From the IMG/VR virus record IMGVR_UViG_3300032053_000352, positions 1 to 30,017 of that record: a stretch of 30,017 nucleotides of DNA; one strand, given 5' to 3'. The translations under genes and the position numbers were made by a program. Positions 1-30,017 of this stretch are shown here, piece by piece (positions within the stretch are counted from its first letter, which is position 1; the number at the start of each line of letters is the position of its first letter). A model generated the notes under the pieces. It was not told where the DNA came from. It worked only from the letters and a program-made list of their open reading frames with translations, and ran no database searches. This DNA is from a virus.

Positions 1-200
1 GCACCAGTTGGACCAGTTGCACCATCAGCACCAGTTGCACCAGTTGCACCAGTCGCACCAGTTGCACCAGTTGGACCAGTTGGACCAGTTGCACCAGTTG
101 GACCAGTTGGACCAGTTGCACCAGTTGCACCAGTTGGACCAGTTGCACCATCAGCACCAGTTGCACCAGTTGCACCAGTCGCACCAGTTGCACCAGTTGG
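1..200 (-). repeat. Collagen triplet repeat with a 126-bp higher-order duplication
   Basis: On the minus strand this is a run of 9-nt units coding Gly-(Ala/Pro)-Thr, with Gly-Ala-Asp variants. Bases 1-74 recur exactly at 127-200, a spacing of 126 nt (14 triplet units, 42 residues). The copy may extend beyond the left edge. The variant codons (GCG for one Ala, GCT GAT for Ala-Asp) are shared by the two copies, so the duplication is more recent than the spread of the 9-nt unit. Such arrays change length by slippage or unequal recombination, which would alter fibre-shaft length. Confidence 0.9.
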
Positions 201-1049
201 TGCAACAACACCACGCTGGACAATTTTTCCAGTTGATGAATTTCTAAATAAGGCTTTGTAAGTTGTTGTGTCTTCGTTTACAAAAGGTGGTTGAGTTACT
301 AAAAAATAACTAGGTGCTTCCCAAGACAGCTTCACAAAGTCAGTTTGGTAAGTTCCACCACTATTCATGTTGATTTCTGAAAAATAATTTGGTAATTGAT
401 ACCAAGTAAGTTGTGTTCCGCTATTAGTTGAAAACATTCCACCGCCAGATGTTCCGCCTGGATTGTTAAAATAAATACTTGCATTTGTAGCAGATGCTAA
501 TTGAACACCAGCATCGCCAAAAAGAGGATGAGAAACAATAATATTTGCATCTGTTGTTCCTAAATTCATATAACTATATCCGCTTGAACCATAAATAATA
601 CTTCCACTATTCATTGTATCACCAGCATCTAAAACCTTTGAAAGTTTTGGTGCATAATAGTTGAAGTCATCAATTGTTGCGTATGGATTTGAAGCCGTTG
701 GTGCATTTGCTACATCCAAAGCATCTTGTTGGTCATTTGTTAAGTGATACACCAATCCATTCCAATCATTCACCCCATTTGCAACTTTGTATTGTGGTTT
801 TCCATAGGAAGAAAGAACATCATTGCTTGCAATCAAAACTGTTCCAATTGGATAAATTGTCACATCAACAGCCCACTGTGCTAATGTTTTTGTCACAATT
901 CCAGTCTGAATGTTTGACCATGCAAGATTTTTGTTGTCAGCTTTTATTGACAACACTTGTCCAGATGTTCCACCATTTGGAATTGTTCTTTGTGCAAAAG
1001 AAACAATTGCAAGTGTAGAAAGTAAGACTGTAAAAAATATTTTTTTCAT
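1..1049 (-). CDS. Collagen-like phage fibre protein with signal-like N-terminus (partial)
   Basis: Open reading frame from an ATG at 1049 that stays open to the left edge, so the C-terminus is missing (about 349 residues visible). The first 20 residues ([20 protein letters not shown]) look like a signal peptide. They are followed by a [19 protein letters not shown] segment, the G-x-x-GQVL...L-x-W motif common in tail-fibre and tail-tip proteins. A beta-rich region without recognised domain follows. From about residue 280 the protein is pure Gly-X-Thr triplets (GAT, GPT, GAD), a collagen-like shaft that normally trimerises. It is the last visible gene of the minus-strand late block, downstream of other fibre-like proteins, which fits a receptor-contacting fibre. 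An alternative ATG lies at 1055, two codons upstream in the same frame. The fibre role is inference; the triplet repeat is seen directly. Confidence 0.8.
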
Positions 1050-1059
1050 GTTCATTTTT

Positions 1060-1389
1060 TTAATTGAATCTAAAAATCCCAGTTGTGAAGCATCTTAATT
1101 TTTGACCATTCCCAACTGCAATGATAATTGATTCATTGATTGCAAGTAAAGTTTGACCATCTTGAAATCTTTCACCAACTGCTGGGAAAAGTTCCATGTC
1201 TTCAATTCCATAATTTAAAACTTCACGAATTTTCCCAACAGTTGCAAGGTCTGTCTTGCAGCTGTCATTTGTATTTGAACAAAAATCAATCATGTTGAAG
1301 GTGTGATTCAAAACAGTTGCGCTAGCTTGACCACCGCCAACAAAAGCAACAATTCCATCTTCTTGTGAATGTAAGATATTTATGTCCAT
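1060..1389 (-). CDS. Uncharacterised fibre-region protein, 109 aa
   Basis: No family recognised. The predicted protein is acidic to neutral and likely beta-rich, with a glycine-rich stretch (AFVGGGQAS) near residue 20 and two cysteines in the motif CSNTNDSC. Its start ATG shares a base with the stop of the 58-residue gene upstream (TAATG), so the two are probably translationally coupled. It sits directly upstream of the collagen-like fibre in transcription order, with only 10 bases between. That placement suggests a small virion or fibre-associated protein, such as a fibre-attachment piece, but this is position-based inference only. No signal peptide or membrane segment is visible. Confidence 0.6.
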
Positions 1390-1565
1390 TAAAAATTGAT
1401 ATTTAAAATTTCAGCATTCAAATTTGCTGAAATGATTGTTTGTTGTAGTTCATTGTCTGTATAAATGTAAATAGTTCCACCAGCACCAATATTGATGACT
1501 TGAAGCACTATTTCAGCAGTGACTTCAATTAGATTGCTGACAATTTCTGCTGTGACTAAAATCAT
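1389..1565 (-). CDS. Small 58-aa protein with internal VTAEIV repeat
   Basis: A short reading frame of 58 residues, supported by its junctions: its ATG overlaps the stop of the upstream gene as ATGA (1565-1562), and its TAA overlaps the ATG of the next gene as TAATG. It therefore fills an otherwise empty 170-base gap in a tightly packed operon. The protein starts MILVTAEIVSNLIEVTAEIV, so the hexapeptide VTAEIV occurs twice, 11 residues apart. A GAGGTIYIYTDNE segment follows. No signal peptide or transmembrane helix is evident. Function is unknown; a small structural or fibre-associated protein is the simplest guess from position. Confidence 0.6.
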   Translation of the reverse strand: MILVTAEIVSNLIEVTAEIVLQVINIGAGGTIYIYTDNELQQTIISANLNAEILNINF

Positions 1566-1933
1566 AACACACTACCATTTGCAGATGAATAAACTTCAGC
1601 AATAAAAATTTCATTCACACCATTGTTTGCAAGTGATGAAATAAATTCAGAAGAAGCTGTTTCTTGGATAAATACTTCAGCATAAATTCTTCCAACTGGA
1701 AACTTTGCTGTGATGTTTCTATTCAAAAAAATATCAATTTTGCCAGCCACGTCATTAAAAACAACTATGTCAAACAATCCAGTGTTGGTGCTTTTGTAAG
1801 TAGCCAAAACAGTTTTCTTGTTTGTTTCCTTGTAATATACTACAACAGAATAAGCATTCAATGAAGATGGTGGAATTGGATTTGTTCCATCTGTCATTGT
1901 CAACCTCACTTGTATGTCTTCACCTTGTATCAT
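1562..1933 (-). CDS. Predicted beta-sandwich virion protein, 123 aa
   Basis: The sequence alternates short hydrophobic strands (QVRLTM, YSVVVYY, FDIVVFN, KIDIFLN, RIYAEVFI) in the manner of an immunoglobulin-like or baseplate-upper-protein N-terminal domain. The phrase GEDIQVRLTMTDG near the N-terminus resembles the start of phage Ig-like baseplate/fibre adaptor domains. It lies between a larger fibre-like protein (gap of 2 bases) and the 58-residue gene (ATGA overlap). A role in linking fibre to baseplate is inference. The exact family cannot be fixed by eye. Confidence 0.6.
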   Translation of the reverse strand: MIQGEDIQVRLTMTDGTNPIPPSSLNAYSVVVYYKETNKKTVLATYKSTNTGLFDIVVFNDVAGKIDIFLNRNITAKFPVGRIYAEVFIQETASSEFISSLANNGVNEIFIAEVYSSANGSVL

Positions 1934-1935
1934 TT

Positions 1936-2739
1936 TTAAATATAAATATAGTTATAAGTCACAACAACATCATAATCACCAGCAGTTGGATCTGCTGTAT
2001 TAGCTTGAACATAAACATCTTCATCTGGTACTAGCTGCGTGTCAGTTGAACCTACACCACTTTGCATTGTTGAATTCAACGATCTATTGACTTTTGCATT
2101 CAATATACTTGAAGAACTAAACTGTGACTTTGTTGCACCATTTGTGATTGCAACTATTGATGTGCTTGTTGCATAAGGTGTTGATGGTGGTGAAGCTTGA
2201 ATGTCATTTCTGACTTCCATGTTTAAAATCTTTATTGACTTACCAGCATAGATTCCACCAGCATGTGTGATCAATGGAACTGGTGCAGAAAATAATGTCA
2301 AAACATTTGCACTTGGAAGAATTGTTGATCCAGAAAAAATCAATTGTGAATTTCCATTTATAAATGCAGCAAGTGCTGCCGCTGTCACTTCATCTGCTGT
2401 TCCTTCAGCAAGAATTGTGTCACTGTTTTTTTTGTGCGCTAAGTCAGCAGCAAAAACGCGCGTCCAAGTTGCAGCATCTGTTCCAGGTGTGACATTCACA
2501 GCTGGTGTGACATTCACAAATTTCCAAATGACACTGTCATAAACAACATAATTCTTTATAGAATTGTCATAAGTGATTGCATTGCTATAAGCATCAACAT
2601 AACTTGACAAGTAATTTGCAAGAAAAGCATTGAATATTTCAATGAAGTTTCCATCAAGTTCTTCCCAAGTCAATTGACTTCCTTTTGTTGTCAAAGGTGC
2701 ATTTATAACACTTCTTAAAATTATATCTTCAACAGCCAT
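1936..2739 (-). CDS. Tail-tip or fibre-associated structural protein, 267 aa
   Basis: The N-terminus (VINAPLTTKGSQLTWEELD) matches a motif I associate with Bacteroidetes phage tail-fibre and tip proteins. It is followed by a short tryptophan-containing module (YVVYDSVIWKFVN, TDAATWTRVF) like the small carbohydrate-interaction or peptidoglycan-contact modules found in such proteins. The C-terminal half is beta-rich and Ser/Thr-rich. No catalytic motif is visible. It starts 12 bases downstream of the adaptor-like gene at 2752-3360 and is part of the same transcription unit. A structural role at the tail tip is likely; receptor binding is possible but not shown. Confidence 0.6.
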   Translation of the reverse strand: MAVEDIILRSVINAPLTTKGSQLTWEELDGNFIEIFNAFLANYLSSYVDAYSNAITYDNSIKNYVVYDSVIWKFVNVTPAVNVTPGTDAATWTRVFAADLAHKKNSDTILAEGTADEVTAAALAAFINGNSQLIFSGSTILPSANVLTLFSAPVPLITHAGGIYAGKSIKILNMEVRNDIQASPPSTPYATSTSIVAITNGATKSQFSSSSILNAKVNRSLNSTMQSGVGSTDTQLVPDEDVYVQANTADPTAGDYDVVVTYNYIYI

Positions 2740-2751
2740 TTGTTATTTTTT

Positions 2752-3360
2752 TTAATAATTACAGTTACAATTTGAATATCTTCCACAAGTTCTGCAACAA
2801 TATGAACTTCCAACTTTTCTATTTCCACCAACAGCTGAAACTCTTATTGAACTTTTCTGCACCCTATCTGCAACACGATTCAACCAAAGTGAATATTGAC
2901 TTGAATTTCTGCAAAGATAGTCATAAACATCTGCTTGATATTTAGCAGCAGCAGAAAGTGCTTGATCAACTTGTCTTGTGATTGTTTTGTCAGACACCGG
3001 TTGTGAATCTGGTGTGATTTTTACAACATTTCCAAACGCTGTTTGATTGCTTTGTGTGTTTGCAATATATCTTGCATAGGAATAATACACAAGCATTGTT
3101 TTGATTCCTCTGTGTCTATATTGGACACCTTGATATGTATATGAACAGCCATTGAATAAGTCACCATAAATTTCAAGTGTTGGTTGTGCAGCAAAGTCAG
3201 TTTCCAATGCAATATAAAATTCATCACCAAGAAATTTCATCACATCAAATTCTTGTGCTTCCTGGATGAAAGTGTTCAGCTTTTTGGTCACATCAAGATT
3301 CATTGAAATAGGTTTCAATGCTTGAATGTCTTCAATTTTTATAAGTTGAATTATATCCAT
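2752..3360 (-). CDS. Head-tail adaptor-like protein with cysteine-rich C-terminus
   Basis: A 202-residue protein immediately downstream of the portal gene; its ATG overlaps the portal stop. The helical N-terminal two thirds, with a buried segment like KTMLVYYSYARYIANT, resemble the DUF6712 or connector class of Bacteroidetes phage proteins that occupy this slot. The last 18 residues carry six cysteines (SSYCCRTCGRYSNCNCNY), unusual for an adaptor and suggestive of metal binding or disulphide cross-linking. The head-tail connector role comes from position and general resemblance and is not certain. Confidence 0.6.
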   Translation of the reverse strand: MDIIQLIKIEDIQALKPISMNLDVTKKLNTFIQEAQEFDVMKFLGDEFYIALETDFAAQPTLEIYGDLFNGCSYTYQGVQYRHRGIKTMLVYYSYARYIANTQSNQTAFGNVVKITPDSQPVSDKTITRQVDQALSAAAKYQADVYDYLCRNSSQYSLWLNRVADRVQKSSIRVSAVGGNRKVGSSYCCRTCGRYSNCNCNY

Positions 3361-4727
3361 TAAGCTGTTGTTGTTTGTTTTGTTACTAATTTGACAGCAT
3401 TTTCATGTGTAATTTGGAATATAATTTCCAAAGTATTAATTTTTTGATCTTCTGTCAATGTAGTATCAATCAAGATTTCTTTCAATGCTTGCAATCCACC
3501 CACACCAAGTGCTTCATATAGTGGTTTTGTTTCAGCTGCTTTGCTTTCTTCTGGTGGATAACCCAAAGATTCACGCACTTCATTTGCTGTGAAATACTTC
3601 AAGTAATCTGCACCAATTTGTGATTCTGCAACTGGTGCTTTGAATGGAATGATTGAATAGTCACCACTTGGATTGATGTTTTCTGCAAATCCAGTGAAGA
3701 TTTCCTTGAAAATTTCTTCCAGAACAAGTCTGCCATCTGCTGTGTAGCCATTGAATAAAGCAGTTGCTTGTTCAATTTGACTATCACTGAAAGCATTGCC
3801 ACTGTTTCTTAAAATAAGAACTGGTGGAATCAAGAAATTCAATATAATGTTTTCGCGCACAGAAGATTCTGTGAATTCATAAAGCTTTTCAACATCCTGG
3901 ATTTCAATTTTCTTCAGTTCAATGTTGTCATTGTCAGTTTCTTTTTCCAGGTGGAAGAATTTCAGCGCGTCATCTGCACCTTGAAACTGTTGCAAGTTTT
4001 CATGAAACAGTTCAAGGTCTTCATCTTTTTCAAACTTGTTTGTGATGATCAAGTGTGAAGCCATGAAATTAGTTGTGATATTTCTGAACTTGAAAGTCTT
4101 TGCTTTGCTGTCAGTTTGCATGTCTTCCAGAACAGAATCAAATGTTGAAAGTGGATATTCATGACCTTCTGGTGTCCAAAGAAAAACTTGTCCTTTGTAG
4201 TATTCCCAACCACCAGCTTCATCAACTTGTTCTTGAATCACTTCTGGATTTCTGTCATAAAAGTGAAGAAAGTCAATTTTCTTTTTGTCAATCTTTTTGT
4301 TTTCTATTCTTTGCCAATCACGATAAATCGCAATCATATCTGGATGGTCTTTGTCATCCTTAGTTGTTAATCTTGCATATTGAAATGGAACATAATTCAC
4401 TTCAACTGGTTCAAATAAAGCATTGTAATTGACATGAATCACAATGTATGGAAGCAATGACTTGTTCACTGCTAATTTTCTAAGCAGTTGATCAACTGTT
4501 GTTCCAGATTTATTGATCTGTGATTTGTAGAATGTTTTTTCTGTCATTCCACCGCCAATCAAGAAACGCGCTTTCATTCCAACACAAGCAGTTGCAGATC
4601 CACTTGAATTGACAATGTCAATGATTCTTTGTGGATAAGCATTGTCAATGTCATAATTCAGAATTCCATCAGTTCTGTTCAAACTGACTGAAATTCTTTT
4701 TGTGATGTCTGTGACTGTTGCTTTCAA
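3360..4727 (-). CDS. Phage portal protein
   Basis: 455 residues, a normal size for a siphovirus portal. Portals form the dodecameric ring at the capsid vertex through which DNA enters and leaves. Family hallmarks visible are the mid-protein segment SSVRENIILNFLIPPVLI, then LRNSGNAFSDSQIEQATALF at about residues 306-325 (the stem/crown helices of portals usually carry a similar phrase), and a C-terminal YFTANEVRESLGYPPEES near residue 393, the typical portal 'T-x-NEVR-x-x-LG-x-PP' ending. The start overlaps no upstream gene; 21 bases separate it from the upstream stop. It lies downstream of the protease and capsid, whereas portals usually precede them. Recognition is by motif and size. Confidence 0.82.
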   Translation of the reverse strand: MKATVTDITKRISVSLNRTDGILNYDIDNAYPQRIIDIVNSSGSATACVGMKARFLIGGGMTEKTFYKSQINKSGTTVDQLLRKLAVNKSLLPYIVIHVNYNALFEPVEVNYVPFQYARLTTKDDKDHPDMIAIYRDWQRIENKKIDKKKIDFLHFYDRNPEVIQEQVDEAGGWEYYKGQVFLWTPEGHEYPLSTFDSVLEDMQTDSKAKTFKFRNITTNFMASHLIITNKFEKDEDLELFHENLQQFQGADDALKFFHLEKETDNDNIELKKIEIQDVEKLYEFTESSVRENIILNFLIPPVLILRNSGNAFSDSQIEQATALFNGYTADGRLVLEEIFKEIFTGFAENINPSGDYSIIPFKAPVAESQIGADYLKYFTANEVRESLGYPPEESKAAETKPLYEALGVGGLQALKEILIDTTLTEDQKINTLEIIFQITHENAVKLVTKQTTTA

Positions 4728-4748
4728 GCTGGTTGTGTTTGAATTTAA

Positions 4749-5333
4749 TTACTTCTTTTTTGTTTCAGCTGCAATTACTTCTTGAAGTGTTGCATTCTTT
4801 GGAAGTCCAACTGCTTTTGCTCTGTTCTTTATTTCAGTTTTTGAAACAACAACTGGAATTTCTTCTTTCTTCACTTCTTCTTTGTGTTCTTCTTTCTTTG
4901 GTTCTTCTTTTTTGGCTGCTGGTTTTGCAGTTCCAAAGACAATTGACTCCCAATCTTCTGGAAACTTTTCAAAGTTCTTGATGTGTCCTTTGTGTGACTT
5001 CAGCAATTCAATTGCCTTTTCGTCTGTCATGTTCTTTTCAGTCAAGATGGTTGTCATTGCATGAAGCATGATGACTTTTCCTTTTTTTAGGATGAATTTG
5101 TTCATTTTTATTTGGTTAATTAAGTTTAATTTTTCAACATTTAATCTTGACAACATGAAGAACAAGTCTTCAACACATTTGCACTTCTTTGACTTATTCA
5201 AGTGAATCCCAAACAGTTCATTATTTAAGTCACTTGCTGCTTTGAATTCAGCACTTGAATGTTTTTTGCGCCATGTTGATTTTGTCTTTTCCAAAGATAA
5301 AACAAAATTGATTCTTTCAGCTTGTGTGTTCAT
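4749..5333 (-). CDS. Two-part head-region protein with Lys/Glu-rich linker
   Basis: 194 residues, no family recognised. Residues 1-75 contain a KCKCVEDLFFMLSRLN segment. The second part begins MNKFILKKGKVIMLHAM and ends with a Lys/Glu-rich linker (about residues 139-157, KEEPKKEEHKEE and similar) followed by a short basic tail domain (SKTEIKNRAKAVGLPKNATL). The internal ATG at 5105 is preceded by an A/T-rich leader (AACCAAATAAAA) that looks like this phage's other start regions, so translation may also or mainly start there, giving 118 residues (4749-5105). The tail domain resembles small SAP/HeH-type helical modules. It sits between the tube-like protein and the portal. Confidence 0.6.
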   Translation of the reverse strand: MNTQAERINFVLSLEKTKSTWRKKHSSAEFKAASDLNNELFGIHLNKSKKCKCVEDLFFMLSRLNVEKLNLINQIKMNKFILKKGKVIMLHAMTTILTEKNMTDEKAIELLKSHKGHIKNFEKFPEDWESIVFGTAKPAAKKEEPKKEEHKEEVKKEEIPVVVSKTEIKNRAKAVGLPKNATLQEVIAAETKKK

Positions 5334-5341
5334 ATTTTATT

Positions 5342-5377
5342 AAAAAAAATGCTGAATTAGTGTTCAGCATTTTTTTA
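5342..5377 (-). terminator. Hairpin with T-run (transcription terminator)
   Basis: An 8-bp perfect stem (ATGCTGAA at 5349-5356 pairing with TTCAGCAT at 5363-5370) with a 6-base loop, flanked by an A-run on one side and a T-run on the other, so it reads as an intrinsic terminator in both directions. It lies in the 74-base gap between the stop of the tube-like gene (5408) and the start of the next minus-strand gene (5333), where it would end or attenuate transcription from the capsid region. Confidence 0.75.
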
Positions 5378-5407
5378 TGTAATCGAAATAAAAATTTGCC
5401 TATAAAA

Positions 5408-5986
5408 TTAAACCAATGCTTCAACAACAGCAAGTGTTGTTGCATAGTCAGTGATAAACAATGTTTGTGGTTGATATGGTTCAAGACCTCTTTCATTGTC
5501 TGTTTTCAATAAGATGTTGAAAGCACCTTGTGTTTCAGCATTTGTCACATCACGTTCAATTGTTTCTGACTTCAAGCCAGCATACAATCCATAAATTTCA
5601 AAAGCAGAATTTCCAGATGTTCCCTTATATTTATTGTAAACAATGGCTGTTAAGTCACCATCTTTCATGTCTTCAATCACTTGCTTTGCTTCTGGTGAAA
5701 CATCAAATGCAATGAAGTTGATTTCATGTGACCAGTTTCTGAAATATCTTCCTTTCACCATCATTGATTTTGGTGCAATTGAATTGTTCAGTCCTTGAAA
5801 AACATATCCAAGTGCAGCAGATTCAAGAACTATGTCTTCAATTACTTGTGGATTTGAAATGTTTTTTGTCAATGTTGCAATCTGTGTTCTGTTAAGAAGC
5901 ACAAGTGTGTCTTCAGTTCCAGCTTGAAGTGGATTTGTGCAATCTGCACCAATTCCGCTTGCTAATAAACCACATATTTGTGTCAT
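5408..5986 (-). CDS. Tail-tube-like virion protein downstream of capsid
   Basis: 192 residues from the ATG at 5986 (MTQICGLLASGIG). A GTG at 6019 in the same frame was rejected because it lies inside the hairpin following the capsid gene. The upstream context ATTCAAAACAA-ATG has no Shine-Dalgarno, as usual here. The sequence is beta-rich and carries phrases I associate with abundant structural proteins of Bacteroidetes phages (GTEDTLVLLNRTQI near the start; TLFITDYATT at the end). Its own hairpin boundaries on both sides suggest a separately measured, highly expressed product, as expected for a major tail or decoration protein. A tail-tube assignment is tentative. Confidence 0.55.
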   Translation of the reverse strand: MTQICGLLASGIGADCTNPLQAGTEDTLVLLNRTQIATLTKNISNPQVIEDIVLESAALGYVFQGLNNSIAPKSMMVKGRYFRNWSHEINFIAFDVSPEAKQVIEDMKDGDLTAIVYNKYKGTSGNSAFEIYGLYAGLKSETIERDVTNAETQGAFNILLKTDNERGLEPYQPQTLFITDYATTLAVVEALV

Positions 5987-6014
5987 TTGTTTTGAATTAG
6001 AATGTTTATGAAAT

Positions 6015-6037
6015 AGCACTGGAACAAGTCCAGTGCT
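6015..6037 (-). terminator. Strong hairpin after the capsid gene
   Basis: A 9-bp perfect stem (AGCACTGGA at 6015-6023 with TCCAGTGCT at 6029-6037) and 5-base loop immediately downstream of the major capsid stop codon. In the minus direction the following bases (ATTTCAT) are only weakly T-rich, so it may act as an attenuator or mRNA 3'-end stabiliser more than a full terminator. On the plus strand it is followed by a T-run. Confidence 0.6.
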
Positions 6038-6045
6038 TTATTTTT

Positions 6046-7266
6046 TTAGTATGCAACAGAAATCATGTAGTCTTCAACAATCTTTGCATCCATTAAGAAT
6101 TGTGCATCAAGATAGTTGTTCTTTGTTTTCTTGTCATAGAATGGATCAAGTCCACGCAATGCTTCTTCAGATTCAACCCCAATTTGAAGATTTGCTTTTG
6201 TTGACAAGAAGATTCTGTGTGGTTGATACCAAACAGTGCCATTGTTTTGATATGCACGAATCATTCGATCCCAGAAGCTAAACTTGATAACTGGAACACC
6301 ATCAAACATTAGTGTTGGAATTCCATCAATGTTTGCCATATATGAAGATTCAATTGCAGTGTAAGATTTGTATTCACGTTTCAATTGATCATAAACAGAC
6401 TTAGTCACCAAGAACATTTTGTCTTCCCTGTCTGTCAAACGGATGTCAGCATTGTCAATAACATCTTGCATGTTTGCCATGATGACGCGGTTCGTTACAT
6501 CTGCGGCAGTGAAAGCTTGTGCAGCATAAGACACACCAGAATTTTTTGTAATTGTTGCAGCTTTTGTTGCTGGTGTTGCAGCTACAATTGCATACATCTG
6601 TTTGAAGAAACCATCAATTGCATTGAAGAAAGTCAAGTCAGTTCCAGCAGTGATCACACCAGCTGGTGAATCAGTTGTTGTTGATGCATCAGTATCACCA
6701 AACCAAGCAAAACGCAATTTTGCTTCATCAAGTGCAACAGTAGCACGTTCTTCAATGAAAGCCATTACATCTGTATTTGTTAAGTCAGCACGTTTGATTC
6801 CTTTATTTTGTGACCATACGAAGAATGAAGCATTGTAAGTTTCCCAACATTCTTCCAAACGCATTTGAATTGAAGCTGGCATCCAGAATTTTTCAGTCAT
6901 GTCAGCAGTTGCTGTGTCAGAAGTTGGATCACAACCTTGACCAGTTTTTCCAACTAAACCCAACAAACCTAAATAAGCAATTTGCTGTTTGGCAACAATA
7001 CCAGTCACGATTGTGTGAACTTCACCCAAACCTGGATTGATAAAGATACTTTCAAAGATAGCTTCATTTAAAGCCATAACTTCTTTTCCATTCCATGTGA
7101 TTTGCGCTGGATTTAAAACACCAAATGCAATTCCAGTTGCTGGAAGAATAACAGACACGAAAGCCAAACCAACAACCGCTGGAATGAAACTTGCTGCTGA
7201 AGTGAATGACATTGCAACACATAAAAGTGTCAATGTCAAAAATGATTTAATTGGAAATTTTTTCAT
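6046..7266 (-). CDS. Major capsid protein with hydrophobic leader
   Basis: 406 residues, in the size range of HK97-fold capsid proteins, and directly downstream of the head protease/scaffold gene. The first 50 residues are unusual: a basic start then two hydrophobic stretches (FLTLTLLCVAMSFTSAA and FIPAVVGLAFVSVILPATG), like a signal peptide plus a membrane segment. The following segment has features I associate with a Bacteroidetes phage capsid family: EKFWMPASIQMRLEECWETY near residue 125, and a C-terminal GVPVIKFSFWDRMI / RIFLSTKANLQIGVESE region. Length of the mature part (about 355) fits after removal of the leader. A 53-base A/T-rich leader precedes it. The capsid call rests on position, length and general pattern; it has not been checked structurally. 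Confidence 0.78.
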   Translation of the reverse strand: MKKFPIKSFLTLTLLCVAMSFTSAASFIPAVVGLAFVSVILPATGIAFGVLNPAQITWNGKEVMALNEAIFESIFINPGLGEVHTIVTGIVAKQQIAYLGLLGLVGKTGQGCDPTSDTATADMTEKFWMPASIQMRLEECWETYNASFFVWSQNKGIKRADLTNTDVMAFIEERATVALDEAKLRFAWFGDTDASTTTDSPAGVITAGTDLTFFNAIDGFFKQMYAIVAATPATKAATITKNSGVSYAAQAFTAADVTNRVIMANMQDVIDNADIRLTDREDKMFLVTKSVYDQLKREYKSYTAIESSYMANIDGIPTLMFDGVPVIKFSFWDRMIRAYQNNGTVWYQPHRIFLSTKANLQIGVESEEALRGLDPFYDKKTKNNYLDAQFLMDAKIVEDYMISVAY

Positions 7267-7319
7267 GTTGTTTTTTCTTTTATTTGTTTACTGTTATTAT
7301 TTATTATTGATTTATTAAT

Positions 7320-7847
7320 TTACTTTTTATAAGAAGCTTTTCTTGCTTTCAAATCTTCAGATGGATTTGGTTCATCTACTTTTGCACCCTTGTTGAAGTT
7401 CTTCACTTCTTTTGGTGGTGTGTAGTTGCTTTTGATGTGCTTCTTGATATTTGTCAATTCAAGTTCAATTGCACTTTCATTGCTTTCTTTTTCTGCTTTT
7501 AAAGCATCAAATGAAGCTTGCAAATCAGAAACTTGTTTCTTCAATGCAGCAACTTCTTCAGAATCTTTGTTGTCTTCTGTTGCAACAGTCACAGCAGTAA
7601 CTTTTCCAGAAGCATCAACTGCATAAACAGTTCCATCATTTGTTGTGTAATCACCTTCAGCTGGAACATTTCCATCAATTGTGCAAACGTCATCAACAGA
7701 AATAAGTCCTTCAACTTTTGGTGATTCACAAACTAAGATTCCTTTGTCTGTTTCCACTTCTAATTTTGCAACAACTGGTGTTGCGTCTGCTTTGATTCCA
7801 AGACCAGCTTTGATGTGAGCAATAAAGTTTTTGATTTCTTTTTTCAT
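7320..7847 (-). CDS. Probable nested in-frame scaffolding protein
   Basis: Within the protease gene an internal ATG at 7847 (MKKEIKNFIAHIKAG) is preceded by a very A/T-rich stretch coding a low-complexity linker (KINTNNNKFD). Its base composition resembles the untranslated leaders of other genes here. Starting there gives a 175-residue product equal to the scaffold domain alone. Nested scaffolds are established in phages such as lambda (C/Nu3). Whether it is really initiated is inference. Confidence 0.45.
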   Translation of the reverse strand: MKKEIKNFIAHIKAGLGIKADATPVVAKLEVETDKGILVCESPKVEGLISVDDVCTIDGNVPAEGDYTTNDGTVYAVDASGKVTAVTVATEDNKDSEEVAALKKQVSDLQASFDALKAEKESNESAIELELTNIKKHIKSNYTPPKEVKNFNKGAKVDEPNPSEDLKARKASYKK

Positions 7848-8426
7848 GTCGAATTTATTATTATTTGTATTTATTTTTTGAATTGTGAAAATTTTTGCAG
7901 CAGCAGCAAGCTTTACTTCTGTTATGAATCCAAATGACTTTGCTTGTTCAGCAGTCATGCTTGTGTCAGAATCCATCATTGAAGCAATATCTTCGCGCTT
8001 TGCATTTGTTTTTGAAACATAGAAGTCAATGATTTTGTCAGTTGCCGTCTTCACAGCATCTGCATATTTCTGAAGTTCTTCAGCATCACCCATTGCACCA
8101 CCCCAAGCATTATGTATGAAGAAGGTTGAATTTTCTGTCATTTCTCTGGTTGATCCAGCAAGTGCAGCAATGGTTGCAATAGAAGCGCACATTCCTTCAA
8201 TGATTGTTGTGATCTTTTTTCCAGAAGTTGCAAGGATGTCATGAATTGCAAATCCTTCATCAACGTCACCACCTTGTGAATTTATATGAATGACTAATTC
8301 TTCAGCACCAGAATTTGCAGAAACGAAATCAGCAACTTGTTTTGCTGAAACAATTCCCCATTCCGCTGCAAAAGCACCAGGTTCATTTGCTATACATCCA
8401 TAAAGATAAAAGTGAACTTTTTTCAT
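7320..8426 (-). CDS. ClpP-type head maturation protease fused to scaffold
   Basis: 368 residues from ATG 8426 (MKKVHFYLYGCIANEPGAF). An upstream in-frame start at 8462 was not chosen because it lies close to the promoter-like region and adds no conserved sequence. Residues 1-172 are an S14/ClpP-like protease: oxyanion-side motif VIHINSQGGDVDEG at 45-58, nucleophile Ser82 in MCASIATIAA, catalytic His105 in FFIHNAWGG, and a candidate acid in MDSDTSMTAEQAKSFGF at 151-167. Residues after about 193 form a scaffold-like domain with a coiled coil (KKQVSDLQASFDALKAEKE) and a basic C-terminus. It would cleave scaffold and perhaps the capsid leader during procapsid maturation. It is the first minus-strand gene after the island. 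Confidence 0.85.
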   Translation of the reverse strand: MKKVHFYLYGCIANEPGAFAAEWGIVSAKQVADFVSANSGAEELVIHINSQGGDVDEGFAIHDILATSGKKITTIIEGMCASIATIAALAGSTREMTENSTFFIHNAWGGAMGDAEELQKYADAVKTATDKIIDFYVSKTNAKREDIASMMDSDTSMTAEQAKSFGFITEVKLAAAAKIFTIQKINTNNNKFDMKKEIKNFIAHIKAGLGIKADATPVVAKLEVETDKGILVCESPKVEGLISVDDVCTIDGNVPAEGDYTTNDGTVYAVDASGKVTAVTVATEDNKDSEEVAALKKQVSDLQASFDALKAEKESNESAIELELTNIKKHIKSNYTPPKEVKNFNKGAKVDEPNPSEDLKARKASYKK

Positions 8427-8498
8427 TTGAAAAGATTGCATGACTTTACTATACAAATACAAAATTAAATAACATTTGAAAAGTTGTATTGACTTGAT

Positions 8499-8529
8499 TT
8501 TGTCAGTTTGGTTTTTTATTGTATAATTG
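8499..8529 (+). promoter_or_regulatory. Bacteroidetes-type promoter for the plus-strand island genes
   Basis: TTTG at 8499-8502, a 19-base spacer, then TATAATTG at 8522-8529 (consensus TAnnTTTG, one mismatch). The spacing is that of the Bacteroidetes -33/-7 promoter. The ATG of the next gene is only 5 bases after the -7 box, so the message may be leaderless or nearly so. On the opposite strand a perfect -7 box (TAATTTTG, 8467-8460) lies upstream of the protease gene but lacks a matching -33 element. Confidence 0.5.
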
Positions 8530-8533
8530 CAAC

Positions 8534-9061
8534 ATGAAAATCAATGTGCTTTGTCTTGGAAATAGTGTTCACAGATATGTGGTTGACAATGACACAACCA
8601 TTGGTGTGAATGATGTCAACAAACTATTCCCAGATACACCAGTTGACTATCTTGTTTGTGTTGACCTTCCTTCTGCATTTACAAAAGAAAGACTTCACAC
8701 AATTGAAAATACACCATGCAAGAAATTCTTTGCACCTTTTGATGAATGGAAGCACCACAGCAAGTTTGAAAAGATAAAGCTTGCAAATGGAAGAAGCAAT
8801 CTTTCAAAATTAAAAGATCCAGAACTTGTTTGCTATTCAAATAATTCAGCTTTTGTTGCTTGTATTATGGCATACAAGCTTGGTGCAACAGAAATTGTTT
8901 TGTATGGTGCTGACTTTACAAACCATCCAAACTTCAAAGGCTCTTCATTCAATAGAGCCATTGAAGATTTCAGATGTTTATATCAGTTTTTTAAAGAAAA
9001 TAAAATCAAGATGACTGTTCCCTTAGAAAGTATGCTTGCTTTGTTTATTCCAAGTTTTTAA
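8534..9061 (+). CDS. DUF115/MptE-like or sialyltransferase-like Rossmann protein
   Basis: 175 residues from ATG 8534, chosen because the only upstream in-frame start is a TTG inside the promoter. The pattern GNSVHRYV at 9-16, then TIGVND at about 22-27 and VDYLVCVD at 37-44, followed by SNNSAFVACIMAYKLGATEI and VLYGADFTNHP further on, matches the nucleotide-binding scheme of DUF115/MptE-like proteins and of GT42-type sialyltransferases (G-x-S...N-x-x...D...G-x-x-A-x-x-x-A-x-x-L-G...L-x-G-x-D). It would act on a nucleotide-activated sugar or similar donor. It is one of only two plus-strand genes in the late region, facing the glycosyltransferase genes. The exact reaction cannot be named. Confidence 0.6.
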   Translation: MKINVLCLGNSVHRYVVDNDTTIGVNDVNKLFPDTPVDYLVCVDLPSAFTKERLHTIENTPCKKFFAPFDEWKHHSKFEKIKLANGRSNLSKLKDPELVCYSNNSAFVACIMAYKLGATEIVLYGADFTNHPNFKGSSFNRAIEDFRCLYQFFKENKIKMTVPLESMLALFIPSF

Positions 9062-9062
9062 T

Positions 9063-9242
9063 ATGACACACACATACACTGGAAATGAAAGGAACAGACC
9101 TACATGCACAAACGAAAAGTGCAAAAGGTTAATGCAAATTAATGTGATGAAAGGTGGAAGGATTATTTCCTGGAAGTGTATTTTTTGCAAAGATGTTTTG
9201 ATTGAAGCTTCAGCAATTGAAGTGCATCAAATTCTGAAATAG
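9063..9242 (+). CDS. Small zinc-ribbon protein, 59 aa
   Basis: Begins at ATG 9063, two bases after the stop of the preceding gene, and so is probably co-transcribed with it. Four cysteines form a ribbon: C15-x4-C20 in PTCTNEKCKR and C39-x2-C42 in WKCIFCKDV, consistent with one bound zinc. Such small ribbons bind nucleic acid or proteins; no specific role can be assigned. Its 3' end overlaps the 3' end of the convergent gene at 9227-9997 by 16 bases, so no terminator separates them. Confidence 0.65.
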   Translation: MTHTYTGNERNRPTCTNEKCKRLMQINVMKGGRIISWKCIFCKDVLIEASAIEVHQILK

Positions 9243-9997
9243 TTTGGAACAGCCTTCAAGCCACGCCCACCAAAATATGCAAGTTTGCTTTCAATAGTTG
9301 CATTCACATATTCATCCAAATAAATTTTTGCTTTGTCACCCCACCTTGAAGATGCTGCTGCATTGTTGAATTTGTTTTCAATGTCATTCCTTATCATTGA
9401 ATAGTGGTGCAACATGATTTCTTCTTCCTTAAACAAATACATTGAAGAATCTGTGTTGATTCTGACTGAAGGATCAACAAGAAGTGACCACTTCTTTTTC
9501 ACATATTGTGTTTGTCTTTGAAGCTTGCAAATAAATGGCATGTAATAGGATTCAATTGGTTCAATTTGCCATGTCACATTTTTGTAATATGTAAACATTG
9601 AAGTCAATGTCACATCAAAATCACCATCAACAGCTTTCTGTTTTGCTGAAATGAATTCATCTGTTCTGTAAAAGTGATCAACAGCAGAAAGAAAAAAGTG
9701 TGTGCATTCTTGCTGCTTCAAGAATTGAAGTCCAAGATTGTGCTTGTTCAATTCATTTGTCTTTGTGTCAATTCCAAGATTTGGAATGAATGGAATGATG
9801 TGAACTTTCTTTGAATCAATCAATTGGTGTTGAACAATTTCTGCAACTTTATATCTGACATATTCATCTTTGAAACCTCTATTGCTTGTTTCTTGATACA
9901 CAATGACAATGACATCAACATCATTGTAAATTTGTTCAATAGACTTTTTCAATAGTTCAATCCCATTGAATACTGTATAAATTGCACCAAGCTTCAT
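9227..9997 (-). CDS. GT-A-type glycosyltransferase-like protein, 256 aa
   Basis: The N-terminus MKLGAIYTVFNGIELLKKSI followed by VDVIVIVYQ is the beginning of a GT-A Rossmann-like fold. A hydrophobic strand ending in an acidic residue (THFFLSAVDHFY, D107) occupies the place of the metal-binding DxD motif, although the strict DxD is missing. The C-terminal part has HHYSMIRNDIENKFNNAA, a His-x-Tyr-x-x-Ile-Arg pattern common near the end of such transferases. It is the last minus-strand gene of the island and is ATGA-coupled to the 43-residue gene upstream. Substrate unknown; likely decorates phage or host-surface glycan. Confidence 0.6.
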   Translation of the reverse strand: MKLGAIYTVFNGIELLKKSIEQIYNDVDVIVIVYQETSNRGFKDEYVRYKVAEIVQHQLIDSKKVHIIPFIPNLGIDTKTNELNKHNLGLQFLKQQECTHFFLSAVDHFYRTDEFISAKQKAVDGDFDVTLTSMFTYYKNVTWQIEPIESYYMPFICKLQRQTQYVKKKWSLLVDPSVRINTDSSMYLFKEEEIMLHHYSMIRNDIENKFNNAAASSRWGDKAKIYLDEYVNATIESKLAYFGGRGLKAVPNYFRI

Positions 9998-10125
9998 TTC
10001 TTTCTGTTTGCTTTTTTTAGTTCTTCTTTGATTCTTCTTCTTCTTTCATTTCTTGTTTCAACACTTCCAAAGCAAGGAATGTCTTTTTCTAGTGGAACAA
10101 TTACTGTGCATGTATTTTTTTTCAT
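9994..10125 (-). CDS. Tiny basic protein, 43 aa
   Basis: The frame runs MKKNTCTVIVPLEKDIPCFG and then a very basic helix (about residues 24-43, including RNERRRR and LKKANRKK). Its start overlaps the stop of the methyltransferase gene as ATGA, and its stop overlaps the ATG of the following gene as ATGA. This double coupling is the main reason to accept it, since it fills the only gap in an otherwise gap-free operon. Two cysteines (C6, C18) are present. The basic tail could bind RNA or an acidic partner; function unknown. Confidence 0.6.
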   Translation of the reverse strand: MKKNTCTVIVPLEKDIPCFGSVETRNERRRRIKEELKKANRKK

Positions 10126-10643
10126 TTCTTTTTTCTTGCTATTAAAAAGATTCTTTCATTTTTGTTGTTTGTACATTTGCCAAATTGACCAGATTCTTCC
10201 ACAGAATATCCACATGATTCAACCAGGTCAATCAATTCTTCTTGTGTGAAGTGATTGATGACAGTTTTATCTGGCTTGTAAAAATCATTTTTGTTGTCTT
10301 CAATCCAGCTTTTGTTTGGTGTTATTACAATGATTCTTCCAGTGTTCAGTGACTTTAAGACAGAATCAATGTCTTCAATGTGTGCAATTGAGTGTAAAAA
10401 ATATACAACATTTACTTTTTCAAATGGTGAACAATAGTCAAAATCTGGAAGGAATTTTGTCTTGTCATAACCCATGAATACACTTGAAGTTCTTGCATTC
10501 AGAAACTTCATTGCAGTGTTTATTCCACATCCATAGTCCATGACAAGCTGTGAATCATTTCCAAGAAGTCTTTTCAAGAAGCGCACTTCTGAAATGTATT
10601 TTTCAGTGCTGTTGAATTGCTTCAGCTTGTCTTTATAGTCCAT
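10122..10643 (-). CDS. Class I SAM-dependent methyltransferase, 173 aa
   Basis: Motif I is clear: VMDYGCGINTA at residues 34-44 (the D/E-x-G-x-G SAM loop), followed by FMGYDKT with the acidic residue D60 that usually contacts the ribose, and a motif IV-like segment (VYFLHSIAHIED, about 80-91), then IVITPNKSW. This is the methyltransferase type-11/25 pattern of small-molecule or sugar methylation. In an island of glycosyltransferases, O-methylation of a sugar or cap is the simplest role, known in polysaccharide clusters. It overlaps the upstream gene by 11 bases. Confidence 0.75.
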   Translation of the reverse strand: MDYKDKLKQFNSTEKYISEVRFLKRLLGNDSQLVMDYGCGINTAMKFLNARTSSVFMGYDKTKFLPDFDYCSPFEKVNVVYFLHSIAHIEDIDSVLKSLNTGRIIVITPNKSWIEDNKNDFYKPDKTVINHFTQEELIDLVESCGYSVEESGQFGKCTNNKNERIFLIARKKK

Positions 10644-11535
10644 AAATTCTTTTTAAAAAGTTTCCAGTTGATTGATATGAATGGAATTCATTCACCCATT
10701 TGAATGTGTCATTCTTCAGATTGTTGATTTGAAAGTCTGTCAAAGATAGCAGATATTTAATTGCTGCTTCAAGACTTCCATATTCTTCAATCAAAACAAG
10801 TGGTGGTTTTATTCCATAAGTCTTTTCATAAACTGAAACAGTTGAATGATTTGTGATGACAATTTTTGCAAGTGAAGCTGCTTCAAGTGTTGTGATTCCC
10901 CAACTTCCATATTTTTTTCCACCTTGTTCTGCTGAATTCATTTCAATGTAAACATCACAAGACTTCATCCTTTCAAGTTGTTCTGGATGTGAAACACGTT
11001 CTGAAGAATAATCAAAAAGAATCTTTTCAGATAGCTGGTCAATTGTTCTGCAAATGTTGTGTGAACCTTTCACATCTGGATTGCTTGGATAATGTGCAAA
11101 GAGCAAAGGCTTAATGAAGTGAAGTGATTCTTGTCCAAGAATTTCTGTTGCGCCAACAATATAAGTTTCATTCTTTGATCCAAGTCCAGCAAATTCACCA
11201 AGTGCAATGAAGCTTCTTTCAACAAATAAATTGAATAAAGCATTGAACTTTGCTGGTTGTTGTCTGTATCTTGTGCCAGTATGATAGACAACTGTTCTTT
11301 TCCCTTTGCAATATTTTAAAAGTGAAGAATCTGAATGGAAGATTTGAATTAAATCTGCTGAAGAAATTGCTTGCTTCAAATTATCTTCATTCACAATCTT
11401 GCTTTCACTTGCATAATTGAACACATGTGGTTGAAGCTTAACATCAAAACAATTTGTACCAACAGAACGCAAAGCTTTTGCATTGTCATGTGAAAAGTTT
11501 GCATAGTCATCACAGCAGATGTTCAGAATTTTCAT
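10633..11535 (-). CDS. GT-B-type glycosyltransferase-like protein, 300 aa
   Basis: N-terminal Rossmann-like half starts MKILNICCDDYANFSHDNAK and includes VVYHTGTRYR near 82-91, typical of the acceptor domain of GT-B (GT1/GT4) enzymes. The C-terminal half has YIEMNSAEQGG and then GSWGITTLEAASLAKIVITN (210-229), which parallels the E-x7-E/G-x-x-x-x-E-A-x-A donor-binding region. ATGA overlap with the upstream glycosyltransferase implies coupled expression. Specificity unknown; a nucleotide-sugar is expected as donor. Confidence 0.65.
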   Translation of the reverse strand: MKILNICCDDYANFSHDNAKALRSVGTNCFDVKLQPHVFNYASESKIVNEDNLKQAISSADLIQIFHSDSSLLKYCKGKRTVVYHTGTRYRQQPAKFNALFNLFVERSFIALGEFAGLGSKNETYIVGATEILGQESLHFIKPLLFAHYPSNPDVKGSHNICRTIDQLSEKILFDYSSERVSHPEQLERMKSCDVYIEMNSAEQGGKKYGSWGITTLEAASLAKIVITNHSTVSVYEKTYGIKPPLVLIEEYGSLEAAIKYLLSLTDFQINNLKNDTFKWVNEFHSYQSTGNFLKRIYGL

Positions 11536-12281
11536 GGTGTTGGTTTGATGTATAATGGTTTTTTATTCCTTTGAATTATAATGTTGTAAATTTTCCGCTT
11601 GTATGCAGCACCCAATCTTTTCAAACTTCCACCAGGAAGATTTTCATTGTAAATATAAATATATTCCCTTATCAATCCAATTCTTTTTTTCCCACACATT
11701 TCAAGACAACTGAACATGACTTCAGATTCTGTTGTTGTGTTGATCCACATTCCATTGATTTTGAAATCTGTTTCTGGAATCATGTCAAACAGAAATTTCT
11801 TGAATGTGTTTGGTGCTGTGCTTCTATATTTTACCTTCCTATAAGACCTATCAATGTGTGTCTGTTCATCAAATTCAAGTTGAAAGTCTTCTGGAAGTCC
11901 AATCCCGTTTTGATTCTTCCAATTCCCATAAGTCATCCAAACACCTTCTTCATACTTCTTTGCAATTGTTTCAAGCGCGTTTGGAAGTAAATGGTCATCA
12001 AGTCCAAGAAAAACAACAACTGTTTCTGGTGAAGAAGCATGTCTTTTGATTGCATCATATCTTCTTTTTGCAGCACCATTGTTTTGTGGATATGCTTCAC
12101 AGATTATTCTTTTGTCCCTTCCCGAAAGTCTTTGCAATTCTGTCTGTGTTCCATCAATGCTTCCATCACTTATCAAGATAGCTTTGAAGTTCTTATGTGT
12201 CTGTTGCACTAAGCTTTCAAAGCATTTATGAACATACCTTCTGCAATTGAAACCAGAAGCAACAATCAAAAAATCTTGCAT
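11532..12281 (-). CDS. Family 2 glycosyltransferase, 249 aa
   Basis: Classic GT2 layout: LIVASGFNCRRYVHKCFESL near the N-terminus, ISDGSIDGT at 37-45 (the nucleotide-binding acidic motif), AKRRYDAIKRH about 71-81, and VVVFLGLDDHLLPNA at 88-102 with the DxD-like D95/D96. The ATG at 12281 was chosen over 12305 because GT2 proteins begin a few residues before the first strand and the extra residues overlap the tiny membrane gene. It would transfer a sugar from a nucleotide donor with inversion, in the cytoplasm. Part of the 13.0-9.2 kb operon. Confidence 0.82.
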   Translation of the reverse strand: MQDFLIVASGFNCRRYVHKCFESLVQQTHKNFKAILISDGSIDGTQTELQRLSGRDKRIICEAYPQNNGAAKRRYDAIKRHASSPETVVVFLGLDDHLLPNALETIAKKYEEGVWMTYGNWKNQNGIGLPEDFQLEFDEQTHIDRSYRKVKYRSTAPNTFKKFLFDMIPETDFKINGMWINTTTESEVMFSCLEMCGKKRIGLIREYIYIYNENLPGGSLKRLGAAYKRKIYNIIIQRNKKPLYIKPTP

Positions 12282-12373
12282 AATAACCAAATAATGAACC
12301 ACCATCCAAGTGCAGAAACACCAAGACAGATCAAAAATCCTTTTCTTATATTTTTAAATTTGTTTTCCTTCAT
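12266..12373 (-). CDS. Possible 35-aa single-span membrane peptide
   Basis: Frame MKENKFKNIRKGFLICLGVS followed by a tryptophan-rich membrane segment (ALGWWFIIWLLCKIF). It has a basic N-terminus and one helix of about 20 hydrophobic residues. It overlaps the 3' end of the upstream glycosyltransferase by 20 bases and the 5' end of the downstream one by 16, bridging what would otherwise be a 72-base gap. It could be a holin-like or a membrane anchor for the modification enzymes; no functional evidence exists. The strongest argument is that random sequence rarely gives so clean a basic-hydrophobic pattern in the gap. Confidence 0.45.
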   Translation of the reverse strand: MKENKFKNIRKGFLICLGVSALGWWFIIWLLCKIF

Positions 12374-13004
12374 AGAAATTGAAGCTTTTTTTGTCAATAA
12401 CAGAATTCAAATATACAAAATCTTTGTCATCTTTGTCATAAGGGAATGAAAGAAGATGTCCTTTGCCACCACAACTTCCTATTCCGTGTTTTATTCCAAG
12501 ACAAATTTGTTCACTTGGAATGAATGCTGCTTTCTTCATTTTTGATTTCCACAAGTAAACATCAAAAAAAGCTTCTGTGTCAGCACAAAATTCATGCTTC
12601 AACACTTCACTTGTCACCATTGAACAAAATGCACTGGAACGCGTTGGGTGAATTAATTGCTTGTATTTTTTTAGTCCTATGTGATAATAAACAGAAGTTC
12701 CAATCCCAAGCAAGTCTGGTCTTGAAAGTTGTTCCCACTTCTTCAGCATCTGTTCAATGTAGTCATTTCGATACCAGTCATCATTTTCAATCATGAAACA
12801 AACATCACAGTCATATTGATTGAAGATTCTTTCAAATCCTTTTTTATAGCGCCATGTAATATCACAACCATCAATTCCGCTGTTTTCATTTACAAGACAG
12901 ATGTGATCTGGCTGGATGCTTTGGCGTTCCATCATGTCAAGACAATGCGCTAAAAATCCAGGTCTGTCATTTTTATCTGGAATTATTACACCAATTTTTA
13001 GCAT
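12354..13004 (-). CDS. Family 2-like glycosyltransferase, 216 aa
   Basis: Begins MLKIGVIIPDKNDRPGFLAH and continues HICLVNENSG; FMIENDDWYRNDYIEQML at 70-87 carries the D75-D76 acidic pair and following aromatic residue of GT-A enzymes ('E-N-D-D-W' is common in phage and capsule transferases). The C-terminal part, rich in His and Cys (GIKHGIGSCGGKGH), has no recognised domain. It is the first gene of the glycan island and overlaps the preceding small gene by 7 bases, so it is read through from the tail operon. Confidence 0.75.
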   Translation of the reverse strand: MLKIGVIIPDKNDRPGFLAHCLDMMERQSIQPDHICLVNENSGIDGCDITWRYKKGFERIFNQYDCDVCFMIENDDWYRNDYIEQMLKKWEQLSRPDLLGIGTSVYYHIGLKKYKQLIHPTRSSAFCSMVTSEVLKHEFCADTEAFFDVYLWKSKMKKAAFIPSEQICLGIKHGIGSCGGKGHLLSFPYDKDDKDFVYLNSVIDKKSFNFYEGKQI

Positions 13005-13261
13005 TGTGTTTGATTGAATTTGATTGCTCTGAAAACAGTTCTTTCAAGAATCTTGAATTCTTCAGCAGTGTTTGAAACAGATTGCATGACACAGTTCTTT
13101 TCACGTCTGTTCTTTTCCAATTCTTCCAAATAGAATTGATATATTTCAAAATATGTCAACACCTTGACTGGAACAATTCCAGTGGAAACAAGTTCTTTCA
13201 ATCTGCTTTTTCCAGATGTAACCGACTGCTGTTGCATTTCTAGTAGTATTTTATAAATCAT
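12998..13261 (-). CDS. Small uncharacterised helical protein, 87 aa
   Basis: The start at 13261 was taken because it gives an ATGA overlap with the tape-measure stop; a second ATG (residue 9, at 13237) is a fallback. The protein is mostly charged helices (EIYQFYLEELEKNRREKNC, then SVSNTAEEFKILERTVFRAI). The last part resembles a helix-turn-helix in shape, but no consensus is strong enough for a call. Position between tape measure and the island suits a tail-assembly accessory or a small regulator. No family recognised. Confidence 0.55.
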   Translation of the reverse strand: MIYKILLEMQQQSVTSGKSRLKELVSTGIVPVKVLTYFEIYQFYLEELEKNRREKNCVMQSVSNTAEEFKILERTVFRAIKFNQTQC

Positions 13262-15759
13262 AAATCCGCGCGCGCTTCAACTGTTGACACTTCAGAAGTT
13301 TTCTGACTTATATCTTGAACAAAAACAACTGGCTGTGGAAGACTTTGTGCAACAACAAAAGCTTGGTTCTGTGCAGCAATCTGTTCATCAATGTTTCCAG
13401 AAAGACTGTTTACATACATACCACCATCAACAACCCCACCACTTGCAAAACCTGGAACACCAATCTTTTTGAATGTGTTTGATCCACCAAGCATTCTTTG
13501 TTGTCTTTCATTCAGAATGACTTCACCAGTTTTCACTGTTGCAAGAAGGTTGTCACCATTGCTTCTTCTTATTGACTTACCATCACCAGAAGAAATCTTT
13601 TTCCCACTCAATGCTTTTCCACCTTCAGCAAATGCTGGTGTTGGTTGTGATTGAATGACTGCTGCTTCAAGCGCACCAGTAGCCAAAGCAAGTGCAACAT
13701 AAGCTGCAATTTCATAGGGTGTTGCAGCATTGAAAGCTGTCATCACACCTTGTGAAGTTTTGATTGCAACTTGAATCAATGCAACTTTCTTGCTTTCTTC
13801 AAATTGCTTTTTCTTGATGACAGATTCTTGTTTTGCAGCATCCAACTTTATTCTGTTGGAACGCGTTTGAAATTCGTCTTGTGTTATGATGCCAGCATCT
13901 GCTTGTGCTTGAAGATTGTCAATCTTTACTTTTGTTTCTTCTTCAATTCCAATGATTTCTTTTTCACGCGCGTTTGCTCTTATCTGTGCACCTCCATCAA
14001 TGGCTGTTTTTGTTGAATCAAAGCTTTCTTGTTCAAGCCTTTTGATTGAATCTTTAAAAGCCTTTTCAGCTGCTTCTTTCTTTTTAATGTCAGCAAGGTA
14101 TTCATCTGTCACAGCATTAAGACTGTCAAGCTTTATCTTTTCAATTTCATCTTCTGAATCTTGTGCAGCTTTTATTCTTGGTGCATCTGACTTGATTTGG
14201 TCTTGAACAGCTTTGTCAAATTCTGCTTGTTTAATTTTAGCATACTTTGCACGAATGTCAACAACTTGCTGTTCATAAGTTTCTTGCTGTGACAACCATG
14301 CTGTGAACTTCACATCATTGTCAGCTTTTGATTCTTTAATTTCTGCAAGTCTTCTTGAATGATCAAGTACTGCTTTTGCAAGTTCACGATCTTCCAGGTT
14401 TTGAATCAATTCAATTTGTTGGTCTTGAACTAAAAGCATGTACTTTTTATTTTCTGCAAGACGTTCTTCATTGAATCTTCTTATTTCATTGAGTGCATCT
14501 TGATTTTCTTTCACCCTTTTTGCCGTTACTTCAGACACAAGTTTTGCATCTTCTTGAAAGGATTTTATTTGCAAGGCTGACTTTTTTTTGATTGAAGTGG
14601 AATTTGCTTCTGATATGTCTGCAATGCTTTCTAATTGTTTTGTCCTTAATTCATCCAGCTGTTTCTTTTGGTCATCATTAAGTCCAGAAATTGTTGCTTG
14701 TTGTTTTTCTAGCAATTCAATTTGCTTGTCTATTACAAACCTTTTTAGTTTCAAAGACTTCATTTCAATTTCTTCTGAATCTTGTCCAGCCGCTTTTCTG
14801 ATTCTGGCTTGTACAGCATAAAGTGTTTCAAATCTATCTGAAACCTTTTGCATGTTGTCCAGTTGTGTTTGTGTTGATTCTTGTGATGCTTTGCCTACAA
14901 AATAAAATGCTGCACCAATTGCTGCAAGTCCAGCAATGATCCAAACAATTGGAAATTCCAACATTGCTGCTGCCATTTCATATATAGTAACTATAAAACC
15001 TTTTGCACCAGCAATTGTGTCTTTAAATGAAATACCTTTTGCAATAGCACCAAGTCCTTTTGCCTTTTCAGCGGCACCAGCAAAATCTAGGTTTCCCAAA
15101 TCTTTTCCAACTAATCCAAGTACATTCTTAAATTTTTCCAACCCAGAACCAGAAGCCATTGCTTTTGTTGCATCACTTACATCATTGATTTGATCTTGAA
15201 GTTTTCCAGCCTTTTCAGCTGCCTTTTGAAACTCTTTTGAATCAACACCAGAAACAGCAGCAATTCCAATCATTTCTGATTTTGTGGCTTTTAATTCTGC
15301 TTTCAATTCTTTCAATGCACCAGCATAGTTTCCTACATTTCTTCTGTTGTCACCAACTTGTGATTCATTTGCTTTCAATGTTTCTGTCAATGCAGAAACT
15401 TGTTTTCCCATTTCAATTCCAGCAGAAGAACTTGTTCTTTCTTCAGCAGATAGTTTGTTGTATTGTGATGTCAAGATTGAAAGCTGTGCGCGAAGTTGTT
15501 CATTTGAACCAGCTTGTGATTGATTTGCTTTGGTTATATCTTGAACGGTCTTATTGTTTTGTCGCAATTCATTATTCAATGAAGTCAATTTTTCTTTGTT
15601 CTGTTGATACTCAATTGACAATTCTTTTCCAGAAGCCTTCAGTTCTTTCTGTGTCTTTTGCAATTCACTTGCTTGCTTATTCAATTCAACTGATTTCTTG
15701 GTGTATTCATTTACATCAAGATCAATTTTTATGATTATGGTTTTTTCAGTGTCTGACAT
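13258..15759 (-). CDS. Tail tape measure protein, 833 aa
   Basis: The tape measure sets siphovirus tail length; here 833 residues would suit a tail of roughly 120 nm by the usual 0.15 nm per residue (an estimate). Residues 1-140 are coiled coil (KKSVELNKQASELQKTQKEL and onward). A hydrophobic pair of segments lies at about 253-289 (IVTIYEMAAAMLEFPIVWII). A long charged helical region follows (330-650). The C-terminus has features typical of the family: AFAEGGKALSGKK, then LLATVKTGEVILNERQQRML and GVPGFASGGVVDGGMYV. It directly follows the lipoprotein gene with no gap. No frameshifted chaperone pair precedes it, as many siphoviruses have. Confidence 0.88.
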   Translation of the reverse strand: MSDTEKTIIIKIDLDVNEYTKKSVELNKQASELQKTQKELKASGKELSIEYQQNKEKLTSLNNELRQNNKTVQDITKANQSQAGSNEQLRAQLSILTSQYNKLSAEERTSSSAGIEMGKQVSALTETLKANESQVGDNRRNVGNYAGALKELKAELKATKSEMIGIAAVSGVDSKEFQKAAEKAGKLQDQINDVSDATKAMASGSGLEKFKNVLGLVGKDLGNLDFAGAAEKAKGLGAIAKGISFKDTIAGAKGFIVTIYEMAAAMLEFPIVWIIAGLAAIGAAFYFVGKASQESTQTQLDNMQKVSDRFETLYAVQARIRKAAGQDSEEIEMKSLKLKRFVIDKQIELLEKQQATISGLNDDQKKQLDELRTKQLESIADISEANSTSIKKKSALQIKSFQEDAKLVSEVTAKRVKENQDALNEIRRFNEERLAENKKYMLLVQDQQIELIQNLEDRELAKAVLDHSRRLAEIKESKADNDVKFTAWLSQQETYEQQVVDIRAKYAKIKQAEFDKAVQDQIKSDAPRIKAAQDSEDEIEKIKLDSLNAVTDEYLADIKKKEAAEKAFKDSIKRLEQESFDSTKTAIDGGAQIRANAREKEIIGIEEETKVKIDNLQAQADAGIITQDEFQTRSNRIKLDAAKQESVIKKKQFEESKKVALIQVAIKTSQGVMTAFNAATPYEIAAYVALALATGALEAAVIQSQPTPAFAEGGKALSGKKISSGDGKSIRRSNGDNLLATVKTGEVILNERQQRMLGGSNTFKKIGVPGFASGGVVDGGMYVNSLSGNIDEQIAAQNQAFVVAQSLPQPVVFVQDISQKTSEVSTVEARADL

Positions 15760-16032
15760 TTACTTGCTGCATTTATAGTAGTTATTGACTATTGTTGGAA
15801 CACCATTGATTGTGTCATTGTAAGTGTTTGAAGTTGAATTCATTCTGTCAAGGTCAGAATCACAAAACTTGTTTCCATTAATTTCAAAAGTTGAATCATT
15901 GTGGGAATAGTGTTCAATATAATTGCACACACCACATGAATGCTGTTCTTCCTTCTTGCATCCAGAAAACAAACATACAAATGCAAGTATGATTGTAATA
16001 ATAATTAAACCAAGATACACATTTCTTTTCAT
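15760..16032 (-). CDS. Small lipoprotein between baseplate and tape-measure genes
   Basis: 90 residues. Basic start MKRN, a hydrophobic core (VYLGLIIITIILAFVCLF), then SGC as lipobox, so Cys25 would be lipidated after signal peptidase II cleavage. The next residues, CKKEEQ, put a Lys before two Glu, similar to the Lys-(Asp/Glu)2 form of the Bacteroidetes lipoprotein export signal, so outer-surface exposure is possible. Further cysteines (HSCGVCNY and a late FCDSD, YYKCSK) could form disulphides. Phage lipoproteins made late are known as superinfection-exclusion factors (for example T5 Llp), which is the leading guess. It is separated by 2 bases from the upstream gene and abuts the tape measure. 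Confidence 0.75.
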   Translation of the reverse strand: MKRNVYLGLIIITIILAFVCLFSGCKKEEQHSCGVCNYIEHYSHNDSTFEINGNKFCDSDLDRMNSTSNTYNDTINGVPTIVNNYYKCSK

Positions 16033-16034
16033 CT

Positions 16035-17942
16035 TTATAGTCTTATAAGTTCAACTTTTGTTGGTTCACCGCCTTTGTAGCTTTCAATCTTATTCAAATA
16101 AAAATATCCATTCACCTGGATGTCATCTTTGTGAACATCAAGAAAAATTGGTTCAATGAAATCAATGTCTGAAATATCCACAGCATTCAGATTGAAGAAT
16201 GTTGATATTTTTTTGTACTTGTCAAGTATGTTTTGAACTACTTCATAATTGTCAAGAAGTGATTCACCAGTTGGAAACTTATAAAAACTTAAAGTAGCAT
16301 TAAAAGCACCAGCAAAACGCGCACCAGAACTTGTTGGATAATAAACAGTGACACCACCAGAAGTGTAAAACCTTGTTAAAAGAAGAACGCGCGGTGTAAA
16401 TTTGTCAATTGAAAAGTCATCATTCTTGTATGGAATTACACTGTCATAAGTTCCAGAAAAAGGAAGTGTCACAACAGTTGTTTCTTCATTCAGTGACATG
16501 TCATCAACTTCAAGTGTTCCATCTGTGCTGTAAGTGTAATTTTCAGCAATCTTTGCAATCATGTCAGCATCATTTGTGTACTTGAAAAGATTCTTTCTAC
16601 CAAAAGCAGTGTCACGATATGACACAGAAAAACCTTTCTTCACATCAATCTTGTTTGACCAGTCCTTTGCATTTGGAATGTTTGCAGTAATGTCATTCAA
16701 CTTGGTAAGTGTCACAACCTTTGTTGCTGTGTTTGTTTGTGGAATGCAACAATATTGATTCAAGATTCCCTTGACAAAATCCTTCTGCTTCATATCGTGC
16801 ATGATGTCTGACATTGTTATTGATGCACCAAGATAAGGAACAAATCCAGGTGCAGCACTAGCATAAAATACAGAACCAGCAAGATAAGCAAACTTATACA
16901 GCCCTATTGAAGAATAGGTTTGTGCAAATCTAATTTGAATTTGATCACCAATTCCAAGTGTTTGACCACCAATTGAAACTTGAAATGTGTAAAATCTTTC
17001 ATCACCAGTTCCAATGTCAAGATTTGGATTGATTGCATCTGCGTCAAGAATTGTGACTGTTGTTAAGTTCACAATCTCCATTGATGCAATGTCAGCAAAC
17101 TGTGAACCAGAACCAGTCAAACCAAAGCGCATTGGAATCACAGCTGTGAATCCAGCAGTCATTGCTTCTGTGACAGTATAAATTCCACCTACAATGTTTC
17201 CAGAAGAAGGGAATCCAATGTTGTAAACTGAAGTAACTGGTGAACTTATAATGGTTGAAATGTTATTGTCAGCAACAAGTGTTGTCTTGCTGTTTTGTGC
17301 TTCTTGCCATGCTTCATTTTGATTGAAGTTGGTTGAAAGTATTTCATTGATAAAGTAGTCATCAAGCAGAAGATCACCAGCAAGTGAGTAGCCAATGTCA
17401 GAAAAGATTCTTGTGAATAATGTGTGAATGAATATGAAAGCAGCACGTCCCATGTTTGAAGGTGTCAATGCGCTTCCCACCTTTCTGAAGTCAACAGAAG
17501 GATAAATGAAACCATCTGTGTTTGTGAATGAAGCTGTGACTGTTGCTATGTCAAAGCTGTGATCCAAGTCAGACAAATCAAGGTCTTTCAGTGTCTTTGA
17601 TTCCATCAATGCAAATGGATCTGTGTTTCCAGAATAAACTGAAACCTGATAACCTTTTGAAAAGCTTTGGATGACAACAAAACCATTTGTGATGACTTCA
17701 ATTCCATCTTCAATATACTTCACACCATTGATTTGATATGGAATATTTGTGTCTGAATTGATGTTGCTTGAACTTTCAAGTGCTGTTTGATTTGATGGTG
17801 TTCTTGGAACAAAGAATTCATTTGTGAATGAACCTTGTTTGTTTTCCAAGTTAGTCAATGTATAAGCTTGAACTGTCAAACCAATTCTTGACTGGTCTGA
17901 AAGTTCAATGAATGAATCATTGATATAAAGTTCTTTAATCAT
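16035..17942 (-). CDS. Large tail/baseplate protein, 635 aa
   Basis: Starts MIKELYINDSFIELSDQSRI and continues IGLTVQAYTLTNLENKQGSF followed by TNEFFVP, a sequence type I associate with tail or baseplate proteins in Bacteroidetes phages. The remainder is beta-rich, with a conserved-looking stretch MSDIMHDMKQKDFVKGILNQ near residue 380 that resembles the hub/tail-associated domain of baseplates ('F-x-x-x-I/L-x-x-L-x-x-x'). No lysozyme or protease motif is seen. Its start overlaps the upstream stop by 4 bases. A distal-tail or hub role is likely; it lies upstream of the tape measure, where baseplate genes usually come later. Confidence 0.65.
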   Translation of the reverse strand: MIKELYINDSFIELSDQSRIGLTVQAYTLTNLENKQGSFTNEFFVPRTPSNQTALESSSNINSDTNIPYQINGVKYIEDGIEVITNGFVVIQSFSKGYQVSVYSGNTDPFALMESKTLKDLDLSDLDHSFDIATVTASFTNTDGFIYPSVDFRKVGSALTPSNMGRAAFIFIHTLFTRIFSDIGYSLAGDLLLDDYFINEILSTNFNQNEAWQEAQNSKTTLVADNNISTIISSPVTSVYNIGFPSSGNIVGGIYTVTEAMTAGFTAVIPMRFGLTGSGSQFADIASMEIVNLTTVTILDADAINPNLDIGTGDERFYTFQVSIGGQTLGIGDQIQIRFAQTYSSIGLYKFAYLAGSVFYASAAPGFVPYLGASITMSDIMHDMKQKDFVKGILNQYCCIPQTNTATKVVTLTKLNDITANIPNAKDWSNKIDVKKGFSVSYRDTAFGRKNLFKYTNDADMIAKIAENYTYSTDGTLEVDDMSLNEETTVVTLPFSGTYDSVIPYKNDDFSIDKFTPRVLLLTRFYTSGGVTVYYPTSSGARFAGAFNATLSFYKFPTGESLLDNYEVVQNILDKYKKISTFFNLNAVDISDIDFIEPIFLDVHKDDIQVNGYFYLNKIESYKGGEPTKVELIRL

Positions 17943-18385
17943 TTAACAACTGACATTGACTTTTGTTGAATCACTTCTTCTTTCTTCCACAGTTTTTTCC
18001 ATGAATACTTCAAGCGCACCCATAGGAATATGAATTTATATTGAAATTCGCGTCTTTGTCTTTGTTGTGATGTTTTGTCTTCAACAATGAAAACAATTCT
18101 TAAAATTGCAGCCTTTTCTTCTGGTGCAATTGGCTTTGTCACAATGTTTCTATATCCATCACGTTCCCAGATGTTGCGCCACGATTCATGTGCTAATACA
18201 AAAGCACCATATTGTTTGTTTACTTTTTCAACCAAGCGCACCCATTCATTGCAAAATGATTCATAAGTCTTTTTGACTTCTTCTTCTTCTTTGTCAAGTA
18301 CTTGAAGAAGAAAAGCATGTGTCATTTTTGCAAGGTGTTTTTGATAGTGATTATTGAAAGCACTTTTTGACAGAATTTTTTTCAT
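17939..18385 (-). CDS. Uncharacterised helical protein, 148 aa
   Basis: Strongly basic and helical with long charged runs (HAFLLQVLDKEEEEVKKTYE, then KIFI-like aromatic basic stretches FQYKFIFLWVRLKYSWKKLW near the C-terminus). The aromatic-basic segment might associate with membranes but is too charged for a clean transmembrane helix. No family recognised. It is ATGA-coupled to the large baseplate protein and preceded by a 3-base gap after the tail gene, so it belongs to the tail operon. A chaperone or tail-assembly helper is a position-based guess. Confidence 0.6.
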   Translation of the reverse strand: MKKILSKSAFNNHYQKHLAKMTHAFLLQVLDKEEEEVKKTYESFCNEWVRLVEKVNKQYGAFVLAHESWRNIWERDGYRNIVTKPIAPEEKAAILRIVFIVEDKTSQQRQRREFQYKFIFLWVRLKYSWKKLWKKEEVIQQKSMSVVK

Positions 18386-18388
18386 GTT

Positions 18389-18877
18389 TTATTGTCCTTG
18401 TATGTTTATTTTTGGAAGCAACAAGCTGAATTCAATTTGTGCTTTTGTTTGATTTGTTTCTAGTATCTTGAATGTTCCTGGTGCAACTTTCACGCGCATC
18501 CATTGTGGATCTTCTGTTGTCCATGTTTCTGGATTCATTAACATTGCAACATCAATTGATCTTATTAGTCCTTTCAATCCTGGTGCATCTGAAGGTTTCA
18601 CACCAATTCCCAAGTCTTCAACATCAATGTATCCACCAACAATCAATGATGGTTGTGATTCTTTGTCAAGTGTTTCTTGATTGCTGAAGGCATCTTCAAG
18701 TTCACCAATGTATGGAAAAAATTCAGAGTTGACACCAGAAGATTCAACTTCTGTTTGGACTGTTGCAAATAGCCAATAGTTTATTCCACCATTTGTTCCA
18801 CGCCACTGCAAATAAACTGGATTTGTTTTGCAGTCACAGTCAATTTTTACTGTTTTAACTTCTGTTATTATTGCCAT
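18389..18877 (-). CDS. Tail structural protein, 162 aa
   Basis: Begins MAIITEVKTVKIDCDCKTNP and continues YLQWRGTNGGINYWLF, a pattern I associate with Bacteroidetes phage tail operons. The Cys pair (CDC) and 'QWRGTNGGINYW' may form a small metal or carbohydrate site, though this is unproven. The body is beta-rich with an acidic loop (PYIGELEDAFSNQETLDKES) and ends in a hydrophobic strand (AQIEFSLLLPKINIQ). No enzyme motif seen. It follows the 358-residue gene by 11 bases. Candidate for a minor tail or tip protein. Confidence 0.6.
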   Translation of the reverse strand: MAIITEVKTVKIDCDCKTNPVYLQWRGTNGGINYWLFATVQTEVESSGVNSEFFPYIGELEDAFSNQETLDKESQPSLIVGGYIDVEDLGIGVKPSDAPGLKGLIRSIDVAMLMNPETWTTEDPQWMRVKVAPGTFKILETNQTKAQIEFSLLLPKINIQGQ

Positions 18878-18888
18878 GTCTTTATAAT

Positions 18889-19965
18889 TTAACGCGCATC
18901 ACCTGGATCAACTTCAATTGGACCACATAATTCTTCAACATAATCTTCAGCAACATAATCTGTCAGAACATATTCCCTACATGCAACACCATCAGTTTGA
19001 AGCCACACATCAACTTCTTTTGTTGCACAGTCATAATCTTCTTCAAGCATTAATCTGTTCACTTGTTGCAAATAAGATGGATCAAGGTCAAAAGAATTTG
19101 TTGAAACAGTTCCATCATTGATGTCTTTTTGTTGTTCAAACTTCACCAGCTGTGAACCAGCAACAGCATCTGAATAAATGAATGACAAGCTAAATGGATA
19201 ACCTGGAAAATATGTGGGCTTGTTGAAATCTGAAAGAAACTTTGCTTTTGGTTCTGTTGTGAAGGCTGTGTCAAATGGAACATATTCACCCATGTTTGAA
19301 CCATAGACTTGTTGAATCTGCTTTGCTGCATTCACATAGTAGTACAAATTTACAGAACTTATTCCACTCCAAGAACCAGTTGTTCCAGTCCAGTATTCAC
19401 GATATTGAATATTAAATTGACCACCTTGACTTGCATCACTTTTGTTCAGTTGGTTGTATTTGAATGTATCTTGATATGAAACAATTGTCTTCAGAAATGC
19501 AGCTGCATCAACCTTCAAAAGTCCAGTTTCATTTGGTCTGTTGATTGATGTTCCTATTTCAAAGTAGGCTGGTGTTTCATCAACACCATAGATTTTTGTT
19601 TCAACATAGTAATTTGGACGCGCTGAAACAAAGTTAATGAATCCACCAATTCCAGTTGATGTTGATGTTGCAACATAATTAACTCTGATTATTGAATATG
19701 GCAATCCAGAATAAATGATTGCTTGTATTGTTCCAGTACCAACATGTACGCCAGAAGAAAAGTAAACCGTATCACCAACAGATCCTTCAACTGTTCCATT
19801 TATTTGCAATGTTACAATTGAAGAAGAATAAAAAGCAACAGACTGAAGTGTTTTATCTTTTCTTTGCATTTCAAACTGAATTGCATGATGAACAGCATTC
19901 CACTTTGAAACTTCAGAAGATTGTCCATTGACAACTTTGCTTGGATATTTGGAAATATTAATCAT
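18889..19965 (-). CDS. Tail/baseplate structural protein, 358 aa
   Basis: The N-terminus (NISKYPSKVVNGQSSEVSKW and onward 'NAVHHAIQFEMQRKD') resembles the 'W-x-x-V-x-H-P-I-x-F-E-x-x-R' region I associate with structural proteins of Bacteroidetes phages. A glycine- and serine-rich middle (SSGVHVGTGTIQAIIYSG, WTGTTGSWSGISS) and aromatic C-terminal half (YFPGYPFSLSFIYSD) suggest a beta-rich fibre or baseplate component. The acidic end (YVEELCGPIEVDPGDAR) carries a further cysteine. It is ATGA-coupled to the gp10-like gene upstream. Role inferred from position. Confidence 0.6.
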   Translation of the reverse strand: MINISKYPSKVVNGQSSEVSKWNAVHHAIQFEMQRKDKTLQSVAFYSSSIVTLQINGTVEGSVGDTVYFSSGVHVGTGTIQAIIYSGLPYSIIRVNYVATSTSTGIGGFINFVSARPNYYVETKIYGVDETPAYFEIGTSINRPNETGLLKVDAAAFLKTIVSYQDTFKYNQLNKSDASQGGQFNIQYREYWTGTTGSWSGISSVNLYYYVNAAKQIQQVYGSNMGEYVPFDTAFTTEPKAKFLSDFNKPTYFPGYPFSLSFIYSDAVAGSQLVKFEQQKDINDGTVSTNSFDLDPSYLQQVNRLMLEEDYDCATKEVDVWLQTDGVACREYVLTDYVAEDYVEELCGPIEVDPGDAR

Positions 19966-20423
19966 TTCAATCTTTTTATAATGTCAGATTCAACTTCAAT
20001 GGCTTTATTTTTTACTAGCATAGCAACAAGCAAATCAATTCTTGCATCTGTTATGACTGTTTTGAATAAGTCATTGCCACCACCCATTTGATAAAGCCTT
20101 GTTCCTTTTCTGTGAATTGATCTGCTAATTAAAAAAGCAAGCGTTTCAATTGTCATTCCTTCTTCTGGTTGAATTCCTTTATTTTGAATCCATTCCAGAA
20201 TGATTTCATTCAAATCTGGATCACCTTTTGTTGCAGAAGCACTTGTTGGTCTTCTTCCATCAATCAATGTCACAAGACTTGCATTGGCTGTGATTTCAAA
20301 ACCAGTGTCATAAACACGATTTGAAACACTTTCAGCTGTTTTGCCAGTCACCTTTGGAATTGCTTCTTTTATATCAACAACCAAAGCATTTGAATACTGT
20401 TTTAGTATTTCAATTGTTTCCAT
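19962..20423 (-). CDS. HK97-gp10-like tail-completion protein, 153 aa
   Basis: The start was set at ATG 20423 (METIEILKQYSNALVVDIK), which forms TAATG with the upstream stop; upstream in-frame starts lie inside the preceding gene. The motif GKTAESVSNRVYDTGFEITA followed by SLVTLIDGRRPT is characteristic of the HK97-gp10/tail-completion family, in which a short helical N-terminus precedes a beta-sheet core ('G-x-L-x-x-S...A-x-Y-x-x-x-x-E-x-G'). A putative flexible Ser-Ala loop (TSASATKGDP) follows. It would sit at the head-tail neck. This call is supported by pattern and context but not by alignment. Confidence 0.6.
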   Translation of the reverse strand: METIEILKQYSNALVVDIKEAIPKVTGKTAESVSNRVYDTGFEITANASLVTLIDGRRPTSASATKGDPDLNEIILEWIQNKGIQPEEGMTIETLAFLISRSIHRKGTRLYQMGGGNDLFKTVITDARIDLLVAMLVKNKAIEVESDIIKRLK

Positions 20424-20875
20424 TATGTCAAACAGACTGAAGCAGTGATTGTTGGTCTTATATCCATTTGAACCAATATCCCAGAACAACAAACATCAAA
20501 AATGCACTTCACACGATTTGCTGAAGCAATCTTTGTAATTTCAAGAATTCTGTTTCCGTTTGCATCTTTGTTTCCTTGAATCCTTGAAATCCATTCACGC
20601 ATGGCTGTATTTGCTTTTTCAAGAACCACTTCATGTTGTGAACCATCCCAATCCAATTCAGATTTGTAAGCAATGAAAACTGTCAATGGATATGTTTCAC
20701 CTATGAATCCAGATTTTGGTGTGTCATAAATTACAGAAGGTAAGTCATAGCAGATCACTGGAAACTGTGCTTCATCAATCTTCACATTTTGCCAAGCATT
20801 TGTTCCATAGATTGAAACAAAGGTGTCACCATTTGAATTCATTGCTGCTGTGATTGTTTCAAGTTCTGCTTTCAT
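20423..20875 (-). CDS. Tail terminator/completion-like protein, 150 aa
   Basis: Beta-strand-rich N-terminus with the sequence AQFPVICYDLPSVIYDTPKS, reminiscent of tail-terminator proteins that cap the tail tube ('P-V-I-x-Y-x-x-x-...-D-x-x...'), and a helix (KANTAMREWISRIQG) further on. Four cysteines lie in the second half, including CIFDVCCSG, with no evident metal scheme. Both ends overlap neighbours by 4 or fewer bases (ATGA with 20872-21597, TAATG with the gp10-like gene). The neighbour order fits a neck module. The assignment is tentative. Confidence 0.55.
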   Translation of the reverse strand: MKAELETITAAMNSNGDTFVSIYGTNAWQNVKIDEAQFPVICYDLPSVIYDTPKSGFIGETYPLTVFIAYKSELDWDGSQHEVVLEKANTAMREWISRIQGNKDANGNRILEITKIASANRVKCIFDVCCSGILVQMDIRPTITASVCLT

Positions 20876-21597
20876 TGGTTCTTTGCTCTTATTATCTTTT
20901 CATAATTGCGTTTGAACTTTGCTTCAAGCAAAGTTCTTTTGAGTTTCAAAAATACTAAATTATAGTTCAACTTCACAATTTGTTCATATTTTAATATGTC
21001 ACCATGTGCCAATGAATCAATGATGTTCTGTGAACCAAACTGACTGAACATATCAATTCCAGCGCGCCTTTGTTCATCTGTTGTGGGGTTTGACAATTCT
21101 GCTTGTTCCAATTTAATAAGTTTTTTCAGCTGTGAAAAGAAGAAATTTGCAACTGGATAAATTTCACACAGCTTCAATTTGTTAATAAGTGGAATCTTTG
21201 CAAGTGCTTTTGAATAATCAAATTCTTCACCAGTTAATGCTGGTTGAAGATATATTGCAATAGCCTTTTCAACTTCATTTGGTTTGACTTGTTCTTGCAG
21301 CAACAACTTTTGTCCAAAGGTTTCATTCTTGATGTCAATGTTGATTCTTATTTCAACACCTTCAATTGTGATTGTTCCTGGAAGCTTCCAGTCTTCTGGT
21401 TCAAATGGTGTTTGCATGAAGAACATGAATGGAAGCAACTGATTCAACAGTGCTTCATTCACATTCATCCCAGAAAGAACAGAAGCAATGTGCTTCAAGT
21501 CTGTGGAATTTTCAATCTGTTTCCATTGTTCCATTGTAAGTTCACCCCACATTTGCGGAAAAGAAAACTTGACTTTATTTGCTTTAAGATGAATCAA
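20872..21597 (-). CDS. Uncharacterised protein after the large terminase, 241 aa
   Basis: No family recognised with confidence. It begins with a beta-strand and a conserved-looking phrase FSFPQMWGELTMEQWKQIEN, then helices with leucine-rich segments (ALLNQLLPFMFFMQTPFEPE). The end is strongly basic (KLKRTLLEAKFKRNYEKIIR). ATGA overlap couples it to the large terminase. Proteins starting 'W-x-E-L-T-x-x-Q...' in Bacteroidetes phages are sometimes tail-assembly chaperones, which would fit the neighbouring tail-completion genes, but this is only recall and low confidence. Confidence 0.55.
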   Translation of the reverse strand: MIHLKANKVKFSFPQMWGELTMEQWKQIENSTDLKHIASVLSGMNVNEALLNQLLPFMFFMQTPFEPEDWKLPGTITIEGVEIRINIDIKNETFGQKLLLQEQVKPNEVEKAIAIYLQPALTGEEFDYSKALAKIPLINKLKLCEIYPVANFFFSQLKKLIKLEQAELSNPTTDEQRRAGIDMFSQFGSQNIIDSLAHGDILKYEQIVKLNYNLVFLKLKRTLLEAKFKRNYEKIIRAKNQ

Positions 21598-22952
21598 TTT
21601 CTTCTAGTCACATGTGATCTGACACCACTTCCAAATGGTTTCAGTTCAAAATATTCGCGCATCATTAAAACGTCACGCCAATCTGGTGAACGTCCAATCA
21701 ATTCTTTGACTTTTTCTTTTGGAATTATCTTCACTTTTCCATCCAAGTCTGTTTTGTATGACTGAATACTTTCAATTTCTTCAATGATTTCTTCTTTGTG
21801 TTTGTCAGACAGTTCTGCTGCAAAATGAATTCCATTTGCATTCACGCGGTTTGCGAAGTACACCACACACTGTGCTTGAAGGTTCTGAAAGTTTGGTTTG
21901 TCCTTCAGTCCTTCATCAATTGGTGAAGAATTATTCACAAAGCCTTTGATTCCACAATTATCAACTACACCACCACCAACACCATCTTCATCTGCAATCA
22001 CTTGAAACTTTGGTATTACATGCTTTATTCGTAGTGCATTGATGCAATCTTGAATCTGTGTTGTTCTTGACTTGTCAAACACATGATATTCAATCACAGT
22101 CCAGTCATTCCAAACAACAATGATTGCTTTGTCACTTCCAAATCTGGCAACATCTGCTGTGATGAATTTTTTTCCAGATGGTTTGACCTGGTCATTGGTG
22201 AAGATAGCAAGAATGGAATCATATTCACACAGTGCATTTGGATTGTCATCATATTCCCAATTCCCAAGCAACAGACGCTGTTTTTCATTCCTTGACAAGA
22301 TTCTTTCTAGGTTCAACAAGTATTCCTTTGACAGCATCTTGTTGTCTGTTGGTAGTGCTTGAATGAATCTTTTCCAGTGTTCAAGTGTTCCTTCTTTGTA
22401 TGGTTTATAAACGTCACGATATAAATAGTTTTTTGAAGGATTGCAAGTCTGAAGAAGTTTTCCATTGATTCCATAAAGGTCATTTTTCCAGCGTCCAATG
22501 GAAGCTTGAAGATTGTTCTTTGCTTCCAGTGTAAATTCACCAGCTTCTTCAATCCATCCTCTTGTCATTTGCATAGAACCAAATCTGTAAAAATGTGGAT
22601 CACTTGGAAGATATTTGGCATCCAGAAGAAACACCTTTGATTTGTTGTATAGTTCAAAGAAGTTGTCTTGTCCATTGTATTTGAAGTATTCTTGTCCTAC
22701 CTTCCAAAGCTGCAAGACTTCATGAATGGATGGAATGGTGAACTTCCTTATGTCATTCAGATTCTTTCTTGCAATGAAGTAGTGTGTTTCGGGATAAATG
22801 AAAGCATCGCCAAATATTAATGAACAACCAGTGAATGACTTTGCAGAACCTTTTGAACCACCATAAGTGATTTCAGTCACTGTGTTGTCAATCCATGCTT
22901 GAACACATTCTTTTTGTTTCAGATTGTCTTTGGTGTCAAAAAGTAATTCCAT
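21594..22952 (-). CDS. terL: Terminase large subunit (packaging ATPase-nuclease)
   Basis: Drives genome packaging through the portal and cuts concatemers. Motifs seen: Walker A GGSKGSAKS at residues 31-39; Walker B-type acid pair in RGWIEEAGEF (E135/E136); coupling motif TCNPSK at 169-174; and the RNase H-like nuclease triad with D267 in FITADVARFGSD, D321 in VIADEDGVGGG and D424 in GRSPDWRD. Length of 452 is normal for this family. The start ATG at 22952 leaves a 69-base gap to the small subunit, which includes a weak hairpin. ATGA overlap with the next gene. Packaging type (cos or headful) cannot be told from this sequence. Confidence 0.93.
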   Translation of the reverse strand: MELLFDTKDNLKQKECVQAWIDNTVTEITYGGSKGSAKSFTGCSLIFGDAFIYPETHYFIARKNLNDIRKFTIPSIHEVLQLWKVGQEYFKYNGQDNFFELYNKSKVFLLDAKYLPSDPHFYRFGSMQMTRGWIEEAGEFTLEAKNNLQASIGRWKNDLYGINGKLLQTCNPSKNYLYRDVYKPYKEGTLEHWKRFIQALPTDNKMLSKEYLLNLERILSRNEKQRLLLGNWEYDDNPNALCEYDSILAIFTNDQVKPSGKKFITADVARFGSDKAIIVVWNDWTVIEYHVFDKSRTTQIQDCINALRIKHVIPKFQVIADEDGVGGGVVDNCGIKGFVNNSSPIDEGLKDKPNFQNLQAQCVVYFANRVNANGIHFAAELSDKHKEEIIEEIESIQSYKTDLDGKVKIIPKEKVKELIGRSPDWRDVLMMREYFELKPFGSGVRSHVTRRN

Positions 22953-23021
22953 GCTATTTTTTAACTGTTTGATTTTAAAACAATTAGTCTTGTTTCTTCA
23001 GTAGCTGAAGACAGCTTTTTT

Positions 23022-23507
23022 TTACTTGACTTGCATTCCAGTGATTTGCTGAAGTCCAAGTGTTCCAGAAACTTCTGTTTGAACCTTGTCACCATAAGAT
23101 TTTGGTCTTCGTTTGGAAGCCATCCATCTGTAATGCTGTGCTAATTCACGCGCTTTGACCAATGACCATTGATTCATTCTAGCTTTGATCATGATGTCTT
23201 CAGCCATTTCAGCAAAGGTGTCAGCAGATGTGTTCATTGCTTCGCGCACACGCGCGGAATGTATGTCACTAGATGCGAAGTTATGAAGCACCATCAAGTC
23301 AACCTTCAGCTTCTTTGCCATTGCACGATAAGACAAACCATCAATGATCATTCTTAGAATCACATCAATGTCCAGGTCTTTCTTCTTTGTCTTGGTGTTT
23401 GGTTGGGCTGCAAGGAACTTCTTCACTGTTGGGTGAAGAACTAGCTTCTTTGTTCCTTTTGGCTTTTGTGAAACATTTGGCTTTGACTTCTTTGGTTGTT
23501 TTGACAT
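23022..23507 (-). CDS. terS: Terminase small subunit
   Basis: 161 residues directly upstream of the large terminase, as usual. A basic N-terminal tail (KQPKKSKPNVSQKPKGTKK) precedes a helix-turn-helix-like DNA-binding segment (LSYRAMAKKLKVDLMVLHNF, about residues 58-77). The middle is an oligomerisation-type helix, and the C-terminus holds WMASKRRPKSYGDKVQTEVS, the 'P-x-x-Y-G-D-K' ending that marks many small terminases and contacts the large subunit. It recognises the packaging site and stimulates the large subunit. Confidence 0.85.
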   Translation of the reverse strand: MSKQPKKSKPNVSQKPKGTKKLVLHPTVKKFLAAQPNTKTKKKDLDIDVILRMIIDGLSYRAMAKKLKVDLMVLHNFASSDIHSARVREAMNTSADTFAEMAEDIMIKARMNQWSLVKARELAQHYRWMASKRRPKSYGDKVQTEVSGTLGLQQITGMQVK

Positions 23508-23555
23508 TGTAGGTGGTTTTTGCGAGGTTTGAAGAACTTTCTTGGTTTGTTTGTT

Positions 23556-23786
23556 CTAGTGTGTCAGAATCCATCCATCATTCCATCCTAGTTCTTTTCT
23601 GTACTTCCAGAAACTTCCATTGACATTTCCAAAGTCAAAACCACATTCATCAATGATTCTTCCATTTCTGACTGAAATCCATTCACCTGGTCCAAAGAAG
23701 GGATGTGTAAGAAGAAGACCTTCTTGCATCTTTTCAATTGCTTGTTCCTTTGTGAATATTTGGGTTGTGGTGGTTGTTTGTGACAT
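23556..23786 (-). CDS. Small conserved-type protein, first gene of late operon
   Basis: 76 residues from ATG 23786 (MSQTTTTTQIFTKEQAIEKM); an upstream in-frame ATG at 23816 would precede the predicted transcription start and was rejected. The core (AIEKMQEGLLLTHPFFGPGE followed by WISVRNGRIIDECG, then FWKYRKELGWNDGW) recalls a family of small Bacteroidetes phage/prophage proteins of unknown function that begins 'E-A-I-x-x-M-x-x-G-x-x-V-T-H-x-x-F'. The aromatic, single-domain form also resembles DUF2829/Tad2-type small proteins, but the fit is not good enough to claim it. It is read from the leftward promoter ahead of the terminase genes. Confidence 0.65.
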   Translation of the reverse strand: MSQTTTTTQIFTKEQAIEKMQEGLLLTHPFFGPGEWISVRNGRIIDECGFDFGNVNGSFWKYRKELGWNDGWILTH

Positions 23787-23803
23787 GGTTTGTTTCTTTG
23801 TTG

Positions 23804-23834
23804 CAAAGATAATCAATTGAAAGATGAAATCAAT
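23804..23834 (-). promoter_or_regulatory. Leftward late-operon promoter
   Basis: On the minus strand: ATTG (23834-23831, TTTG consensus with one mismatch), exactly 19 bases, then TATCTTTG (23811-23804), a perfect match to TAnnTTTG. The start codon of the first leftward gene is about 18 bases further on. No other good promoter is seen for the late block, which is otherwise gap-poor, so this may feed much of the 23.8-9.2 kb unit. Confidence 0.6.
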
Positions 23835-23880
23835 TTTTATTTATAAATATATTATTTATTTATTACTTTCTTTCTTTAAT

Positions 23881-23941
23881 GCTAAAGGGGTGCTTGTAGC
23901 CACCCTATTGAATAGGCTAAAAAAAGACAGTTTTATTCTGT
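23881..23941. other. Structured G/C-rich element in the divergent control region
   Basis: In the roughly 290-base gap between divergent genes, this is the only G/C-rich patch. On the plus strand AGGGGTG (23886-23892) can pair with CACCCT (23901-23906, one bulge). The loop sequence TAGC (23897-23900) can pair with GCTA at 23916-23919, giving a pseudoknot-like fold. CCTATT/AATAGG (23904-23916) is an alternative hairpin, and ACAG/CTGT (23927-23941) makes a third small one. GCTAAA occurs at both 23881 and 23916. It lies outside both predicted transcripts, so it may be an operator, replication origin part, or a short RNA. The remaining gap (23835-23880 and 23942-24020) is A/T-rich with nothing else recognised. 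Confidence 0.4.
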
Positions 23942-24020
23942 TTGCTTGAAGAATAATTGAAAATTTTGTATTTGATTATCAACACATTAAGCATTCTTTA
24001 TGAAAATAATCACAAAAAAA

Positions 24021-24051
24021 CTTGACAAGTCATAAAATAAAAGTAATTTAG
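24021..24051 (+). promoter_or_regulatory. Rightward early promoter
   Basis: CTTG at 24021-24024, a 19-base spacer, then TAATTTAG at 24044-24051 (TAnnTTTG with one mismatch). The overlapping TTGACA at 24022-24027 would also serve as a -35 type element. The first plus-strand gene starts 26 bases downstream. The same spacing as the leftward promoter supports it. Confidence 0.55.
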
Positions 24052-24077
24052 CACCGAATTAATAATAAAACAAAATC

Positions 24078-24284
24078 ATGATACAAATATCACAACCAGA
24101 AAAAACAGTTTTAGTTCACTATGGAAAACTACTTCAGATGAACATGATTGAACAAGGAAGATCAAAAGAATTTGTGAAGACACTTCTTGGATATGCTTCT
24201 TATGACACACTAAATTCACGTTTAAAGGATGCAAAGTTTTCCTTTGATGAATTGAGAATGCTAACTGAAAAAGGTTTGTTGTAA
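24078..24284 (+). CDS. First early gene, small uncharacterised protein, 68 aa
   Basis: Highly charged helical protein; IEQGRSKEFVKTLLGYASYD then SRLKDAKFSFDELRMLTEKG. The 'SFDELRMLTEKG' ending resembles the last helix of small phage regulators with a helix-turn-helix ('x-x-x-E-L-x-x-L-x-x-x-x-L'), and being the first gene behind the early promoter would suit a regulator. No firm domain. Its stop overlaps the next start as TAATG (24282-24286), so the 29-residue membrane peptide after it is probably coupled. Confidence 0.6.
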   Translation: MIQISQPEKTVLVHYGKLLQMNMIEQGRSKEFVKTLLGYASYDTLNSRLKDAKFSFDELRMLTEKGLL

Positions 24285-24373
24285 TGGGAACAGCGCTTTT
24301 ATTCATTGCACTAATAGCATTGTATGCAATGCTAGTGACAATCCAAATAAGAAAGGACAAAAATGAAAAGTGA
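24284..24373 (+). CDS. 29-aa single-span membrane peptide
   Basis: MGTALLFIALIALYAMLVTI followed by QIRKDKNEK: one hydrophobic helix with a basic tail, consistent with N-out/C-in or anchor topology. The start forms TAATG with the previous gene and the stop overlaps the next gene's start (ATG 24363), so it fills a small gap in a tightly packed operon. It is too short for routine gene finding. Candidates are a membrane-active early protein, a host-inhibition peptide, or a sensor of membrane state; no evidence distinguishes these. Confidence 0.55.
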   Translation: MGTALLFIALIALYAMLVTIQIRKDKNEK

Positions 24374-24620
24374 AACAACACCACACACCATCTTGTCTGT
24401 TCACTATGGAACGCATTCAGCAAATAGGGTGACAACCATTGAAGAATTCAACAAGGATGCTGAATTTATGATTAAAGTCAAAGCACTGTTCCTGGAAGCA
24501 GAAATGAGGTGGCGCAATGATCCAACTGAATTCAGAAGATCTGTTGCAGATAGGGTGAAGAAATGGTGCTTCACCAAGTCAAATGAGTTGAGAAACAAAC
24601 ACTGGAAAAAAACAAATTGA
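24363..24620 (+). CDS. Uncharacterised early protein, 85 aa
   Basis: Begins MKSETTPHTILSVHYGTHSA and is followed by an amphipathic helical part (TTIEEFNKDAEFMIKVKALF and later RRSVADRVKKWCFTKSNELR). Basic C-terminal end (NKHWKKTN). No signal peptide, membrane segment or recognised domain; one cysteine. The next gene starts 1 base after its stop. Early position suggests a host-takeover or regulatory role; this is inference. Confidence 0.6.
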   Translation: MKSETTPHTILSVHYGTHSANRVTTIEEFNKDAEFMIKVKALFLEAEMRWRNDPTEFRRSVADRVKKWCFTKSNELRNKHWKKTN

Positions 24621-24621
24621 A

Positions 24622-24876
24622 ATGGAAACACTTTTGAAAGATCTTTTAAGGCTTGAAGAACAGTTGAAGAACTTGAACCCACATTCAAAAATGAAATGTG
24701 TCATCACAGCAAACAGTGTTGGTGAACTTGCAGCAGTATCACAGTGCAACAGATTCAAGAAGTTGAAAGTTTATTCACCATTTCAACAGTCACCAACACA
24801 AGACTTCTTTTTCTTTACCTATGCTTTACCAGAAAGACCAAACACAATAATTGTTGTCAAAGCAAAACTTCAATAA
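24622..24876 (+). CDS. Uncharacterised early protein, 84 aa
   Basis: A leucine-rich helix (METLLKDLLRLEEQLKNLNP) then a mixed alpha/beta part (MKCVITANSVGELAAVSQCN, PTQDFFFFTYALPERPNTII). No family recognised. The phenylalanine-rich strand (FFFFTY) is a surface or packing oddity, and there is no transmembrane helix. It has the same compact, A/T-rich leader spacing (one or two bases to neighbours) as the other early small genes. Confidence 0.6.
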   Translation: METLLKDLLRLEEQLKNLNPHSKMKCVITANSVGELAAVSQCNRFKKLKVYSPFQQSPTQDFFFFTYALPERPNTIIVVKAKLQ

Positions 24877-24877
24877 A

Positions 24878-25087
24878 ATGACACACCACACACTTGAATT
24901 CATAAACAAAAAGGACATAACAGAAACATTCAACAAGTTCTGTGAACAAGTTTACTTTGGAAGAAACATTCTTTTGATGGAATCAAAGATGCACACAATG
25001 AAATTTCTTGCTGAAGTTTCAAATGTAAGGATGCACACAGTTGTTCAATGTTATGACAATGCTTCACAATTTACTTTTCTGAACTAA
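24878..25087 (+). CDS. Uncharacterised early protein, 69 aa
   Basis: Start taken at ATG 24878 (MTHHTLEFINKKDITETFNK), because the upstream in-frame start lies in the preceding gene. Contains EQVYFGRNILLMESKMHTMK and a C-terminal VRMHTVVQCYDNASQFTF. Mixed alpha/beta, one or two cysteines, no membrane segment. No family recognised. Neighbour spacing of 1 base each side suggests it belongs to the same early transcript. Confidence 0.6.
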   Translation: MTHHTLEFINKKDITETFNKFCEQVYFGRNILLMESKMHTMKFLAEVSNVRMHTVVQCYDNASQFTFLN

Positions 25088-25088
25088 T

Positions 25089-25307
25089 ATGGAAATACAA
25101 ACTAAAATTGAACTTGAACTTCCAAGATTTGAAGGTGACAAGTATGCTGAAGAATTAGCACTTTATGAATCAACCAAGAAGAATAAAGACTTTCATCCAG
25201 TCTTCTTCTGCTTTCTTCCAAGCACAAAGAAATTTTCTGCAACAAGGTTTGCAAGTGAAAGCCTTCTGAAATCTTTTGGCTTTCAGATTATACACCACCA
25301 AGAATAA
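25089..25307 (+). CDS. Uncharacterised early protein, 72 aa
   Basis: Acidic N-terminus (TKIELELPRFEGDKYAEELA), then an aromatic stretch (DFHPVFFCFLPSTKKFSATR) and a C-terminal helix. No family recognised. The 101-base gap that follows, before the RecT gene, is A/T-rich at its end; a reading frame without a good start runs through it (see rejected items). Grouped with the early small genes by position and composition. Confidence 0.55.
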   Translation: MEIQTKIELELPRFEGDKYAEELALYESTKKNKDFHPVFFCFLPSTKKFSATRFASESLLKSFGFQIIHHQE

Positions 25308-25408
25308 TTGTTGATTTTCTTACATGGTGGTGTGAATTGGTGGCGAAAGTGAAGGTTCTTTGGATGAACAAGGAAGCCAATTCAAATGAATTAATAATTA
25401 AATAAAAC

Positions 25409-26119
25409 ATGAAAAACATGAAAACAACAACAGAAATCACCAAAGAAATTGACAGCAAGGTTCTGTCAGTTATTGGAAGCAAAAAAATTGCTGGATTTGA
25501 AAAAGCACACCTGGTTGCAAGCGCAATTGAACATTTGAAAACAATGTTGACACCAGAATACATGAAACCTATTATGGCGCTGCAAGGAAACAAACTAGGT
25601 TTCAGAACAGACAAAGACAAAGTTGGTGGATATGACATGACTGTTGTTAAGAACTGTTTGATTGAAGCTGTTCTTGTTGGACTTCAACCAACTGGAAACC
25701 AGTTCAACATCATTGCTGGCAACATGTACCCAACAAAAGAAGGATGTGGATATTTGCTAAACAATTTTAATGGACTGAAGTTTGAAATCATTTGTGGACT
25801 TCCAAAAGTAAATTCAGATAAAACTGGTGCAGCTGTTGATGTGAACATTAAATGGACACTGAATAATGAATCAAATGAAAAAGTGATTCCAATTCCAATC
25901 AAGATTGATTCCTATGCTTCAGTTGATTCCATCATTGGCAAAGCAACAAGAAAAGGACGGGCATGGCTTTTGTCAACAATCACTGGTGTTGAAATTACAG
26001 ATGGTGAAATTGAAGATGCAACACACACAGTTGTTTCTTCTGAAACACCAGAACAAAAGATCAAGAAATTAAAAGACTTGAAAGCTGAAGGAAACCAAAT
26101 AAATGCTGAATTATTATGA
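25409..26119 (+). CDS. recT: RecT-family single-strand annealing protein
   Basis: 236 residues. The diagnostic region is MALQGNKLGFRTDK near residues 57-70, then NCLIEAVLVGLQPTGNQFNI (75-105) and AGNMYPTKEGCGYLL, the RecT/Red-beta 'GLxPxGNxFxIIAGxMYxTKEGxGYLL' signature of Bacteroidetes phages. RecT anneals single strands and promotes strand exchange, working with an exonuclease partner (RecE or a similar nuclease) during phage replication. Its last codon overlaps the next ATG as ATGA (26116-26119), implying coupled translation with the nuclease-motor fusion. A second ATG (MKTTTE) three codons in could be the true start. Confidence 0.9.
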   Translation: MKNMKTTTEITKEIDSKVLSVIGSKKIAGFEKAHLVASAIEHLKTMLTPEYMKPIMALQGNKLGFRTDKDKVGGYDMTVVKNCLIEAVLVGLQPTGNQFNIIAGNMYPTKEGCGYLLNNFNGLKFEIICGLPKVNSDKTGAAVDVNIKWTLNNESNEKVIPIPIKIDSYASVDSIIGKATRKGRAWLLSTITGVEITDGEIEDATHTVVSSETPEQKIKKLKDLKAEGNQINAELL

Positions 26120-28200
26120 TGGAAGCGCACAAGTATAGAAATCTAAGCAATGAAGAAAAGGAAGAATTATTTTCCAATTATCTTCTTGATAGCTGGTCTT
26201 TTTCAAAAGTAGATTCATTTGCAAGAAATGAAAAAGCATTTGAAATGAATTATGTGTATCGTGAACCAAGCAAATTTTCTGCTTCTTCTGTTGCTGGAAC
26301 AGCATATCATTCAGCCTTGAAGCTTTATTTTTCTGAATTGAAAGATGGTGTCAAGATTGATGTTGCTGACATGCAAATTGTAGCAATTGAAGAAATTGAA
26401 AAGGTGAAGCCAAACAAATGGAAGACACAGAAAACAACACCAACAATTGAAGAATGCAGAAAGAAAGCAACAGAAGTTGCAATTGCATTGATCAACAACT
26501 TCCTTTCAGATGTGTCTGTCTATGAAGGTGATATGAAGGAAATCATTTCTGTTGAAGTTTATTGTGACCAGTTCTTGACAATCAATGGTGTTGACATTCC
26601 GCTTCCTTGTCATTCAATTATTGACTTGGTCATCAAAACAAATGAAGATAAAATTGTTGTCATTGACCACAAATCAAAGTCAAGCTTTTCAGATGAAAAG
26701 GAATTGAAGTTTTCAATTGGCAAACAAGCAATCACCTATGTCAAGATGTTGGAAACACAAAATGACATCCATGTTGATGAAGTTTGGTTTGTTGAAAACA
26801 AGTATTCACAGAACCGCGACAAGTCACCACAGTTGAATTGTTTCAAAATGATTCTTGACAAAGACACTAGAAGGTTGTATGAAGCACTTTTGTATGAACC
26901 ACTAAAAAGAATGCTTGAAGCCATTTCAAATCCAGATTATGTGTATCTAATAAATGAAGCAGACAACTTTGTTGACAAGGCTGAATTGTATGAATTCTGG
27001 ACCAAGACAATGATTTCTGAAGTTGAAGATTATCAGATACCAGAAAACAAAAAGGAACTAATTTCAAAAAGGCTTCGCAAAATTCGGGATGCTTCAATTG
27101 GAACAATCAATCCAAAAACAATAAAAGAGTTCAGAAGAAACGCTGCTGCATTCATTCAATACGATCTAACAAATAAAGACATGACCAAAGAAGAAAAAAT
27201 TGAACACACACTGAACACACTTGGAATCAAAGTAAACATTGCACACACATTCAAAGGATATTCTTCAGACACATTCTTGATCAATGTTTCATCTGGAACA
27301 AACCTTTCAAGTGTTCAGAAATACAAACTTGACATTGCAAGCGCATTGAATGTGTCTTCAATTAGAATGATGAAAGATTTGTTTGTGTATGAAGGGAAAT
27401 CATATCTTGCAATTGAATCTGGAAAACAAAGGGAACAAGATTTGCTTTTTGATGCAACACTTGTTGATGGTCAAAAGATTCCAATTGGTGTTGACAACTT
27501 CAACAAAGTAATTTATTGGGACACAGACAATGCTTCAACACCACACATGTTGATTTGTGGTTCAACTGGTTCTGGAAAATCTGTCTGCATCATTTCAATA
27601 TTTGAGTACGCAAAACTAATTGGATTCACTGACATTGTTTTGTTTGATCCAAAGTTTGAATTCACAAGGTATGCTGGCAAAGGAATAAAAGTTTACAATG
27701 ACATTGATGACATTGAAAAAGCAATGGAAGAACTTGTTGTGACAATGAATGAACTTGTGAAGACAAGTGGGAAAAGAAAAACACTTGTTGTGTTTGATGA
27801 ATTTGCAGATGCTGTTGCTTCTTCTAAAAGTGGAAATGCTTTGAAAATTTATAAAGAAGTTCCAGAAGGAACATTTGCAAATGGAAATATAAAGTACAAA
27901 AGAGTGCTTGCAGAAACAAAGAAGTCTTTGGAAGAAAACTTGAAGATTCTTCTTCAAAAAGGAAGATCAAGTGGTTTCAGAATCATTGCAGCAACACAGC
28001 GCGCTTCTGTCAAAGTCATCACTGGTGATGCTAAAGTGAATTTTCCAGTTCAGATTTGTTTCAAAGTTCCAAAAGAAACAGATTCAAAAGTTGTCCTTGA
28101 TGAAGCTGGTGCAGAAAGTTTGTCTGGAAAAGGTGATGGACTTATGAAGTCACCAGATTATTCTGGTGCAGTTAGATTTCAAGCATTTTACAAATCATAG
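26116..28200 (+). CDS. RecB/Cas4-type nuclease fused to FtsK/SpoIIIE-type motor
   Basis: 694 residues in two parts. Residues about 25-350 are a PD-(D/E)XK nuclease with the full RecB-family set: G61-x3-H65 in GTAYHSAL, D170 in CHSIIDLVI, D184-x-K186 in VVIDHKSKSS, and Q204-x3-Y208 in KQAITYVK. Residues about 365-694 are an FtsK/SpoIIIE-type motor: the alpha-like 'IKVNIAHTFKGY' and 'DIASALNVSSIRMM' region, Walker A GSTGSGKS at 482-489, DPKFEFTRY at 511-519, Walker B LVVFDEFAD at 557-565, and GRSSGFRIIAATQRASVKVI at 616-635 with the DSKVVLDEAGAESLSGKGDG end. It has no membrane segments and no C-terminal gamma domain. Probably resects or moves along DNA, feeding RecT. Coupled by ATGA to recT. 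Confidence 0.85.
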   Translation: MMEAHKYRNLSNEEKEELFSNYLLDSWSFSKVDSFARNEKAFEMNYVYREPSKFSASSVAGTAYHSALKLYFSELKDGVKIDVADMQIVAIEEIEKVKPNKWKTQKTTPTIEECRKKATEVAIALINNFLSDVSVYEGDMKEIISVEVYCDQFLTINGVDIPLPCHSIIDLVIKTNEDKIVVIDHKSKSSFSDEKELKFSIGKQAITYVKMLETQNDIHVDEVWFVENKYSQNRDKSPQLNCFKMILDKDTRRLYEALLYEPLKRMLEAISNPDYVYLINEADNFVDKAELYEFWTKTMISEVEDYQIPENKKELISKRLRKIRDASIGTINPKTIKEFRRNAAAFIQYDLTNKDMTKEEKIEHTLNTLGIKVNIAHTFKGYSSDTFLINVSSGTNLSSVQKYKLDIASALNVSSIRMMKDLFVYEGKSYLAIESGKQREQDLLFDATLVDGQKIPIGVDNFNKVIYWDTDNASTPHMLICGSTGSGKSVCIISIFEYAKLIGFTDIVLFDPKFEFTRYAGKGIKVYNDIDDIEKAMEELVVTMNELVKTSGKRKTLVVFDEFADAVASSKSGNALKIYKEVPEGTFANGNIKYKRVLAETKKSLEENLKILLQKGRSSGFRIIAATQRASVKVITGDAKVNFPVQICFKVPKETDSKVVLDEAGAESLSGKGDGLMKSPDYSGAVRFQAFYKS

Positions 28201-28202
28201 AT

Positions 28203-28622
28203 ATGGCATTCATCAAATTCACTGGCAACAGCAAATTCAATCCACAACCAAAACCAGAAGCAGTTCTGAAGAACAAGGTTGTGTTAAAAAAAGAAAAGAA
28301 ACCAACTGGTGAAAAGACAGTGTTTCAATCCATCTGGGATAAAAGACCACACAAATCACAAATAAGTGGTGAAAAGATTTCAGAAGCAAAAGCAACCAAC
28401 TTCTTGCATGTGCTGGCAAAAGGACAAAATAAGTTTCCTTTGTTTAAGCTGGAAGAAGAAAACATTGTTCTTGGAACAGAAGAAGAACATTTCATCTGGG
28501 ATAATGCAAGACATTTGATTCCACCAAATCACAAAGGATGGAAGAAGCTTATTGAAAAAGAATCATTGCTGAAGGAAAAATACAGACTACTTTCACAAAT
28601 TAATGGTGTTAAAAAAATATAA
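28203..28622 (+). CDS. HNH-like nuclease (NinG-like), 139 aa
   Basis: The basic N-terminus (KNKVVLKKEKKP) is followed by VFQSIWDKRPHKSQISGEKI, then the catalytic-looking set FLHVLAKG (H69), ENIVLGTEEEH (N87, H96) and FIWDNARHL. The spacing fits a His-Asn-His treble-clef nuclease (HNH), and the phrase 'W-x-x-RPH' resembles phage NinG/HNH-like proteins. The cysteine pairs that bind zinc in many HNH proteins are missing, so zinc-free or divergent folding is possible. It sits right after the nuclease-motor fusion in the recombination module, so junction processing is a reasonable role. Starts 2 bases after that gene's stop. Confidence 0.6.
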   Translation: MAFIKFTGNSKFNPQPKPEAVLKNKVVLKKEKKPTGEKTVFQSIWDKRPHKSQISGEKISEAKATNFLHVLAKGQNKFPLFKLEEENIVLGTEEEHFIWDNARHLIPPNHKGWKKLIEKESLLKEKYRLLSQINGVKKI

Positions 28623-28624
28623 TC

Positions 28625-28864
28625 ATGACAGATAAAGCACAAGAAATTGAAATCAGTCAAGAAGAACTTGACAACTTCAAGAAAGATCACACAGTCATCA
28701 ACCGCGCGCTTGTGATGAAAGCACTGGAAGAAGTTTCAAGTGAACACTTTAGTCACCTAAAAAGAAGAAGTGCAGCAGAACAGACCATTGTTGGAAATAT
28801 GACAATGGTATTGCTTGAAGATTTGTTGAAAGAAATAAAAAAAATAAAAACACAAACCTTGTAA
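28625..28864 (+). CDS. Small helical protein, 79 aa
   Basis: All-helical and charged (AQEIEISQEELDNFKKDHTV, then SHLKRRSAAEQTIVGNMTMV and a basic LLKEIKKIKTQ tail). Could form a coiled coil or a small DNA-binding dimer. No recognised family. It lies between the HNH-like and replication genes with 2 and 1 base gaps, so it belongs to the replication operon; an accessory or loader role is only a guess. Confidence 0.6.
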   Translation: MTDKAQEIEISQEELDNFKKDHTVINRALVMKALEEVSSEHFSHLKRRSAAEQTIVGNMTMVLLEDLLKEIKKIKTQTL

Positions 28865-28865
28865 T

Positions 28866-29564
28866 ATGCCAAAACAATTTTCATATCTTCCATATTTTCA
28901 ATTTAAACCTTCAGACTGGTTGACTGGTGACATTCAATATTGTTCACTTGAAGCAAAAGGTCTTTTTTCTGACATCTGTGCTTTCTATTGGCAAAGGAAA
29001 TGCACAATGACACAAGTTGAATTGTATAAAAAATTTAAACATGAAAAACTTCTTGAAGAATTGATTCATCAAGAAGTCATCAAGATTGAAGATGGTGATG
29101 TTGTGATTGAATTCCTTCTTGACCAGTTTGAACTTCTGCACAAAGAACACAAAAGAAATGTCACCAATGGAAGAAAAGGTGCTGAAGTTAGAAAGCAGAA
29201 TCAAGAACGGAAGCAAGTTACACATGATCCACTTCCTGGATTCCATCTTTCAAGTATAGAAAAACAACCAGAAGGTGTCTTTTTCAGAATAGGAATGACA
29301 CTTCACAGAACAAATGTTTCTGAATATGTCAAGAATGAAATGTCAATTCACACAGAACAATTCATGATGACAATGAAACCAATCACCATTGATCAAGTTC
29401 TGAAACAAATGGACACTGATTATCTTGGTTATTCATTTAACAATCACAACCATGTCATCAAGGCTTTTGATAAGATTGCAAAGGATATGAAGAACGGAAA
29501 ACAAAACAACTTCAAGAATAATGAAACACCAACAAAATTGTCTTATTCAATTAACCAAAAATAA
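28866..29564 (+). CDS. Phage replication-initiation-like protein (DnaD/DUF1376-type)
   Basis: 232 residues. The opening YLPYFQFKPSDWLTGDIQYC and continuing SLEAKGLFSDICAFYWQRK is the winged-helix pattern of replisome-organiser/DUF1376-type proteins ('F-x-x-x-x-W-x-x-G-x-I-x-x-x-S-x-x-x-x-G-x-F-x-x-I/L-x-x-Y-W'). The middle has a helical linker (NVTNGRKGAEVRKQNQERKQ). The C-terminal part is a variable protein-interaction domain. It would open or mark the phage origin and load the helicase. It is the last gene of the early block before the composition changes at 29,565. Confidence is moderate because the match is by recall. Confidence 0.7.
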   Translation: MPKQFSYLPYFQFKPSDWLTGDIQYCSLEAKGLFSDICAFYWQRKCTMTQVELYKKFKHEKLLEELIHQEVIKIEDGDVVIEFLLDQFELLHKEHKRNVTNGRKGAEVRKQNQERKQVTHDPLPGFHLSSIEKQPEGVFFRIGMTLHRTNVSEYVKNEMSIHTEQFMMTMKPITIDQVLKQMDTDYLGYSFNNHNHVIKAFDKIAKDMKNGKQNNFKNNETPTKLSYSINQK

Positions 29565-29687
29565 CGTTTTGCAGATTACAGCAGGTGGGGCTTTACACCA
29601 CAAAATATGAACTGAAAAACTAAATTTGATATGAATACAAATGTTGATACAAAAACGGAAACCCCCACTTGCTGTAATGTGCTGTTA
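29562..29687. repeat. Long palindromic element at a composition boundary
   Basis: Arms ATTACAGCAGGTGGGG (29575-29590) and CCCCACTTGCTGTAAT (29663-29678) pair over 16 bp with one G-T wobble, separated by 72 bases. Beyond the inner arms TAAC (29562-29565) and GTTA (29684-29687) can also pair. The element straddles the methyltransferase start (29631). It resembles mobile palindromic intergenic units I associate with Flavobacteria genomes, which often end TGTGCTGTTAGC; the same phrase is here at 29678-29689. That link is memory-based. Confidence 0.5.
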
Positions 29688-30017
29688 GCACCAGTACGGG
29701 TTTTAAACCTTTATGCTTGTCTTGGCGGTAATCGTTACAAGTGGGATGAAGTGGCAAATATTGAAGTAACTGCGGTTGAATATGATGCTGAAATTGCAAA
29801 AGCATATCAAGAGCGTTTTCCAAATGATAAAGTGATACTTGCAGATGCACACCAATATTTACTTGACCATTACAAAGAATTTGATTTTATATGGAGTTCG
29901 CCACCTTGTCCAAGCCATAGCAAAATTAGAATTACTCAAAAAAGTAGAGAAACATTTACGCCTTTATATCCTGATATGAAATTGTATGAAGAAATTATTT
30001 TTTTAGATAATCATTTT
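29631..30017 (+). CDS. C5-cytosine DNA methyltransferase (partial, runs off right end)
   Basis: 129 residues to the window edge. Motif I is VLNLYACLGGNRYKWDE at 24-40 (the SAM-binding F/Y-x-G-x-G-G region), then VTAVEYDAEIAKAYQERFPN, an acidic turn typical of motif II-III. The catalytic motif IV is FIWSSPPCPSHSK at 86-98 with Cys93 as the nucleophile that attacks cytosine C6. The MN...-type start is within the palindromic element, and the first 21 residues before the core are not conserved-looking, so a later start (such as GTG at 29679) is possible. CpG content is far higher than in upstream phage genes, pointing to recent acquisition. A matching restriction gene, if any, lies outside. Confidence 0.85.
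   Translation, partial: MNTNVDTKTETPTCCNVLLAPVRVLNLYACLGGNRYKWDEVANIEVTAVEYDAEIAKAYQERFPNDKVILADAHQYLLDHYKEFDFIWSSPPCPSHSKIRITQKSRETFTPLYPDMKLYEEIIFLDNHF

Follow-up and report, generated by a model that had tools for sequence, protein, structure and literature searches.

The window analysed here is the whole of a virus record of 30,017 bases. Its plus strand carries a putative annealase gene followed by an ORF coding for a PD-(D/E)XK nuclease fused to an FtsK-type DNA motor (Table 1). The original prediction had described a single protein of 694 residues uniting a RecB-family nuclease with an FtsK ATPase core, whose start overlaps the upstream gene as ATGA. The overlap is exact and the architecture is confirmed by family models, invariant residues and fold matches. 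Pfam models match the protein at residues 26-217 (PDDEXK_1, 4e-11), 356-434 (FtsK_alpha, 3e-7) and 454-548 (FtsK_SpoIIIE, 2e-7), and the PHROG matches are 1358 (FtsK-like, 2e-44) and 1218 (exonuclease, 4e-11). Downstream of the fusion, positions 28866-29564 code for a replication-type protein (phrog_29280, 4e-25; primosomal-like phrog_9327, 1e-4). The record closes with the beginning of a C5-cytosine DNA methyltransferase gene (29631-30017), which lies downstream of the genes for recombination.

Table 1. Coordinates of the annealase and nuclease-motor genes and of their features in the window.
Feature	Position	Strand	Details
Annealase (Redbeta/Rad52-type predicted fold), fusion partner	25409..26119	+	AlphaFold2 pLDDT 85; 7ujl, Z 8.3
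Annealase C-terminal tail codons (NAELL-COOH), proposed docking peptide	26102..26116	+	Tail class [LM][PLMA]-COOH
Overlap of annealase stop and fusion start (ATGA)	26116..26119	+	Exact
PD-(D/E)XK nuclease - FtsK alpha-beta motor fusion	26116..28200	+	694 aa, ATG start; Pfam, PHROG, alignment, fold
RecB-type PD-(D/E)XK nuclease region	26116..26850	+	Residues ~1-245 (up to ~250); Pfam PDDEXK_1, invariant residues, fold matches
Nuclease residue codon H65	26308-26310	+	
Nuclease residue codon D170	26623-26625	+	
Nuclease residue codon D184	26665-26667	+	
Nuclease residue codon K186	26671-26673	+	
Nuclease residue codon Q204	26725-26727	+	
Nuclease residue codon Y208	26737-26739	+	
Low-confidence hinge from nuclease/helical region to motor	27142..27174	+	Residues 343-353, pLDDT <50
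FtsK alpha-beta DNA motor	27172..28197	+	Residues 353-694; 2ius, Z 33.7
Walker A	27559-27582	+	
Walker B	27793-27810	+	
Arginine finger R617	27964-27966	+	
ATQR	27991-28002	+	

The nuclease half presents both the GxxxH, D, DxK, QxxxY residue set and the fold of the RecB family. In an alignment of 50 homologues, G61, H65, D170, D184, K186 and Q204 are invariant and Y208 is nearly so. Residues 15-298 of the model match the nuclease domain of AdnA (9np6, Z 16.6), and the nuclease half also matches the putative exonuclease 3l0a (Z 16.3). Foldseek additionally returned the Cas4-family protein ACE1 (9iac, E 6e-8); NurA was not among the matches listed for this half in the fold searches. The nuclease had been labelled as Cas4-type, a label that finds no support: the Fe-S nucleases of the Cas4/AddB type need four conserved cysteines, and across the 50 homologues no cysteine of the nuclease half reaches 90% conservation.

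The motor half is of the FtsK type. It superimposes on the Escherichia coli FtsK motor over 306 residues at 2.5 A (Z 33.7), whereas HerA-type motors score lower, at about Z 17-20; the E-value of the FtsK profile match is 1.8e-44. In the same 50-homologue alignment, the Walker A residues G482, G485, G487 and K488 do not vary, and S489 and D561 are almost invariant. In the Pseudomonas aeruginosa FtsK motor, the arginine finger is R620 and the DNA loops involve R632, K643, K657 and R661 (PMC7321959). By profile alignment, R620, R632 and K643 correspond to R617, R629 and K640 of the fusion, R661 to K658, and K657 to E654, beside which stands K653; the arginine finger and most DNA-loop residues are thus matched. 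All the elements of an FtsK alpha-beta motor are present, i.e. the alpha domain, the RecA-fold beta domain, the Walker A and B motifs, the arginine finger and the DNA loops. The predicted absence of a gamma domain is borne out, the C-terminus of the protein being the end of the beta domain.

Folding of the fusion with AlphaFold2 and the 50 homologues gave a mean pLDDT of 87 and a pTM of 0.49, with a flexible hinge at residues 343-353. In this model the N-terminal part takes the fold of a soluble nuclease, and no membrane segment was noticed in the protein. As for the fold check that had been proposed, the nuclease half has a predicted PD-(D/E)XK fold and the motor half an FtsK fold. The low pTM means that the model does not fix the relative placement of the nuclease and motor halves. 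Given the invariant catalytic residues and the motor residues mapped above, both nuclease and motor look active from their sequences.

The gene upstream of the fusion had been called recT. Coupling of an annealase to the fusion stands, but the RecT family label is weak: the protein matches no Pfam, PHROG or NCBIfam model, and its hhalign comparison to a RecT alignment is not significant. The best PDB match of its AlphaFold2 model is the lambda Redbeta protein (7ujl), over 139 residues; the next unrelated entry reaches Z 5.9, the Rad52, Mgm101 and Sak entries Z 4.7-5.7, and the Foldseek E-values are weak. Its putative identity as an annealase is drawn from the predicted fold.

Viral contigs and bacterial genomes were searched with motif patterns located in the nuclease half. 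The scan returned 73 viral loci and 19 bacterial-genome loci, 18 of the latter being the fusion. Once duplicates and one non-fusion locus (L100) were removed, 82 distinct fusions remained including that of the window, the 81 others lying in viral contigs and Bacteroidota genomes, among them prophages of named isolates. The hosts are Bacteroidota such as Tenacibaculum, Chitinophaga, Flavobacterium, Chryseobacterium, Wenyingzhuangia and Pedobacter; two short fusion contigs in metagenome-assembled genomes of other groups may be misbinned. In all the loci fetched, 139 ORFs hold the nuclease, the middle region and the motor together, only two ORFs are limited to the nuclease, each running into a contig end, and no separate-gene version of the two halves was found. 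The possibility that an assembly error had joined two normally separate genes is refuted by these 81 further distinct copies and by halves that are never separate in the loci fetched.

A survey of 395 Bacteroidota genomes, scoring two candidates per genome, found the full-length fusion in at least one, the genome at the centre of the draw, and FtsK-type matches only in the others; this count is a lower bound. Three loci (L071, L073 and L074) form a remote clade of the fusion, at about 36% identity, and a wider scan with this clade recovered only the same three loci. No INPHARED entry reaches 80% coverage of the fusion protein. Three FtsK records from this database (L461, L462 and L464; MT836718, MT835572 and MT837656) were rejected as relatives since they do not match the nuclease profile. 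They are fecal 'Bacteriophage sp.' entries with an FtsK-type protein beside an apparent undecaprenyl-diphosphatase and, judging from their neighbours, are probably bacterial chromosome deposited as phage. Mycobacterium phage WXIN (L463) was also rejected: its 433-aa protein, encoded at 106457-107758 near the gene of a Ku-domain protein, is a bare FtsK motor without a nuclease.

A survey for the same fusion next to recT had been suggested with the original prediction. In nearly all 82 loci, the gene upstream of the fusion codes for an annealase, either of a known family or a likely one; in L042 none is visible. Single-linkage clustering and family searches divide these partners into RecT (PF03837), ERF (PF04404), Rad52_Rad22 (PF04098), Sak4-like AAA_24 (PF13479), phrog_561 RecT-like, Bet/RecT-like, phrog_3657, phrog_15333, the window type and one unassigned group. 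Phrog_3657 and phrog_15333 are annotated as of unknown function. Some of the groups may be distantly related through the Rad52 fold, and RecT, Erf and Sak/Rad52 annealases may have a remote fold in common. The ATGA overlap with the upstream gene occurs in 45 of the 78 loci whose adjacent ORF is 150 aa or longer. In locus L025, an HNH homing endonuclease-like gene (5471-5998, from reading of its sequence) lies between the annealase and the fusion genes and overlaps both. In locus L056, a DnaQ/RNase T-type exonuclease gene (4408-4962) overlaps the annealase stop, the fusion lying further downstream.

Phage single-strand-annealing (SynExo) modules pair an exonuclease gene with an annealase gene, and the same pairing is found at the fusion loci. 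Four annealase families were large enough for a comparison of gene content (RecT, Sak4-like, ERF and phrog_3657). A YqaJ/lambda-exo-like nuclease was found in none of the 63 loci where the fusion stands beside the annealase and in 170 of the 221 loci devoid of the fusion; among the seed nucleases of this comparison, YqaJ identity was established for two and the others have no Pfam match. The fusion therefore occupies the slot of the SynExo exonuclease. Judged by gene content, it replaces the YqaJ/lambda-exo-like enzyme and the two are mutually exclusive. For phrog_3657 (L061:4132-4944 and relatives), the fusion is present in 26 loci, and 42 of the 46 others encode a YqaJ-like nuclease in the neighbourhood; from this context, phrog_3657 is a probable annealase family.

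The partners of the fusion, whatever their group, share a C-terminal tail with the consensus K-[VPIL]-[DEN]-[LM]-P-COOH. The motif was first spotted in the fusion partners, and controls were gathered later from the four families named above. Written as [LM][PLMA]-COOH, the tail terminates 60 of the 63 annealases paired with the fusion, against 2 of the 221 relatives that lack the fusion (Fisher p 3e-55, ignoring relatedness); in the strict form [LM]P-COOH, the counts are 48 of 63 and 0 of 221. The window annealase ends in NAELL, and none of the 17 window-type relatives without fusion among those listed has a tail ending. On quick trees of the four families, built without a mixture model, fusion status switches about 14, 10, 4 and 1 times (about 29 in total). 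These trees provide 16 independent contrasts with support; tail and fusion change together in about 14.5 of them and in opposite directions in none. Relatedness does not explain the tail, since it tracks the fusion across these switches. The three partners lacking the ending are those of L010, L073 and L074. In L010, MP-stop is found in another frame just ahead of the fusion start, which suggests a frameshift. The annealases of the remote clade (L071, L073 and L074) have no [LM]P ending and keep a KK-rich C-terminus. A KKxxLK stretch upstream of the tail was rejected as part of the motif, being enriched only in RecT and phrog_3657 partners and not in Sak4-like or Erf partners.

These observations make it likely that the fusion is the exonuclease of a SynExo module, endowed with its own double-stranded DNA pump and with interchangeable annealases recruited through their tails. 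Sequence and statistics show the fused architecture, the intact catalytic residues, the replacement of YqaJ/lambda-exo-like nucleases, the variety of partners and the restriction of the tail to these partners. We infer a hexamer, entry at a DNA end, the direction of pumping, the strand polarity and the docking of the tail on the fusion as follows. The FtsK ring would assemble on a DNA end and move inward, with the beta ring leading. DNA would meet the beta ring first and the alpha ring second and exit on the alpha side; there the nuclease, attached N-terminally, would digest at least one of the emerging strands. Held beside the exit by its conserved tail, the annealase would at once coat the exposed strand and anneal it to homologous DNA. 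Only the tail would have to fit, so that distinguishable annealase groups could be exchanged. The movement of DNA by FtsK runs in the beta-to-alpha direction (PMC7321959), and NurA meets the DNA pushed by HerA at its exit (PMC12977600); with the nuclease joined to alpha, it is expected at the DNA exit, as NurA on HerA. For the docking of the tail there is a precedent in the C-terminal domain of Redbeta, which binds lambda exonuclease (PMC8303780). The wider proposal has a somewhat better than even chance of being right: a single-chain nuclease pumping double-stranded DNA would offer one universal docking site, for which at least seven annealase groups (RecT, ERF, Rad52, Sak4-like, phrog_3657 and others) would each have acquired the same plug, K-[VPIL]-[DEN]-[LM]-P-COOH, so that resection, pumping and loading are coupled while the annealase stays exchangeable.

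An end-resection and loading machine, one of the two mechanisms offered in the original prediction, is thus the best-supported reading, as the fusion replaces the SynExo exonuclease and its partners carry a fusion-specific tail; its mechanism would still be that of the model above. FtsK is a translocase and not a helicase, which counts against this reading. So does the Thermococcus kodakarensis HerA-NurA pair, which cuts both strands and whose authors doubt a role in end resection (PMC12977600): a pump-nuclease need not leave an overhang. The remote clade, whose partners lack the [LM]P ending, and L042 likewise count against it. The original prediction named an SF1 helicase as the normal companion of RecB-like nucleases. 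This leaves out the phage exonucleases, lambda exo among them, that function with no helicase. It also leaves out HerA-NurA, in which an FtsK/HerA-type pump is already paired with a nuclease (PMC12977600).

Other explanations concern either the tail or the fusion as a whole. An origin of the tail as a by-product of overlapping stop and start codons, or of signals for translation initiation, is suggested by the ATGA or TAATG overlap of most loci, but is contradicted by the counts. The tail is kept in 18 of 20 non-overlapping loci, so that gene overlap does not explain it. It persists as KMEMP in L025, about 0.5 kb before the fusion start and ahead of the HNH-like gene, and as PPQMP in L056, where three ORFs and about 1.6 kb separate it from the fusion. 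Conversely, L108 and L109 have another nuclease gene with a 4-base overlap and annealases without the tail. The codon of the tail proline varies (CCA, CCG, CCC), and this synonymous variation means that the constraint acts on the peptide. A by-product is thus scarcely credible. A more serious alternative, albeit an unlikely one, is that the tail binds a third partner needed only with the fusion, such as a host or phage SSB or the replisome, the fusion then resecting DNA without holding the annealase. The tail resembles the C-terminal tip of SSB (D-D-L-P-F) minus its final Phe, SSB-like proteins ending in DLPF or DIPF are encoded in several loci, and the C-terminal domain of Redbeta binds lambda exo and SSB alike (PMC8303780). 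However, a general SSB partner would not explain a tail that changes together with the fusion gene on the trees of four families, and in L078, L084 and L088, which carry the fusion, the SSB-like proteins still end in a DLPF tip of their own.

The fusion could also be a HerA-NurA-like weapon destroying host or competitor DNA, the annealase repairing phage DNA separately. Defence systems that combine an FtsK/HerA-type pump with a nuclease are known, the PADLOC models HerA, mad8 and SspH match the motor half, and HerA-NurA cuts both strands (PMC12977600). Yet no PADLOC model matches the nuclease half, the fusion is paired with an annealase gene almost everywhere, in most cases through a start/stop overlap, and the exchange with SynExo exonucleases is clean; this possibility is judged improbable, more so than a third partner. 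A role in genome packaging or concatemer processing instead of recombination is less probable still. It is favored by a match of the PHROG terminase model 2666 to the motor (5e-10), but the window has its own large (21594-22952) and small (23022-23507) terminase genes on the opposite strand, which speaks against the fusion being the terminase large subunit of this phage.

The reading of the fusion as a SynExo exonuclease invites comparison with several known systems. As in lambda Red (lambda exo and Redbeta) and in YqaJ/RecE with RecT, the exonuclease gene adjoins an annealase gene in phages; these systems differ from the fusion, whose nuclease is RecB-like and carries a covalent FtsK pump. 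Redbeta couples to its exonuclease through the annealase C-terminus, which is comparable to the proposed tail docking, although in Redbeta this is a folded domain of one family and in the fusion partners a tail of a few residues common to distinct groups. HerA-NurA shares a ring pump of the FtsK/HerA superfamily feeding double-stranded DNA to a nuclease. It consists of two separate proteins, whereas the fusion is a single ORF with an FtsK-type motor, a PDDEXK/AdnA-like nuclease and an annealase as partner. Compared with FtsK/SpoIIIE translocases, whose alpha and beta domains, arginine finger and DNA loops are all conserved, the fusion is devoid of the KOPS-reading gamma domain, and the nuclease replaces the membrane anchor and linker before alpha. 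The nuclease domains of RecBCD, AddAB and AdnAB have the same PD-(D/E)XK active site of the RecB family; in contrast to these, the fusion has neither an SF1 helicase nor conserved Fe-S cysteines. The motor is also homologous to stand-alone FtsK-like proteins of phages (PHROG 1358, mycobacteriophage translocases), which in the one isolate case of WXIN have no nuclease.

The fusion module is classed here as a SynExo variant that resembles HerA-NurA in its pump-to-nuclease layout. Its parts are known. In the open-licence literature, for the most part its titles and abstracts, no report was found of a covalent PD-(D/E)XK-FtsK fusion within a recombination operon, of its clean exchange with SynExo exonucleases or of the shared tail. 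The finding supports phrog_3657, currently without a function, as a probable annealase family. If the proposed working is true, the fusion is a recombination exonuclease with an FtsK-class pump of its own, and distinct annealase groups are made interchangeable by a short, portable tail. This would bear on the hand-over of single-stranded DNA from exonuclease to annealase, which matters for recombineering beyond a few hosts.
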